Below are positions 1-64,000 of a stretch of DNA of 64,000 nucleotides, piece after piece; within the stretch, counting starts at the first letter, position 1, and every line of letters starts with the position of its first letter. Source of the stretch: Candidatus Desulfovibrio kirbyi (GTDB lineage Bacteria; Desulfobacterota; Desulfovibrionia; Desulfovibrionales; Desulfovibrionaceae); contig BLLL01000001.1 of the NCBI GenBank assembly GCA_013374015.1, forward strand, positions 62,001-126,000. Reading direction: 5' to 3'. The translations under genes were made by a program, and so were the position numbers. Under the pieces are notes generated by a model. The model was not told the DNA's origin. It saw only the letters and a list, made by a program, of their open reading frames with translations, and did no database searches.

Positions 1-1041
1 TGCCAGCGCGTGGCCGGCATCTCCCATGCGGGCAAGTTTTTTCGGGTCAAGAATAAGGGATTCCAGAGCATTGGCAAGCGCCGGCGCATCACGCACAGGG
101 ACAAGGATGCCGTTTATTCCGTCGCGTACCGCTTCACGACAGCCTGGGGCGTTGGTGACAACCGCAGCCCGCCCCATGCTCATGCCCTCCAGTATGGCCG
201 TAGGCGTGCCTTCGCGCCATGAGGGTAGCACAAGCGCATGCGCCGCCGCTATATAGGGGCGCACATCGCGAGTTTGTCCAAGGTAGGAGATAGCGCCCTC
301 CCACTCGCGCAGCTTGTTAAGTCTTATACCGCCGGATCCCTGTTCCGGCGGACCAAGCAGTTGAAAACGGACATCAGGATAGCGTTTTTTTAAAAAATGC
401 GCGGCATGTGCGTACTCCGCAATGCCCTTGGCTTCAAGCAGGCGGGCTATCAGCAGAAAGGTGGGCGGGGGTGGGGGCAGGGGACAGCGCGCAAAACGCT
501 GAATATCCACGCCGACGCCGCGCGCGGTGAGCACGCGCGCGCTGTTGTGCAGTATGTCGGCAAAGGCGGCAATGTCGTCCTGATTTTGAAAAAAAACACC
601 TTCGGCGCCGCGCAGGGACAGTTTGTACAACAATGCGCTCAGGCGGTTGACGCATTTTTTGAAAAAGTTGTCCACTTCAAAAGCGTAGCCAAGGCCGGTG
701 ATGGTGGCGTAGATATGCGGCACCCGCGTGAACCTTGCCGCCAGGCAGCCGTATATGACGGGCTTGATGGTGGAGGCAAAAAGCGTATCCGGTTTTTCAG
801 CGGCAAAAAGTCGTGTCAGGTCATACAATGTGCGGGCATCGCGCGCGGGGTTCAAACCTCTGCGGTCAAGGCTGTAGTGCGCGAGGCGCGCGCCGGATGC
901 CGCAAGCGTATCGTCGGCTTGCGTATCGTCCGGTGGAACGCAGCACACGACCGTATGGCCGCAAGTCAACATCCGGCGGATAAGGACGCTCCAGAAATTG
1001 ACCAGCGCCAGCGCCTGATTGCCAAGGACAATGATTTTCAT
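1..1041 (-). CDS. Glycosyltransferase family 4 (partial, runs off left edge)
   Basis: The minus strand is open without a stop from an ATG at 1041 to base 1 (347 codons); the 3' end lies outside the window. The start reads MKIIVLGNQALALVNFW, a Rossmann-type first strand. Further on are the acceptor-domain stretch FASTIKPVIYGCLAARF and a C-terminal GT-B donor domain with LVLPSWREGTPTAILEGMSM, the EX7E-like signature of GT4 enzymes. Such enzymes transfer a sugar from a nucleotide-sugar to a lipid-linked or polysaccharide acceptor at the cytoplasmic membrane face. No strong ribosome-binding site is visible. The family is secure; the sugar specificity is unknown. Confidence 0.88.
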   Translation of the reverse strand, partial: MKIIVLGNQALALVNFWSVLIRRMLTCGHTVVCCVPPDDTQADDTLAASGARLAHYSLDRRGLNPARDARTLYDLTRLFAAEKPDTLFASTIKPVIYGCLAARFTRVPHIYATITGLGYAFEVDNFFKKCVNRLSALLYKLSLRGAEGVFFQNQDDIAAFADILHNSARVLTARGVGVDIQRFARCPLPPPPPTFLLIARLLEAKGIAEYAHAAHFLKKRYPDVRFQLLGPPEQGSGGIRLNKLREWEGAISYLGQTRDVRPYIAAAHALVLPSWREGTPTAILEGMSMGRAAVVTNAPGCREAVRDGINGILVPVRDAPALANALESLILDPKKLARMGDAGHALA

Positions 1042-1360
1042 GCGGCGTTTTTAGCATATCCCCAGAGTGGGGGCAATCGGCTAGGGGCAATGCGCCCTGC
1101 CCGGTTTGTGTGTGCTGCGCGCAAAAAAGGCAGCATTTCGCGTAACCATGAAAAGGCAAAAATACCGGCACAATAGAAGAATTTTTGTGGCCTTGCGGCG
1201 TCCAGACGATTGTCCGGATTGCGGAAAATGAAAACATCAAAAAAATCATCAAACAAACCTTGCGTTGTCTGCTGGTTGCTTGTAGCATACGAATAATTAT
1301 CCATTTTGTGAAGACATTGGCGGATGTTCATCATTAAAAATTGTCTGGAGAGGATTGTTC
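1042..1360. other. Intergenic region between divergent glycosyltransferase and HU/IHF genes
   Basis: About 320 bases with no convincing gene. A 98-codon minus-strand frame (1334 to 1038) crosses it and overlaps the start of the glycosyltransferase, but it has no recognisable domain. It should hold the promoters of both divergent genes. The only clear signal is the GGAGAGGA ribosome-binding site before base 1361. Confidence 0.5.
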
Positions 1361-1648
1361 ATGAAAACGACACTGACCAAGGCGGATATTGTTGAAGCAA
1401 TCTATGAGGCTACCAACAGGAACCGCGCGGAAGTAAAAAATGTGGTGGAAAAACTTCTGGAAATCATGAAGACGGCCATCAAGAAGGATAATGAACTGCT
1501 GATCAGCGGTTTCGGAAAATTTGAATGTTACGATAAGGCCTCGCGCAAAGGGCGCAATCCACAGACCAATGAGTCCATCATCCTGCCGCCGCGCAAGGTG
1601 ATTGTCTTCAGACTGTCACGCAAATTACGGGCCGCGCTCAATCCCTGA
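1361..1648 (+). CDS. HU/IHF family DNA-bending protein
   Basis: A 95-residue nucleoid protein of the HU/IHF family, most like integration host factor alpha. It begins MKTTLTKADIVEAIYEATN, has the conserved core ISGFGKFECYDKASRKGRNP (residues about 46-65) and the IILPPRKVIVFRLSRKLR arm and tail. It bends DNA as a dimer in the nucleoid. The ATG at 1361 is preferred because GGAGAGGA ends seven bases upstream; a TTG at 1355 would touch that site. The exact subtype (HU, IHF-alpha or IHF-beta) cannot be settled from sequence alone. Confidence 0.93.
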   Translation: MKTTLTKADIVEAIYEATNRNRAEVKNVVEKLLEIMKTAIKKDNELLISGFGKFECYDKASRKGRNPQTNESIILPPRKVIVFRLSRKLRAALNP

Positions 1649-1838
1649 CAGACATTTGCAGGCTTTTGCTGTCGGAACGACATGCGGGATGCCCGCCGGC
1701 CACAGTCCACCAATGCGACAACCGCGAGAGGCGCGTCTGATATGACAACGGGCAGGCAAAAAGCGGCAAAGGACAGCGTGTTGTTTTTGTTTGCGATGGG
1801 TGCGTTCTGATTTCCGGATTTGCGCGCGGGAGTTCGCC

Positions 1839-3341
1839 ATGCTGTTTAATTCCTATCTATTTCTGTTCTGTTTTTTGCCTCTGCTGCTGTTGATCTGGCG
1901 GCTGCTGTCCGGCGGTTCCGGGACGGCCTCGCGCCTTGCAATAGCCCTGCTGCTTTTTTCAGCGGTGTTTTATGCGTTGTGGGGGGCGGCGTTCACCCTG
2001 CTGCTCGCGGGCATCATCGCCATGAATTACAGTGCTGGCCTCGCGCTGTCTCTGTCGGATGAGGAATTTGCGCGAAAATGCCGAATTCGGCGCAAAAAAC
2101 TCTTTGTGCTGACGCTGGTTCTGAATTTGCTGCCTCTGATCTGGTTCAAGTATTCCGGATTTCTGGCGCAGAATTTTGCCCTGTTGTTTGTTGCCGAATG
2201 GGAGTTCGCGGCGCCCGGTTTGCCGCTCGGCATCTCTTTTTATACATTTATCCAGATTGCCTGGCTGTCCGCCGTGTATCAGCGCCGTATTGTTCCGGAA
2301 GGGTTTGGGCGGCACGCGCTGTTTTCTTCTTGCTTTCCCTATGTGATTTCCGGCCCGATAGTGCGTTATGAGGAAATGAAGGTCCAGTTCGACAACCTTG
2401 GGGTATCTACCGCGGAAGACCTTGCGCGTGGGTTGAGCCTTTTCAGCATGGGGTTGGCCAAAAAGGTGCTGCTGGCGGACAGCATCGCCGTATACGCCAA
2501 CCTGGTGTTTAACGCTGCGGAAACAGGCCTGCCCCTAAGCGGTCTGGAAGCCTGGCTTGGCTCCTTCTGCTATACCTTTCAACTGTATTTCGATTTTTCG
2601 GGCTACACGGACATGGCCTTGGGGCTTGGCCTGATGATTGGCCTGCGTCTGCCCGAGAATTTTGATTCGCCGTACAAATCCACAGGCATTGTTGACTTCT
2701 GGAGGCGCTGGCACATAACGCTCGGCTCATGGCTGCGCGACTGCCTGTATATCCCTCTCGGCGGCAACAGGGCGGGCAAACTTACCCAATACCGCAATCT
2801 GTTTCTCACCATGTTTATCGGCGGCATATGGCACGGCGCCGGCTGGACATTCGCTATATGGGGCGCGTTGCACGGCATAATGCTTGCTGTGAACCACTAT
2901 TTCCGTGCCGCAATTAAGGGTAACTCACTGGAATCTGTGCTGCGCAAACCCCTGTGCCGTTTTTTCTTTATTGTTTTCACGTTTTTTTGCGTCAACGCGT
3001 GCTGGGTTGTTTTTCGCGCGGTCACATTGACCGGAGCGGCGCGGATGTATTCGACAATGACAACAGGCGCAGCCGAGGAGATTTTGGCTCCGGCGGCCGG
3101 CCTGCTACCCAACAATTATTTTCAGGGATGGCAGCCTTTTGCCTTGCTGCTCCTGTGTTCGGCGATTGTCTGGCTGCTGCCCAATACCCGTGAATTGATG
3201 AAGGGCGATGCGCAACAGGGCGTGCGGCAACGCCTCCAATGGAGCACATCCGGTTTATGGGCAACGGGGCTTGCCATGCTGACCTTTATCACGTTGATAC
3301 TGGTGTCGCGCAAGTCAACCTTTTTGTATTTTCAGTTCTAG
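1839..3341 (+). CDS. MBOAT family O-acyltransferase (AlgI/PatA-like)
   Basis: A 500-residue polytopic membrane protein of the MBOAT family. It shows FYTFIQIAWLSAVYQ and GPIVRYEEM in the first half, FDFSGYTDMALGLGLM and NFDSPYKSTGIVDFWRRWH in the middle, and the active-site histidine segment GGIWHGAGWTFAIWGALHG near residue 330. Family members pass acetyl groups from the cytoplasm to extracellular polysaccharide or peptidoglycan. The start at 1839 (MLFNSYLFLF) follows a GGGAG site; an upstream in-frame codon at 1791 adds a non-hydrophobic leader. It is followed by a membrane-anchored partner and an SGNH hydrolase, the usual arrangement of an O-acetylation locus. The target polymer is unknown. 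Confidence 0.92.
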   Translation: MLFNSYLFLFCFLPLLLLIWRLLSGGSGTASRLAIALLLFSAVFYALWGAAFTLLLAGIIAMNYSAGLALSLSDEEFARKCRIRRKKLFVLTLVLNLLPLIWFKYSGFLAQNFALLFVAEWEFAAPGLPLGISFYTFIQIAWLSAVYQRRIVPEGFGRHALFSSCFPYVISGPIVRYEEMKVQFDNLGVSTAEDLARGLSLFSMGLAKKVLLADSIAVYANLVFNAAETGLPLSGLEAWLGSFCYTFQLYFDFSGYTDMALGLGLMIGLRLPENFDSPYKSTGIVDFWRRWHITLGSWLRDCLYIPLGGNRAGKLTQYRNLFLTMFIGGIWHGAGWTFAIWGALHGIMLAVNHYFRAAIKGNSLESVLRKPLCRFFFIVFTFFCVNACWVVFRAVTLTGAARMYSTMTTGAAEEILAPAAGLLPNNYFQGWQPFALLLLCSAIVWLLPNTRELMKGDAQQGVRQRLQWSTSGLWATGLAMLTFITLILVSRKSTFLYFQF

Positions 3342-3357
3342 CAAACGGTGGCGCACC

Positions 3358-4569
3358 ATGTCCCAACATCTGTCAAATACCGCCTATCTTGCACGTTATT
3401 TTAAAGCGCTCGCGCTCCTTGTTCTGGTCAGCTTTTTGCTTGTGCTGCCCTACACAGTGTGGTGGCTGTACAAAAGCGGCGATGTGGCCGTTGAGCGGGC
3501 CGTGGCAGCCCAGGCAAAGGGTGACTTCGTCCTGTTCGGATCGGGCGTTTCACAGGATTTTGTGGACTACAAACTGCGGCTGTATGAAGCAACCAAACCT
3601 GAAATCGCGGTGCTGGGATCCTCACGGGTAATGCAGTTTCGCGGTGACTATTTCCGCGCGTCCTTCATAAATGTGGGAGGGACAGCCGGCAATCTGGCTG
3701 TGTTGCGCTCCACACTGGACGGCATGCTGGCTGTACACAGACCGAAGGCCATTATATTAGGTTTGGATTTCTGGTGGTTTATGCCTCAATGGGAGCCGAA
3801 ACCCTTTAACGAAGAACCTGCCACCAGCGGATCGTACAATTACGGATTTGAAAGCCTCAAGAAACCGTGGTCGTGGCTTCTGGACGGCAAAATTTCCCTA
3901 TCGGAGCTTGCAGCGCCGCTCACAGGCGGCTTTCGCGCGGGTCGTTACGGCATCATGGCGCAACAGACCGACGACGGATTCGGCACGGACGGCTCCTGGT
4001 ATTATACCGCTGAAACCACAGGCCGCCGCCATCCCTTTGACTACCGTTTTGAGGACACGCTCAAGCAGGTGCGTTACGGCGTCAAGGCTTTTTATTGGGC
4101 AAAGCGCGATCAGACAGGCCCGAGCGCGGAGCATCTGGACGCTTTTGCCGAAATTTATTGCCGGCTGAAGGCGCGCGGAATCGCGACATTTGTTTTTATT
4201 ACGCCGCTTTCAGGGCGGGTGCAGGACGCAATGCGGCAGAATGCCGTTGCCTGGCCCCACCTTTTTTTGCTCAGCGAAGCGCTGTTCGCGCGCGGCATTG
4301 ACGTGCTGGACTATACGGACATGCGCGCTTTCGGGTCTGATGATTGTGAATTTGTGGACGGCTTTCACGGCGGGGAGGTGGCCTATGCAAGAATTTTGCG
4401 CAATATGGCCGACCGTCGCCCGACGCTGCTTCCCTATGTGAATATGGCGCGTCTTGACGCTGCCGTCAGAAACTGGAAGGGGCATGTTCTTGTGCCCAAT
4501 GCGCAGTTGACCCAACTTCCGGAAGTGGATTTCATGCGGTGGGATTGCCCGAAGCGGCAGCCGAAATAA
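3358..4569 (+). CDS. Membrane-anchored SGNH-like partner of the MBOAT protein
   Basis: A 403-residue protein with one N-terminal membrane anchor (about residues 20-42, ALALLVLVSFLLVLPYTVWW) and a large periplasmic region. Motifs include IAVLGSSRVMQFRG near residue 85 (a GxSR block typical of DltD/AlgJ-like SGNH folds), ILGLDFWWFM, and a late DYTDMRAFGSDDCEFVDGFHGG stretch that could supply Asp/His. It starts 16 bases after the MBOAT gene and is surely co-transcribed. By analogy to AlgJ/AlgX it should complete acyl transfer outside the membrane. That role is inferred from context. Confidence 0.75.
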   Translation: MSQHLSNTAYLARYFKALALLVLVSFLLVLPYTVWWLYKSGDVAVERAVAAQAKGDFVLFGSGVSQDFVDYKLRLYEATKPEIAVLGSSRVMQFRGDYFRASFINVGGTAGNLAVLRSTLDGMLAVHRPKAIILGLDFWWFMPQWEPKPFNEEPATSGSYNYGFESLKKPWSWLLDGKISLSELAAPLTGGFRAGRYGIMAQQTDDGFGTDGSWYYTAETTGRRHPFDYRFEDTLKQVRYGVKAFYWAKRDQTGPSAEHLDAFAEIYCRLKARGIATFVFITPLSGRVQDAMRQNAVAWPHLFLLSEALFARGIDVLDYTDMRAFGSDDCEFVDGFHGGEVAYARILRNMADRRPTLLPYVNMARLDAAVRNWKGHVLVPNAQLTQLPEVDFMRWDCPKRQPK

Positions 4570-4612
4570 CGCGGGGCGCTGTTTTGAACCTGGTCCCGCA
4601 TGGCGAGCGCAG

Positions 4613-5278
4613 ATGAAAACGCTGAAAAAAACTCTTTTTCTTGCCGGTCTTGTCCTTGCTTTTCCCGCGTTTGCCGGGGCGGCGCAGGCTCTGCCCGCGC
4701 GTATCGCCATGCTCGGCGACAGCCTGACGTACAGGTTTGATTGGCAGGCGTCCCTGCCCGGGACAAAGGCGTACAATTTCGGCGTCGACGGCGACACCAC
4801 CGTTGATGTGCTGGCGCGCTTGGACAGTGTTGTCGGGCAAAAGCCCGATGTGGTATTTTTGCAGATAGGCATCAATGATCTGGGACGTCTGTCCGCCCCA
4901 TATGACGCTTCTCCCGCCCCGTCTTGGGCAATGGCTGCTCAGCAAGTCTTTGCCGGCCATAAAAAAATCTGGAATGTCCTGCGCGTTGCGCTGCCGGATT
5001 CATCGTTGTATGTGTGCTCGTGCCTGCCGGTTTCACGCGAACTGGATTCGGAATTTCAGGGAATAAATCATGCCGTGCGGGCGCTGAATGCTCTGCTTGA
5101 AGGCGAAGCGCATTCACAGGGGCTTGTTTTTATTGATCTCTACAGTGCCATGAACGACGGGGAGGGGTATCTGGCGGCTGCCTTCAGTGTGGACGGTATC
5201 CACCTTTCACCGGCGGGCTATGCGGTCTGGCTTGAGCGTATGCGGGCAGTTATCGGGGAAAGGATATGCTCTTTTTGA
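4613..5278 (+). CDS. Exported SGNH/GDSL hydrolase or acetyltransferase
   Basis: A 221-residue protein with a signal peptide (LFLAGLVLAFPAFAGAAQA). It has the four SGNH blocks: MLGDSLTYRF (nucleophile Ser), a glycine block at FGVDGDTT, QIGINDLG (Asn), and DGIHLSPAGY (Asp/His) near the C-terminus. Such enzymes are lysophospholipase-like esterases or acetyltransferases in the periplasm. It is third in the MBOAT operon, so an acetyl-transfer or acetyl-removal role on the same polymer is likely. A PatB-like role is possible but not proven. Confidence 0.88.
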   Translation: MKTLKKTLFLAGLVLAFPAFAGAAQALPARIAMLGDSLTYRFDWQASLPGTKAYNFGVDGDTTVDVLARLDSVVGQKPDVVFLQIGINDLGRLSAPYDASPAPSWAMAAQQVFAGHKKIWNVLRVALPDSSLYVCSCLPVSRELDSEFQGINHAVRALNALLEGEAHSQGLVFIDLYSAMNDGEGYLAAAFSVDGIHLSPAGYAVWLERMRAVIGERICSF

Positions 5279-5619
5279 AAATGTCGTATACGGCGACACC
5301 CTGCTTGCTGTAATTCTGCGTGCTGATTTCCCGAAGGCGGTATCCGTTTTTTTGCGCCAGGTACTGTTTTTGCAGTTGTTGATATGCTAACACGCCTCAA
5401 GGCTGCCATAGGTATTGCTGAAACGCAAAATGAAATGGGCGTTGCGTATTTCCTTGGAGTAATGTGTTCCTGATGATAAACGTAAGGTAGCAGAATGGCT
5501 TCAGAAGGCTGATGAACAAGGCAGTGCTGAAGCGCAACGGAAGATTTTACCTGTGCCAGAAGCGACAGGCTTTGCCGTCAGGCCGGTTTTGAACTGTCGA
5601 ATGTACGGGAGTGATACGC
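5279..5619. other. Gene-free stretch before tRNA-Ser
   Basis: About 340 bases without an intact gene. The right half holds the Sel1-like repeat remnant described separately. The left part (5279-5400) shows no recognisable coding or RNA signal and no clear T-tailed terminator. Confidence 0.5.
5402..5590 (+). pseudogene. Remnant of a Sel1-repeat protein
   Basis: One frame from 5402 reads AETQNEMGVAYFLGVMC. After a frameshift near 5465 another frame reads DDKRKVAEWLQKADEQGSAE. Together they match one helix-turn-helix unit of a Sel1-like (TPR-related) repeat (consensus like A-Q-x-x-L-G-x-x-Y ... K-A-x-x-W-x-x-K-A-A-E-Q-G). No start codon or full repeat array is present, so this is a decayed scrap sitting against the tRNA. 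Confidence 0.6.
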
Positions 5620-5709
5620 GGAGGGGTGGCAGAGCGGCTTAATGCGGCGGTCTTGAAAACCGTTGTGGGCTTGCACCCACCGGGGGTTCAAATCCCTCCC
5701 CCTCCGCCA
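5620..5709 (+). tRNA. tRNA-Ser (anticodon TGA)
   Basis: A 90-base class II tRNA. The acceptor stem is GGAGGGG paired with CCCCTCC. The anticodon arm GCGGT-CTTGAAA-ACCGT carries TGA. A long variable arm (TGTGGGCTTGCACCCACC) is present, then T arm GGGGG-TTCAAAT-CCCTC, discriminator G and encoded CCA. Its 3' end serves as the attachment site of the island that follows. Confidence 0.97.
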
Positions 5710-5710
5710 A
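5696..5710 (+). repeat. Left attachment repeat (within tRNA-Ser 3' end)
   Basis: CTCCCCCTCCGCCAA spans the last bases of the acceptor stem, the CCA and one base beyond. It is identical to 8636-8650. Confidence 0.85.
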
Positions 5711-5825
5711 ATTTATGCCTCAGGGCAGACCGGAAAGGCTAAACACCATTGGAAATCAAGGTTTTTAGCCTTTTTGTTTGCTTCAGGAAAGTTCAGAAAA
5801 GTGCTCGGAAGGTGGGTATAAATCG

Positions 5826-5843
5826 GGTAAAAATCAGGGTAAA
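5826..5843 (+). repeat. Candidate integrase arm-type site, left end
   Basis: GGTAAA-AAT-CAGGGTAAA lies just upstream of the integrase start. It matches 8559-8576 at 15 of 18 positions in the same orientation. Arm-type site function is inferred from position and pairing with the other end. Confidence 0.55.
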
Positions 5844-5869
5844 CACATTCTCTACGGAGGTTTTACCCG

Positions 5870-6193
5870 ATGCCCAAGACTATGCTTACAGACACGGTCA
5901 TCAGAGCGTTAAAGCCCAAGGACAAGCCCTACAAGGTCAGCGACGGCAAAACGGCGGCATGTTTTTCACCGTTTCCCCAAAGGGTAAAAAAGCGTTCCGG
6001 CTTGCCTACAAGTTCCAAGGCAAGGCGCAACTGCTTACCCTTGGGGCATACCCGGAACGTAGCCTGGAAGAAGCGCGCGATTTGGCACGAGAGGCAAAAA
6101 AAACAGCTTGCCGCGGAACAAACCCTGCCGCAACCAAAAAGGCTGAAAAAACCAGCTCAAGGCCGGAGAAAGCACCTTCCGTTCTGTAAGTGA
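5870..6193 (+). pseudogene. Truncated, frameshifted tyrosine integrase (arm-binding domain only)
   Basis: The start, behind a GGAGG site, reads MPKTMLTDTVIRALKPKDKP, the N-terminal arm-binding domain (DUF4102 type) of phage or island integrases. A frame change in GGCAAAACGGCGGC near 5945 moves the reading to GMFFTVSPKGKKAFRLAYKF and LLTLGAYPERSLEEARDLA. A second change in an A8 run near 6097 returns it to the first frame (KKQLAAEQTLPQPKRLKK). The core-binding and catalytic domains (R-H-R-Y) are absent. It sits next to tRNA-Ser, as expected for the integrase of this island. The two shifts could be sequencing errors, but the truncation is real. Confidence 0.85.
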
Positions 6194-6379
6194 GACATTA
6201 AAGACTTTGGCAAGGGCTTCCAAGGTGTCCAGCGTGGGATTGGCTATAGCTCGTTCAATTTCGCTGATACGGGCAATGGAAAGATTCGTCAGATTGGACA
6301 GAACCGCTTGCGATAGTTTGGCCTTTTTCCGTCTTTCAACGACCTGCCTTGCCAGAAATGTCTTGATTTCATTCGCCAT
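6035..6379 (-). CDS. XRE/Cro-family transcriptional regulator
   Basis: The first 70 or so residues form a helix-turn-helix domain: RRKKAKLSQAVLSNLTNLS, ISEIERAIANPTLDTLEALA, KVFNVSL. The ATG at 6379 has AGGAGA eight bases upstream. Beyond residue 75 the frame runs antisense into the integrase remnant (SWFFQPFWLRQGLF and on), so the C-terminus looks like accidental read-through after a deletion fused the two gene ends. It is divergent from the lipoprotein operon, with a palindrome between them, so it may control that operon or itself. Confidence 0.75.
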   Translation of the reverse strand: MANEIKTFLARQVVERRKKAKLSQAVLSNLTNLSIARISEIERAIANPTLDTLEALAKVFNVSLTERKVLSPALSWFFQPFWLRQGLFRGKLFFLPLVPNRALLPGYVPGMPQG

Positions 6380-6445
6380 AAGAGAGTTCTCCTATGGCTT
6401 AACTTACCGAATCCACAGAAACGCGGCATAAAAATATAATAGTCA

Positions 6446-6460
6446 ATTTTATCGTAAAAT
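6446..6460. promoter_or_regulatory. Palindrome, candidate operator of the XRE regulator
   Basis: ATTTTA-TCG-TAAAAT is a perfect 6-bp inverted repeat in the A+T-rich gap between the divergent regulator and the lipoprotein genes. A TTGACA hexamer follows at 6475-6480 and could be the -35 box of the rightward promoter, though no good -10 box is obvious. Operator function is inferred. Confidence 0.35.
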
Positions 6461-6566
6461 ATGGATTAAATCTGTTGACAGTTCTCAATAGGCTGATAAA
6501 AATGGGACGCCAAGACTACCTGCGGGAAGCCACTCGTTCCAAATGTTACCCTAGCGAGGAATAACT

Positions 6567-6974
6567 ATGCGTAAGTTCTTTCATACTACTGGCATATTGT
6601 TATTGCTGCTTTCTGGATGTACCGGCGCGCAAACACACCGTGCCGATGTGGCCAACCAGGACAGTGATCGTATCAGCGTCGGTACCGTGCAACGCGAAAT
6701 TCGGATGGGGATGTCAGGCGCAGAGGTAATAAGCGCTATTGGATCTCCCAATATGGTAACAACAGACGATAAACGTCGTGAAACTTGGGTATATGATAAA
6801 ATATCTACAGAAAATGTATCTTCTTCTTCCAGTGGCGGGCTATGGCTTATTTTGGCTGGAGTAAACAATCGTGCTAGTGCAAGGTCAACTACACAACGTA
6901 CTTTAACAATTATTATCAAATTTGATGAGCATGGATTGGTGCGCGATTATTCATATAGACAGTCAAGTTTTTAG
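6567..6974 (+). CDS. SmpA/OmlA (BamE-like) lipoprotein
   Basis: A 135-residue lipoprotein with signal peptide and lipobox LLLLLSGC (Cys near residue 18). The mature part contains VQREIRMGMSGAEVISAIGSPNMVT and RRETWVYD, the helix-turn and strand pattern of the SmpA/OmlA fold shared with BamE. It then has a Ser-rich turn and RTLTIIIKFDEHGLVRDYSY. It is first in the island operon, nine bases before the next lipoprotein. BamE itself assembles outer-membrane proteins; here the partner is unknown. Confidence 0.8.
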   Translation: MRKFFHTTGILLLLLSGCTGAQTHRADVANQDSDRISVGTVQREIRMGMSGAEVISAIGSPNMVTTDDKRRETWVYDKISTENVSSSSSGGLWLILAGVNNRASARSTTQRTLTIIIKFDEHGLVRDYSYRQSSF

Positions 6975-6983
6975 GGAGCGATT

Positions 6984-7628
6984 ATGATTAAACGCGTTTC
7001 TATTCTCTGTGTATCCGTGATATTCTTATCCGCGTGTCAACCATCTATTCCAAAAGATGCCCTACTACTTACCCCGGAATCTCTCTCCAATAGGCAATTA
7101 CAAACTCGACGTTTTGAAACAAATAGCAATCAAACTATGTTGAGTTCTGCTGCGGCAGTAATGCAGGACTTGGGATTCACTCTTGAAGAGTCGGAATCCA
7201 CATTGGGTATATTGGTCGGGTCAAAACAACGGGACGCCACAAGCGGCGGTCAAATAGCAGGCGCAGTCCTTATTGCGCTCTTAGGCGGTACTCCTCCACC
7301 TCTAGATGAAGAGCAACGTATTCGTGTTTCCATGGTCATGCGTGAGATTACACCGTCACCATCAGCAGAAGAACCGCAAAAAGAGGTGACTCCACCAACC
7401 AAACCCATCAGAACGGACAAAGTTCCGGTCATTCTCCAAGCAAAACCTATACAAACAGCCGATATTAAGACATCAGGGCAGTCTATTGTACGCGTGACAT
7501 TCCAGCGTATTATCATCAATACAGCTGGTCATGTCACACTAGCAGAACAAATAAACGATCCAGATGTATATAAAGAATTCTTTGATAAACTTTCACAGTC
7601 TGTATTTCTGGAGGCACATGAGATATGA
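6984..7628 (+). CDS. Island lipoprotein, paralogue of the next gene
   Basis: A 214-residue lipoprotein (signal peptide, lipobox VIFLSAC). Conserved blocks shared with the following gene are RQLQTRRFETNSN near residue 37, AAAVMQDLGFTLEESES, and a C-terminal DPDVYKEFFDKLSQSVFLEA. Between them is a hydrophobic GGQIAGAVLIALLGG stretch and a Pro/Lys-rich insert absent from the shorter paralogue. The stop overlaps the next start in ATGA, so the two are translationally coupled. Function is not recognised. Confidence 0.75.
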   Translation: MIKRVSILCVSVIFLSACQPSIPKDALLLTPESLSNRQLQTRRFETNSNQTMLSSAAAVMQDLGFTLEESESTLGILVGSKQRDATSGGQIAGAVLIALLGGTPPPLDEEQRIRVSMVMREITPSPSAEEPQKEVTPPTKPIRTDKVPVILQAKPIQTADIKTSGQSIVRVTFQRIIINTAGHVTLAEQINDPDVYKEFFDKLSQSVFLEAHEI

Positions 7629-8041
7629 AAAAATATATTCTCCTCCTAATTTGTGTATGTTTTCTTGGTGGGTGTGTCGCCTCCGCGAGACAAGGGGTGA
7701 TGGATACAAATGGTGAATCACAAGTAAAAATTCGTCAAATGCAAACGCGCTATTTTGACTCTACAGACAAGAAGACAACAATGGATAGTGCCATTGCAAC
7801 ATTACAAGATCTTGGATTTATCATCGACAAAGCATCCTTTGACCTCGGTTCAGTCAGTGCCACCAAGCTCAAAGGGTATAGTCTGCGTATGACAGTAAAT
7901 GTAATGCCAAGAGGCCAGCGGATGATAGTGCGCGCCAATGCACAATATAATATCCAAGCAGTCACAGATCCTGAACCATATCAACAATTTTTTGATGCCT
8001 TATCAAAAAGTATGTTTTTGCAGGCGCATCTCGACGAGTAG
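7625..8041 (+). CDS. Island lipoprotein, shorter paralogue
   Basis: A 138-residue lipoprotein with lipobox VCFLGGC. It shares RQMQTRYFDSTD, AIATLQDLGFIIDKAS and DPEPYQQFFDALSKSMFLQAH with the gene before it, so the pair arose by duplication. The middle (LRMTVNVMPRGQRMIVRANAQ) looks like a beta-rich domain. Function is not recognised. Its coupling to a longer paralogue suggests the two products work as a hetero-complex at a membrane. Confidence 0.75.
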   Translation: MKKYILLLICVCFLGGCVASARQGVMDTNGESQVKIRQMQTRYFDSTDKKTTMDSAIATLQDLGFIIDKASFDLGSVSATKLKGYSLRMTVNVMPRGQRMIVRANAQYNIQAVTDPEPYQQFFDALSKSMFLQAHLDE

Positions 8042-8204
8042 CAATACATTCTTGTGCGGGGTAAGCCCGCATGAATGATTCGCTCCATACGTTGACCCTC
8101 GGATCGCATTTTTTCTTCTCTCGTATAAAAACTGGTGGAGGGCTGGACGGGGTACACACAAATTCCGACCAGCTACCACTAAAACTTGTTGCGGGAGGTA
8201 AATT

Positions 8205-8369
8205 ATGTGGCCGGTAATTTTGTTATATGTGTTATTCAAGCTGCTGTTCACCGCCGTAGGCGCGGTAATCATAGGGCTAATTTTTGTGGGTATGCTCGCA
8301 AAGGCCGCATTGGGTAGCAAGCCTGATGCAGCAATCGCCGATAAAAATCCCAAGCTAATAAACCAGTAA
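8205..8369 (+). CDS. Small single-span membrane protein (54 residues)
   Basis: A short frame with a good GGGAGGT site ending five bases before the ATG. It reads MWPVILLYVLFKLLFTAVGA and continues hydrophobic to about residue 34, followed by a polar tail ending NPKLINQ. It is last in the island, about 160 bases after the lipoproteins. The strong ribosome-binding site and a clean membrane segment support a real gene. No family is recognised. Confidence 0.6.
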   Translation: MWPVILLYVLFKLLFTAVGAVIIGLIFVGMLAKAALGSKPDAAIADKNPKLINQ

Positions 8370-8558
8370 GGCTAATAATCTAAACGGTAAAGCTAAGGGC
8401 AAGAAAAAAATCCACTCCAAGGCCATTATAAGCTAATAACCTTTGGCATTCCAATCGTTTTCAGCACATATGGGATTTGAACCGGAGCCGAATAGGGAAC
8501 CAAAATCAGAAAAGGGAACAGCGCATATGCAAGAATTATTCCAAGTTTGCGACGAACA

Positions 8559-8576
8559 GGTAAATTCCAGGGTAAA
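8559..8576 (+). repeat. Candidate integrase arm-type site, right end
   Basis: GGTAAA-TTC-CAGGGTAAA is the partner of 5826-5843, same orientation, differing only in the three central bases. It lies 60 bases inside the right attachment repeat. Confidence 0.55.
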
Positions 8577-8635
8577 TTTTCAAAGTATTTTTTTCTAACC
8601 ATTGATTACAGATAGTTACAAAGCAATTTGGCGTA

Positions 8636-8650
8636 CTCCCCCTCCGCCAA
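8636..8650 (+). repeat. Right attachment repeat of the island
   Basis: CTCCCCCTCCGCCAA is identical to the tRNA-Ser 3' end at 5696-5710. It is the copy expected after site-specific integration. Confidence 0.85.
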
Positions 8651-8763
8651 CTAACAATATCATGATCAGATGATCAGAGGGTGCGCCTGTTCTATGCGCA
8701 TAACGGCTATAGCCCCTTTTTTGCGCGCAAGGGGCAGCGTCCGCCGGAGCACGATTGGCCCCG

Positions 8764-10680
8764 CTACCGTTCAAAATATGTGTACCCACGCAGCCCGTCT
8801 TCAAAAGCCTGCATGATGGCAAAGCGTTCGCTGGGTGAAATACGTCCTTGGCGCACGGCCTGTTCCGCCGTGCCGCGCAGGTTTTCCAGAATCCGCTGCG
8901 GATCGTATTCCACGTATGTCAGAATATCCGCGACAGAATCGCCGCGAATTTCGCGCACATATTCATAGCTGCCATCGTCTGCGGCGCGTATGGAAACGAC
9001 ATTGGTGTCGCCCATCAGGTTGTGCAGATCCCCCAGCGTCTCCTGATAGGCGCCCACCAGAAAGGCGCCGAGATAGTATTCTTCGCCATCGCGCAGGGAG
9101 TGAAGCTCAAGGGTTGGTTTCATTCCCTGCGGGTCGATAAAATGATCAATACGTCCATCAGAATCACACGTTATGTCTGAAATAATGGCCTGACGCGAGG
9201 GGAATTCGTTGAGCCGATGTATGGGCATGATCGGAAAAAGCTGGTCAATAGCCCAGGAGTCCGGAAGGGACTGAAAGACGCTGAAGTTCCCGTAGTAAAT
9301 ATCCGCAAGGCTTATGTCTATGTTTTCCAGATCGCGCGGCACGTTTTTGAGTCTGGTTTTTTCCCGCGCTATGCGGATGATGATTGCCCAGAAAAAGCGT
9401 TCGGCCAGTGTGCGCTGGCGCAGAGTGACTCGGCCTGTAAAAAAGAGCTGGCGCATTTCATCACGATAATAGATGGCATCGTTGTAACATTCCTGCAAAT
9501 TACGCAGAGAAATTGCGGAAAATACTTCACGCAGATTGTGCACAGGATCGGGCGTGTCCATCGGCAAGGCGTCTGGAAGCTGCACTTCCTCCACAGCGCT
9601 CACGTCCAGAATATTAAACAGCAGTACAGAGTAGTAGGCAACTGTGGCGCGTCCGGATTCCGTGATAATGTGCGGATGCGGAACATTCTGCTCATCCAGG
9701 ATGCTCATGATGGCCTCCACAATGTCGGCGCAGTATTCGTCCAGGCTGTAGTTGCACGAGGAAACGTAGTTTGTGTGCGAGCCGTCGTAGTCAACGGCAA
9801 GACCGCCGCCAAGATCCAGATAGCCCATCGGCGCGCCTTCCTGCGCAAGCCCGGCATACAGGCGCGCGCTTTCTATAACGCCCGTGCGTATGCCGCGTAT
9901 GTTTGAAATTTGTGAGCCGAGATGGTAGTGGAGCAGGCGAAAGCAGTCCAGCATGCCGCAGGTTTTCAGTTTATCCACCACATCCACAAGCTGGGCAGGG
10001 GAAAGGCCAAAGGTGGAACGCTCTCCTCCGGAATCTGTCCAGTGCCCGTCTGCCTTGACAGCCAGTTTGATACGCACGCCGATATTGGGACGCACGTTCA
10101 GGAGGGTTGCGCGTTCGAGCAACACGTCCAGTTCGCTCGGCATCTCAAGAACAAAAAAAAGATTATAGCCCAGGCGGTGCGCCTGAAGGCCAAGATCAAT
10201 GAATTCCTCGTCCTTGTAGCCGTTGCAGACAATGCATGCCTGGGTGTCGCGCATGAGCGACACAGCGGCGATCAGCTCCGCCTTTGAGCCGACCTCCATG
10301 CCGTGGTGATACCGTGTGCCGAACTGTGATATTTTTTCAACGACCTGTTGTTGCTGGTTGACTTTTATGGGAAAAACCCCGCGGTATGCGCCCTTGTAGG
10401 AGAGATTTTTGATGGCTTTGCGAAACGATTCGTGGATGCTTGCGATGCGCGCGTCAAGGATATTTTCCACCCGTAACAGTACGGGCATGTCATACCCGCG
10501 TTCGCGCAGACCGGCAATGACTTCCAGAATGGAAATCTGCGGCCCTTTCGGCCCTTGTGGACAGATGACGACTTCACCGGCTTCAGAAATGGTAAAATAC
10601 CCTGCGCCCCAGTTGCGAATGCCGTAAAGTTCTATGGAATCTTCAATACACCACTGCTGTAATGCGTGGTTTTTGACCAT
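8764..10680 (-). CDS. speA: Biosynthetic arginine decarboxylase
   Basis: A 638-residue PLP enzyme of the SpeA family (fold III, alanine-racemase-like barrel) that decarboxylates arginine to agmatine for polyamine synthesis. The PLP lysine lies in YRGVFPIKVNQQQQVVE. Other blocks are GMEVGSKAELIAAV, the glycine-rich DLGGGLAVDYDGS and TESGRATVAYYSV. Length matches the family. Two ATGs are adjacent; the second (10680) is better spaced from AAGGAG. It is divergent from the efflux adaptor, with no speB next to it. Confidence 0.95.
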   Translation of the reverse strand: MVKNHALQQWCIEDSIELYGIRNWGAGYFTISEAGEVVICPQGPKGPQISILEVIAGLRERGYDMPVLLRVENILDARIASIHESFRKAIKNLSYKGAYRGVFPIKVNQQQQVVEKISQFGTRYHHGMEVGSKAELIAAVSLMRDTQACIVCNGYKDEEFIDLGLQAHRLGYNLFFVLEMPSELDVLLERATLLNVRPNIGVRIKLAVKADGHWTDSGGERSTFGLSPAQLVDVVDKLKTCGMLDCFRLLHYHLGSQISNIRGIRTGVIESARLYAGLAQEGAPMGYLDLGGGLAVDYDGSHTNYVSSCNYSLDEYCADIVEAIMSILDEQNVPHPHIITESGRATVAYYSVLLFNILDVSAVEEVQLPDALPMDTPDPVHNLREVFSAISLRNLQECYNDAIYYRDEMRQLFFTGRVTLRQRTLAERFFWAIIIRIAREKTRLKNVPRDLENIDISLADIYYGNFSVFQSLPDSWAIDQLFPIMPIHRLNEFPSRQAIISDITCDSDGRIDHFIDPQGMKPTLELHSLRDGEEYYLGAFLVGAYQETLGDLHNLMGDTNVVSIRAADDGSYEYVREIRGDSVADILTYVEYDPQRILENLRGTAEQAVRQGRISPSERFAIMQAFEDGLRGYTYFER

Positions 10681-10776
10681 CATAATGCTCCTTGTTGGGC
10701 TTGTGTTTGTATGTTATGAATACCGGTAATGTCAATCAATTGCGTTGGCGGAGTGCGATTGTCAGGGGGCGTGAGT

Positions 10777-11859
10777 ATGAAATTTTTTTTGCAGTTCTTT
10801 CTGATTGTCATTCCTTTGCTGACAGGCTGTTCCGGTGATGAGGGCAAGTCTGCCGGCCCGCTCCCCGCGCCTGTGCGTGTTGTGCCTGTCGCGCGAATTG
10901 ACGTGCCGCGTCTTTTGCACATGGTGGGCAATGTGAAAGCTTCAGCCACGGTGGGGGTTAAACCGCGAGTTACAGGTGAAATCCAGGAAGTGCATTTTAC
11001 CGAAGGCCAGTGTGTCAGGGAAGGGGAGCCGCTGATCACTATCGACCCGCGTCCTTTTGAAGCTATCCTGCGTGAAAAGCAGGGATTGCTGGCAAAGTCG
11101 ACTGCCCAGTTGAACAAGGCCGGAGACGACATGCTGCGGTACGGCAAACTTGTCGGTGGCGGGCATGTAAGCCGTGAAGCCTATGACAAGACAGTAATGG
11201 ATGAAGCGGTTTTCAAGGCGACTGTCCAGTCAGACAGGGCATCTGTGGAAAGCGCCGCTCTTGATCTTTCCTACTGCCGTGTCACCGCGCCTATCAGCGG
11301 ACGCGTGGGCGCGCTTTCCGTTGATAAGGGCAATATGGTCACATCAGCGGATGCCTCCCCTGTTGTGACCATTAACTTGCTGACGCCCATCTATGTGCTT
11401 TTTTCTGTGCCTGAAGTGAATCTTCCCGTCATTCTGGAGCGCATGCGCCTGGAGTCTGTTCAGGTGACAGCCACACCCACAGGCGGTCAAAAAGAAACCG
11501 GCGTGCTGACGCTTGCGGACAATACGGTGGACACGCGCACGGGCACAATCCGTCTGCGCGCTACCTTTGAGAATGAAGCCCAACGGCTGTGGCCGGGTCA
11601 GTTTGTCGAAGTGGAACTGCCGCTGGGGATTGCGCGTGACGCTCTGGTTGTGCCGGCGCGCGCCGTGCAGGCCGGACGTGACGAATCGTACGTATATGTT
11701 GTGAATCCGGAAAATCAGGCTGTGTACCGCAAACTCAGGGTAATTTTTGAATATCAGGGCGGCAGTGTGGTGGAAGGAGATATTGCCGAAGGCGACAGCG
11801 TTGTTGTGGACGGGCAGGTGCGGCTTGCGCCCGGCGTGCCGGTTCAGATTTTGCCGTAA
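10777..11859 (+). CDS. RND efflux membrane fusion lipoprotein (AcrA/MdtA type)
   Basis: A 360-residue periplasmic adaptor with lipobox PLLTGC. Family blocks in order are GNVKASATVGVKPRVTGEI, FTEGQCVREGEPLITIDPRPF (lipoyl half), a coiled-coil hairpin (LLAKSTAQLNKAGDDMLRYG to DRASVESAALDLSYC), CRVTAPISGRVGALSVDKGN (second lipoyl half) and a beta-barrel domain (TGTIRLRATFENEAQRLWPG). It should link an inner-membrane RND pump to an outer-membrane channel. No pump gene follows: ilvC converges on it 143 bases later. The ATG at 10777 follows AGGGGG. Confidence 0.92.
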   Translation: MKFFLQFFLIVIPLLTGCSGDEGKSAGPLPAPVRVVPVARIDVPRLLHMVGNVKASATVGVKPRVTGEIQEVHFTEGQCVREGEPLITIDPRPFEAILREKQGLLAKSTAQLNKAGDDMLRYGKLVGGGHVSREAYDKTVMDEAVFKATVQSDRASVESAALDLSYCRVTAPISGRVGALSVDKGNMVTSADASPVVTINLLTPIYVLFSVPEVNLPVILERMRLESVQVTATPTGGQKETGVLTLADNTVDTRTGTIRLRATFENEAQRLWPGQFVEVELPLGIARDALVVPARAVQAGRDESYVYVVNPENQAVYRKLRVIFEYQGGSVVEGDIAEGDSVVVDGQVRLAPGVPVQILP

Positions 11860-12002
11860 TCCGCCGTTCCGTACAAAAAACGGCTACGGCGCACACTGTG
11901 TTCCGTTGCGTGCGGCTTGAGCGTTGTGGCGGCGGGAACGGGATAGCGTGTCACAATGCCACTACCGGATTGTTCACGTTGAGCCGCTTACCCGAAGCAG
12001 CT

Positions 12003-13016
<1,014 letters not shown>

Positions 13017-13028
13017 TCAGAGTACTTG

Positions 13029-13520
13029 TTAATCCGTCTGTTTTTTGGAGCGGCGCATGGCCACAGAACCTGTGCGCGCCAGTTCCTTGATGCCGAAGCG
13101 TTGTAAAAGACTGATGATGGCTTCCAGTTTTTCATAATCGCCAGTGGCCTCAATGATCATTTCGTTGTGGCTGACGTCAATCACCTTGCAGCGGAATATT
13201 TCAACCGTGCGCAAAATTTCGCCGCGCATCGGGCCTTCCGCCTGCACCTTGACAAACATCATTTCACGTTCCACAGCGTGTGTCTCGGTGTAGTCCATTA
13301 CTTTGATCACCGTAACAATTTTGTGTAACTGTTTCATGATCTGTTCAAGAATCACGCTGTCGCCAAATGTTGTGATTGTCATGTGCGACACGCCTTCTTC
13401 AAGCGTGGGGGCCACATTGAGCGAGTGAATGTTGAATCCGCGTCCGCTGAACAGCCCGACCACACGGGAAAGAACGCCGGGTTCATTCTCCACCAGCACG
13501 GAGATCACGTGTCGTTGCAT
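13029..13520 (-). CDS. ilvN: Acetolactate synthase small (regulatory) subunit
   Basis: A 163-residue ACT-domain subunit that gives valine feedback control to IlvB. It starts MQRHVISVLVENEPGVLSRV, an ACT fold, then GLFSGRGFNIHSLNVAPT, with a C-terminal ACT-like half (TVEIFRCKVIDVSHNEMIIE). A TAAGGAA site sits seven bases before the ATG at 13520; another ATG six bases earlier is too close to it. It lies 10 bases after ilvB, so the pair is surely co-translated. Confidence 0.95.
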   Translation of the reverse strand: MQRHVISVLVENEPGVLSRVVGLFSGRGFNIHSLNVAPTLEEGVSHMTITTFGDSVILEQIMKQLHKIVTVIKVMDYTETHAVEREMMFVKVQAEGPMRGEILRTVEIFRCKVIDVSHNEMIIEATGDYEKLEAIISLLQRFGIKELARTGSVAMRRSKKQTD

Positions 13521-13530
13521 AGTCATTTCC

Positions 13531-15225
13531 TTACACCAGCAGCATTTCGTCAAGGGCCGCGCCGCCGGGCACCATAGGATAAACATTTTCTTCGCGTTCC
13601 ACAACAACATCTATAAAAGCTGGAGCAGGCGTGGATAGCGCCTGCTTTAACACGGGCAGCAGGTTTTCACTGCTGTCAATTCTGTAGCCTTCCGCGCCAT
13701 AGGCTTGCGCCAGTTTTACAAAATCAGGCTGGGCTTCCATACTTGTGGCACTGTAATTGTTGTTGTAGAACAACTCCTGCCATTGCCGCACCATGCCCAT
13801 ATAGCGGTTGTTCAGAATGACGACTTTGACAGGCAGGTTGTTGGCCACGGCAGTGCCGAGTTCCTGAATATTCATCTGCAGGGAGGCATCGCCGGCAACC
13901 GCGATGACCGTTTTGTCCGGAAATGCGAGCTGGGCACCGATAGCCGCCGGAAAGCCGTAGCCCATGGTGCCCAGCCCACCGCTTGTGAGTAGCGTGCGCG
14001 GTTTGGTAAACATAAAAAACTGGGCAGTCCACATCTGGTGTTGCCCCACTTCCGTGGTGACAATGGCGTCCCCTCCGGTAAGTTCAAACAGAGTTTCGAT
14101 AACCTGTTGCGGTTTTATACTGTCGTTGCTGTGATGATAGGCAAGAGGTTTGCTTTTTTTCCATTCCCGCACGGTGTTCAACCAGCCCGCGTGGTCTTCA
14201 GCCCAGTTTCTGGAACCAAACTTTGCGGCGCAGATATCCCGTATCCCCTGAAGCGAAAGATTGCAGTCCCCCACCAGCGGAACGTCCACCCCCACATTTT
14301 TACGGATGGAGGTCGGATCGATGTCAATATGGACAATGCAGGCATTGGGCGCAAACGCTGAAATTTTGCCTGTCACGCGGTCATCAAAGCGCGTGCCCGC
14401 GCAGATCAGCAAGTCGGAGCTGGTGATGGCAAGATTGGCGGCATAGGCGCCGTGCATCCCCACCATGCCGAGCCAAAGCGCATCCGTTGCCGGATATGCC
14501 CCAAGTCCCATGAGTGTACAGGTGACAGGAATTTGCAGTGTTTGCGCAAGATCGGCGAGCGACTCCGCCGCGTTGGACATGATCACGCCGCCGCCGGCCA
14601 GAAATACAGGCTTCTGTGCTTTGCCGATTTCCTCCGCAGTGCGCCGCAGCTGATTCAGATTTGGTTTATAGGTCGGATTGTAGCTACGCATGGAGATATG
14701 TTCCGGCCAGACAAATTCGGTTTTTGCCTGTACGATGTCCTTGGGCAGGTCAATAAGCACAGGCCCAGGGCGTCCGGATTTTGCAAGATAAAATGCCTGG
14801 CGGATTGTCAGAGCGAGCTTGCGTATGTCCTTTACCAGATAGTTGTGCTTTGTGCAGGGGCGGGTGATGCCCACTATGTCCACTTCCTGAAAGGCGTCGT
14901 TGCCGATCAGCGCCGTGGGCACTTGGCCTGTCACCGCAACCAGCGGGATGGAATCGCAGTAGGCGGTTGCAATGCCGGTGACTGTGTTTGTCGCTCCCGG
15001 CCCTGACGTGACAAGACAGGCACCTACCTTGCCCGTTGCGCGGGCGTAGCCGTCCGCCGCATGTACCGCTCCCTGTTCATGACGGACAAGTATATGACGC
15101 AATTCAGGATGTCTTGGGATTTCATCATAAATATCAAGGACCGCGCCGCCCGGATAGCCGAACAGCACCTCAACGCCCTCACGCTTGAGGCTTTCAAGAA
15201 GAATTTGCGCGCCCGTATAGTGCAT
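13531..15225 (-). CDS. ilvB: Acetolactate synthase large (catalytic) subunit
   Basis: A 564-residue thiamine-diphosphate enzyme that condenses two pyruvates, or pyruvate and 2-oxobutyrate. The catalytic Glu lies in HILVRHEQGAVHAADGYARA. The TPP/Mg motif is GDASLQMNIQELGTAVANN to NN. FAD-binding and middle-domain blocks (GMHGAYAANLAITSSDLLIC) are present. Full length. It follows DUF465 by 14 bases and precedes ilvN. Confidence 0.97.
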   Translation of the reverse strand: MHYTGAQILLESLKREGVEVLFGYPGGAVLDIYDEIPRHPELRHILVRHEQGAVHAADGYARATGKVGACLVTSGPGATNTVTGIATAYCDSIPLVAVTGQVPTALIGNDAFQEVDIVGITRPCTKHNYLVKDIRKLALTIRQAFYLAKSGRPGPVLIDLPKDIVQAKTEFVWPEHISMRSYNPTYKPNLNQLRRTAEEIGKAQKPVFLAGGGVIMSNAAESLADLAQTLQIPVTCTLMGLGAYPATDALWLGMVGMHGAYAANLAITSSDLLICAGTRFDDRVTGKISAFAPNACIVHIDIDPTSIRKNVGVDVPLVGDCNLSLQGIRDICAAKFGSRNWAEDHAGWLNTVREWKKSKPLAYHHSNDSIKPQQVIETLFELTGGDAIVTTEVGQHQMWTAQFFMFTKPRTLLTSGGLGTMGYGFPAAIGAQLAFPDKTVIAVAGDASLQMNIQELGTAVANNLPVKVVILNNRYMGMVRQWQELFYNNNYSATSMEAQPDFVKLAQAYGAEGYRIDSSENLLPVLKQALSTPAPAFIDVVVEREENVYPMVPGGAALDEMLLV

Positions 15226-15239
15226 ACTGTATTCCCGGT

Positions 15240-15470
15240 TTAGTGTTCCTGTTTTTTCAGGCGATCCAAAATTGTCATCAGTTTTGTTTTGCCTTCCAGT
15301 TTTTGTTTTTTCAGCTGTTTCAGGGTCTGATCTTCAGTTGGTGTCCGAAATGCCTTGCTCTCAATTTTGTCCACCTGCTTGCTGTAAAGCATGTGATCTT
15401 CCCAGAGGGATTTTAGTTCAGGATCTGTGGGCATATATTTTTCCAGCAATGCAATTTCGCGTTGATCCAT
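15240..15470 (-). CDS. DUF465/YdcH-like small coiled-coil protein
   Basis: A 76-residue charged helical protein: MDQREIALLEKYMPTDPELK, then LWEDHMLYSKQVDKIE and TLKQLKKQKLEGKTKLMTIL, the typical DUF465 hairpin. It sits between YggT and ilvB, an arrangement common in Desulfovibrio-like genomes. Biological role is not established for the family. Confidence 0.85.
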   Translation of the reverse strand: MDQREIALLEKYMPTDPELKSLWEDHMLYSKQVDKIESKAFRTPTEDQTLKQLKKQKLEGKTKLMTILDRLKKQEH

Positions 15471-15523
15471 AATAAACCTCCACTATTATTTGTTACAGAA
15501 GGCTGTCGGCGTAAAACAACGAT

Positions 15524-15826
15524 TCATTGTAATGAAACCGCATATTGGGCCAGCGACACAACGACAATGCGGTTGAACAGTTCAATCGCCAGCAGTGCCA
15601 CCACGGGTGAAAGGTCCAGGCCGTTCATGTAGGTAAAGGGCAGCCACTTGCGCACCCTGTAAAAGACAGGCTCGGTCAAAACGCGCAGCGTTCTAACAAT
15701 GGGATTGTAGGGGTCTGGTTTTACCCAAGTAAGCAGTGCCGAAACAATAATGATCCAGAAATAGATATTGAGCAGCGAGGAAAGAACAATGGCCACCGCT
15801 CCCAGAGTATTGGCAAGCACAAACAT
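15524..15826 (-). CDS. YggT family membrane protein
   Basis: A 100-residue protein with two membrane helices, MFVLANTLGAVAIVLSSLLN with IYFWIIIVSALLTW, and LSPVVALLAIELFNRIVVV. Between them is the family signature PDPYNPIVRTLRVLTEPVFY. The ATG at 15826 has GGAG seven bases upstream; the longer frame from 15856 lacks a site. YggT proteins are implicated in osmotic stress or cell-division-linked processes, but the biochemical role is unsettled. Confidence 0.88.
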   Translation of the reverse strand: MFVLANTLGAVAIVLSSLLNIYFWIIIVSALLTWVKPDPYNPIVRTLRVLTEPVFYRVRKWLPFTYMNGLDLSPVVALLAIELFNRIVVVSLAQYAVSLQ

Positions 15827-15843
15827 GCGATCTCCAGAAAACC

Positions 15844-16521
15844 TCAGTGTTGACAACGCGCAGACTGTTGCAGGACTGAAGCCAAGGTTTGCTGTAAACT
15901 GTTAAAATCTGTTGCTGTAATGTCCGCGTGCAAGTCCGTGTTGGCAAAGGAAATAAAGGCGACGCCCGCGCCGCGCGCCGCCGCCATGTCGTATTCCGTG
16001 TCGCCTATAAAGGCCACATCGCGCGGCAGTACGCCCCAGTGCGCGCAAATCCTTTGCACTCCTTCGGGAGATGGTTTGGGTTTGGCGTTACTTGCCGTGA
16101 TCATGGGGTTAAAATAGTTTGGGAGAGCAAAAATGTCCAGAACCGTTTGCATGCCTTTTTCCACGCGGTTTGTGGCGATTGCCATGCGTATGTTATGGGC
16201 GTGCAGGTAGTCAATAAATTCACGAAAGCCGGGCTGAAGACGGAGCAGGGGCGCGATGTCGCGTCTGTAACTTATGACGGCGGTTGTCACATGCTCAATC
16301 TGATCGTGCAGCAATGGGGGCAGTATGTGCTCCAGAGCTTGACGCGCTGTGGTCATAAAGGAATACGTTGCCTGTTTCGCAGTCATCGGTGGCATCTCAA
16401 AGTGCTCGAGGATTTGATTGTAAAAAGCCCTGTTGGCCTCGCGTGAGTCTATCATGACGCCGTCACAGTCAAAAATGATGCCTTTAAGACCGTTGGGAAA
16501 AAGTTCTGTGCGCATAGCCAT
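15844..16521 (-). CDS. HAD-family hydrolase (phosphoglycolate-phosphatase-like)
   Basis: A 225-residue HAD hydrolase. Motif I is KGIIFDCDGVMIDSREANRA (Asp nucleophile), with an alpha cap, then RMAIATNRVEKGMQ (motif II), PKPSPEGVQRIC (motif III Lys) and VAFIGDTEYDMAAARGAG (motif IV). Gph-type enzymes remove phosphate from small molecules such as 2-phosphoglycolate. It heads the leftward run HAD-YggT-DUF465-ilvBNC with a 17-base gap to yggT. The substrate cannot be read from sequence. Confidence 0.88.
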   Translation of the reverse strand: MAMRTELFPNGLKGIIFDCDGVMIDSREANRAFYNQILEHFEMPPMTAKQATYSFMTTARQALEHILPPLLHDQIEHVTTAVISYRRDIAPLLRLQPGFREFIDYLHAHNIRMAIATNRVEKGMQTVLDIFALPNYFNPMITASNAKPKPSPEGVQRICAHWGVLPRDVAFIGDTEYDMAAARGAGVAFISFANTDLHADITATDFNSLQQTLASVLQQSARCQH

Positions 16522-16666
16522 ACTCAGCGGGATATATCGTGTAAACTATAATTTTACCCGATACATGCACGGATGTCCAGAGTGATTTTGGGAAAAATGG
16601 TTGACTATTTTGTCTGTCTGCCGGATTCTGTTTCGAGTTCAGGAATGCTTGCAGGAGAGTAAGCAT

Positions 16667-17095
16667 ATGCAGGTAACCGCGACAAAGATTTTTGAGTTTT
16701 CCTATTCCCACCGTCTGCCATCGTACGATGGCAAGTGCGCCAGTCTTCATGGGCATACAGGAAGAGTGGAGATTACTGTTGGTGAGGTAAAAGGGCCGGG
16801 GTATCCAGGAATTACGGCAGATTTTGCCGAAATCAAAAAGCGGCTTTCTCCCATTATTGATGAGGTTGACCATAAGCACCTTAACGATATTATCAATTCC
16901 GCCCTGTACAGAATCTGGGCGGAAAACAATCTTTCTCCTGTTGTGGATGAGAACGGCAACCGCGTCTATGTCCCCACATCAGAAAATATGATCCGCTGGT
17001 TCAGGATGCGAATCCTGCAGGAATGGCGCGAGGCCGTTGTGGTGCGAATACGGTTTTGGGAATCGCCGTCATCGTACTGTGAATGGGCAGTATAA
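16667..17095 (+). CDS. queD: 6-carboxy-5,6,7,8-tetrahydropterin synthase
   Basis: A 142-residue member of the PTPS/QueD family, second step to preQ0 in queuosine synthesis. Zinc ligands are in FEFSYSHRLPSYDGKCASLHGHTGR (the lone upstream His and the HGH pair) and the Cys nucleophile is in that loop. The catalytic Asp/His region is EVDHKHLND. The ATG at 16667 follows GCAGGAG. Its stop overlaps the queE start (TAATG). Confidence 0.93.
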   Translation: MQVTATKIFEFSYSHRLPSYDGKCASLHGHTGRVEITVGEVKGPGYPGITADFAEIKKRLSPIIDEVDHKHLNDIINSALYRIWAENNLSPVVDENGNRVYVPTSENMIRWFRMRILQEWREAVVVRIRFWESPSSYCEWAV

Positions 17096-17823
17096 TGTAC
17101 AAATCCGGAATGAGCGCCGGCCGGACACGTCAGACGACAAGCATTCCTATTGTGAGCATATTTCCCAGTATTGACGGCGAAGTCAATGGGGCGGGGCAGG
17201 GAGTGCTTGCCACATTTATCCGCCTTGCCGGATGTAACCTGCGCTGCTGGGGCGGGCGGTGCGACACCCCCCAAGGGTTGGCGGTAACGGAACACACGCG
17301 GTTTATGCAGGTATCCGCCGTTATTGATGCTGTTGTGGCTCTGGAGTCGCGCAAGGTTACTGTCACAGGCGGTGAGCCTTTGTTGTATGCGGCTTGTGGG
17401 TTGCAGGATGTGCTTGCTGCGTTGGCGGACAGATTCATTTATCTGTCTGTTGAGACGAACGGCAGCATCCTGCCTCCGGAACATCTTTTGCGGATGGTGG
17501 ATTCATGGGTTGTTGACCACAAATGCCCTTCCACCGGAGAATCGGGAAAAATGGTTCCTTTTCCAATAATGCGGGAACGGTTGACGAATTCTGATTTTAT
17601 CAAATTTGTTATTGCCGATGAAGATGATTACGCGTACGCCAAAAATATTGTTGAATCCTGTGTTTTCACGCCGGAATCCCCCAATATGGCGTTTTCGCCC
17701 AAAACAGGAGGCATGAACGCCTCCTGGCTGGCTGACAGGCTGGTTGCGGACAGGCTTCACACTGTTCGGTATAATTTGCAAATTCACAAGGTTATCTGGC
17801 CTGAGGCGGACAGGGAAGTGTAA
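17095..17823 (+). CDS. queE: 7-carboxy-7-deazaguanine synthase
   Basis: A 242-residue radical-SAM enzyme that turns carboxytetrahydropterin into 7-carboxy-7-deazaguanine. FPSIDGEVNGAGQGVLATFI is followed by the cluster loop AGCNLRCWGGRCDTP, which spaces the cysteines CX3CX4C instead of the usual CX3CX2C. VTVTGGEPLL (SAM glycine motif), LSVETNGS, and DHKCPSTGE then follow. A late FSPKTGGMNASWLADRL matches the family end. The start overlaps the queD stop, so the two are coupled. Confidence 0.9.
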   Translation: MYKSGMSAGRTRQTTSIPIVSIFPSIDGEVNGAGQGVLATFIRLAGCNLRCWGGRCDTPQGLAVTEHTRFMQVSAVIDAVVALESRKVTVTGGEPLLYAACGLQDVLAALADRFIYLSVETNGSILPPEHLLRMVDSWVVDHKCPSTGESGKMVPFPIMRERLTNSDFIKFVIADEDDYAYAKNIVESCVFTPESPNMAFSPKTGGMNASWLADRLVADRLHTVRYNLQIHKVIWPEADREV

Positions 17824-17863
17824 AAGAATCAATGTCTAACCTAACTCTCGCTGGCGAGGATAT

Positions 17864-19732
17864 GTGCGCGTACTGATTTGCAAGTTTTTTTTGACGGTCA
17901 TATCCCATGCCGCGCGTGGTCTGTTGCAAACAGCGGTTGCCGGTATGCTGGCGTGTTTTTTTGCCGCTGCGGTTTGCGCCGAAAGCGTTTCCGTTTCTGT
18001 GCGTTTTGCCCGTGAGTCTGCGGAAACCATCGCCGCTGTCAGCGTGGTGATTCCTCCCGGGCAGTACGCCTACGCCTATGAGCCGGGCGATGCGGGACGC
18101 CCAGCCCTTGTCGAGTTTTCGTTAGATGGCGGTGTACCTCTGCCCGTCCGGTATCCTGCCGGCGCTATGCGGCGGGATTTTTATGATTCCGGGGCAACAG
18201 TTTTTGTGTATGAAGAGGAGGCGACTTTTTTTGTTGCTCTGTCGGGAGGAGCCACCGGCAAACCTTTTTCCGCCCAAGTACGGTTGCTGCTCTGCTCCAA
18301 GAGCAACTGCACGCCGGTCAATCAAACTGTAAGGGGCAATGTGCCGGTGGAGACTGCGCCGATAGCGGAATATCCTTGGGCAGGGCAATGGGAAGCCCTG
18401 AAAGCCTCCAGACCGGCATACGGTGCGGATTTGCAGGATTCCTTCGTGCGGGGTTCCGAAACTGCCAGCACTCCTAGTCTTTCGAATCTGTCGTGGGAGA
18501 CCATCGGTTTGAAGCCGCGCTATGCGGACCGCGTGCTTGAAGTCGCGGGGTTTGGCAAGGTTCTGCTGGTGGGGATTCTGGCGGGTTTGCTGCTGAACGC
18601 CATGCCCTGCGTGTTGCCGGTGTTGACGTTCAAAATCAGCGGATTGCTGCTATTGGGCGGCGGGGAGAGCAAAAAGAGGCTGCGCCGCTTTCGGGCATAC
18701 AATCTGTTTTTTGCGGCCGGCATACTGACGCTGTTCACCGTGCTTGCTCTGGCCCTGGGGATTGCGGACATGATGTGGGGGCAATTGTACCAGAATCAGT
18801 ATATTTTAACCGGCGTATTACTGATTGTGTTTTTGATGGGGCTTTCCATGCTCGGGGTATTTACCCTGCCTGTTATTGATCTCAAACTTGGACTTAGAAC
18901 AAACAATCCGCATTTGCAGGCCTACACAACAGGCCTGATGTCCACATTTCTGGCCACACCGTGCAGCGGCCCTCTGTTGGGCGGCGTTCTGGGATGGGCG
19001 TTTACCCAGTCGTTGCCCGTGCTTGTGGCGGTGTTCTGGGCTGTGGGACTGGGGATGTCCCTGCCGTATCTGCTGTTGTGCGTCTGGCCGGACATGGTAA
19101 AAATTTTGCCTCGGCCGGGCCGGTGGATGCAGGCGGGCGAACGGATCATCGGTTTTTTTTTGCTGGGCACGGCAGTCTATCTTTTGTCTATCCTGCCGGA
19201 GGCAAACCATATCCGGATAGTGGGCGCGCTGCTGCTGCTTGCGTTTTGTGTCTGGTTTTTGAAATGGTACTATGGAGCCGTCGCCTCCGGCGTCTGGCGC
19301 GGGGCGGTGGGTCTGCTATGCGCGGGCGCTGTTCTGGCTGTGTGCGCCTGGGCGTTGCGGCCTGTGTTGCCGCCGCTCCAGTGGCGCGCGTTCAGCCAGG
19401 AATATTTTGTGTCCCAGCTTGGCAAAAAGCCGTTATTTCTGGAATTTACCGCCGAATGGTGTCCCAACTGCAAAGTTTTGGAGGCCACTGTGCTGACCGG
19501 GGAGCGTTTGCGTAGCTGGCAGGCGCGGTATGGTGTGGATTTTGTACGTGTGGATTTGACAGGGGAGAACGCCCAGTCGCTACGGCTTTTGGAAACCCTA
19601 GGGGCCAAGAGTATTCCGCTGACGGCGTTGTTTCCTGTTGGCGACGCGGCTTTTTCGCCGCTTGTCTTGCGGGATGTTTATGGCGCGCAGAACTTGGAAC
19701 AGTGGATGCACGAGATATTCGGTCAAAAATAA
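17864..19732 (+). CDS. dsbD: Thiol:disulfide interchange protein DsbD
   Basis: A 622-residue protein that carries electrons from cytoplasmic thioredoxin to the periplasm. After a signal peptide, the N-terminal alpha domain has a Cys pair in LLLCSKSNCTP. The eight-helix core has the paired cysteines in NAMPCVLPVLTFK and LATPCSGPLLGG. The C-terminal thioredoxin-like domain has EWCPNCKVLE (CPNC in place of the common CVAC). The start is GTG at 17864 behind GAGG; the ATG two bases earlier is closed by a stop at once. Confidence 0.93.
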   Translation: MRVLICKFFLTVISHAARGLLQTAVAGMLACFFAAAVCAESVSVSVRFARESAETIAAVSVVIPPGQYAYAYEPGDAGRPALVEFSLDGGVPLPVRYPAGAMRRDFYDSGATVFVYEEEATFFVALSGGATGKPFSAQVRLLLCSKSNCTPVNQTVRGNVPVETAPIAEYPWAGQWEALKASRPAYGADLQDSFVRGSETASTPSLSNLSWETIGLKPRYADRVLEVAGFGKVLLVGILAGLLLNAMPCVLPVLTFKISGLLLLGGGESKKRLRRFRAYNLFFAAGILTLFTVLALALGIADMMWGQLYQNQYILTGVLLIVFLMGLSMLGVFTLPVIDLKLGLRTNNPHLQAYTTGLMSTFLATPCSGPLLGGVLGWAFTQSLPVLVAVFWAVGLGMSLPYLLLCVWPDMVKILPRPGRWMQAGERIIGFFLLGTAVYLLSILPEANHIRIVGALLLLAFCVWFLKWYYGAVASGVWRGAVGLLCAGAVLAVCAWALRPVLPPLQWRAFSQEYFVSQLGKKPLFLEFTAEWCPNCKVLEATVLTGERLRSWQARYGVDFVRVDLTGENAQSLRLLETLGAKSIPLTALFPVGDAAFSPLVLRDVYGAQNLEQWMHEIFGQK

Positions 19733-19741
19733 GGAGGCGTC

Positions 19742-19870
19742 AACAGGCCCGCGCCCTTTTTGCACAAAGCCGTCCTCAAACGTCCTGCCTATGGCCTTTC
19801 CGTGCGCCTCGCGCTGGGCATTGGCGTTTTCCCGCAAGGTGCGCAAATCTTTCTTTGCCTGCTCGATTTA
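19742..19870 (-). pseudogene. Possible gene fragment, minus strand
   Basis: A short minus-strand frame with coding-like composition reads KKDLRTLRENANAQREAHGK then RTFEDGFVQKGRGP. It lacks a start (a stop lies just before it) and fades at the dsbD end. No family is recognised. It may be the decayed tail of a lost gene. Confidence 0.3.
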
Positions 19871-20196
19871 GATTATTTTCTTTCACTTTTTTTCGTATTT
19901 TGGCCTTGTGTATGGGGAAGAGATGTGTAAAAATATGGCGATGCAGCGGCGATAGTTAACTAGGGGCAACTCGCTATGGATTTTACACGGATAGACGAAC
20001 TTGGCGGCAAGGTGAAGGTCAATGCGCCCACTTAACGCCACTGAGCTTAAACGGCTTCGTGATGAGTTTGATATGGTAGAGAATACTGACGATAACCACG
20101 GGAAGGTATGTCATGACACGTTCTGAAGAAATTTCCGGATATTCACCTTTGACGAGGCAAATTCTGCCTGAATCCGACAGGTTCGGCATGACTCTT

Positions 20197-20248
<52 letters not shown>

Positions 20249-20272
20249 TGACTCTTTTACTGAAAACTTTTC

Positions 20273-20313
20273 ACAAGCAGCCCCGCGCCGTACAACGGAG
20301 CAGGGCTGCTTGT
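20273..20313 (+). promoter_or_regulatory. Leader hairpin before the autotransporter start
   Basis: ACAAGCAGCCC and GGGCTGCTTGT form a perfect 11-bp inverted repeat around a 19-base loop that contains a short inner CCG/CGG pair. It ends six bases before the AAGGAG ribosome-binding site and has no T run, so it fits a translational or mRNA-stability element better than a plain terminator. Confidence 0.6.
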
Positions 20314-20328
20314 CATGAAGGAGCTGTC

Positions 20329-23300
20329 ATGTCTGTCCGCTCTGTTCACCCGCAGTTCACTTTTTGCCGGTTTTTGTCGTTGCTTGTCCTGGCCTTTGTA
20401 TGCTGCTGGACCAACGCGGTTTACGCCGCTTCAGAATTTGGTCATTCTGATGTAGTTAGTACAGGTAATGCTGCATCAGCAAACGGAAGCATTACCAGGT
20501 CAGCTCTTATTCTGGAAGGTGACGTTTTTGGAGGTTATTCGCAAACAAGAGCAGGTAATGCTACAACTACAGGGGCTTCTGTTACCTTAACGGGTGAATC
20601 TGTAATAACGGGTGACGTATTTGGTGGTTCTGCTCGGGTAACCGCGGATGACGACATTATCTTTATAGGTGATATGGGTCATGTTGTATCAACAGGTGGT
20701 GTTGTTACTTTAAGTAACTCTACAGTAACTGGTGGTACCTACGGTTCACATGCAGTTACTAATCAAGGTAATGCTACATCAACAGGTACGGTAACTGCTA
20801 ATGATAGCACCGCAGGTTCTGTTTATGGTGCTTTTTCAGATATCAGGTTTACGGGTGCTCATGGTACGAGTAACATTATGACTGCATCAGCAACAGGTAT
20901 AATTACTTTAGATAATACGATAACCGGCAATGTCTACGGCGGCTATGCAATCGCAAACACCGGCAACGCCATATCCTCAGGCTCTGTCAGTCTGTCCGGC
21001 AGTAGCGCTGAGGGGGATGTTTATGGCGCCTATGCAATTACAAAAACCGGCAATGCCACAGCTTCAGGTTCTGTCTCTTTATCCGATAGTTACATAGGAT
21101 ATGATGTTCTCGGTGCTGAGGCAGATACTGTTACAGGAAATGCTACAGCTACTGGAAATAGTGTTGTTATCAGTGATAGTAATATAGGAGAAACTGTTGG
21201 TGCTTGGGCATCTACTACTACAGGAAATGCTACAGCTACTGGAAATAGTGTTGTTATCAGTGATAGTAATGTAGATCAAAATGTCTTTGCGGCTGTTGCT
21301 CTAGTCTTTGAAAATGGTAAGGCCTCTGTTACTGATTCAACTACTACTATATCAGGTTCTACGATCAGACGTGATATTTATGGTAGCTATGTAGAAACTG
21401 ACGGCAGTACAGCCACAGCTTCAGCCGATAACAACCAGGTGACCATCAGCGACAGTACCGTGAGACACGTCATGGGCGCTTTTATCCCCCTCGGCGGCCT
21501 CCGCACCGGCACCGGCACAGCCAAGAACAACCAGGTGACCATCAGCGGCAGTACCGTGAGCGGCAACGTCTATGGCGCTTATATCAGAGGCAGCACCACC
21601 AGCACAGCCAACTACAATACCGTCACCCTGCGCGGCGCGGTAAACTTCAACTCTGCCGGGACCAGTATACTCTACGGCGGTTACAGCGAAGTTACCAGCA
21701 ATGACATCTTCACCGGCAACACGCTGTACGTTGACAACTACACGGGCAACGTCGGGGGCACCGGCACAGCTACACTCGCCAAAATCGCCAACTTTGAATT
21801 TTTTAATTTCACTATTCCGACTTCTGTCAAGGATGGAGATACAATAATAAAGACAACTACTTTGGTTCTCGGAGACGGGACAAACCCCAGTCAGGTAGGG
21901 AGTATTCAATATTCAGGCGCTACCGCTCCGGGTTTGAAAGAAGGAGAAGTTATTAATCTGATTGATAGTGAGAGTGCTTTGAATTCTCTTGGCTCTCCTG
22001 CTGTGGCAGGTGTTGACTTCATAAGTACCGAGGTAGTAGCTAAATGGGGTTCGCTGTTTGAGCAGATATTGGTGTCATCATTGACTGATAACAAAATTAT
22101 TGTTACTGTAGAGGATGATGGTGGTGATCCATCAGCTCCCAGCCTTAAGCCTGATCCAGTGAAGCCCGGGGTGGCTTCTGATGTCACAGCAGAGCATAAA
22201 ACATACGGTATCGGTTACATGGTGAAATATGCAGGAGATGCCGCACATACAAACGGTTCTGTTACGTTGGCAGATGGCAGCACAACACCTGGCGATGTAT
22301 ATGGTGGTTATGCCCAGACGGATACAGGTAAGGCTACCACTACTGAAGGCTCAGTTAAATTGGAAAATGGCAGCAAGGTAACTAACGACGTATATGGTGG
22401 TTCTGCACAAGTACAAGCTGCAGGTGATGCTGCGTCTACAAGTTCTGTTACTATAAAAGACAAGAGTTCAGTAACCGGTGATGTTTATGGCTCTTTTGCG
22501 TTTACTCTAAAAGGAAAAGCTACAGCGACGGGTACAGTAACTGTAACTAACAGTGAAGTTGATTCAATCTATGGTGCTGTTGCAGAGTCTAAAAACACCG
22601 GCAACGTCATATCCTCAGGTTCTGTCACTTTATCCGATAGTAACATAGGAAATGATGTTTTCGGTGGTTGGGCAGAGACTACTATAGGAAATGCTACAGC
22701 TACTGGAAATAGTGTTGTTATCAGTGATAGTAACATAAGAGGTGCTGTTGGCAGTGGTCGGGCAGAGACTACTACAGGAAATGCTACAGCTACTGGAAAT
22801 AGTGTTGTTATCAGTGATAGTAATGTAGTAAATTTTATCATGGGGGCTGCTGCTCAAGCCTATGACAATGGTAATGCCTCTGCTACTGATTCAACTCTTA
22901 CTATATCAGGTTCTACGATCGGTGATGTTTTTGGTGGTTGGGCAGATACTCTTGACGGCACAGCCACAGCCGATAACAACCAGGTGACCATCAGCGACAG
23001 TACCGTGAGCGGCCACATCGTGGGCGGTTGCCTCAGCGGAACCGGCACAGCCGATAACAACCAGGTGACCATCAGCGACAGTACCGTGAGCGGCAACGTT
23101 GCGGGCGGTTATCTCAAAGGCGGCACCGGCACAGCCAACGACAATACCGTCACCCTGCGCGGCGCGGTAAACTTCAACTCTGCCGGGACCAGAGACCTCT
23201 ACGGCGGTTACAACGAATCTACCGGCAGCGACGTTACCGGCAATGACATCTTCACCGGCAACACGCTGTACGTTGACAACTACACGGGCAACGTCGGGGG

Positions 23301-25842
23301 CACGGGAACAGCTACACTCGGCCGAATCGCCAACTTTGAATTTTTTAATTTCACTATTCCGACTTCTGTCAAGGATGGAGATACAATAATAAAGACAACT
23401 ACTTTGATACTCGGAGACGGGGAACGCCCCAGTCAGGTAGGGAGTATTCAATATTCAGGCGCTACCGCTCCAGGTTTGAAAGAAGGAGAAGTTATTAATC
23501 TGATTGAAAGTGAGAGTGCCTTGAATTCTCTTGGCTCTCCTGCTGTGTCAGGTGTTGACTTTATAAGTACCAGCGTAGCAGTCAGATGGGGTTCGCTGTT
23601 TGAGCAGATAATGGTGTCAGCATTGGAAGACAACAAAATTATTGTTACTGCAGGGGATGATGGTAGAGATCTTCCACCAGTTCCCAGCACTGAGCCTGAT
23701 CCGGTGAAGCCCAGTGTGGCTTCTGATGTCACAGCAGAGAAGAGCTACGGTATCGGTTACATGGTGAAACATGCAGAAAATGAAGATGCCATACATGCAA
23801 ACGGTTCTGTTACGTTGGCAGATGGCAGCATAACACTTGGCGATGTATATGGAGGTTATGCCCAGACGGATACAGGTAAGGCCACCACTACTGATGGCTC
23901 AGTTAAATTGGAAAATGGCAGCAAGGTAACTAACGACGTATATGGTGGTTCTGCACAAGTACAAGCTGCAGGTGATGCTGCATCTACAAGTTCTGTTACT
24001 ATAAAAGATAAGAGTTCAGTAACTGGTGATGTTTATGGTTCTTTTGCGTTTACTCTAAGAGGGAAAGCTACAGCGACGGGTACAGTAACTGTAATTAACA
24101 GTAAAGTTGATTCAGTCTATGGTGCTGTTGCAGAGTCTAACTCTACAAGTATCGCTACCGGCAAAGTAACTATTAGTGACAGTTCAGTAGCCAGTGATGT
24201 TTATGGCGGCTATGCAGATACTCTTGCCGGCACAGCCACAGCCGATAAGAACCAGGTGACCATCAGCGACAGTACCTTGAGCGGCAAGGTCTATGGCGGT
24301 TATATCTTCAGCGACACCGGCACCGGCACAGCCAACAACAATACCGTCACCCTGCGCGGCGCAGTAAACTTCACCGGGACCAGAGAACTCTACGGCGGTT
24401 ACAGCGAAGTTACCGGCAAAGACGTCTTCACCGGCAACACGCTGAACGTTGACAACTACACCGGCACAGCTACATTCGACAAAATCGCCAACTTTGAGTT
24501 TTTTAACTTCGGTATTCCGACTTCTGTTAAGGATGGAGATACAATACTGCAAACTGATCACTTGGTTCTCGGTGATGGGGCAGATAAACCAAGTACTGTG
24601 GGAACTGTACAGTTTTCTGGTGCTTCTGTTCCTGATTTGAAAATAGAAGATAAAATAATTCTTATTGATAGCAAGGAAACAGTAAATTCTTCTGGTGAGA
24701 AAGCTATTGATGGGGTTGACTTCAAAGGTGGCGACTTGACAGTCAAATGGGGTTCGATGTTTGAACAGCTGTTTACGTCTTCATTAGATGGCAATGATAT
24801 TATTCTAGTCGCAGAGAATGCTGGTGGCTCTTCTTCAGGTACCGACGTACCAGAGGATGGTGGTATTATCGGTGGAGGTGGTGGCAGTCCCGGTCCTGTA
24901 AAGTTGAAAGATGGTTCCAGGTCTCTTGCAGAAGCTTCTTTCACGGGATTTGCTCTGGTCAATCAGGGTGCAGACCTAGTTGCAGGGCAGGCAATGGAGA
25001 ACGCAACACAAGGGGCTGAAGGGTTTTCGCCTTTTGCGGCAGTAGTTGCCGGTACTTCCAAATATAGTGCCGGATCTGATTCCCATACTGATGTTTCCGG
25101 ATATTCTATGGCAGTAGGTCTTGCCTATTCTGCTGAAGTTAACGACATAATAGATCGTATAACCCTTGGCGCTTTCTTTGAGCATGGGGCAGGCAACTAT
25201 CACACCGGCAACGATTTTGCCAGTGGTCATGGCGATACCCAGTATACTGGTGGAGGTATTCTGGGACAGGTTTCTTTTGAAGACACCGGTCCTGGTCACT
25301 TCTATGCGCAGGCTGCAATTCGCGCAGGTGGAGTTACCAGTGACTTTTCAACATCTGACTTGCAGGCTTCCGGTATAAATGCCGGTTATGATGCAACAAA
25401 AGCATATCGGTCTTTGTATGCAGGCATCGGTTATGTCTGGGATGTAATGTCTGATGCCAGGCTTGACACATATGCCAAGTATTTCCTGACCCAAATGGAC
25501 GGAGATAGTGTAAGAATCACAACGGGAGAACCTGTTGAGTTTGAAACGGTTACTTCACGTCGTTTGCGTTTGGGGACACGGTTTACTTATGCAATCAATG
25601 AGTACGTTTCCCCGTACATTGGAGTTGGTTACGAACGCGAGTTTGACGGTCAGGTAAGTGCTTCAACTTACGGATACGATTTGGATGCACCAAGTCTTCG
25701 TGGAGACACTGGCCTTGGAGAAATCGGCTTAACAATAACACCAACTGAAGGCAAAGCGTTTTCTCTTAACCTAGGACTTCAGGGATTCACGGGTGTGAGG
25801 GAAGGCTGGCAAGGCAGCCTGCAGATGAAATACGAGTTCTAG
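20329..25842 (+). CDS. Giant autotransporter adhesin-like protein (type V secretion)
   Basis: An 1837-residue protein. The signal peptide ends near residue 33 (LVLAFVCCWTNAVYA). The passenger (about 34-1530) is built from short repeats such as TGNATATGNSVVISDSN and TADNNQVTISDST with VYGG turns, as in right-handed beta-helices. It has three larger modules ending in ANFEFFNF...PTSVKDGDT near residues 471, 984 and 1377. A Gly-rich linker (GGIIGGGGGSPGP) precedes the C-terminal autotransporter beta-barrel (about 1550-1837), which ends in the outer-membrane signal QMKYEF. The ATG at 20329 has AAGGAG five bases upstream. It probably displays a surface adhesin; the ligand is unknown. A+T-rich and G+C-rich repeat types alternate along the gene. 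Confidence 0.93.
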   Translation: MSVRSVHPQFTFCRFLSLLVLAFVCCWTNAVYAASEFGHSDVVSTGNAASANGSITRSALILEGDVFGGYSQTRAGNATTTGASVTLTGESVITGDVFGGSARVTADDDIIFIGDMGHVVSTGGVVTLSNSTVTGGTYGSHAVTNQGNATSTGTVTANDSTAGSVYGAFSDIRFTGAHGTSNIMTASATGIITLDNTITGNVYGGYAIANTGNAISSGSVSLSGSSAEGDVYGAYAITKTGNATASGSVSLSDSYIGYDVLGAEADTVTGNATATGNSVVISDSNIGETVGAWASTTTGNATATGNSVVISDSNVDQNVFAAVALVFENGKASVTDSTTTISGSTIRRDIYGSYVETDGSTATASADNNQVTISDSTVRHVMGAFIPLGGLRTGTGTAKNNQVTISGSTVSGNVYGAYIRGSTTSTANYNTVTLRGAVNFNSAGTSILYGGYSEVTSNDIFTGNTLYVDNYTGNVGGTGTATLAKIANFEFFNFTIPTSVKDGDTIIKTTTLVLGDGTNPSQVGSIQYSGATAPGLKEGEVINLIDSESALNSLGSPAVAGVDFISTEVVAKWGSLFEQILVSSLTDNKIIVTVEDDGGDPSAPSLKPDPVKPGVASDVTAEHKTYGIGYMVKYAGDAAHTNGSVTLADGSTTPGDVYGGYAQTDTGKATTTEGSVKLENGSKVTNDVYGGSAQVQAAGDAASTSSVTIKDKSSVTGDVYGSFAFTLKGKATATGTVTVTNSEVDSIYGAVAESKNTGNVISSGSVTLSDSNIGNDVFGGWAETTIGNATATGNSVVISDSNIRGAVGSGRAETTTGNATATGNSVVISDSNVVNFIMGAAAQAYDNGNASATDSTLTISGSTIGDVFGGWADTLDGTATADNNQVTISDSTVSGHIVGGCLSGTGTADNNQVTISDSTVSGNVAGGYLKGGTGTANDNTVTLRGAVNFNSAGTRDLYGGYNESTGSDVTGNDIFTGNTLYVDNYTGNVGGTGTATLGRIANFEFFNFTIPTSVKDGDTIIKTTTLILGDGERPSQVGSIQYSGATAPGLKEGEVINLIESESALNSLGSPAVSGVDFISTSVAVRWGSLFEQIMVSALEDNKIIVTAGDDGRDLPPVPSTEPDPVKPSVASDVTAEKSYGIGYMVKHAENEDAIHANGSVTLADGSITLGDVYGGYAQTDTGKATTTDGSVKLENGSKVTNDVYGGSAQVQAAGDAASTSSVTIKDKSSVTGDVYGSFAFTLRGKATATGTVTVINSKVDSVYGAVAESNSTSIATGKVTISDSSVASDVYGGYADTLAGTATADKNQVTISDSTLSGKVYGGYIFSDTGTGTANNNTVTLRGAVNFTGTRELYGGYSEVTGKDVFTGNTLNVDNYTGTATFDKIANFEFFNFGIPTSVKDGDTILQTDHLVLGDGADKPSTVGTVQFSGASVPDLKIEDKIILIDSKETVNSSGEKAIDGVDFKGGDLTVKWGSMFEQLFTSSLDGNDIILVAENAGGSSSGTDVPEDGGIIGGGGGSPGPVKLKDGSRSLAEASFTGFALVNQGADLVAGQAMENATQGAEGFSPFAAVVAGTSKYSAGSDSHTDVSGYSMAVGLAYSAEVNDIIDRITLGAFFEHGAGNYHTGNDFASGHGDTQYTGGGILGQVSFEDTGPGHFYAQAAIRAGGVTSDFSTSDLQASGINAGYDATKAYRSLYAGIGYVWDVMSDARLDTYAKYFLTQMDGDSVRITTGEPVEFETVTSRRLRLGTRFTYAINEYVSPYIGVGYEREFDGQVSASTYGYDLDAPSLRGDTGLGEIGLTITPTEGKAFSLNLGLQGFTGVREGWQGSLQMKYEF
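21700..22029 (+). repeat. Passenger module repeat A, copy 1
   Basis: About 330 bases nearly identical to 23242-23571, encoding the NYTGNVGGTGTATL to GVDFIST segment. A more divergent third copy lies around 24410-24730. Confidence 0.85.
22251..22592 (+). repeat. Passenger module repeat B, copy 1
   Basis: 342 bases nearly identical to 23799-24140, offset 1548 bases (516 codons). It encodes the NGSVTLADGS to VYGAVAES segment. Confidence 0.85.
23242..23571 (+). repeat. Passenger module repeat A, copy 2
   Basis: Partner of 21700-22029 with offset 1542 bases; differences are scattered single bases. Confidence 0.85.
23799..24140 (+). repeat. Passenger module repeat B, copy 2
   Basis: Partner of 22251-22592. 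The two A-B blocks make the middle of the gene a long direct repeat able to recombine in frame. Confidence 0.85.
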
Positions 25843-25979
25843 TAAATTTGACTAGGGTAGTAGTGGCTTTCTTTGCTGCTACTATCCGGTCAATACAATC
25901 CCCTAGAAATGGATGGAGGCAGACATGTTCGCTGTTGCCAATGACGGTTGGGGACAACGAACTTCTTTGGTTGACTTCT

Positions 25980-26055
25980 TGGTGGGCAGTACAGGACTTG
26001 AACCTGTGGCCCCCGCCTTGTAAGGGCGGTGCTCCGCCAACTGAGCTAACTGCCC
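25980..26055 (-). tRNA. tRNA-Val (anticodon TAC)
   Basis: A 76-base tRNA on the minus strand: acceptor GGGCAGT/ACTGCCC, D arm GCTC-AGTTGGCG-GAGC, anticodon arm CCGCC-CTTACAA-GGCGG, T arm ACAGG-TTCAAGT-CCTGT, discriminator A and encoded CCA. Confidence 0.97.
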
Positions 26056-26188
26056 GTGGATAACGCGGTAGCCGTTGCCGCTCCTGCGGTTAGCGACAGC
26101 GATTCTTCAGTTTGCATTTCGCGCGTAACAAACGGCTGTCTTTAGCCGTACAGCTCATAAATTCGCCTACGGCTAACGCAGTGAAACA

Positions 26189-27031
26189 TTATACATCATG
26201 GCCCTTGCCTGTCAATTCAGGAATAGTGTCCTGTCGCCGCCATTGCGCAAGAGTTGTGGCGATATAGTCGCAAACGGCGGCGTGTTCGGCATTTCCCTGT
26301 CCTTCAATTCTTATGGGTTGCACAAATTTGTAACGCACAGGCAGTCGGGGATCAATTTTCCCGCATTCCTTGATGTTTTTACCCTGCCCCCAGGCGTCTG
26401 TTTTGAGCGCAAGCGGCACAACAGGCACACGCGCCCTGCGTGCGAGTTTTATGCCGATGCTGTTGAAGCGCCGCGCGTCAAAAAAACGCGCGCGCGTACT
26501 TTGTGGAAAAACGACAACCGAAATGCCGCTTTTCAGTCGATCAAGCCCGCCTTCCAGCACAGCTGCAAAATCTTCACGCGAATTGACGCGATTCACCACT
26601 ATGGGGCTACTTGCTCGCATAATGGGACCAAAAACAGGCATGGTCGTCAGGCTCTTTTTTACCACAAAGGTTATGGGCCGGCGCGGACAAAGTATGCCGG
26701 GCAGCATAAATGTCTCCAGCGTGCTCATGTGGTTTGCCACAAAAACGCAGGGCGAGGCCTCGCGCGTGATGCAATCCATGCCTTCAATGGTGATGGCACA
26801 CCCTGTGCTTTCCATCAGTTCCGTCGTCCATATGCTGGCATACGCCCAGGCGGCGTTGTCAAAACGCCCTGTCACCGCCCTGACATAGAGCCAGCGTATA
26901 GGGCCTGCGACAAGCCGCGCATAAAATGAGAGCGAGGGGAAATTTTTGCTGAAAAAACCGGCGTGGACAACAGCGCTCCTGTAGATGTTGCCGGTAAGAA
27001 ATTTGTCGACAGGGAGCGGCTGTGTCGTCAT
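26189..27031 (-). CDS. PlsC-like lysophospholipid acyltransferase family protein
   Basis: A 280-residue member of the 1-acyl-glycerol-3-phosphate acyltransferase superfamily. The catalytic box reads CVFVANHMSTLETFMLPG, so NHX4D is NHX4E here. The second box reads VVVFPQSTRARFFD where FPEGTR is canonical. VPVVPLALKTDAWGQG is the later conserved block. An amphipathic N-terminal part with SFYARLVAGPIRWLYVRAV suggests membrane association. The start overlaps the rarA stop by four bases (ATGA). It may acylate a lysophospholipid or another acceptor; the variant boxes leave the substrate open. Confidence 0.8.
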   Translation of the reverse strand: MTTQPLPVDKFLTGNIYRSAVVHAGFFSKNFPSLSFYARLVAGPIRWLYVRAVTGRFDNAAWAYASIWTTELMESTGCAITIEGMDCITREASPCVFVANHMSTLETFMLPGILCPRRPITFVVKKSLTTMPVFGPIMRASSPIVVNRVNSREDFAAVLEGGLDRLKSGISVVVFPQSTRARFFDARRFNSIGIKLARRARVPVVPLALKTDAWGQGKNIKECGKIDPRLPVRYKFVQPIRIEGQGNAEHAAVCDYIATTLAQWRRQDTIPELTGKGHDV

Positions 27032-28251
27032 GGCGTTATCGGTGTTTTTTTATACAGTTTGCGCCACCATTGCGACAGGCGGGATTCTTCTCCATTGTCA
27101 CGCGGCTGGTAAAAGCGCCTGCCTTCAAGTTCCGGCGGCAGGTAGGACTGCGCAATCCAGGATTCAGGATAATTGTGGGGATACTTATACCCTTTGCCAT
27201 ACCCCCACTCCCTGTGCAGGGATGTTGAAGGATTGCGCAAATGCAGGGGCACAGGATGCGCGCCTGCGAGTTTGACCTCCCGCGCGGCGTTGAGATAGGC
27301 GGCATAGCTGGCGTTGCTTTTACGGGCAAGCGCCAGATACACAACCGTCTCCGCCAATGGTATAAAACCTTCAGGCATCCCGACAAATTCCACAGCCTGC
27401 TGGCAGGCTACCGCCATCTGCAAAGCGCCCGGGTCAGCAAGCCCCACATCTTCGGATGCGGAAAGAATCAAACGGCGGCAGACAAAACGCGGGTCTTCAC
27501 CTCCTTCCAGAAGACAGGCCAGATAATACAGTGCCGCATCCGGATCAGTGCCGCGAATGGATTTGATGAGCGCCGAAGCCAGTTCATAATGGTTGTCTCC
27601 GTCTTTGTCGTGACGCACCAGCGCTTCCGGCAGGGCGGCTTTCACATGCTCAATTCCCTGGCGCTCTTTTGGCAGGGCAGCGACATATTCTATCAGATTC
27701 AACAAGGTGCGGGCGTCGCCGTGCGCGGCGGAAGCAAGGAGTTGCAGCACAGCGTTGTCAAGTTCAACCGCGGCGGTTTCCGCCCCCCGTTCGGCAAGCT
27801 GCACAAGTTCCGTCTGATCAAGGGGACGCAGCCGTAAAACATGCAAGCGCGAAAGCAGTTGTCGTGTGAGGCTGAAAGAAGGGTTTTCCGTAGTGGTGGC
27901 AAGCAGGGTAAGTTCGCCGGATTCCACCAGCGGCAGAAAAAAATCCTGCTGCGCCTTGGAAAAACGGTGCAACTCATCCAAAATCAGAATTTCACAGTCC
28001 GCAAGAGAGCGGCGCAAGTGTTGCAATCCGGCCTCGGGCGCGCTCAAACGCAAAAACTTTTTTTCTGTGGATTTTGCCAGCAACAACGCCAAGGTGGATT
28101 TGCCGCACCCGGGAGGTCCGAAAAAAAGCAGGCTCGGCAGACGCTCCGCGCGCATCAGCGCGCGCATACGCTCTATAAGGTGGTGCTGACCGAGAAAAAG
28201 CGTCAGATCATCAGGCCGCAGACGTTCCGGCAAAGGCTTGTTGATGGTCAC
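27028..28251 (-). CDS. rarA: Replication-associated recombination protein A
   Basis: A 407-residue AAA+ ATPase of the RarA/MgsA/WRNIP1 family, acting at stalled replication forks. Walker A is LLFFGPPGCGKSTLALLLA, Walker B is CEILILDELHRFSKAQQDFF, sensor 1 is LLATTTENPSFSLTRQLLSR. The C-terminal tetramerisation part ends with HPVPLHLRN and YKYPHNYPESWIAQSYLPPE, a family hallmark. It overlaps rsmE (its start at 28251 lies before the rsmE stop at 28248) and the plsC-like gene by four bases each. Confidence 0.94.
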   Translation of the reverse strand: MTINKPLPERLRPDDLTLFLGQHHLIERMRALMRAERLPSLLFFGPPGCGKSTLALLLAKSTEKKFLRLSAPEAGLQHLRRSLADCEILILDELHRFSKAQQDFFLPLVESGELTLLATTTENPSFSLTRQLLSRLHVLRLRPLDQTELVQLAERGAETAAVELDNAVLQLLASAAHGDARTLLNLIEYVAALPKERQGIEHVKAALPEALVRHDKDGDNHYELASALIKSIRGTDPDAALYYLACLLEGGEDPRFVCRRLILSASEDVGLADPGALQMAVACQQAVEFVGMPEGFIPLAETVVYLALARKSNASYAAYLNAAREVKLAGAHPVPLHLRNPSTSLHREWGYGKGYKYPHNYPESWIAQSYLPPELEGRRFYQPRDNGEESRLSQWWRKLYKKTPITP

Positions 28252-29000
28252 AACTGTCGTTCCAAGGTGTTTACGTCATTTTTTGCCGCATGTGACGCCC
28301 ACCAGTGAATTCCGAGGCACAGCGTTGCCGCAGTTTCACAGCGCAGGACGCGCGCACCTAGGCTTACAGGGGTAAAGCCACTTAACAACGCCAGCTCGCG
28401 CACGGAAAAGCCCCCTTCCGGGCCGATAACATACAGACTGACGCCCGGCCTGCCCACCTGCGCCAGGGCGAGCATGGGCACATTTTCCTGTAGTTCCCAG
28501 GGCAGTATGCGATAATCCACACTATCCGCCGCCGCGACGACCTCAATAATGCCGGAGGGGAAAACGCGCACCTCCGGCAGCCAGGGGTTGCCGCATTGTT
28601 TTGCGCCGGCAATCATTTGCCCGCGCACTGTGGCGTGCAGGGCAGCCGGTAGTTTACCTTGGCTGTGATCGCCCTGCCATATCCAGACTGCGTCACAGCC
28701 AAGTTCTACTGCCTTTTCAAAAAAAAATCCGCGCCGCACAGCCTTGCTGAAGGCCGGCGCCAGTACTGCGCGGGCCTCTGGTTTTTGCAGGATTTGTTCC
28801 TCAATCCGTTCCAGACGAATGGTTTTTTTCTGTATTTCCAAAATAACAAAACGCCCGGCCCTGCCTGCGCCGTCAAGCAGGCGCACCGTCTGCCCGGGTG
28901 CCAGTCGCAGTGACCGGGAAAGATGCTTTGCCTCCTGTTTGTCCAAAAAAATTTCTGAACTCCAGGATTCAGGCGGCAGATAAAAAAATGGCTCACCCAT
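28248..29000 (-). CDS. rsmE: 16S rRNA m3U1498 methyltransferase
   Basis: A 250-residue SPOUT methyltransferase. The N-terminal PUA-like part has RSLRLAPGQTVRLLDGAGRA. The C-terminal knot has SLYVIGPEGGFSVRELALLS and SLGARVLRCETAATLCLG, the family signatures that bind SAM. A longer frame to 29207 exists, but MGEPFFYLPPES at 29000 is the family start. That ATG overlaps the stop of the upstream gene by eight bases, so translation is coupled. Confidence 0.93.
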   Translation of the reverse strand: MGEPFFYLPPESWSSEIFLDKQEAKHLSRSLRLAPGQTVRLLDGAGRAGRFVILEIQKKTIRLERIEEQILQKPEARAVLAPAFSKAVRRGFFFEKAVELGCDAVWIWQGDHSQGKLPAALHATVRGQMIAGAKQCGNPWLPEVRVFPSGIIEVVAAADSVDYRILPWELQENVPMLALAQVGRPGVSLYVIGPEGGFSVRELALLSGFTPVSLGARVLRCETAATLCLGIHWWASHAAKNDVNTLERQL

Positions 29001-30735
29001 GCTGTTTGTCTTGCCTAGCTGTGGACACGTTTCTGGTTTCTCTGCCAAGGCGCGCTTTGCGGATAGCTTTGAAATTGTCCTGTAACGCGACAAGCTTGCC
29101 GTAGTTTTTACGCAATTCCGCCCCGGCGCTTGTGAGGGACGCCTGGGGAGGGTCAATATAATTTCGCCGCAGGTAACGGTCCTGCAGAATTTTTTCCAGC
29201 GTTGCAATAATTATATCCACAAGATCGGGAAAGAAATTGACAATCTCAAATTTAAGCTCTGTAAGCAAATTCAAAGATTCGCTCAATGCCTTGCGGTAGC
29301 CGATGCGAGCGCCCTTAAAGGTGCGCCGGCGGAGTTCTGCCAGTATGCGCACGCTGCGCGCCTGCTGAATATAGCTGAAGCGCGCCAGCACTTCCTGGCG
29401 CAGATTACGTAGCGCTTCAAAATTTTCAGTATGTTCAGGGTCATTCAGATACCCGGAAAGCACCTTGCTGATTTTTACAAAAAACTCATCGCTGTAGCAG
29501 ATTATACGGCGCTGATTCTTTGTCAGCCAAGAAGAGAGAACTTTCAGGCGTTTTTCGTCAGTATCAGTATTTTCAACAAGTTCAGTGCGTTTGTAGACAG
29601 TGCGTCCAAAAAATTCTCCCTGAACGATGTCCGTCAAATGCAAAAACATGTTCCGTGTGTCCTTGATAATGTTCAATCCGCTCAGCACAGCGCCTGTAAG
29701 CGGATGGAGCAGCTCCTGGGCCGCTACGGAAAGGGCGCGGTCCTGATGCACATTGTCCTGATTAAAACGATGCTGGTGATAGGTTATTTTGATGATGACC
29801 ACACGTTTTGATTCATCCAGAAAATAGCCGTCACGGCGTATGGTTTCCAGCGATTCGTCCTGTCCTTCGCCAACAGCCACAAGGGCGATTTTTTCCAGCA
29901 TCGGGTAAAAGTTGTGATTTCCGGAAAATGTGTAGGTAGTGAGTGTACGGTCTGTCTGTCCGAGCACACGCAGCAGGAAAGGTTCGTTCATTTTTTGCAG
30001 CTTACGGGCAAACAGGGCGCTTGAGGTGCGCCGTTCAGAAACAATGGGAAAGCCATAGAGCTCCATCAGATACTGATAGACAAATATACGGTTGCGAACA
30101 TACATGGCGCTGTCGCCATAGACAAATTTGCCGATCTGCATGCCGAAGCGCTTCAGTTCCGTGTCGACATCCGAAGGAAACGAAGCAAAAATTCCCGCAA
30201 GATGAAACCGGCTGCTTGTGTCCCAGGCCAGCACATGCGCCCTGTCCATATTGAGAAGATAGGGCATGAGCAGCGGGTAGTTTTCCATCTGCGCGGTGTC
30301 CATGCACTGAAACTGTCGGCGAAAAATCTCCTGATGCGTGCGCGGCAGACGCGAAGACAGGGTGAGCAGATTCTGCTCCATAGCCTGATTTTCCAGGGGA
30401 CAATCAACGTCATCGGTGAGCGGGGGATATACTTTGTCGAATTGAAAAATTTCTGAAAAATACTCCAGTTGGCGGGCAAAGGCTACAAGGGCAAAACCTG
30501 GCAGGGACTTGTGCTCAAACATGTCGCTGTCAAAAGAAGGCAGAAGTTCCCGCGCCTCGACCAGTGGGTAATTTTTTGTTTCGTAATAGGGCCTTACCAG
30601 GCATTGCCTGATGTGCACAGCGTCCAGAAAGCGCTTGAGTTCCTCCAGCGTGCTGATGCCGACATGTCCGGACAGGCTTGCGTCAGCTTGCCAGGGCAGA
30701 CCGTCTTTGCTGAATACTTCTTCCCACTTGGACAT
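28993..30735 (-). CDS. Unrecognised 580-residue protein
   Basis: A large soluble protein without signal peptide or membrane segment and without a motif I can assign. It starts MSKWEEVFSKDGLPWQADAS. Notable stretches are YETKNYPLVEARELLPSFDS, TYTFSGNHNFYPMLEKIALV, and an Arg/Lys-rich helical end (RRRTFKGARIGYRKALSESL, then LQDRYLRRNYIDPPQA). Its stop overlaps the rsmE start, so it heads the operon with rsmE, rarA and a plsC-like gene. Composition and frame are those of a real, well-kept gene. Function unknown. Confidence 0.8.
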   Translation of the reverse strand: MSKWEEVFSKDGLPWQADASLSGHVGISTLEELKRFLDAVHIRQCLVRPYYETKNYPLVEARELLPSFDSDMFEHKSLPGFALVAFARQLEYFSEIFQFDKVYPPLTDDVDCPLENQAMEQNLLTLSSRLPRTHQEIFRRQFQCMDTAQMENYPLLMPYLLNMDRAHVLAWDTSSRFHLAGIFASFPSDVDTELKRFGMQIGKFVYGDSAMYVRNRIFVYQYLMELYGFPIVSERRTSSALFARKLQKMNEPFLLRVLGQTDRTLTTYTFSGNHNFYPMLEKIALVAVGEGQDESLETIRRDGYFLDESKRVVIIKITYHQHRFNQDNVHQDRALSVAAQELLHPLTGAVLSGLNIIKDTRNMFLHLTDIVQGEFFGRTVYKRTELVENTDTDEKRLKVLSSWLTKNQRRIICYSDEFFVKISKVLSGYLNDPEHTENFEALRNLRQEVLARFSYIQQARSVRILAELRRRTFKGARIGYRKALSESLNLLTELKFEIVNFFPDLVDIIIATLEKILQDRYLRRNYIDPPQASLTSAGAELRKNYGKLVALQDNFKAIRKARLGRETRNVSTARQDKQHG

Positions 30736-31061
30736 ACAAAATAATCCCTGACGTTTTTTTCAGTATTACCCATTTGCCAACCAAATTCCAGTAAGAATAT
30801 GCCCATTGCAAATTTTCTTTGCACATTCCAAAGCCCAAAAGCAGTTGCGCCGTTTACAAGGCTTTGCTACAAACTACCCATGCGTTATCCACAAAAGCCA
30901 GCTTCATTAGGGCACTTGCGCGAAGCGCTCCGCGAACATGTTCAGTCAGGCGATTTTAAGCGCCGTATTGCGCTACCCTAGAAAAAACGCCGCTGTTCTG
31001 CGTGGCACTGCCCGCACCATGCTTGACCGCAAGATGTACCGCGCTGTTTTTACACCTGATA
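30736..31061. other. Intergenic region, possible small remnant
   Basis: About 325 bases. A 33-codon plus-strand frame from 30880 (MRYPQKPASLGHLREALREH) has coding-like residues. A second frame shifted by one base continues from about 30983 (RGTARTMLDRKMYRAVF). No ribosome-binding site and no known family; it could be a frameshifted relic. Otherwise it holds the promoter of the leftward operon. Confidence 0.3.
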
Positions 31062-31583
31062 TCATCGTGGGCGGCGTATGTAGCCATTCTGCAGGGCGAC
31101 ACGTATAAACGGCGCGAGAAGCTCTTTACAATGCACGGTCAGCCCTTTGAGTTCGTCATGGTCAAGCAGCAAGTGGCGCTCCATATTTTGGGCTATCGCC
31201 TCTGTCTGGGCAGCTCGTAAGCGGACTTCAAAAATGGCTGTAAACGTGTGCCGGTTTTCAGGACAGGGAGGATATATCCCAAAAAACAGAAGCCGCTTGC
31301 TGGTGATGCTCCATTCATTTTGCAAGATGTTTTGCGCGCAGGCCTCATAAGACTGACCGGCGTACACAGGCGCAAACGATGAAAAATTGTAGGCGGTTGT
31401 TTCAGTGTGGCAGGACAGCAGCATGCGTTTGGCGGTATCGCGGAGTATCAGCGCCACCATTCTGTGCCGCAAACCCTGGCGCGCCACTTCCCGGCTGTTC
31501 ATGATGCAGATCGGCGTGTTGCGGCTGTCAACAACTTCCAGGGCAGGCAGAGATTTTAAGGATGTGTGCCGGCGTCTTTTCAT
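31062..31583 (-). CDS. Nudix-fold protein with degenerate Nudix box
   Basis: A 173-residue protein. LEVVDSRNTPICIMNSREVA and RQGLRHRMVALILRDTAKRM are typical opening strands of bacterial Nudix proteins. The place of the Nudix box reads AGQSYEACAQNILQNEWSI, which lacks the REUXEE core, so catalysis is doubtful. A conserved-looking FFGIYPPCPENRHTFTAIFE follows. I chose ATG 31583 (MKRRRHTSLKSL); the longer frame up to 31832 is antisense to rimI. The gene is divergent from rimI. Confidence 0.7.
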   Translation of the reverse strand: MKRRRHTSLKSLPALEVVDSRNTPICIMNSREVARQGLRHRMVALILRDTAKRMLLSCHTETTAYNFSSFAPVYAGQSYEACAQNILQNEWSITSKRLLFFGIYPPCPENRHTFTAIFEVRLRAAQTEAIAQNMERHLLLDHDELKGLTVHCKELLAPFIRVALQNGYIRRPR

Positions 31584-31631
31584 GGAGTTTTTGTCCTGAT
31601 GTCCGGTAACCAGATTGCGGGAGAGAGGGAT

Positions 31632-32108
31632 ATGACCGCATCTGGTGATGTTTCCCTGCGTTTTGTCAGGCTTGAGCAAAATCACGCCGCGGTTATGGCC
31701 GCGCTTGAGCAGGCGTGTTTTACTCTGCCGTGGTCCGCGGCGCAGTGCAAGGCGGCCTTTGATCAGCCCGCGTTTATGGCCTTTGGATGTTTTCGGGCAC
31801 ACGATCTTGTGGCATATATTTCTGTGTATCACACCTCAGATGAACTGGAAATACTTAATGTGGCGGTTACGCCGCGCGAACGCCGAAAAAGAATTGGGCG
31901 GCGTCTGCTCACTCTTGTCTTGCAAATAGCCCATGAACTGGGTATCAGTAAACTCCTGCTCGAAGTGCAGGAGCGCAACTACGCAGCCAGAAACCTTTAT
32001 GAGAAATGCGGCTTTATGCGTGTGGGCGCGCGCCCGCGCTATTACCAAGATTCCGGCGAAGACGCGTTGCTGTATATGTACGAATTGCGAGATATGTCAG
32101 AATGTTGA
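31632..32108 (+). CDS. rimI: Ribosomal protein S18 alanine N-acetyltransferase (RimI-like GNAT)
   Basis: A 158-residue GNAT acetyltransferase. Motif A is ILNVAVTPRERRKRIGRRLL (acetyl-CoA pyrophosphate loop), followed by LLLEVQERNYAARNLYEKCG, the RimI-specific motif, and ARPRYYQDSGEDALLYMYEL. It acetylates the N-terminus of S18 in the cytoplasm. The ATG at 31632 follows GAGAGGGA. It sits just before tpiA. Confidence 0.88.
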   Translation: MTASGDVSLRFVRLEQNHAAVMAALEQACFTLPWSAAQCKAAFDQPAFMAFGCFRAHDLVAYISVYHTSDELEILNVAVTPRERRKRIGRRLLTLVLQIAHELGISKLLLEVQERNYAARNLYEKCGFMRVGARPRYYQDSGEDALLYMYELRDMSEC

Positions 32109-32125
32109 TAGCTACAGGAGAACGT

Positions 32126-32872
32126 ATGCAAAAAATTATTGCCGCTAACTGGAAAATGTACAAGACGCGCTCTGAAGCGGCGCAAACCGCCAGAGACTTG
32201 GCGGAATCGGGCGTGCCTGCGAATCGGCGTGTGGTGATTTTCCCCCCATTTACAGCTATTGCCGAGGTGGCGGATGTTTTTGCCGGTTCAACCACAGTGG
32301 CTGTTGGCGGGCAAGATGTCTATCCGGCTTCGGAAGGGGCGTTTACCGGTGAAATCTCAACGGCCATGCTCAGGGAAGCGGGCGCGTCCTGGGTGCTGAC
32401 AGGTCATTCGGAGCGTCGGCATGTGCTGGGCGAACAGGATGATTTTGTGGCCGCCAAAACGTCCTTTGCCCTTGCCCAATCGCTGAATGTGATGCTCTGC
32501 ATCGGGGAGACGCTGCGGGAACGTGAAGCGGGGCAGTTGCAAGCCGTGCTGCGGCGCCAGATAACCACCGCATTTGTCAGACTGCCTTCTGACCGGCTTG
32601 AGAAATATTTTGCCATAGCCTATGAGCCTGTATGGGCCATCGGTACGGGGAAGGTGGCGGAGTCTGCTGAAGTTTTGGAGGCGCATGCCGTGACACGCAA
32701 AACTCTTTGTGATATTGTCGGTAAAATTGGTTGTAAAATCCCTGTATTATACGGTGGCAGCGTAAAGCTTGACAATGCTGCGGCGCTGATTGCCCTTGAC
32801 AATGTGGACGGTCTTCTGGTAGGTGGAGCCTCTTTGGCAGCGCAAAGTTTTGCGCAGATTGTGAACGCGTGA
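32126..32872 (+). CDS. tpiA: Triosephosphate isomerase
   Basis: A 248-residue glycolytic TIM barrel. Active-site residues are visible: Lys in AANWKMYK, His in LTGHSERRHVLGE, Glu in AYEPVWAIGTGK, and the phosphate loops YGGSVK and LVGGASL. The ATG at 32126 follows CAGGAG. It is seventeen bases after rimI and followed by secG, a common gene order. Confidence 0.97.
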   Translation: MQKIIAANWKMYKTRSEAAQTARDLAESGVPANRRVVIFPPFTAIAEVADVFAGSTTVAVGGQDVYPASEGAFTGEISTAMLREAGASWVLTGHSERRHVLGEQDDFVAAKTSFALAQSLNVMLCIGETLREREAGQLQAVLRRQITTAFVRLPSDRLEKYFAIAYEPVWAIGTGKVAESAEVLEAHAVTRKTLCDIVGKIGCKIPVLYGGSVKLDNAAALIALDNVDGLLVGGASLAAQSFAQIVNA

Positions 32873-32950
32873 TCCGGAGAAACCGGCTTGCCGGATTTCC
32901 GGAAATACTTCTGTTCATGCCGACGGCAACTGTTCTGGGGGATTGAATTC

Positions 32951-33388
32951 GTGCAAACTTTTATTCTTACGCTGCATATCATTGTGTGCGTATTGCTGGT
33001 CATACTGGTACTGCTTCAGGCAGGCAAGGAAGGAATGGGCGTCATTTTTGGCGGCGGTAATACTTCTGTATTCGGCAGCGGCGGCGCCGGCGGTATTCTG
33101 GCAAAATTGACAACCTTGATGGCCGTTATTTTTGTCATTACTTCCCTGAGTTATACCTATGTGACGAGTTCCCGTTCAAGTGGCGGCGAGTCCGCCATTC
33201 TGAATGTGACCATTGAAGAGCCTGTCGTTCCGGCAACTCCGATTCCGGCTGAGCCTGACACGCCGAAGCAGAACGCGCCGGAACAGAAATCAGACGCCAA
33301 ACCGGGACAACTTCGGGAAACTCCCACTGCCGACAGCAAATCCGGAAACAGGGGCAAAGCCAAACCCGGAAATTCCGGCGCGCGTTGA
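32951..33388 (+). CDS. secG: Preprotein translocase subunit SecG
   Basis: A 145-residue membrane protein. Two helices (TLHIIVCVLLVILVLLQAG and KLTTLMAVIFVITSLSYTYV) flank the conserved GKEGMGVIFGGGNTSVFGSG loop. A long polar Pro/Lys-rich tail (VPATPIPAEPDTPKQNAPEQ onward) follows, longer than in E. coli. Part of SecYEG. The start is GTG at 32951. Confidence 0.95.
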   Translation: MQTFILTLHIIVCVLLVILVLLQAGKEGMGVIFGGGNTSVFGSGGAGGILAKLTTLMAVIFVITSLSYTYVTSSRSSGGESAILNVTIEEPVVPATPIPAEPDTPKQNAPEQKSDAKPGQLRETPTADSKSGNRGKAKPGNSGAR

Positions 33389-33393
33389 CTGCC

Positions 33394-33972
33394 ATGTTGA
33401 ACGATTCCCTGTCGGATTCTGCTCTGTTTTTGCAGGCTATGGGGCAGGTGTGTCCCGTGCGGGCGCGCGGACGCGCTGTTGCCCTTGAACCGGCTGTTCC
33501 CACACAGCCCATGAATCCTGATTTGCCGAACGCCACACCGCGGTTCATACTTGCGCCAACAGACGACTGCCGGCAAAGTCTTGTTGCCGGCCATGTGGCC
33601 GGCGTTGACAGCGTTGTCATGAACAGGCTGCGCGCGGGCGCATTGAGGCCGCAGGCGCAGCTGGATTTGCACGGTTTGACCGTTGTTCAGGCTTTTGAAA
33701 ATTTGCGCGCCTTTATGCGCACCTGCTGGCATAACTGCCTAGGTACTGTCATGATCATTCCGGGCGTGGGGCGTAATTCGCCTGACGGCAGAGGGGTGTT
33801 GCGTGAAAAACTGCAAAACTGGTTGATCCAGGAACCCTGCAATCGTGTGGTGCTCGCCTTTTGCACTGCACAGCCGCATGACGGCGGCGCGGGCAGCATG
33901 TATGTGCAGTTGCGTAAAAAACGCAAAAATATCCGCATTGACTGGGCGCGAATGCCGGACGATATGTGGTAA
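33394..33972 (+). CDS. Smr-domain protein
   Basis: A 192-residue protein with a C-terminal Smr domain: QLDLHGLTVVQAFENLRAFM and TVMIIPGVGRNSPDGRGVLR, the DLHG and GxGxxSxxGxGxLR motifs of MutS2-type nucleases. The N-terminal 85 residues are poorly conserved. Smr proteins nick or cut DNA or RNA, recently linked to ribosome rescue. It starts five bases after the secG stop, so it is in the tpiA-secG transcript. Confidence 0.85.
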   Translation: MLNDSLSDSALFLQAMGQVCPVRARGRAVALEPAVPTQPMNPDLPNATPRFILAPTDDCRQSLVAGHVAGVDSVVMNRLRAGALRPQAQLDLHGLTVVQAFENLRAFMRTCWHNCLGTVMIIPGVGRNSPDGRGVLREKLQNWLIQEPCNRVVLAFCTAQPHDGGAGSMYVQLRKKRKNIRIDWARMPDDMW

Positions 33973-34095
33973 GCAACCTGAATAAGTTCGCAATATCTGG
34001 TGTGTCCGCCCCCTTCCAGAGATATCATATACCCAAGATACCGCCGTGTGACGGCTGCGGCAAGCCCGTCAAGCAGAACAAAACAAGACGGCCCT

Positions 34096-35115
34096 TTACC
34101 AGTCGCCCTGTCCTTTTCCCGGGTGAGCGCGCGGAAATGCCAAGGGCATGCCGTACAGTTGTGCGGCAGTGACCCCTTGGACAGGAAACTTTTCTTTAAT
34201 CCATTTAAGATAATTGTAAATTTTTTTGACCAGTCTGTCAGCATCGTTCTCGTTCCTGATATGCGGCGAAGCGCCGGGCAGCAGTTCAGAGGAATGCCAG
34301 AACAGGGTAAGCACCCGGCCGCCGCGCCGTACATGCAAACGGGCTGCCAGACGCATGACACGGGCAGCGTGCCAGACAGGATTGGCGCTTGCCACGCCAA
34401 AAAAATGAAAACGATCCAGCATCCCGGAAGGAGCGCGTCTGTGCCAGAGCCGCGCCGACAGCGGCCAGATCGCCACCTGTGTGACAGGAGCTTCCAGCAG
34501 GTCGTCACACCAGTAGGGATCGGGCGGCGCCAAAAAATGGTCAGGGCCGTTTTTGAAAACGCGCAAGGGGCAGACGGAACTGTCAACAGTGACGCCATGT
34601 TCCCGCAGCAACGGACGCACTGTGCCTTTCAAATCCCACCGTCCCATGCGAAAACTTGTCAGGGGCGCGCCTTGAAATTCCCGTCCGGCGCGGAAGAGCG
34701 CCTGAAGGCGCTGATTCAGCAGATCGCGCGGCAGTTTGTCCGTACGGGTGGGGGCGGCGACGGGGTTGGCCTCATGCAGGGGAGGCGTGCTCCAATGGTG
34801 CAGATGCGCGGCAATTTCCGCATTGCAGTGGTCGCGCATAAAGGCCAGAACAGGGCGCGCCTCAATGCTTGCAAACACAGTGTGCGTGCAGAAAAGCGTC
34901 AAGGGAAAGCCCAGTTCCCGTGTGAGCGGGGCAAGACGCGGCAACAGGGAGACATTGCGCACGGTGCAGTCGCTTGAGGCATAACGACCGGAAAAAAGCC
35001 CTTCTTCTTCCACATCCAGACTGACGATGACCAGCAACGGGGATGTGGCTTTCGGCCTATGGTTATCATCGGCTTGCCCTTGTTCATCCGCCCTGGAGCA
35101 TGTCCTGCATTCCAT
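34096..35115 (-). CDS. Polysaccharide-deacetylase-like (WalW-type) protein
   Basis: A 339-residue protein of the NodB-fold superfamily. LLVIVSLDVEEEGLFSGRYA holds the first Asp pair, then PLTLFCTHTVFAS, NAEIAAHLHHWSTPP (His motif) and SFRMGRWDLKGTVRPLLREH (Arg motif). A later LTLFWHSSELLPGASPHIRN carries the last His. Such proteins lie in polysaccharide loci of Desulfovibrio-like and other bacteria. The ATG at 35115 overlaps the end of dapB by 31 bases. The substrate is unknown. Confidence 0.8.
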   Translation of the reverse strand: MECRTCSRADEQGQADDNHRPKATSPLLVIVSLDVEEEGLFSGRYASSDCTVRNVSLLPRLAPLTRELGFPLTLFCTHTVFASIEARPVLAFMRDHCNAEIAAHLHHWSTPPLHEANPVAAPTRTDKLPRDLLNQRLQALFRAGREFQGAPLTSFRMGRWDLKGTVRPLLREHGVTVDSSVCPLRVFKNGPDHFLAPPDPYWCDDLLEAPVTQVAIWPLSARLWHRRAPSGMLDRFHFFGVASANPVWHAARVMRLAARLHVRRGGRVLTLFWHSSELLPGASPHIRNENDADRLVKKIYNYLKWIKEKFPVQGVTAAQLYGMPLAFPRAHPGKGQGDW

Positions 35116-35866
35116 AGAGTTTTCCCGCTTTTCGTCCGTGCATCCAGACGGCCGCCCGTAGCGCGCCACGCGCAAAATTTTCACGCGAGTGCGCCTGATG
35201 GCAAATTTCAATACGTTCTCCCTGTCCCAGAAAATATACAGTATGTACGCCCACCACATCGCCGCCGCGGACAGACTGAACGCCGATCTGCGTTTTGGGG
35301 CGTTCGCCGATAATTCCGTCACGGGAAGAACAGCGCGCCTCATCCAGTTTCCAGTCCCTCGCCTGCGCCAGACACTCGCCCAGCGTCAGGGCAGTGCCGC
35401 TGGGCGAATCTTTTTTGTGGTTGTGGTGCAGTTCCACAATTTCGATGTCATACATTTCCCCCAGTGCCCTGACCAGATCGGGCAAAATTTTAACCAGCAC
35501 ATTGACGCCCACGCTCATATTGGAAGACCAGAATATCGGCGTGTGGCGCGCAAGCGCGCTTAGTTCCTCTTTTTGCTCAGCGGTAAAACCCGTTGTGCCG
35601 ATGACGAGAGCATGGCCTGATTTCGCAGCCGTATGTGCGTTTTCCAGGCTTGCACAGGGCGCGGTAAAATCAATGATAACCGCTCCGGCAGGGGCGGTTG
35701 TCAGCGTTTGCGCCATGTCGCCAGACACGGCACAGGGCGCAGCCCCGGCGTCGCCCTTGTCAACAAGACCCGCCAGACAGTAGGTTTCCTGTTCGGCAAG
35801 GGCGATATTCTGAATTGCCCTGCCCATACGCCCGTTTGCGCCTGCGATGATAATTTGTATCGCCAT
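35084..35866 (-). CDS. dapB: 4-hydroxy-tetrahydrodipicolinate reductase
   Basis: A 260-residue enzyme of the lysine and diaminopimelate pathway. The Rossmann start is IIIAGANGRMGRAIQNIALA. The active-site segment is IEIVELHHNHKKDSPSGTAL, and the tetramer-core block is GVQSVRGGDVVGVHTVYFLG. Full length. It lies 10 bases downstream of ligA, in the uvrB-ligA-dapB leftward run. Confidence 0.96.
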   Translation of the reverse strand: MAIQIIIAGANGRMGRAIQNIALAEQETYCLAGLVDKGDAGAAPCAVSGDMAQTLTTAPAGAVIIDFTAPCASLENAHTAAKSGHALVIGTTGFTAEQKEELSALARHTPIFWSSNMSVGVNVLVKILPDLVRALGEMYDIEIVELHHNHKKDSPSGTALTLGECLAQARDWKLDEARCSSRDGIIGERPKTQIGVQSVRGGDVVGVHTVYFLGQGERIEICHQAHSRENFARGALRAAVWMHGRKAGKLYGMQDMLQGG

Positions 35867-35876
35867 TTTTTATCCT

Positions 35877-38030
<2,154 letters not shown>

Positions 38031-40055
38031 TTATTCCGGCAGATTGATGAGTCGTTCGCGCAGAGCGCGGATTCTGTCGCGCAAAACAGCCGCCTGTTCA
38101 AATTCCAGTTCACGCGCAGCCTGGCGCATTTTTTTTTCCAGTTGAGCCACCAAGGCCGCTGTTTCTTCAGCCGTCAACGGCACAGCGTTTTTTGCCGTAG
38201 CTCCGATTTTGCCCCTGTTTTTGCCCTTGTTCCGGGCGCTTTCTTCTGCATACAGCGCATCAAGAGGAGATTCAAGAGTTTTTCGTGTGCTCTGCGGCAT
38301 AATATTGTGCACTCTGTTGTGGACTGTCTGCCTTGCGCGGCGCTGCGCCGTTTCCTCCAGCGCGGCTTTCATTGAATCTGTCACCGTATCGGCATACAGA
38401 AGCACCTGCCCGTCAACATTGCGGGATGCTCTGCCGAAGGTCTGGATAAGGGAGCGCGACGAACGCAAAAAACCTTCTTTGTCGGCGTCCAGAATGCACA
38501 CCAGAGACACTTCCGGTATGTCCAGCCCCTCCCGCAGCAGATTGATGCCCACAAGTACGTCAAATTCTCCCAGACGCAGAGCGCGTATGACGCGCATCCG
38601 CTCCAGCGTTTCTATGTCCGAATGCAGATACCGTGTTTTGACTCCCATGCTGTTGCAGTAGTCCGTCAAATCTTCGGCCATGCGTTTTGTCAGCGTTGTC
38701 ACCAGCACGCGTTCTTCGCGGCTTGCCCGCGCACGGCATTCGCGCAGCAGATCGTCCATCTGTCCCTTGACAGGCCGCACTTCCGTCAGCGGGTCCATAA
38801 GGCCCGTGGGGCGCAGTATCTGTTCAATCACAATGCCCTGAGACTGATCAATTTCGTAGGCCCCGGGCGTGGCGGAAACGTACACCACCTGATTGATCAG
38901 GGACGTAAATTCCTCAAAGCGCAACGGGCGGTTGTCCAGAGCCGAAGGTAGGCGAAAACCGTAGTCAACCAAGGTCTGTTTGCGGGAACGGTCGCCCTTG
39001 AACATGCCCCCCACCTGCGGCACCGTGATGTGGGATTCGTCCAGAAAAAGCAGAAAATTACGCGGAAAATAATTGAACAGACAGGCGGGAGGTTCTTCCG
39101 GCCTGCGACCGTCCAGATGGCGCGTATAATTTTCAATGCCGTTGCAGTACCCCAATTCCTCTATCATCTCCAGATCAAGCTGGGTGCGCTGCTCCAGGCG
39201 TTGCGCCTCAACAAGCTTGCCGTTGTCTTTGAAGTAGGTCAGACGTTGTGCCAGTTCTTCACGGATATCCCGCGCGGCGCGTTTTAGATTGTCCTGAGCG
39301 GAAACAAAATGGCTGGCCGGGAAAATAACCGTTTTACGCACATCGCACAGCAGATCGCCCGTGAGCGGATCAATTTCGCGCATACTGTCTATATCGTCGC
39401 CGAAAAAATCCAGACGCAGTGCGCGTTCGTGATGATAGGCCGGTATGATTTCCAGCGCGTCCCCGCGCACGCGAAACGTGCCTCGATGAAAATCATAGTC
39501 ATTGCGTTCATAGTGCACCTCCACAAGCCGGCTGATCAGAGCGTCCATAGGCTGCTTTTGACCAACCTCCAGCGGAATGACCATTCTGGCGTAGTATTCC
39601 GGAGAGCCAAGTCCATAGATGCAGGAAACAGACGCCACAATGATGACGTCGCGCCGTGTAAGCAGCGCGTGGGTAGCCGCATGGCGCAATTTGTCAATAT
39701 TGTCGTTGATGGAGGAATCTTTCGCAATATAGGTGTCTGAAGCCGGAACATAGGCTTCCGGCTGATAATAATCATAATAACTGACAAAATATTCCACGGC
39801 GTTACGGGGAAAAAGCTCGCGGAATTCATTATAGAGCTGGGCGGCCAGGGTTTTGTTGGGGGCAATGACAAGCGCCGGACGCCCGCAGCGGGCGATCACG
39901 TTGGCCATGGTAAAGGTTTTGCCGGATCCGGTTACGCCAAGCAGCGTCTGAGCCGGCACGCCTGCCTGAAGATTGGCCGTCAATCCGTTTACGGCGTCTG
40001 GCTGGTCCCCGGTAAGGGCGTAGGCGGTTTGCAGGTCATATGCGGTGTTTTCCAT
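38031..40055 (-). CDS. uvrB: Excinuclease ABC subunit B
   Basis: A 674-residue nucleotide-excision-repair helicase. Walker A is GVTGSGKT at residues 40-47. The beta-hairpin that probes damage is [20 protein letters not shown]. The DEAD-like box is [14 protein letters not shown]. Helicase motif VI is [20 protein letters not shown]. The C-terminal UVR motif is [20 protein letters not shown]. Full length; 12 bases separate its stop from ligA's start. Confidence 0.98.
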
Positions 40056-40163
40056 ACAGCGGTCTTATGCCGGAACAAGAGACAGGGCATCGTTTTCACA
40101 CACCAGCCGCGTCTTTCCGCCTTTTTTCAGCAACAACCTGATTGTCGTCGTCCGTGCCAGGAT

Positions 40164-40823
40164 TTAACGGCATACCCCGCCCTCCCGAATTTGCTGATCT
40201 GAAAGCATTGGATCGGTCATGCCAAGCCGCCGCATCAGGGCAGGTCGCTCATCTTCCTGAAAAACAAACGACAGCGCGGGCGGCATGTGATGCCGCGCCA
40301 ACCACTCTTGATGCAACTGGTGATAATTTTTGACGCTCAGGTGCGCCTTGTCAAGCTCAAGCTGTAAGGCCGCAGCGATAATGCCTTCTTTTTCTCCCTC
40401 AAGTTCCACAGCCTGCAGAAAGGGCAGGGTGTCCAGAGCGATTTCCACATCCTGCCATCGCCAGATCTCACGAATTTTTTCATACCGCGCCCGCACCTGA
40501 TATCCCAATCCCTCAAGAATACAAGATATGGCTTGCGGGTCGGCAATTTCAGTCTCGTGTTCCTCGCGTACCTTGAATTGTTCTCTCTCTCTCTCCGGCC
40601 CCTTGAAGGTCAAAAGCGAGCGTTTGTGTTCCTTTTGGTATTGCGTGCGCAGACGTAACATGAGGTTGCGCGCGAAAAGTTTGTTATCGGGCGTGTCAAA
40701 AATTTTGTTGTGTTCAAAATGTACGCCCGAAGATCGCGCCCCGCAGTTTTCAAGACGGGCGCGCAATGCCGCAAAGTCAGCAGCCAGATATTTACGTTCG
40801 GTTTCCAAAGCCATTGAGGGCAT
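40164..40823 (-). CDS. CYTH domain protein (class IV adenylate cyclase/thiTPase-like)
   Basis: About 219 residues. The domain starts with the ExExK signature in MALETERKYLAADFAALRAR. It continues with HFEHNKIFDTPDNKLFARNL, MLRLRTQ, LLTFKGPER and the late acidic VEIALDTLPFLQAVELEGEK, giving the tunnel of charged residues. These enzymes act on triphosphates (thiamine triphosphate, polyphosphate or ATP). No strong ribosome-binding site distinguishes ATG 40823 from ATG 40814. Substrate unknown. Confidence 0.85.
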   Translation of the reverse strand: MPSMALETERKYLAADFAALRARLENCGARSSGVHFEHNKIFDTPDNKLFARNLMLRLRTQYQKEHKRSLLTFKGPEREREQFKVREEHETEIADPQAISCILEGLGYQVRARYEKIREIWRWQDVEIALDTLPFLQAVELEGEKEGIIAAALQLELDKAHLSVKNYHQLHQEWLARHHMPPALSFVFQEDERPALMRRLGMTDPMLSDQQIREGGVCR

Positions 40824-40986
40824 GCTACACGGAGACGTCAAAAAAATCAAATTTGTACGGCATTAGCTGAAAATACACACAAAACATTGGACATTTTTTC
40901 TGAAAAAACGTAGGTACACAGAGCGATCCAGAATGTATGCCAAGCGGATTCTCCCATCCTTCAACCGTAGTCTCCAAGGAGGCGCT

Positions 40987-42621
40987 ATGTTGCAATGGTC
41001 AAAAACAAACGATGCTCTGGGCACTGTAAACCGCGGCAATCCTGCGGAATCCGGTCTGTGTACCCTGTGCCGCGCGGACTGTGCCGGAAAGTGTGAAACG
41101 TGGCTGTCCAGCCTGCGCGGGCGTGACGTCATCTATCCGCGTGATTTTGGTACGATTACTTCGGGAGCTGCAAACACGTGCTGTATCGGCGTCAACTATT
41201 CGGCCCTGCGTATTCAGGGCTATCACTACGGAGCGCACGGCGAAACGGACAAATCTTCAAAGGGGGATGTGCTTTTTACCGATGTGAAACTCGACGCATC
41301 CTTTGGACGAAAGCATAAAATCACGTGCCGCTATCCTTTTGTCACCGGAGCGCTCGGATCTACGGCCATAGCCGCGAAATACTGGGAATCTTTCGCAAGC
41401 GGCTGCGCTCTTTCCGGCATTCCCATTGTCATCGGCGAAAATGTTGTCGGCATCGACAAACAGGCGGAAATCGTCAATGGCAAAATACGCAAAGCGCCGG
41501 AACTTGACCGCCGCATTGAGACATATCTGCGCTATTACGGCGGCTACGGCGCCATTTTTGTACAGCTTAATGTGGAAGACGCCCGCAACGGCGTGGCGGA
41601 ATACGTTATCGACAAATTCGGCGACAAGGTCGCCGTTGAACTGAAATGGGGACAGGGCGCCAAAAATATCGGCGGCGAAATCACCGTGAAGGATATTGAA
41701 TACGCGGTCTTTCTCAAATCTCGCGGGTATCTGCTGGATCCCGATCCTACGGGCGCTGCGGCTGTCGCGGCCGCGAAAAGCGGCAGGGAGCAGCATTTTG
41801 CGCGGCACAGCCGCTTGGGCTACACAAATCTGAAAACCTGCGAAGCCGTCCGTAAAGATTTTCTTGCGGCCGTCAAGAAATTGCGCAAACTCGGCTTCAA
41901 AAACATCACCCTCAAAACCGGCGCTTACGGAATGGAAGGTCTTGCCCAGGCCATGCGGCTTGCGGCGGACACCCAGCTTGATCTGTTGAGCATTGACGGC
42001 GCGGGCGGCGGCACGGGCATGTCACCTTGGGACATGATGGAGCACTGGGGCGTGCCTTCCCTGCAACTGCACGCAAAAGCTTACGAATACGCCACAATTC
42101 TGGCCGCGCGCGGCACCAGACCCGCGGATATGAGTTTTGGCGGTGGTTTTGCCAAATCAAGCTCCATTTTCAAGGGGCTGGCGTTGGGCGCGCCCTTCAC
42201 CAGGCTGATCATCATGGGACGCGCCATGATGATTCCCGGTTTTCTCGGCTCCAATATTGAGGGCGTACTCAAACCGGCCAACAGGAGCAAAGTTTTCGGC
42301 AACTGGGACGAACTGCCCAAATCCGTCAGCCAGTACGGCAATACGCCGGAAGCCATCTTTACCGGCTATTATTCCCTCAAGGAAAAAGTGGGCGCGCAGG
42401 CCATCAACAAACTGCCCTTTGGCGCTATTGCCATCTGGACACTTGTCGACAAGCTGGCCGCCGGGCTGCAACAGTTTATGGCTGGCTGTCGGCGCTTCAC
42501 CATTGAGGATATCCGCAGGGAGGATGTTGTCGCCGGAAACTATGATGTGGCGCGGGAAACAGGCCTCCAGCACATTTGCGAGGCGCGGGACGACGTTGCA
42601 AAAGCCATCCTGAATGCCTGA
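40987..42621 (+). CDS. Stand-alone glutamate-synthase-domain flavoprotein
   Basis: A 544-residue protein of the FMN-binding glutamate-synthase barrel family without an amidotransferase domain. LLSIDGAGGGTGMSPWDMME and DMSFGGGFAKSSSIFKGLAL form the flavin phosphate sites, with VAVELKWGQGAKNIGGEI upstream. The N-terminus has CTLCRADCAGKC (residues 25-36, CX2CX3CX3C), which could bind an iron-sulfur cluster. The ATG at 40987 follows a full AAGGAGG. No glutamate synthase small subunit is nearby, so the substrate is unsure. Confidence 0.82.
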   Translation: MLQWSKTNDALGTVNRGNPAESGLCTLCRADCAGKCETWLSSLRGRDVIYPRDFGTITSGAANTCCIGVNYSALRIQGYHYGAHGETDKSSKGDVLFTDVKLDASFGRKHKITCRYPFVTGALGSTAIAAKYWESFASGCALSGIPIVIGENVVGIDKQAEIVNGKIRKAPELDRRIETYLRYYGGYGAIFVQLNVEDARNGVAEYVIDKFGDKVAVELKWGQGAKNIGGEITVKDIEYAVFLKSRGYLLDPDPTGAAAVAAAKSGREQHFARHSRLGYTNLKTCEAVRKDFLAAVKKLRKLGFKNITLKTGAYGMEGLAQAMRLAADTQLDLLSIDGAGGGTGMSPWDMMEHWGVPSLQLHAKAYEYATILAARGTRPADMSFGGGFAKSSSIFKGLALGAPFTRLIIMGRAMMIPGFLGSNIEGVLKPANRSKVFGNWDELPKSVSQYGNTPEAIFTGYYSLKEKVGAQAINKLPFGAIAIWTLVDKLAAGLQQFMAGCRRFTIEDIRREDVVAGNYDVARETGLQHICEARDDVAKAILNA

Positions 42622-43106
42622 TAATCGCGCATATCGCGGACAAATTCCAAAAAGGGCTGCCGAAAACGGCGTTTTTGTTGCGGCAGCCCTGTGGATGATT
42701 GGCGGTGTCTTGCGTATTCTGTTTATCTCTTTTTGAAGCTTACGCCGTTGATCCCGCCACTTCCGATGCTTCGGTCGCCAGTCCTAAGGACAATTTGCCA
42801 CATCAAAGTCCAGCTATTACCCAGAGTTAAAATACGTTGCAGTGAAAAGCGACGCCCTGAAGGAGTCCTCGGATCGGGTATCTGCCCTAGACAATTCCAT
42901 AAGGTGGTCAGTTCAGTTTACATGTGCATTCCACCTTGACCGTATCCCCTCGACTTTTTCTAAAAAATCAAGAATTGAATGATATTGGGCAAAGTTTCTG
43001 GCAACGCGCCGGAGAACTTGTCCCAAACTATGGAGCGCGCGGTGTAAAGGCGCCGTCTGGAACAAAAAAGCGAATTAACGCGGGGTAGTCCGCAAACTGC
43101 CTGTTT
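42622..43106. other. Gene-free region after the flavoprotein gene
   Basis: About 485 bases. The first 70 hold the hairpin described separately. Between about 42830 and 42980 a plus-strand frame of some 50 codons (LKYVAVKSDALKESSDRVSA) has coding-like character, but no start site and no match I can name, so it may be a relic. Nothing else is evident. Confidence 0.4.
42653..42690 (+). terminator. Hairpin with two alternative folds, probable terminator
   Basis: AGGGCTGCCG pairs with CGGCAGCCCT across an 18-base loop. Inside, GCCG-AAAA-CGGC followed by GTTTTTG forms a second, smaller terminator-like hairpin. It lies 31 bases after the flavoprotein stop. Confidence 0.55.
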
Positions 43107-43595
43107 TTAAAAAGGGACTTCGTCCATCGCGGAGGCTTCTGAGGGAAAAGCCGGCCCCAGAGCGTCGTCGCGCGGCTGCTGGGGCTGGCGCGACTGCGGT
43201 TCACGTGAGGAGCTTTTTTGTCCTGCCGCCTGATCGTCGTCAAAGGAAACGCTGTCGCGCGGGCTGTCGCCTTTGCGGTCCAAAAACTGCACGCGGATTG
43301 CCTTGATTTCTGTTGAATATCTGTCCTGTCCCTGCTGATCTTGCCATTTTCTGGTTTGCAGGCTGCCTTCAACATAGACAGTACTGCCTTTTGAGAGGTA
43401 GTTCGCGCAGTTTTCCGCCTGACGCTGAAATACGGAAACACGGTGCCACTCTGTGCGCTCAACCTTGTTCCCCTCCCGATCAGTGTAGGATTCGTCGGTT
43501 GCGATATTCAGGTTCGCGACAGGCGCGCCCGACTGGGTGTAACGCAACTCGGGGTCACGGCCAAGCCGGCCGATTATCATAACTTTGTTCAGCAT
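43107..43595 (-). CDS. ssb: Single-stranded DNA-binding protein
   Basis: A 162-residue SSB. The OB fold is [20 protein letters not shown] to [20 protein letters not shown] (residues 1-110). A Gln/Ser/Arg-rich linker leads to the acidic tip MDEVPF that recruits repair proteins. The ATG at 43595 has GAGGAG upstream; the longer frame to 43610 lacks support. Confidence 0.96.
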
Positions 43596-43829
43596 GTTTG
43601 TGCTCCTCAAGACAACGCTGTGTCAAACCGTTTGATGTTTTTTTGCGTGATTTTGTATTTCTTCGCACCTTTTATGCGCATGTGGCGCGCAAAATGTCAA
43701 GAGGGGGCAACATTTCTTATAATGCCGGCGGGCAAAGCCAAAAAAAATCAAGCTCATATCGTTTTCTCGAGACAATTGTGTGCGTCTTGCCGGACGATTC
43801 TTCTTGTTGTTGAATACAAGGGCGCGGAC

Positions 43830-43943
43830 ATGGATGCGCCAAAAGTTGTTGAAGGCAGAAAAATGGGCCGGCTTTGGGCGGAATTGTCAAACGGACTGTG
43901 CAAATTTATCATGGTCAAAGACAGCAATGGGAGCAAATCGTAA
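43830..43943 (+). CDS. Possible small protein (37 residues)
   Basis: A short frame reading MDAPKVVEGRKMGRLWAELS then NGLCKFIMVKDSNGSKS. Coding-like residues but only a weak GGGCG site and no known family. It could be the tail of a lost gene, because the same frame is open for some 130 codons further upstream without good character. Confidence 0.3.
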   Translation: MDAPKVVEGRKMGRLWAELSNGLCKFIMVKDSNGSKS

Positions 43944-43956
43944 CCTTGCTTCAAGT

Positions 43957-43985
43957 ATAGTTTTTAAGAATTTTTTAAAAACTAT
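43957..43985. promoter_or_regulatory. A+T-rich perfect palindrome before zapB
   Basis: ATAGTTTTTAA and TTAAAAACTAT form an 11-bp inverted repeat around seven bases. It could end a transcript from the left or bind a regulator; the T runs on both strands allow bidirectional termination. Confidence 0.5.
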
Positions 43986-44074
43986 TTGTTATTTTAATAT
44001 ATTATTCTATTTTTGCGCGGCTGCTTTTTCAACTCCTTCTTGCTATTGAAGCGCGGTGGTGGTAGTGTAAGCCC

Positions 44075-44320
44075 ATGGAGAATCTTGAACAGCTTGAATC
44101 TCATATTACGGCGTTTTTGGAAAAGTTTGACCGCATCAAGGCCGAGAACGTGCGGTTTCGCGTGGACATCTCCGTCGCGACTGCGGAAAAATCCAAACTG
44201 GAAGAGGAAAATCGCAAATTACGGGATTCGCTTGCCGGTGAGGAAAGCAAGCGCAATGAGGCCGTGAAGCGTATTGATGCCCTCTTGCGTAAAGTTCAGG
44301 AGCATGACAGTGTTGAGTAA
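44075..44320 (+). CDS. ZapB-like cell-division coiled-coil protein
   Basis: An 81-residue, almost wholly helical protein (MENLEQLESHITAFLEKFDR, then VATAEKSKLEEENRKLRDSL) with coiled-coil heptads. Directly before zapA, where ZapB-like proteins are usual in delta-proteobacteria-type genomes. ZapB bundles with ZapA at the FtsZ ring. The assignment rests on context and coiled-coil character. Confidence 0.7.
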   Translation: MENLEQLESHITAFLEKFDRIKAENVRFRVDISVATAEKSKLEEENRKLRDSLAGEESKRNEAVKRIDALLRKVQEHDSVE

Positions 44321-44325
44321 TTTTT

Positions 44326-44604
44326 GTGAGTCATGAAAATATTAACCTTACTGTCCTTGGACTTGAGGTGGGATTCAAACCCGGCGCCGATATGGGCCGG
44401 GTGCAGGATGCTGTGCGTCTAGTTGAAGATCGGTTTTCCGTATTGAAAGTAAACGGCGGGCAGCAGAGCAAGGATATCCTGCTGACGTTTTTGGCCATTG
44501 GATTGGCGGACGATGTGTTACAGTCGCAGAAAAAGCTGGACGATGTGCAGAATCGCATCATGTCCATGCTTTCCCTGATAGAGAAATCTGATGAGCCTTT
44601 ATGA
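44326..44604 (+). CDS. zapA: Cell division protein ZapA
   Basis: A 92-residue FtsZ-ring activator. INLTVLGLEVGFKPGADMGR and VQDAVRLVEDRF form the N-terminal globular part, followed by a C-terminal dimer helix (DVLQSQKKLDDVQNRIMSML). The start is GTG at 44326, five bases after the zapB-like stop. It precedes 6S RNA, as in many proteobacteria. Confidence 0.9.
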   Translation: MSHENINLTVLGLEVGFKPGADMGRVQDAVRLVEDRFSVLKVNGGQQSKDILLTFLAIGLADDVLQSQKKLDDVQNRIMSMLSLIEKSDEPL

Positions 44605-44790
44605 CGATTACCCTGGAGTGTGCGTGATTTATGCCTCGGCGCTGACCTGACAAGCATCAAATAAGGGGGTCGTCCCTGCTTTTCGTGTGCATGCCCGGCG
44701 TGACCGGGAAGCCTGAAAGAAGCACACAGACGCCCGACCTGGTAATCCAGGTTCTGAGCCGTAAGCTGACACGGCATTTTGGGGTATGAG
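44605..44790 (+). ncRNA. ssrS: 6S RNA
   Basis: Right after zapA, the classic place. The part GTGTGCATGCCCGG-CGTGA-CCGGGAAGCC aligns closely with the E. coli 6S hairpin (GAGCATGCTCGG...CCGAGAAGCC). ACCTGG-TAAT-CCAGGT matches the next 6S stem, and ACACGGCATTTTGGGGTA matches the 3' end and pairs with TACCCTGG at 44609. 6S mimics an open promoter and holds sigma-70 RNA polymerase in stationary phase. Ends are approximate. Confidence 0.92.
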
Positions 44791-44941
44791 TGTAATGGCT
44801 TTGAAATTTTTTGCGTCAGGCGCACCTGTCGGTGATGCCTGTGCCCCGTCTGTGCCGGAGGATGTTGCCGGCAGTCATCCTTGCGTCATAGAGCGGACTG
44901 GCATTGAAAATTTATTTCCGCTACAGTCTTTTGTTGCGTAA
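44786..44941 (+). CDS. Possible small protein after 6S RNA (51 residues)
   Basis: A frame starting inside the last bases of 6S RNA: MSVMALKFFASGAPVGDACA then SVPEDVAGSHPCVIERTGIE, ending 25 bases before rny. Its first ATG has GGGGT just upstream. No family recognised. It may be real or chance. Confidence 0.3.
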   Translation: MSVMALKFFASGAPVGDACAPSVPEDVAGSHPCVIERTGIENLFPLQSFVA

Positions 44942-44965
44942 CATACTATGTTAAGAGGTTATCTT

Positions 44966-46528
44966 ATGGAATATATTGCATATATTTTAGCACTTGTTGC
45001 CGCCGTTGCGCTGGGAGCTTCCGCGGGCGCGTTGCTGTACCGCCGTGTGTTCAATAAGCGTATAGGGGATGCGAACGATTTAGCGAAACGGATAGTGGGG
45101 GAAGCGCGCAAGGAAGCTCAGGCCCAGAAAAAAGAAATTTTACTGCAAACCCAAGATGATCTGTTCAATCAGAAGCGCGAGCTGGAAAGCGAATTTAAGG
45201 AGCGTGAGCGCGAGGTCAAAAGCCGTGAGCGCAAACTGGATGAGATGACCGAACGCCTTGAGGAAAAGCTTACTGTTGCGACAGAAAAAGAGCACGATTT
45301 GCTGCAGGTGGAAAAAGGTTTGGCGCGAAAAGAACGCCAGTTGGTCGAATCCGAAGAGTTTTTGCAGGGGCGCATTGAAGAACAGGAGCAACGCCTGGCA
45401 CAGATCGCCGGCTTCACGGCTGAGGAGGCCAAGACACATCTTTTTTCGGAAATTGAAGCGAAAACACACCACGAGGCGGCTCGCATGATCCGTCAGATTG
45501 AAATGCAGGCGCGGGAAACAGCGGACCGCAAGGCGCGGGAAATCCTTTGTAACGTGATTCAGCGGTATGCCGGCGAATATGTGAATGAGCAGACGGTCAC
45601 AGCGGTGAGTCTGCCGAGTGAAGAAATGAAAGGCAGAATTATCGGGCGCGAAGGGCGCAATATCCGTGCCCTTGAGGCGGCGACAGGCGTGGATTTGATT
45701 ATCGACGATACGCCGGAAACAGTCATTCTTTCCGCGTACAGCCCGTTGCGTCGTCAGGTGGCCAAGATGGCGCTGGAGCGGCTAATTCAGGACGGGCGCA
45801 TCCATCCCGCCCGCATTGAAGACATTGTGCAGAAGTGTGAGCAGGAAATGGACACACAGGTGCGTGAAATAGGCGAACAGGCCACCTTTGACGCAGGCGT
45901 GCACGGTATTCATCCCGAATTGGTGCGGCTTCTCGGACAGCTGCGGTACAGGACTTCCTTTACGCAAAATATCCTCCAGCACTCACTGGAGGTATCCGCA
46001 CTGTGCGGCATGATGGCCGCCGAAGTGGGGATGGATGTGAAAAAAGCCAAGCGCGCAGGCCTGTTGCACGATCTGGGCAAGGCTGTAGACCATGAGGTTG
46101 AAGGCCCGCACGCTTTGATAGGCGCGGATTTGGCCAAAAAATACAATGAAGGCCAAGATATTATTCATGCTATCGCCGCTCACCATGAAGACCAGCAGAC
46201 CAGCACGGCGCTGGCGGTGCTGGTGCAGGCCGCGGATTCCATTTCCGGCGCTCGTCCCGGCGCCCGTAAGGAACTGCTGGAAAATTACGCAAAACGACTG
46301 GAGGATCTGGAAGGCATCGCAACGGCCTGTGACGGCGTGACAAAAGCCTATGCCATACAGGCGGGGCGCGAGATTCGCGTAATGGTCAATTCCGATCAGG
46401 TGGACGACGACACAACCTACATGCTTTGCAAGGAAATTTCTGAAAAAATTGAAAACAATCTTACCTATCCTGGGCAGATCCGTGTGACGGTGATCCGCGA
46501 ACGCCGGGCGGTGGGTTTTGCCAAATAA
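44966..46528 (+). CDS. rny: Ribonuclease Y
   Basis: A 520-residue endoribonuclease for mRNA turnover, anchored by one N-terminal helix ([20 protein letters not shown]). A long coiled coil spans about 30-185 ([20 protein letters not shown]). The KH domain has [20 protein letters not shown]. The HD domain has [14 protein letters not shown] and [20 protein letters not shown]. The ATG at 44966 has AAGAGG upstream at good spacing; 44948 lacks one. Confidence 0.97.
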
Positions 46529-46547
46529 TATGGCAGGCACTCTGTTG

Positions 46548-47438
46548 TCATAATTCGGCGCGCATTCCTGACAAGCTGGCGTCTCGCGCAATGTGCAGGC
46601 ACAGGTCAGAGCGGTTCAGCGTATACAGGTGGATTCCCGGCGCGCCGCAGTCCAGCAGGCGGCGTATCTGGCGCACGGCAAAATTATGACCGGCCTCGCG
46701 CACCGCCTCAAGCCCGCCTTTTTTGTCGGCTTCCTCCAGTTGCAGATACAGTTTGCCGGGGATGTTCGCCCCGCACAGGGAAAGTATGCGCTTGAGCGAA
46801 TCAAAGCTCAAAATGGGCAAAATGCCCGGCACAACTGGGGCGTCAATACCGCGCGCGCGTAAGCCATCCACAAGGTCACCGTATTCCCGTATGTCAAAAA
46901 AGAGCTGGGTCACGGCAAAATCTGCGCCCGCCAGCAGCTTTTGCGCGGTATGGTCCCGATCCGCAGAAAAGGAAGAAGATTCGGGATGCGGCGCGGGATA
47001 GGCGGCAACGCCGATGCCCATATCCGGATCGCGCTCGCGCACAAAGGCCACCAGATCGGAAGCGTGCTGAAAAACACCCGATTCAGGCGTCCAGCTTCTG
47101 TCACGTGGAGCGTCCCCGCGCAGGGCAAGCACATTGGCAACGCCGCCGTTGCGCAGTTCTTTCAAAAAAACCGCGATAGCGGCAGGCTCCGCCCCCACAC
47201 AGGTCAAATGGGCCATAGCGTTCAAGCCGCGCCGCGCCATCTCCGAAGTCGCGGTAAGTGTGTTGCGCTGACGCGAACCGATCGCGCCGCTGGTGACAGA
47301 CACAAAAAGAGGGGCAAGGACACACAGACTCTCCACCGTGTCATAAAAATCCGGCAGTTGCGCCTCGTCCGCAGGGGGAAAGAATTCCAGAGACACAAAA
47401 GGACGTTTGGCGTTTCTAATCAGCCTGCCGATACGCAT
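46548..47438 (-). CDS. metF: 5,10-methylenetetrahydrofolate reductase
   Basis: A 296-residue flavoprotein TIM barrel making 5-methyl-THF for methionine synthesis or C1 metabolism. PFVSLEFFPPADEAQL, FVSVTSGAIGSRQRNTL, MAHLTCVGAEPAAIAVFL, NVLALRGDAPRD and ADFAVTQLFFDIREYGDLVD are the family blocks in order. Single gene, convergent with rny. Confidence 0.95.
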   Translation of the reverse strand: MRIGRLIRNAKRPFVSLEFFPPADEAQLPDFYDTVESLCVLAPLFVSVTSGAIGSRQRNTLTATSEMARRGLNAMAHLTCVGAEPAAIAVFLKELRNGGVANVLALRGDAPRDRSWTPESGVFQHASDLVAFVRERDPDMGIGVAAYPAPHPESSSFSADRDHTAQKLLAGADFAVTQLFFDIREYGDLVDGLRARGIDAPVVPGILPILSFDSLKRILSLCGANIPGKLYLQLEEADKKGGLEAVREAGHNFAVRQIRRLLDCGAPGIHLYTLNRSDLCLHIARDASLSGMRAEL

Positions 47439-47526
47439 ACATCCGAATCCTCGCTAAATTTCATATATTCAATTGTTGGGGTAATAACATGTTTTGCCGC
47501 GCTTGCCAAATAACGCTTCTCGACGT

Positions 47527-48438
47527 ATGAAAAGAGATATGACACACCCGCTTTGTCCCACAGGGAAGGTCCTTTTTTTCGCGCTCGGCTTTCTTCTGCT
47601 CTTCCAGACCGTCGCCCCGCATGCGGCGGATGCGCCCGATCCCGATGCGCCGGCTCCGGACAACGCGCCCAGCGCCCACGATCACGCAGTGCCTACCCAG
47701 CAGAATTCTTGGAACAGACTGGAACCCGGGCTGGACTTCCGGGAATTTCAACTGGACGAAAACGGCGTGCGCCTTGCCGTTGTGCGCATTGACCCAGCCA
47801 GGTTCGACTTCGTGCTGTGTTCAAGCTCCCAGGACGCCCAGCCTGCGCGGCCTCTTGCCATATGGGGCGAACAGTACAACCTTGTCGTCGCCATCAATGC
47901 GAGCATGTACCTGCCGGACGGCAGCACCAGCACGGGCTACATGCGCCAAGGAACGCATATCAACAATCACCGCATTGCGCAACGCTTCGGCGCATTTTTT
48001 GTGGCTGGCCCCGATACCCCCGACCTGCCACATGCCGCCATTATAGACCGCGACAATCCTGATTGGCAAAACCTCATTGACCGCTATACGCTCGTCATCC
48101 AGAACTATCGTATGACAAATGCCGAACGCCGCGTCCTCTGGTCGACTAACGGCCCCCTTTACTCCATCTCCGCCGTGGCCCAGGACGGCGACGGGCGCAT
48201 TCTCTTTCTGCACTGCCGCGAACCGGTGGAAGCCTATGCGCTGGCTCAGCGGATACTGCTTTTGCCGCTCAACGCGCGCACGGTCATGTATGTTGAAGGC
48301 GGCGCTCAGGCGGGGCTGCTCATACGCTCCGCCTCCCTCACGCGTGTGATGGCCGGACGCTGGCCCGCTGATTTTTTGGTGACAGGCGACCTCAAGGCGG
48401 CCTTGCCCAACGTGCTCGGGGCGCACAGAAAACCGTAA
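47527..48438 (+). CDS. Exported NAGPA-domain (DUF2233) phosphodiester-glycosidase-like protein
   Basis: About 303 residues. The signal peptide is VLFFALGFLLLFQTVAPHAADA, then a Pro/Asp-rich spacer. The NAGPA/DUF2233 domain has LDFREFQLDENGVRLAVVRI, NLVVAINASMYLPDGSTSTG, YRMTNAERRVLWSTNGPLYS and TVMYVEGGAQAGLLIRSASL. Bacterial members act on cell-wall or exopolysaccharide sugar phosphodiesters. The start could also be 47539. Monocistronic. Confidence 0.82.
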   Translation: MKRDMTHPLCPTGKVLFFALGFLLLFQTVAPHAADAPDPDAPAPDNAPSAHDHAVPTQQNSWNRLEPGLDFREFQLDENGVRLAVVRIDPARFDFVLCSSSQDAQPARPLAIWGEQYNLVVAINASMYLPDGSTSTGYMRQGTHINNHRIAQRFGAFFVAGPDTPDLPHAAIIDRDNPDWQNLIDRYTLVIQNYRMTNAERRVLWSTNGPLYSISAVAQDGDGRILFLHCREPVEAYALAQRILLLPLNARTVMYVEGGAQAGLLIRSASLTRVMAGRWPADFLVTGDLKAALPNVLGAHRKP

Positions 48439-48559
48439 GGGTCATGTCTGGCTGAGATGCTTAAAAAGGCTACTTTATCAGCAATGGCATTGAGTTAAAC
48501 GCTCTGCAGACGCCGCCCTGACCAGACTCAACAGAATTCTAGCGGGAATCCGTTCAGCC

Positions 48560-48680
48560 AGAACTCATTCAAAAAGCTGTTCCACTTTCCAGCGTCGATG
48601 ATACCTCTGAGGGTGCGACCATCTTGTGTTGCCGGGATAGCCGGTGCGATCTTCTTGCCATTCGCCCGCTCTTGTCATAG
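48560..48680 (-). pseudogene. Possible transposase fragment
   Basis: The minus strand from 48675 reads GEWQEDRTGYPGNTRWSHPQ then RYHRRWKVEQLFE before a stop. RRWKVEQLFEW-like ends are usual in IS5-type transposases. No inverted repeats or other parts are found, so this is a weak call. Confidence 0.3.
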
Positions 48681-48692
48681 ACTGCCCCTGTA

Positions 48693-49622
48693 ATGACACA
48701 CAGCAAAAAAGATACGGTCCCGCGCAGCATGACAGGCTTTGGTCGCTGTCTGACAGAAAGCTGCAACGCAATCCAGCAGTGGGAAGTAAAAAGCGTCAAC
48801 AGCCGTCATCTGGAACTCAAATGGCGACTGCCTTCCTTTGTGCGCGGTCTTGAGCAGCGTCTTGAAAAAGTTGTGCGGCGGCACGCCTCGCGTGGCCGGG
48901 TGGAGATCAGCCTGAAGCTGCGCGCGATCCCGAATGCCGGTTCGCCTGATACGACGCCCTGTCTGTCGGAGGTGAGTTTTGACGCGCTAAAGGCCGCTGC
49001 CATGTTCGACCGCCTCTTGCGCATGGCCGCCGCGCGCGGGGACGCATTTACGCCTGACTATAACGCCTTGCTGCACGTTCCCGCGCTGTGGGCCGGCGAT
49101 GAGGAGGAAGTCGACGAATCCATGACGTTCTGTCTGGAAGAAGGCTTGTCCCTCGCCCTTGAAGACTGGAATGAATCTCGTTCCGCAGAGGGGCTTGCGC
49201 TGTGCACGGACGTGCATTCGCGTATTCTGCGCATGGAGGAATGGACAGGCATACTGGCCGCACGCGCGCCGAACATCAGGGAAGAGCGCGGCACTCTGTT
49301 GCGGGAACGCCTTGGAGAAGCGCTGGCCGACTACGGGCGGGAACTGGAAGAATCACGCCTGCTGCAGGAAATTGTCGTTCTGGCTGACCGCCTGGACGTG
49401 AGTGAGGAACTGACGCGTCTTGACACGCACCTCAACCGTCTGCGCGAACTTATGCAAAACGGCGGCGATGCCGGCCGCCGCCTTGATTTTACCCTGCAGG
49501 AATGTTTTCGGGAAATAAATACCTGCGGCGCAAAATTGCCGGATGTCCAGCTTTCACGGCTTGTTGTGGATTTCAAGAACGAACTGGAAAAATGTCGCGA
49601 ACAGGTGCAAAATCTGGAATAA
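48693..49622 (+). CDS. yicC: YicC/YloC family endoribonuclease
   Basis: A 309-residue protein. SMTGFGRCLTESCNAIQQWE and VKSVNSRHLELKWRLPSFVR are the N-terminal signature; EEWTGILAARAPNIREERGT and GRRLDFTLQECFREINTCGA with a late VVDFKNELEKCREQVQNLE mark the C-terminal catalytic domain. It cuts RNA in the cytoplasm. It starts a run with remA, gmk and pyrF; four bases to remA. Confidence 0.92.
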   Translation: MTHSKKDTVPRSMTGFGRCLTESCNAIQQWEVKSVNSRHLELKWRLPSFVRGLEQRLEKVVRRHASRGRVEISLKLRAIPNAGSPDTTPCLSEVSFDALKAAAMFDRLLRMAAARGDAFTPDYNALLHVPALWAGDEEEVDESMTFCLEEGLSLALEDWNESRSAEGLALCTDVHSRILRMEEWTGILAARAPNIREERGTLLRERLGEALADYGRELEESRLLQEIVVLADRLDVSEELTRLDTHLNRLRELMQNGGDAGRRLDFTLQECFREINTCGAKLPDVQLSRLVVDFKNELEKCREQVQNLE

Positions 49623-49625
49623 CAT

Positions 49626-49883
49626 ATGGAATCCCTTATTAACATAGGCTTCGGTAATTATGTTCTGGCGCGCCGCGTGGTGAGCATTGTCAATCCGGCG
49701 TCTTCGCCCATAAAGCGTCTGCGTGAAGACGCGCGCGCCGACGGGCGCCTGATCGACGCGACGCAAGGACGCAAAACGCGTTCCATACTGGTGACGGATT
49801 CCAACCATATTATTCTCTCCGCCATTCAGCCGGATACCGTCAGACAACGCTTTTTACAGGAGGAAAAACCTGATGCGGCGTGA
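49626..49883 (+). CDS. RemA/DUF370 family regulator
   Basis: An 85-residue protein: [20 protein letters not shown] and [20 protein letters not shown], then [20 protein letters not shown], the compact RemA fold. In Bacillus RemA is a DNA-binding biofilm regulator forming ring-like oligomers. The position between yicC and gmk is conserved widely. It overlaps gmk by 11 bases. Confidence 0.92.
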
Positions 49884-50481
49884 AGGGGTCGCCCTTGTCG
49901 TGAGCGCTCCGTCAGGAGCCGGCAAAACAACGTTGATAAGGCGCTTGTTGGGCGAATTTTCAACATTCAGCTATTCAGTTTCCTGCACAACGCGTCGGCC
50001 CCGCGCGGGGGAAATTGACGGCAAGGACTACAGTTTTTTGAGCCGCGAGGAATTTGAACATCGGAAAGCGGAGGGTTTTTTCGCGGAATGGGCTGAGGTT
50101 TATGGCAATCTGTACGGCACGCCGCTTGAGCCGGTATGGGGCATGCTGCGTCAGGGCAGCGACATGCTTTTTGACATTGACGTGCAGGGGGCGGCTCAGA
50201 TCAAACTTTCGCTGGATGGCGCGGCAGTCTTTGTCTTTGTTCTGCCGCCGAGCATGGAAGAACTGGAGCGCCGCTTGCGCGGGCGTGGGCAGGACGATGA
50301 GACGGTCATTCAACGGCGGCTTGAGAGCGCGCGCAGGGAAATGACTGAAGCCGGATGGTACGACGCGCTTATCGTTAACGACACGCTGGAGCGGGCGTAC
50401 GATGCCCTGCGGTCTGTGTATCTGTCGGCAACGCTGGCGCCGGCGCGCAACCCCGGTCTGCGGGCCTGCCTGTCAGCCTGA
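49873..50481 (+). CDS. gmk: Guanylate kinase
   Basis: A 202-residue enzyme, GMP to GDP. The P-loop is [20 protein letters not shown]. The GMP-binding segment is [20 protein letters not shown] with [20 protein letters not shown]. The lid is [20 protein letters not shown]. The ATG sits behind TTTTTACAGGAGG at good spacing, inside the remA end. Confidence 0.96.
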
Positions 50482-50500
50482 ATTTTTCGTGGAGAACGCT

Positions 50501-51238
50501 ATGTCCCAGCTTGTCGTCGCCCTTGATATGCCCGATAAAACCGCGGCGATGGCGATGGCGGGACGGCTGCGGGAGGCGGACCTTGCCTGGAAACCCTGGT
50601 GCAAGGTGGGCATGGAGCTTTTTACGGCGTGCGGCCCTGCCCTGCTTGAATCTTTAAATAAATTGGGATATAAGATATTTCTTGATTTGAAATTTTATGA
50701 TATCCCGAATACCGTGGCCGGGGCAGTCAGGGCGGCTGCCGCTGCTGGCGTGCACATGCTGACGGTGCACTGTCAGGGTGGGGAAAGAATGTGCCGGAGC
50801 GCCCGGCAATCCCTGGACGCGCTTGACGCTGAATCTCGTGAAGGCTCTTTGCACAATGGGCAAGCCCTGCTCATCGGCGTGACGGCGCTCACAAGTTTTG
50901 CGCCTGGCGAAATGCCGGGCATTGCGCTCACTCCAGCGGCCTTTGCCGTATCATTGGCGTCAAAAGCCGCGGGATGGGGTCTTGACGGGGTAGTGTGCGC
51001 GGGCGTTGATGTGAAAAAAATCAAACTGGCCTCGCCACATCTGCGCTGTATCTGTCCGGGCATACGCCCGCAAGGATTTGAAGCGGGAGACCAGCGGCGC
51101 TCCATGACTCCGGACAAAGCCGCCGCCGCCGGCGCGGATTATCTGGTGGTCGGCAGACCCATAGTCGCGGCCGCTGACCCTGTGGTTGCCCTCAGGAGCA
51201 TTTTGGAGAGCATTGCTTCACAACCAAGGATGACGTAA
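50501..51238 (+). CDS. pyrF: Orotidine 5'-phosphate decarboxylase
   Basis: A 245-residue class I OMP decarboxylase, last step to UMP. The catalytic Lys/Asp array is in IFLDLKFYDIPNTVAGAVRA. Other blocks are HMLTVHCQGGERM, CICPGIRPQGFEAGDQRRSM and YLVVGRPIVAAADPV. The ATG at 50501 has GGAG upstream. Its TAA overlaps the next ATG (TAATG). Confidence 0.96.
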   Translation: MSQLVVALDMPDKTAAMAMAGRLREADLAWKPWCKVGMELFTACGPALLESLNKLGYKIFLDLKFYDIPNTVAGAVRAAAAAGVHMLTVHCQGGERMCRSARQSLDALDAESREGSLHNGQALLIGVTALTSFAPGEMPGIALTPAAFAVSLASKAAGWGLDGVVCAGVDVKKIKLASPHLRCICPGIRPQGFEAGDQRRSMTPDKAAAAGADYLVVGRPIVAAADPVVALRSILESIASQPRMT

Positions 51239-51483
51239 TGGCGGACGAACAAAAGAAATCCAAGGGGAACACGCCTTCCCCTGATTCCAGTGCGGAGGTA
51301 CTCGGCGTTTTTTTCACACAGGAAGTGCGCAATGTGGGCACCGGCACCACCACCCGCAAACCGTGCAGAAAATCTTCTGGTTTAAGGAATGGCTGCGCGC
51401 TGCGACACAGCCGACGCAGCCCGCTCCAGATCAATCCGCGCCGGTTCAGCCTGTTCCCAAACCGGCATCGGCAGGCTAATTGA
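51238..51483 (+). pseudogene. Frameshifted small gene, N-terminus like a TPR-protein family of Desulfovibrio
   Basis: It starts in the pyrF stop: MADEQKKSKGNTPSPDSSAE then VLGVFFTQEVRNVGTGTTTR. Near 51358 one A seems missing from CGCAAACCGTG. With it restored the frame reads TVQKIFWFKEWLRAATQPTQ and ends at TAA 51477-51479, a Pro/Gln-rich tail. The GVF-TQ-V-VGTGTT-K-TVQK-FW pattern recalls the start of a longer TPR family I associate with Desulfovibrio, so this may also be truncated. Either a real pseudogene or one sequencing error. Confidence 0.6.
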
Positions 51484-53213
51484 TGACCAAGGTATGGCGC
51501 TTGCGCGATTCCCCTTTTGGCTCACCGCCGAAAATATGGGCTGAGCGTCTTTGTATTTCACCCCTGTTGCTGGACATTCTATGGCGACGCGGTCTTACGG
51601 ATATTCGCCATATTGAGGGATTTCTTTCCCCGCGGCTTGGCGCGTTGCCGCCGCCTGACGCCTTGCCCCAAGTATGCCACGCGGTAAATGTGCTGATCAG
51701 AGAATTGCTTGCCGGAAAAAAGCTCTTTGTCTGGGGGGATTATGATGTTGACGGTATAACAGCCACAGCGCTTGTGCTGGATGTGCTGCAAACTCACGAC
51801 ATTGCCGCTTTCTGGCATATTCCTGACAGACACGCCGAAGGCTACGGCCTGAATGTGCCCCGCATTGAGGCGCTGGCGGCGCAAGGCTGTGGCATTCTGC
51901 TGACGGTTGACTGCGGCGTTTCAGATGTGGAGGCCGTGCGGCGCGCGCGCGATTTGGGAATAACGGTTATTGTTTCCGACCACCATGTGCCTCCTTCTGT
52001 TTTGCCGGACGCCCATGCGTACTGCAACCCGGGCATGTGGCCCGATACGCTGGGAGAGGAGCGGCACGCCCGCAATCTGGCCGGTGTCGGCGTGGCCTTC
52101 TATCTTATGGCCGGAGTTAACGCTGCCCTTGCGTCGCACACGGGCAAACGGCATACAATGGACTCTGTGCTGGATTTGGTGGCCTTGGGCACGCTTGCCG
52201 ATGTCATGCGTCTTGATGTGGAAAACCGTATTCTTGTGCGCGGCGGCCTTGAAGTTTTGTCAAAGGCCGCGCGCCCCGGCGTGGCCGCGCTCAAAAAAGT
52301 CAGCGGTATGGACGCCGCGGCCAAACTTACCGGCGGTCAGGTGATCTTTCGCCTCGCCCCAAGGATCAATGCCGCCGGACGCATGGGACAGGCCGGGACA
52401 GCCTTGCGCCTGCTGCGTGAAAACGATCATGTCAAAGCCGCGGCGCTTGCCGAAGAACTGAACGCCTTAAACAACAAACGCCGTGAAGCGGAGGAGCGCA
52501 TCCACGAACAGGCGCGCCGGCAGATTCTGGAAATGACCGGACAAAAGGCCGGCTATGTTGTGTACGACGCTGACTGGAATGCCGGCGTTGTGGGCATTGT
52601 GGCTTCCCGCATTGTGGAAGAATTTTATCTCCCTACAATAGTGTTGTGCGACGATCAGGGTTTCGTGAAAGGTTCCGGGCGTTCGGTGCATGGATTTGAC
52701 CTTCATGCGGCCCTGGAAGGTGTCTCGCAGTGTCTGCTTGGTTTTGGCGGGCACCGCATGGCCGCCGGTCTGCGTCTGGAAAAAAGTCGTCTTGAGGAAT
52801 TTCGGGAGGCTTTTGAAGCGGCGGCCTTTGCGGTATTGGGCGAAAATCCGCCTGCACAAAGCCTGCTGCTGGAGTGCGAACTTACCTTCGCCGAGGCATC
52901 TGACCTGTGTTTTTTGAAAGAACTGGAACTGATGCAGCCCTTTGGCCCGGGCAACAGTGAGCCTGTATTCGCATCGCCGCCCCTGCTCGTCAAAAAAAAA
53001 TCGCCGCTTGGCCACGGAGGGGAACATGTGCGCCTTGAACTCCAGGATACCATGAGCAAAGTGAGCCTTCCGGCCAAAGCTTGGCGTATGGCCAAGGACT
53101 TTCCTGATTCGCTGATGGGGCAAACGATACGTCTGGCCTACACGCCGCGTGCGGATTTTTACAACGGCATTGCCTCGGTAGATGTGGCGATCAAGGACTG
53201 GCAGCCGGTTTGA
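51483..53213 (+). CDS. recJ: Single-stranded-DNA exonuclease RecJ
   Basis: A 576-residue DHH nuclease (5' to 3' ssDNA). [20 protein letters not shown] is motif [14 protein letters not shown] motif [17 protein letters not shown] the DHH motif and [13 protein letters not shown] motif IV. The DHHA1 half has [16 protein letters not shown], and an OB-like end follows. ATG 51483 overlaps the stop of the broken gene before it. Confidence 0.95.
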
Positions 53214-53280
53214 AAATTTTCACCCTCAAGGCACACAAACGACACGGTGCGCAACTCCGCAGCATGAGCGCGGATTAGCT

Positions 53281-54477
53281 TCAATCTGTTGCAGGCGCGA
53301 CTGGGGGCAGCGCCGACGTGGAAGAAAGCTGCTCGAAAAAATTTGACAAAATGGCGTTGGAAACCAGCATGCCGTTTCGCGTCAGGCTCAGATAGCCGTG
53401 CCGTATGTGTATCAACCCGTTTTCGTGCAGCGCCTGTATGAACTTGTGGTGGTCGGCCAACAGATCGCGTCCGGTAAATTTTTGATAGGCCTTGACCTCA
53501 AGACCCCGCGTTGTGCGCAAACGCAGCATGAGCAGTTCCAGCACGCGTGTTGTCGGCGTGAGCAGTTCTGCGTCCGCATCCAGTTGTCCGGTACGGGTTT
53601 TCGCGTTCCAATCTTTTTGAACAGCGGGATTTGTCCAGCGGCGGCCGCGCAGGGTTGAGCTGGCCGAAGGACCGACGCCCAGATAGTCCGCGCCTTTCCA
53701 GTAGCCTAGGTTATGTCGGCACTGAAAGCCCATGCGCGCAAAATTGGACACTTCATAGTGCAGATAGCCGTGTTTTTCCAGAAAAGCCGCGCCTTCCGTA
53801 AACATGATGGCCTGATTCCGTTCCGGCGGCAGGACAATGCGTCCCTCGGCGCAGTCTAGTTCGAGCGATGTTCCCGCCTCAAGAGTCAGCCCGTACGTGG
53901 AAATGTGTGTGGGATTCATGCGCAGCATGTCTTTAAGGGTTTGTAGCCACTGGCGCACACCCTGCCCCGGCAGCCCCCACAGCATGTCCACGCCGATATT
54001 GGAAAAACCCGCTTTACGGGCTACAAAAGCGGCGTGCAGGCTGTCTTTTGCCCTGTGCCCGCGCCCAAGCGCGCGTAGCATGGTTTCGTCCATACTCTGA
54101 ATGCCGATGGACAAACGGTTGACGCCGGCTGCCAGATAGCCGACGGCATTGTTTTTGTCTCGAAACGTTTCAGGATTCGCCTCAAGTGTAATTTCCGCCT
54201 TCTGGGCAAGCGTGAAATATTTTGCCAGCTGATCCAGCATAATGCCAACTATGCGGGGCGGCAGGAGGCTGGGGGTTCCGCCGCCGAAAAAAACGCTCTG
54301 CACGGCTTCTCCCCCGAAACGGTCGCCCCAGTGTGCCAGCTCCAGCAGCAGCGTGTCTGTATAGTCGCGCACCAGCGGTGACGCCGAAGGGTTTACCCCC
54401 CGCCCAAGAGGCGTGGAATGGAAGGCGCAGTATGCGCACCGCGTTATGCAGAAAGGCACGTGAATATAGACAAGCAT
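53281..54477 (-). CDS. hemW: Radical-SAM heme chaperone HemW
   Basis: A 398-residue HemN-like protein. The cluster motif is MLVYIHVPFCITRCAYCAFH (CX3CX2C followed by AF, as in HemW; HemN has the Cys in another context). Then SVFFGGGTPSLLPP, EITLEANPETF, VNRLSIGIQSMDETMLRALG and the C-terminal winged-helix part. HemW carries heme and is not a coproporphyrinogen oxidase. The start is ATG 54477; a GTG two codons earlier is possible. Confidence 0.93.
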   Translation of the reverse strand: MLVYIHVPFCITRCAYCAFHSTPLGRGVNPSASPLVRDYTDTLLLELAHWGDRFGGEAVQSVFFGGGTPSLLPPRIVGIMLDQLAKYFTLAQKAEITLEANPETFRDKNNAVGYLAAGVNRLSIGIQSMDETMLRALGRGHRAKDSLHAAFVARKAGFSNIGVDMLWGLPGQGVRQWLQTLKDMLRMNPTHISTYGLTLEAGTSLELDCAEGRIVLPPERNQAIMFTEGAAFLEKHGYLHYEVSNFARMGFQCRHNLGYWKGADYLGVGPSASSTLRGRRWTNPAVQKDWNAKTRTGQLDADAELLTPTTRVLELLMLRLRTTRGLEVKAYQKFTGRDLLADHHKFIQALHENGLIHIRHGYLSLTRNGMLVSNAILSNFFEQLSSTSALPPVAPATD

Positions 54478-54545
54478 TGGCACGTGCCTGTTTTTATTTG
54501 TTTTATGCCGATTTCATATGGACACGCAAAACATGTTCCATCGTG

Positions 54546-55601
54546 TTATGGCAGACAGCCGTTGCGTATGAAATGCTCTGTCATGCGAAAGACCTCGTCG
54601 TTGCCACAAAATTTTTTTTGGGCAATTGCGGCTCGGAACTGCGGCAGACGGCTTTCAAATGTTTTCAGGAGGTCGGGTGACAGCGCGCACATGTCCGCCT
54701 GCATTCCGTAGTTCAGACGCTCCAGATACAGGGCGTTGAAGCGCTGCTCCACCATCGCACCAAGCGGCAGGGAAAGTACGGGTTTGCCGAGGTGCAGAGC
54801 CTCGCCCATCAGCGTGTGTCCGCCGCCCAAGATGACATAGGCGCAGCCTTCCAGCAGCCGCAAAAATTCCTCTTCACTTTTTTGCATGTACAGGACATTG
54901 CCCTCACGTCCGGAGGTCTGGTCGTATCCGTAAACATAACAGGGGCGGTCTGTGGCGGCGAGCAAAAAATCTATCAGCGCCCTGTGCGTCGCATTGCTCT
55001 GGTAGACCAGCACGTGCCCGTCGTCGCGCGGGCGGAGCGCAAGCATGGAATCGCGCAGAATGGGCGGGGCGATGCGCGCGTTGTAGTAGGGTAGCACGGG
55101 TGGGGCGTAAAAGGAAATGATCAGGTTGTCGCTTGTGGGACGGAATAGGTATTTTGGCGTCAGCCCCTGCACAAGAGCGTTTACCCACATATTCGGCGGC
55201 AGGCTGTGCTCGCAGCAGGTGATGACATGCTGGTGGCCAAGGGTTAGGCAGGGCAGGCGGGCAGCCTCCGCCGCGCGTGGCACAAAATATTCCAGATCGG
55301 TCATGCAGACATCGGGCTTGAATTCCTCAATGATATGCAGCAATTTTTTAATATGGGCCTTGCGCCGCATAAGCAGGGGCAAGGCGCGGGCAACAGTGGC
55401 GCGGAGGTCTACTTTGTAATTTTTGAACACCGTGCCGAGATTTGGGCAGCGGCGCACCATAACTTCCGACTCCAGCACACTGATTGCATCGTCTGAGGCC
55501 ACAAAGAGAAATTCATGACAGGAAAGCTTGCGGGCAATGATCAGGCCGCGCATGGCATGACCATGACCTGTGCCGTGAATGCCGTAGAGTACACGTGCCA
55601 T
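54546..55601 (-). CDS. MJ1255/VC2487-family glycosyltransferase
   Basis: A 351-residue GT-B protein. MARVLYGIHGTGHGHAMRGL is the nucleotide-sugar transferase opening, DVCMTDLEYFVPRAAEAARL follows, and ILGGGHTLMGEALHLGKPVL is the donor-site glycine/Glu motif (GT28-like). The substrate is unknown; such proteins often act in cell-surface polysaccharide synthesis. Single gene, divergent from topA. Confidence 0.85.
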   Translation of the reverse strand: MARVLYGIHGTGHGHAMRGLIIARKLSCHEFLFVASDDAISVLESEVMVRRCPNLGTVFKNYKVDLRATVARALPLLMRRKAHIKKLLHIIEEFKPDVCMTDLEYFVPRAAEAARLPCLTLGHQHVITCCEHSLPPNMWVNALVQGLTPKYLFRPTSDNLIISFYAPPVLPYYNARIAPPILRDSMLALRPRDDGHVLVYQSNATHRALIDFLLAATDRPCYVYGYDQTSGREGNVLYMQKSEEEFLRLLEGCAYVILGGGHTLMGEALHLGKPVLSLPLGAMVEQRFNALYLERLNYGMQADMCALSPDLLKTFESRLPQFRAAIAQKKFCGNDEVFRMTEHFIRNGCLP

Positions 55602-55895
55602 GCGGTGACAGTACGGCGTATCTCTGCGGTGTCAACACCTTTTTACAGACTCGCGGCAGTTTGCCGAAGACAAATGAAGTTTAATGACCATGTCCAAGGT
55701 TACCCCAACAGATGAAAACAGTTATTCGTTTATCCTTCAATGAACCGTGTGGAAAACAAACGGAAAGCGCTTCGACTTGTCCGATTCGGAAGAATTGAAT
55801 GACCCTGCGTAATAGAGCGCCTCACTTGACAGCGCAATCACAGTAGGCATACACATGCCCCACATATGCCTAACAGGGATAGTAGCGGGGGCTTT

Positions 55896-58142
55896 ATGGG
55901 CAAACAGCTGATTATCGTGGAATCGCCGGCAAAGGTGAAAACCATCAAAAAATTTCTGGGGACGCACTATGCGGTACACGCCAGTATCGGGCATGTGCGC
56001 GATCTGCCCGTAAAAACTCTCGGAGTGGATGAAGCGCGCGACTTTGCGCCCTGTTACGAAATCATTGAAACTAAAAAACGTGTGGTCAACGAACTGCGTG
56101 AAGCCGCGGCAAAGGCCGATACCGTTTATCTTGCCCCCGACCCTGACCGCGAAGGCGAAGCCATTGCTTGGCATATTGCGGAGCTTATCCGCGACAAAAC
56201 AAAAAATATCAAACGAATACAGTTTAACGAAATTACGTCCAAGGCCGTTAGGGAGGCGCTGGAACATCCACGGGAGCTTAACGGGCACCTGTTTGACGCC
56301 CAGCAGGCCAGACGTGTGCTTGACAGGCTGGTGGGCTACAAAATTTCACCGCTACTTTGGCAGACCGTCAAGCGCGGCATATCCGCCGGACGTGTGCAAT
56401 CTGTCGCCCTGCGGCTTATTGTGGACCGCGAAGTAGCGCGTGAAGCCTTTGTGCCTGAAGAATATTGGTCGTTCAAGGCCTTGCTTGGAGCAGAATCGCC
56501 GCCCCCTTTCACGGCGGAGTTTGTCAAAATCAATGGCAAAAAGGCTGTCATTGCCAATAAAGGGCAGGCTGACGCTCTGGAAACATCGCTCAAAGGCAAA
56601 CCCTTTGTCGTGAACATTGTGGAAGAGAAAGAACGGATGCGAGCGCCAAAGCCTCCCTTTATCACGTCCACACTGCAACAGGCGGCCAATCAACGTCATT
56701 CCTATCCCGCAAAGCGCACCATGAGTATAGCCCAGCGTCTTTATGAAGGCGTTGAGTTGGGGGAACGCGGTCTTACGGCACTGATTACGTATATGCGTAC
56801 TGATTCCACGCGCATAGCAGATGAGGCGCGCGAAGCCACCCGCGCCTTTATCACCGCCACATACGGGAAAGACTATCTGCCCGAAAAAGCGCGCGTACAC
56901 AAAACAAGGCAGGGCGCCCAAGACGCCCATGAGGCCATACGCCCTGTGGACGTAGCTGTTACTCCGGAAATGGCCAAGGATTACCTGCCTCCGGACCAGT
57001 ACAATCTTTACCGGCTGATATGGACACGTTTTGTGGCTTCACAGATGGCCGGAGCGCGCTTCCACGACACCGTTGCCACGATAGACTGTGCCGCCACCCA
57101 ATGGCGCGCCAAGGGCGAACGCCTGCTGTTTCCGGGCTTTTTGGCTGCCCAGCCGCTGGGACATGGCGATAAGGACGAAGCGTCCGCTGAACTGCCGCAA
57201 CTCAAGGCGGGACAGCCATTGAGCCTTGAGGGTCTTTTCAGAGAACAGAAATTTACCCAACCCCTATCCCGCTTCAGCGAGGCCAGTTTTGTCAGCGAGT
57301 TGGAAAAGCTGGGAATCGGGCGCCCCTCCACATATGCAAGCATCATTGCCACCTTGCAGGACCGTGAGTATGCGTGTCTGACAGAGCGGCATTTTGTGCC
57401 CACAGACCTTGGCCGCGCCGTATGCGGCCAGCTTGTGGAACATTTTGCAAACCTTATGGACGTCGGCTTTACAGCCCAGATGGAAGGAAACCTCGACAAG
57501 GTGGCCGAAGGCGGCAGGCAGTGGGTGGACGTGCTGCGCGCCTTTGTCGAACAGTTTAATCCTGCTTTGGAAGCCGCGTCAAAAAACATGAAAAGCCTGA
57601 AGGGTGGAACTCCTTCAGGGCTTGTCTGTCCGGAATGCGGCAAAAATCTCTTGATCAGATTTGGGAAAGCTGGCTCTTTTCTGGCCTGTTCCGGCTATCC
57701 GCAGTGTCGCCACACAAGCAATTTTGCGCGTACGGAAGACGGCAAGGTGCACGCTGTGGCCCAGGGAAAGCCGCCCCAGCAAAAGATAGGGGACTGTCCA
57801 CTGTGCGGCAATGATCTGGTGGTCAAAAAATCCCGTATCGGCAGCCGCTTTATCGCCTGCACAGGCTACCCCCAGTGCACGCACACAGCGCCTTTTTCCA
57901 CAGGCGTTGTCTGCCCGCGGTGCGCCACGGGCGCGCTTGTGGAAAAGAGCAGCAAACGTGGAAAACTTTTTTATTCCTGTGACAGATACCCGCAGTGCGA
58001 CTTTGCGCTTTGGGGCAAGCCGGTTCCCCGTCCTTGCCCGCTTTGCGGCTCTTCGTATCTGGTGGAAAAAAAGCGGCGGGATGGAGTGAAAATCGTCTGT
58101 CCGGGCAAGGGCTGTGGGTACAGTGAGGATTCAGGAGAATAG
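55896..58142 (+). CDS. topA: DNA topoisomerase I
   Basis: A 748-residue type IA topoisomerase that relaxes negative supercoils. TOPRIM is QLIIVESPAKVKTIKKFLGT with YLAPDPDREGEAIAWHIAEL. The catalytic Tyr lies in ALITYMRTDSTRIADEA. Four zinc ribbons close the protein, each with CPxC and a later Cys pair (from CPECGKNLLI near residue 580 on). The ATG at 55896 follows GGGGG; 55866 has no site. It is divergent from the glycosyltransferase. Confidence 0.97.
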   Translation: MGKQLIIVESPAKVKTIKKFLGTHYAVHASIGHVRDLPVKTLGVDEARDFAPCYEIIETKKRVVNELREAAAKADTVYLAPDPDREGEAIAWHIAELIRDKTKNIKRIQFNEITSKAVREALEHPRELNGHLFDAQQARRVLDRLVGYKISPLLWQTVKRGISAGRVQSVALRLIVDREVAREAFVPEEYWSFKALLGAESPPPFTAEFVKINGKKAVIANKGQADALETSLKGKPFVVNIVEEKERMRAPKPPFITSTLQQAANQRHSYPAKRTMSIAQRLYEGVELGERGLTALITYMRTDSTRIADEAREATRAFITATYGKDYLPEKARVHKTRQGAQDAHEAIRPVDVAVTPEMAKDYLPPDQYNLYRLIWTRFVASQMAGARFHDTVATIDCAATQWRAKGERLLFPGFLAAQPLGHGDKDEASAELPQLKAGQPLSLEGLFREQKFTQPLSRFSEASFVSELEKLGIGRPSTYASIIATLQDREYACLTERHFVPTDLGRAVCGQLVEHFANLMDVGFTAQMEGNLDKVAEGGRQWVDVLRAFVEQFNPALEAASKNMKSLKGGTPSGLVCPECGKNLLIRFGKAGSFLACSGYPQCRHTSNFARTEDGKVHAVAQGKPPQQKIGDCPLCGNDLVVKKSRIGSRFIACTGYPQCTHTAPFSTGVVCPRCATGALVEKSSKRGKLFYSCDRYPQCDFALWGKPVPRPCPLCGSSYLVEKKRRDGVKIVCPGKGCGYSEDSGE

Positions 58143-58188
58143 TCCTGTCACACGGACTTTTGCAGCGCGTTCAGAATGTTCCGCTCTG

Positions 58189-59364
58189 ATGCGTCGCGGT
58201 GATATTTGCCTTGTGTCTCTCTTGCAAAAGCATCCAAAGAAATCTGAGCACCGTCCGCCGCAAGACCACATTCCGCAACTACAGGCGGCGCTGCTTGACT
58301 GGTTTGCCGGGCACAAACGCCCGTTGCCTTGGCGTGAAACCTATGCACCCTATGAAGTCTGGATTTCTGAAATCATGCTCCAGCAAACGCAGATGGAGCG
58401 CGGCGTGGAGTATTTCACACGCTGGATGCGGCGTTTCCCGACCATACAAAGTCTTGCCGCCGCTTCTGAGGACGAAGTGTTGCACCTTTGGGAAGGCCTT
58501 GGCTACTATTCACGCGCGCGCCATCTCCTGAATGCGGCGCGTAAAATCGTTACGGAATGCGACGGCGTCTTTCCCTCTTCACTGCAAAAAATTCGTGAAC
58601 TGCCGGGAGTCGGGCCATACACGGCAGGGGCAATAGCTAGCATTGCGTTCGGTGAAAAACTGCCCTGTGTGGACGCCAATGTGGAGCGCGTTCTCGCGCG
58701 GGTATTCAATGTGGATGCTCCAGTGCGACAGGCTCCCGCAGCCGCGACAATCCAAAGACTTGCCCTGCGCCTTGTGCCTGATGGCTGCACGCGTGAACAT
58801 AATCAGGCCATGATGGAACTGGGGGCGCTTGTCTGCGGAAAAAAACCGCGCTGCGCACGCTGTCCGCTCTCTGTATTTTGTATCAGTTATCATCTGGACA
58901 TCGTGAATGTTCGTCCCGTTCCTGGAAAAAAAACCGCGCTGTCGGCAATCAGCATGGCAACCGGCGTATTATGTTATCAAAAAAAGTTTTTTGTCCAAAA
59001 ACGTCCGCCGTCCGGCATCTGGGGCAATCTCTGGGAATTTCCTGGTGGCCGTGTGGAAGAGGGCGAACGCCCGGAATCCGCTATCATGCGAGAATTTATG
59101 GAGGAAACAGGTTTTCGTGTAAAACCTGTACAACGGCACGGCATCATCCGCCACGGGTATACCACCTACAGAATTACACTGCACTGCTTTGGCCTGCGCC
59201 TTGACACAGGGGAGTCCGGGGAACTGTCAGGGCAAGACTTGCCCGCCCCGCCAAAACTTACAGCAGCCTGTGACTGGCGATGGGCCGCGCCGGATGAAAT
59301 CACAGCGCTGCCCATGCCCGCGCCCCACCGCAAGCTGGCAGATCGGATCATGAGTTTACCATGA
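58189..59364 (+). CDS. mutY: Adenine DNA glycosylase MutY with a complete Nudix box
   Basis: About 391 residues. The glycosylase domain has [19 protein letters not shown] (Glu and QQT), Hh[21 protein letters not shown] and the catalytic Asp in [15 protein letters not shown]. The 4Fe-4S loop [16 protein letters not shown] spaces cysteines CX6CX2CX5C. The C-terminal domain holds [20 protein letters not shown] then ETGF, a full Nudix box. It removes A opposite 8-oxoG. The start is uncertain, since no ribosome-binding site is clear. Its stop overlaps tgt (ATGA). Confidence 0.93.
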
Positions 59365-60476
59365 CGGCAGCCTTTACGATGACCCATACAGACAATGCCG
59401 CCCGTACAGGTCTGCTGCGCACAGCCCACGGCACGATCCCGACGCCTGTGTTCATGCCTGTGGGCACTGCGGGATCCGTCAAGGCCATTGCGCCGGACGA
59501 TCTGCTCAAAATCGGCGCGCCGATCATCTTGGGCAACGCCTATCATCTGTATTTGCGCCCCGGCGACGAACTCATAGCCCGCAGGGGCGGTCTGCACGCG
59601 TTCGCATCTTGGGGAGGAGCACTTCTTACAGACAGCGGCGGCTACCAGGTTTTCAGCCTGAGTGGTTTGCGCAAAATCACGGAAGAAGGCGTGGTATTCC
59701 GCTCGCATCTTGATGGTTCATGCCATTTGTTCACACCGGAAAACACCGTGGCCATACAACGTAATCTCAACGCTGACATCATGATGGTTCTTGACGAATG
59801 CGTACCGTACGGCGCGGACTATGACTACACAGAACGCTCAACCGCGCTCACCACGCGCTGGGCAAGGCGTGCGCGTGCGGCCTGTCCGGCTGGCGGCAAT
59901 CTGCTGTTTGGCATTGTGCATGGTGGATTTTTTACAGATCTGCGCAGCCGCTCCGCCGAAGAAATTTGCGCCCAGGATTTTGACGGCTTTGCCATAGGCG
60001 GACTCTCTGTGGGCGAGAGCAAGGCGGAGATGCACTCTATGCTCTGCCATACAGCCCCCCTGCTCCCGCAGGAAAAACCGCGTTACCTGATGGGCGTGGG
60101 CACGCCGCTAGATATTGCGCGCGGCATAGGCGCAGGGATTGACATGTTCGACTGCGTGCTGCCCACGCGCAATGCGCGCAACGGCACACTGTACACATCG
60201 CTCGGCAAAATAAACATCAAGCGCAAGGAATTTGCCGAAGACGACAGCCCGCTGGACCCTGCCTGCGACTGCTACACCTGCCGCACGTTTTCACGCGCCT
60301 ATTTACGCCATCTGTACAGAAGTCGGGAACTGTCGGCCTTTCGTCTCAATTCCCTGCACAATCTCACCTATTTTTTGCAACTGACGCGGGACGCCCAAAA
60401 AGCAATACAGGAAAAGCGCTTTGCGGCGTATCAGGCGCATATTGAAAGCCTCTATCCTGAAGAATCCGCGCTCTGA
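59361..60476 (+). CDS. tgt: tRNA-guanine transglycosylase
   Basis: A 371-residue enzyme placing preQ1 at position 34 of GUN-anticodon tRNAs. [40 protein letters not shown] (catalytic Asp), [16 protein letters not shown]-like [15 protein letters not shown], the nucleophile Asp in [20 protein letters not shown], and zinc ligands in [17 protein letters not shown] with a later His. It is coupled to mutY and works downstream of QueD/QueE at 16.7-17.8 kb. Confidence 0.97.
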
Positions 60477-60677
60477 TCATCCGGGCCAAGACAAAAAAAT
60501 AATGGTATCCTTGCAGAACGTAATCTGACAAAATACGAGCCGTTAGTACTTATCCATTAAGCTCAAGCGGGGTGACATCATGCCTGTTCGCTCCGGTTAC
60601 GAGATGCAGGCCGTGTCCTACGACAAGAAACTTTTAAAGATTTTCATGCACGACATAGCCACCGTCAATGTCCGTCT

Positions 60678-60754
60678 TGGCGCGCCCAGGAGGAATCGAA
60701 CCCCCGGCCAAGAGCTTAGAAGGCTCCTGCTCTGTCCGTCTGAGCTATGGGCGC
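60678..60754 (-). tRNA. tRNA-Arg (anticodon TCT)
   Basis: A 77-base tRNA on the minus strand: acceptor GCGCCCA/TGGGCGC, D arm GCTC...GAGC, anticodon arm GGAGC-CTTCTAA-GCTCT, T arm GGGGG-TTCGATT-CCTCC, discriminator G and encoded CCA. Confidence 0.96.
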
Positions 60755-60869
60755 GTTAGGGTTTTGTGTATCACCCGATTTCATTTTTTGCAATTCAGAC
60801 TTGCCCGCCTTCAGATTTTTCCTCCATTCCCCAACTGACAGTCCCAAACTTTTTTGCTACTCTGCAACC

Positions 60870-62174
60870 ATGCAAAAAACACTGAAAAATTTTCAGGACG
60901 TGCTGACGCATCTGGACACGCTCGGCATCTTTCACATGGATTTGCGCCTTGATCGCATGCGACGCGCTCTGACAGCGCTCAATTTGTCCAGACCGCCCTT
61001 TGTTATAGCTCAGATACTTGGCACCAACGGAAAAGGTTCCACAGCCGCCTTTCTGGCGTCACTGTGCGCGGCGCACGGCTGCAAGGTCGGCCTCTACACG
61101 TCTCCGCACTTTGTCTCTCCGGCTGAACGCGTTGCCGTAGACGGGCGCGCCTGGCCTGAAAAGTGCTGGGCCGCTGTTGCGGACGCCGTACTGCAAGCCG
61201 CTGGCGATACAACCTGGTTTGAATTTATGACACTTCTTGCCGTAGCGGCATTTGCCCGCGAGCAGGTAGACATTGCCGTATTGGAAGCAGGCCTCGGCGG
61301 TCGCCACGACGCCACAACAGCGTTGCCGGCGGATGTACTCTGTTTCACCGCAATAGCTCTGGATCACACAAACGTGCTTGGCCCTACCCTCCGCCACATT
61401 GCAAGCGACAAAGCCGCCGCTGTGCGCGGCATCGCCCCGGTATGTACGGTCGCACAGTTTCCTGTGGCTGCGGATTGTATTGCCGCAGCGGCAGCCGCGT
61501 ACAGCGCCCCGCTCATTCAGGCCGAACCTCTGCTTGATGACCTTGCCTTGGGGCTGAAAGGCACGCACCAGAAAGCCAACGCCGGCCTTGCCCTTGCAGC
61601 GTGGCGGTGTCTGGCTCCTTTGATGGGCAAGGATGCCAACGAGGCGCGCTCTCAGGCGCAGGGTCTGGCACAGGTTTGTCTGCCCGGCCGCCTGCACAGG
61701 GTGCCGGCAAACAGCCGGCACCCTGCCATGATTCTTGACGGAGCGCACAATCCCCACGGTATGCGCGCGTTGACAGCCGCTCTGCGTGAGGAGGGCATAC
61801 GCCCGTCCTGCGCCATATTTTCCTGCCTCGCGGACAAGGACTGGCGTCCCGCCGCCTTGCTGCTCAAGCGTTTTTTGGGCACATCGCCAATCTTTATCCC
61901 GACGCTGCGCACCGAGCGCGCGGCGCCTGCCGCCGATGTCGCCGCAGTATGCAACGCGACAGCGCCGCATATCGCCACAGCTCTTGACAGCATAGAATCC
62001 GCGCTTGCAGCGGCAAACGGCTATATCGGGACACAGCCTGAGAAGCAGCCGATACTCTTGACAGGCTCATTGTATTTGCTGGCGGATTTCTTTACTCTTT
62101 ATCCGGAATACACAGGAGTGCGCCCATGCAAAAGCCTCTCGCCTACACACCCAAAAATGTTTGGGAAACACTGA
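60870..62174 (+). CDS. folC: Folylpolyglutamate/dihydrofolate synthase
   Basis: About 434 residues, a Mur-ligase-like enzyme adding glutamate to folates. The P-loop is AQILGTNGKGSTAAFLASLC. Then GLYTSPHFVSPAERVAVDGR, the carbamate/metal region IAVLEAGLGGRHDATTALPA, ALDHTNVLGPT and MILDGAHNPHGMRALTAALR. The ATG at 60870 has no strong site. The end overlaps the next gene by 49 bases, so the two are coupled. Confidence 0.93.
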   Translation: MQKTLKNFQDVLTHLDTLGIFHMDLRLDRMRRALTALNLSRPPFVIAQILGTNGKGSTAAFLASLCAAHGCKVGLYTSPHFVSPAERVAVDGRAWPEKCWAAVADAVLQAAGDTTWFEFMTLLAVAAFAREQVDIAVLEAGLGGRHDATTALPADVLCFTAIALDHTNVLGPTLRHIASDKAAAVRGIAPVCTVAQFPVAADCIAAAAAAYSAPLIQAEPLLDDLALGLKGTHQKANAGLALAAWRCLAPLMGKDANEARSQAQGLAQVCLPGRLHRVPANSRHPAMILDGAHNPHGMRALTAALREEGIRPSCAIFSCLADKDWRPAALLLKRFLGTSPIFIPTLRTERAAPAADVAAVCNATAPHIATALDSIESALAAANGYIGTQPEKQPILLTGSLYLLADFFTLYPEYTGVRPCKSLSPTHPKMFGKH

Positions 62175-63502
62175 CACGCCGCGAAGAAGTGGATGCCTTG
62201 GCAACCCGCTATATTGATTTCTTGAGCAGATGCAAAACAGAGCGTGAAACCGTGGCTTATGTTTGCGAATGCCTTGCAAAAGCCGGATTCAGTGAAGATT
62301 TTACAAAAAAATCCGTCTTTCGTTCTCTGCGCGGCAAAACAGTGTTTGCCGCGCGGCGGGGTAGAAACCCGCTCTCGGATGGCTTTGCGCTCATTGCGGC
62401 GCATGTGGACACCCCGCGGCTGGATTTCAAACAGCGTCCTCTCATTGAACAACCCGGCGTGGTTCAGGCAAAAACCCACTATTACGGCGGAATCCGCAAA
62501 TATCAGTGGCTGGCGCGCCCGCTTGCCCTGCACGGCGTCATAGTGCGTGAAAACGGGGAAAAACTTCCCGTAACGCTGGGTGAAAAGCCCGACGAGCCGG
62601 TTTTCTGCATCGCGGATCTTTTGCCGCACCTGGCGCAGAAGCAGGGCGCGCAAACCATCAACGACGCTTTTGAAGGCGAAAAATTAAATCTTGTTCTCGC
62701 TCACAGCCCTGCCCCCGACACAAAAACCAAAGGCAAGGCCGACAAGAAAACCGAACCTGTCAAAGACCACCTGCTTATCTTGCTGCACAAACAATACGGA
62801 ATCACCGAAGAAGATTTGATCACTGCGGAAGTGCAAGCAGTGCCGGCAGGCCCGGCGCGTTTTGCGGGCTTTGACCGGTCGCTTGTGGGCGGCTACGGAC
62901 AGGACGACAGAATCTGCGTGTTTACGGCCCTAGAAGCCCTGCTCAACGCCAAATCCGCAGGCCGGAACATGGCTGTCATCTTCTGGGACAAGGAAGAAAT
63001 AGGCTCGGACGGCGCCACGGGTGCCACGTCACGATTTTTTCAATACTGCGTCGAGGATTTGTCCCGCACATGGGGGCGGAAGGCGTCCACCGCACAAATT
63101 TTTTTGGCGACACAGGCGATCTCCGCCGATGTGCAGGGCGCACTTGACCCTGACTTCCAGGACCTGCACGAAAAGCAGAACGCAGCCCTGCTTGGCTACG
63201 GCCCCTGCTTTTCAAAATTCACGGGGTCACGCGGAAAATACGGCGCCAGCGAGGCGGACGCCGAGTTTTTCGCCTCTCTGCGCGGGTTGCTCAACGCAAA
63301 AAGCATCCCCTGGCAGACAGCGGAACTCGGTAAAGTCGATGCGGGCGGCGGCGGTACGGTGGCCCTGCATCTGGCGGCCTACGGCATGCAGGTGATAGAT
63401 TTCGGGCCTGCGCTACTCTCCATGCACAGCCCCTTTGAACTGGCAAGCTGCGCCGACCTTTGGGCAACACTTGCCGCGTACAGGGCTTTTTTTGAGGACT
63501 GA
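62126..63502 (+). CDS. M18 family aminopeptidase
   Basis: A 458-residue metallo-aminopeptidase of the M18 (aspartyl aminopeptidase/ApeA-B) family. Zinc ligands lie in FALIAAHVDTPRLDFKQRPL (His), SLVGGYGQDDRICVFTALEA (Asp), FWDKEEIGSDGATGATSRFF (Glu pair), and a late LLSMHSPFELASCAD (His). The ATG at 62126 follows AGGAG within the folC end. It trims N-terminal residues in the cytoplasm; specificity is not deducible. Confidence 0.92.
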   Translation: MQKPLAYTPKNVWETLTRREEVDALATRYIDFLSRCKTERETVAYVCECLAKAGFSEDFTKKSVFRSLRGKTVFAARRGRNPLSDGFALIAAHVDTPRLDFKQRPLIEQPGVVQAKTHYYGGIRKYQWLARPLALHGVIVRENGEKLPVTLGEKPDEPVFCIADLLPHLAQKQGAQTINDAFEGEKLNLVLAHSPAPDTKTKGKADKKTEPVKDHLLILLHKQYGITEEDLITAEVQAVPAGPARFAGFDRSLVGGYGQDDRICVFTALEALLNAKSAGRNMAVIFWDKEEIGSDGATGATSRFFQYCVEDLSRTWGRKASTAQIFLATQAISADVQGALDPDFQDLHEKQNAALLGYGPCFSKFTGSRGKYGASEADAEFFASLRGLLNAKSIPWQTAELGKVDAGGGGTVALHLAAYGMQVIDFGPALLSMHSPFELASCADLWATLAAYRAFFED

Positions 63503-63509
63503 CAAACCT

Positions 63510-64000
63510 CTATTTTGCCAGTAGCACCCACGCCGGCCCTTTAGCGTCCAGATGGCTTGCCACATAGTTGGCGTGTTCGTCCGATCCGCAAAAAATATCA
63601 ATGCGCCTGCCCTTTATCGCGCCGCCCACGTCCTGCGCAAAGCCGATGCCGCGCAAGGGCGCCTTGCCGTAGTTCTCGTCCGGTATATTAACGCCGTAAG
63701 CCACTACCGCCCCCAACGGAATTTCCGCACGGTTCACGGCAAGCGAAAGCCAGTCGTCTACCGTAAAGCCCATTGTGCCTGTCGGTCCTTTGTCGCCGTA
63801 CCTGAAAAATACGTAGCTCGGGTTGTCGTTCAGGATTTCGCGCACACGACCGGGATTGTCCTTAAGCCACTGGCGCTGTTCATAAATATCCCCCCGCTTG
63901 AGCAGGCCTTTTTCACGCATAATCCGGCCGGAACTTTTGTATTTGTGGCCGTTTTGGCATTCATAGTTCACATAGACTTGGCTGCCGTCCTCAAAGAACA
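63510..64000 (-). CDS. mltA: Membrane-bound lytic murein transglycosylase A (C-terminal part)
   Basis: The frame is open from the right edge; the N-terminus lies outside the window. FEDGSQVYVNYECQNGHKYK, SSGRIMREKGLLKRGDIYEQ, NPSYVFFRYGDKGPTGTMGF and the 3D domain FAQDVGGAIKGRRIDIFCGS then DEHANYVASHLD are typical of MltA. It cleaves glycan strands of peptidoglycan at the outer membrane. An apparent internal ATG (63971) is not the start. It converges on the aminopeptidase gene. Confidence 0.92.
   Translation of the reverse strand, partial: FFEDGSQVYVNYECQNGHKYKSSGRIMREKGLLKRGDIYEQRQWLKDNPGRVREILNDNPSYVFFRYGDKGPTGTMGFTVDDWLSLAVNRAEIPLGAVVAYGVNIPDENYGKAPLRGIGFAQDVGGAIKGRRIDIFCGSDEHANYVASHLDAKGPAWVLLAK

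Follow-up and report, generated by a model that had tools for sequence, protein, structure and literature searches.

Three consecutive lipoprotein genes of Candidatus Desulfovibrio kirbyi, here called E, A, and B, form a real, conserved module, which in this genome lies on a small island within the window, i.e., the whole 64,000-nucleotide stretch of DNA that was analysed. Judging from predicted folds, the cassette looks like a mobile version of the BAM accessory lipoprotein set, with one BamE-like and two BamC-fold members. What the module does, we infer from its folds and its genomic company: mobile elements probably alter the host surface through the trio, and perhaps keep rival phages out. 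Stated in full, our preferred reading is that the trio is a BAM-accessory-like lipoprotein module of mobile elements, which changes BAM or some outer-membrane protein to the element's benefit and most likely excludes other phages. We give this reading a probability of roughly one in three (0.35).

A conserved lipoprotein operon

All three genes are on the forward strand. E (6567..6974) encodes a BamE-like lipoprotein of 135 aa, while A (6984..7628) and B (7625..8041) encode lipoproteins of 214 and 138 aa with a predicted BamC fold. The gap between E and A is only 9 nt, and the stop of A overlaps the start of B as ATGA (7625-7628), which, together with the shared strand, makes it very likely that E, A, and B are one operon. 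The original prediction, made from the DNA letters and their open reading frames, had placed these three genes and a fourth at 8205-8369 (+) correctly. It had also correctly described the ATGA overlap, the three lipoboxes (LSGC in E, LSAC in A, and LGGC in B), and the motifs common to A and B (QTR[RY]F, QDLGF, and DPxxYxxFFDxLSxSxFLxAH). The paralogy of A and B that it drew from these motifs is confirmed by profile-profile comparison (99.8% probability, E 8e-30). A has a proline-rich insert at about residues 127-165. Scans for promoters and terminators gave results near chance. In E. coli, a lipobox without Asp at the +2 position directs a lipoprotein to the outer membrane. Asp is found at +2 in 0 of 48 lipoboxes, and the E. 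coli rule thus points to outer-membrane sorting of the trio proteins.

We surveyed 743 sampled genomes, 345 from the host phylum and 398 from the phylum of Pseudovibrio, and found E in 11 and 8 of them, respectively. An A/B-like lipoprotein is directly downstream of E in 19 of these 19 genomes, with the linkage in G769 taken from hit coordinates and some copies in G180 and G267 cut by contig ends. Few genomes (about 2-3%) have the module, in a patchy pattern, while the linkage is nearly absolute; one Pseudovibrio genome has A and B without E. The full E-A-B order occurs in Azospirillum chromids (L011, L012), on an 8-kb Acinetobacter plasmid (L013), in a Kiloniellales MAG (L001) and another MAG (L002/L080), in a genome of the host's order (L014), in further genomes (L064, L065, L073-L075), and in viral contigs. 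Some lineages have E with a single A/B-like protein (L069-L072, L076-L078, L115-L117), and such a pair may be the older form. A comparison of co-occurrence and gene order, as the original prediction had suggested, found the homologues together in conserved order across unrelated islands, plasmids, and phages, and therefore not mostly apart. For two Azospirillum strains dN/dS is 0.03-0.07, and for a pair of phage copies it is 0.16-0.30, which shows that the module is under purifying selection.

The proposal of an undescribed envelope system had included a small membrane protein and a facing XRE regulator along with the three lipoproteins. The lipoproteins hold up as a candidate system in that they stay together, in order, and under purifying selection, whereas the other two genes are not conserved with them. 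The 54-aa membrane protein (8205..8369, +) is a plausible gene, preceded by GGGAGGT, but tblastn matches only the window copy. The divergent XRE-family regulator is present at 6035..6379 (-; Pfam HTH_3, E 3e-13), but it is without a match in other trio loci and is probably local. Neither gene has a counterpart beside the other trios compared, and both were dropped from the module.

Two variants of the arrangement were seen along the way. The genome G003, which is of the same genus, has a decayed E-A pair downstream of guaA (L015 6027-6838). The two related 2.0-Mb genomes G701 and G769 have an expanded array (L079 8569-11458), in which one strand carries B-like, B-like, E, B-like and the other B-like, A-like.

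Predicted folds of the three lipoproteins

The BamE likeness that had been claimed for E is real, although the window copy scores 21.8 bits against Pfam BamE (PF04355), under the cut-off of 23.2 bits. Some of its relatives exceed the cut-off (e.g., 24.7 in G041), and the profile of the E family matches solved BamE structures (E 7e-4). Like BamE (SmpA/OmlA), E is a small lipoprotein with a BamE domain, to which 10 of 11 E-family members match at E ≤ 0.01. Unlike BamE, the E family has a Gly-rich hydrophobic insert and is always paired with A/B. In addition, most Pseudomonadota carriers have a separate, strong BamE elsewhere in the genome, so E in those organisms is an addition to the host BamE and not a replacement. 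We considered whether E might be the host's only BamE, as the window's genome has no other by PF04355 at E 0.01, but given the Pseudomonadota carriers this cannot be generalised. The window E also matches phrog_3135 (E 4e-12), a family matched by 10 of 11 E proteins, which for its part is without an assigned function or recorded partners in its library.

A and B are harder to place by sequence. Searches against Pfam, NCBIfam, PHROGs, PADLOC, and PDB sequences returned no usable match, and among 19 A/B proteins there was no Pfam match at E ≤ 0.01, PF06804 (BamC, also NlpB) included. AlphaFold models built with 19-row alignments have good pLDDT values of 88.5 for B and 85.5 for A. Compared with the PDB, the 13 best matches of the B model are all BamC (E 4.7e-6 to 1.7e-4), and the first nine Foldseek matches of the A model are also BamC, though weaker (E 2.7e-3 to 5e-2). 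A viral structure library gave no match at E ≤ 0.001. In VIA-align, B superimposes on BamC with Z 9.5 and an rmsd of 2.8 over 93 residues, and Flpp3, Bet v 1-like, and KA1 domains tie with BamC. The predicted fold class of A and B, helix-grip, is secure; because of the tie with other helix-grip folds, the BamC-specific reading is likely, though unproven. An hhalign comparison of A/B with E. coli BamC was not significant, so the link to BamC is a structural one.

BamC itself consists of two helix-grip domains and a long N-terminal region that binds BamD. The N-terminal domain is the best match to the predicted fold of B. In contrast to BamC, the models of A and B have one domain each with a short N-terminal segment, and A/B are distinguished further by the missing PF06804 match, by the lack of a significant profile alignment, and by their occurrence as two paralogues per operon. 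With these models, A and B, families without a Pfam entry, gain a fold-based identity, and phrog_3135 gains a likely context.

The tRNA-Ser island and carriage by phages

The original prediction had placed the cassette on an island, which is borne out by a perfect 15-bp direct repeat at both ends and by low G+C. The island is integrated at tRNA-Ser(tga), its integration site (5620..5709, +; ARAGORN), the 3' end of which constitutes the left attachment-like repeat CTCCCCCTCCGCCAA (5696..5710, +); the right copy is at 8636..8650 (+), and the repeats bound 2.94 kb. At 44.3% versus 53.7% for the window, the G+C content of the island is the lowest among 245 equal window tiles. GC3 of the trio genes is 35-38%, compared to 61% in the neighbouring speA. 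Between the tRNA and the trio is the degenerate start of a tyrosine integrase (5870..6193, +), comprising an arm-binding region with a broken frame, the rest having been lost. It has no Pfam match of its own; its translation resembles the start of an intact 400-aa integrase with arm-binding, central, and catalytic domains, found after the same tRNA-Ser in a relative (L178, G008). The island in the window is thus a decayed integrative element on which the reading frames of the trio cargo are still open. An empty site spanning the whole island was sought, but in none of the 29 relatives examined does a tRNA-Ser adjoin speA.

Similar reading frames follow this tRNA-Ser in G808 (L175) and in G010 (L173, cut by the locus end), so that, with L178, at least three related genomes have an integrase downstream of it; the site is therefore an integration hotspot in the genus. 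Direct repeats of the GGGTAAA type occur near both island ends (5815-5843, 8559-8576) and are possible integrase arm sites. Separately, in G387 an E-A pair directly adjoins speA (L070 643-3843), the gene that also flanks the window island, on its other side, which may be coincidence or a shared site.

Phages carry the module as well. On viral contigs it is found near a confirmed terminase (L081, L093, L094), portal (L082, L032), head protease (L082), or tail fibre (L085). The adjoining phage gene varies from contig to contig, as is typical of a moron but not of a structural gene. These matches come from IMG/VR contigs; tblastn searches of the "phages" collection with A or E returned no match. 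In a tree of the concatenated trio, the window copy groups with the phage copies L081, L085, and L090 (ultrafast bootstrap/SH-aLRT 93/92) and is nearest to L081 (94/88), with other copies of its phylum placed apart. The A proteins of the window and of these same three phage copies also have an insert in common at a single position, about residues 127-165 of the window protein; that of L032 is shorter. We conclude with moderate confidence that the nearest relatives of the window copy are phage copies. Other settings include a locus in G514, where a pair of E and one A/B gene lies close to the TraU and TraN genes of an F-type T4SS, and chromosomal copies without recognisable mobile genes.

Possible functions of the trio

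How might such a module act? In the mechanism that we envisage, E, A, and B would have their lipid anchors in the outer membrane's inner leaflet and bind one another. From the periplasmic side, the trio would dock on the BAM of the host or on one specific outer-membrane protein, and docking would alter the assembly or conformation of surface proteins. A lysogen or island carrier could thereby become less accessible to competing phages, whether this is called superinfection exclusion or lysogenic conversion, and the copy in the window would be cargo stranded on a decayed integrative element. We hold only tentatively to the more specific idea that a BAM-accessory mimic on mobile elements plugs into outer-membrane assembly and changes which surface proteins, phage receptors included, are made or accessible.

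The original prediction had offered defence, phage exclusion, adhesion, or transfer, and among these phage exclusion appears best supported by context. On L090 an OLD-family nuclease gene is upstream of E-A-B. Another viral contig (L083 608-8048) has type III Mod and Res genes and a PDC-S06 ATPase after B. These two phage copies beside known anti-phage genes, which come from a scan of chosen neighbours, are suggestive. For a prophage moron beside OLD and restriction-modification genes, exclusion of phages would be the most economical advantage. The trio proteins and the 54-aa protein are without a credible match among PADLOC profiles.

There is a precedent in Llp of phage T5, a periplasmic phage lipoprotein that closes an outer-membrane receptor (PMC9586334). 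The superinfection-exclusion lipoproteins Llp and Cor are, like the trio proteins, periplasmic lipoproteins encoded by phages at moron positions (PMC9586334). They differ in that each is one small protein that blocks one receptor, whereas the trio consists of three larger proteins with BAM-like folds. The copies on phage contigs are phage-encoded lipoproteins in the same sense, while the window copy is on an island, not a phage. A test of Cor homology gave a weak match of phrog_1119 (E 0.004) to the first 38 residues of B, signal peptide included. We found no description in the literature of exclusion at the level of outer-membrane biogenesis, and literature searches for BamC-like proteins, or for BamE with superinfection exclusion, turned up no account of the module. 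Small lipoproteins that singly block one receptor are already known from phages; if our reading is true, a conserved three-gene set resembling an assembly machine would be a new route for an element to control the host surface. The trio is compact enough for direct testing.

Some observations go against this explanation. A recognised defence neighbour is present on only two of the phage contigs, A/B and BamC are not connected by sequence profiles, chromosomal copies exist without recognisable mobile genes, and E varies less than expected of an exclusion protein. The trio could instead have an auxiliary role in outer-membrane assembly and help BAM to insert or stabilise particular outer-membrane proteins, to the benefit of element or host, e.g., during envelope stress, with no anti-phage role. 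This is a possible alternative, consistent with the BamE and BamC folds, with copies on chromosomes and chromids without phage genes, and with the strong conservation and purifying selection. BamC was detected by PF06804 in 0 of 20 trio carriers, which speaks for this reading, but this profile is narrow and found BamC in only 1 of 14 controls. Moreover, most Pseudomonadota carriers already have BamE, and the patchiness of the module and its frequent carriage by phages better suit a conflict or conversion gene.

Conflict could also take another form, i.e., immunity or self-protection, in which the BamE-like and BamC-like lipoproteins would neutralise a toxin or bacteriocin that acts in the periplasm or targets lipids. 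Among the immunity proteins of Lipocone toxins, a BamE-like superfamily is reported to be the most widespread (PMC12419801). E shares with those proteins a membrane anchor and a BamE-like domain, and the module travels on mobile elements. However, the Lipocone immunity proteins accompany toxins and evolve rapidly (PMC12419801), whereas E is conserved, at 40-59% identity across lineages, and inspection of the flanks by eye recognised no toxin gene. We regard an immunity function as unlikely, though it is, with auxiliary assembly, one of the two main rivals to phage exclusion.

The remaining two readings fare worse than phage exclusion. It is very unlikely that the trio belongs to the late phage programme, as a lysis or particle component left as a relic on chromosomes. 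It does lie among late genes (terminase, portal, tail) in several phage contigs, but the change of neighbour between contigs is that of a moron, and the module persists under purifying selection on chromosomes and plasmids without phage genes. Support of a transfer apparatus, or surface exclusion of conjugation, is highly improbable: no transfer genes lie near the module on phages or small plasmids, and the one locus in its favour is the G514 pair near TraU and TraN.
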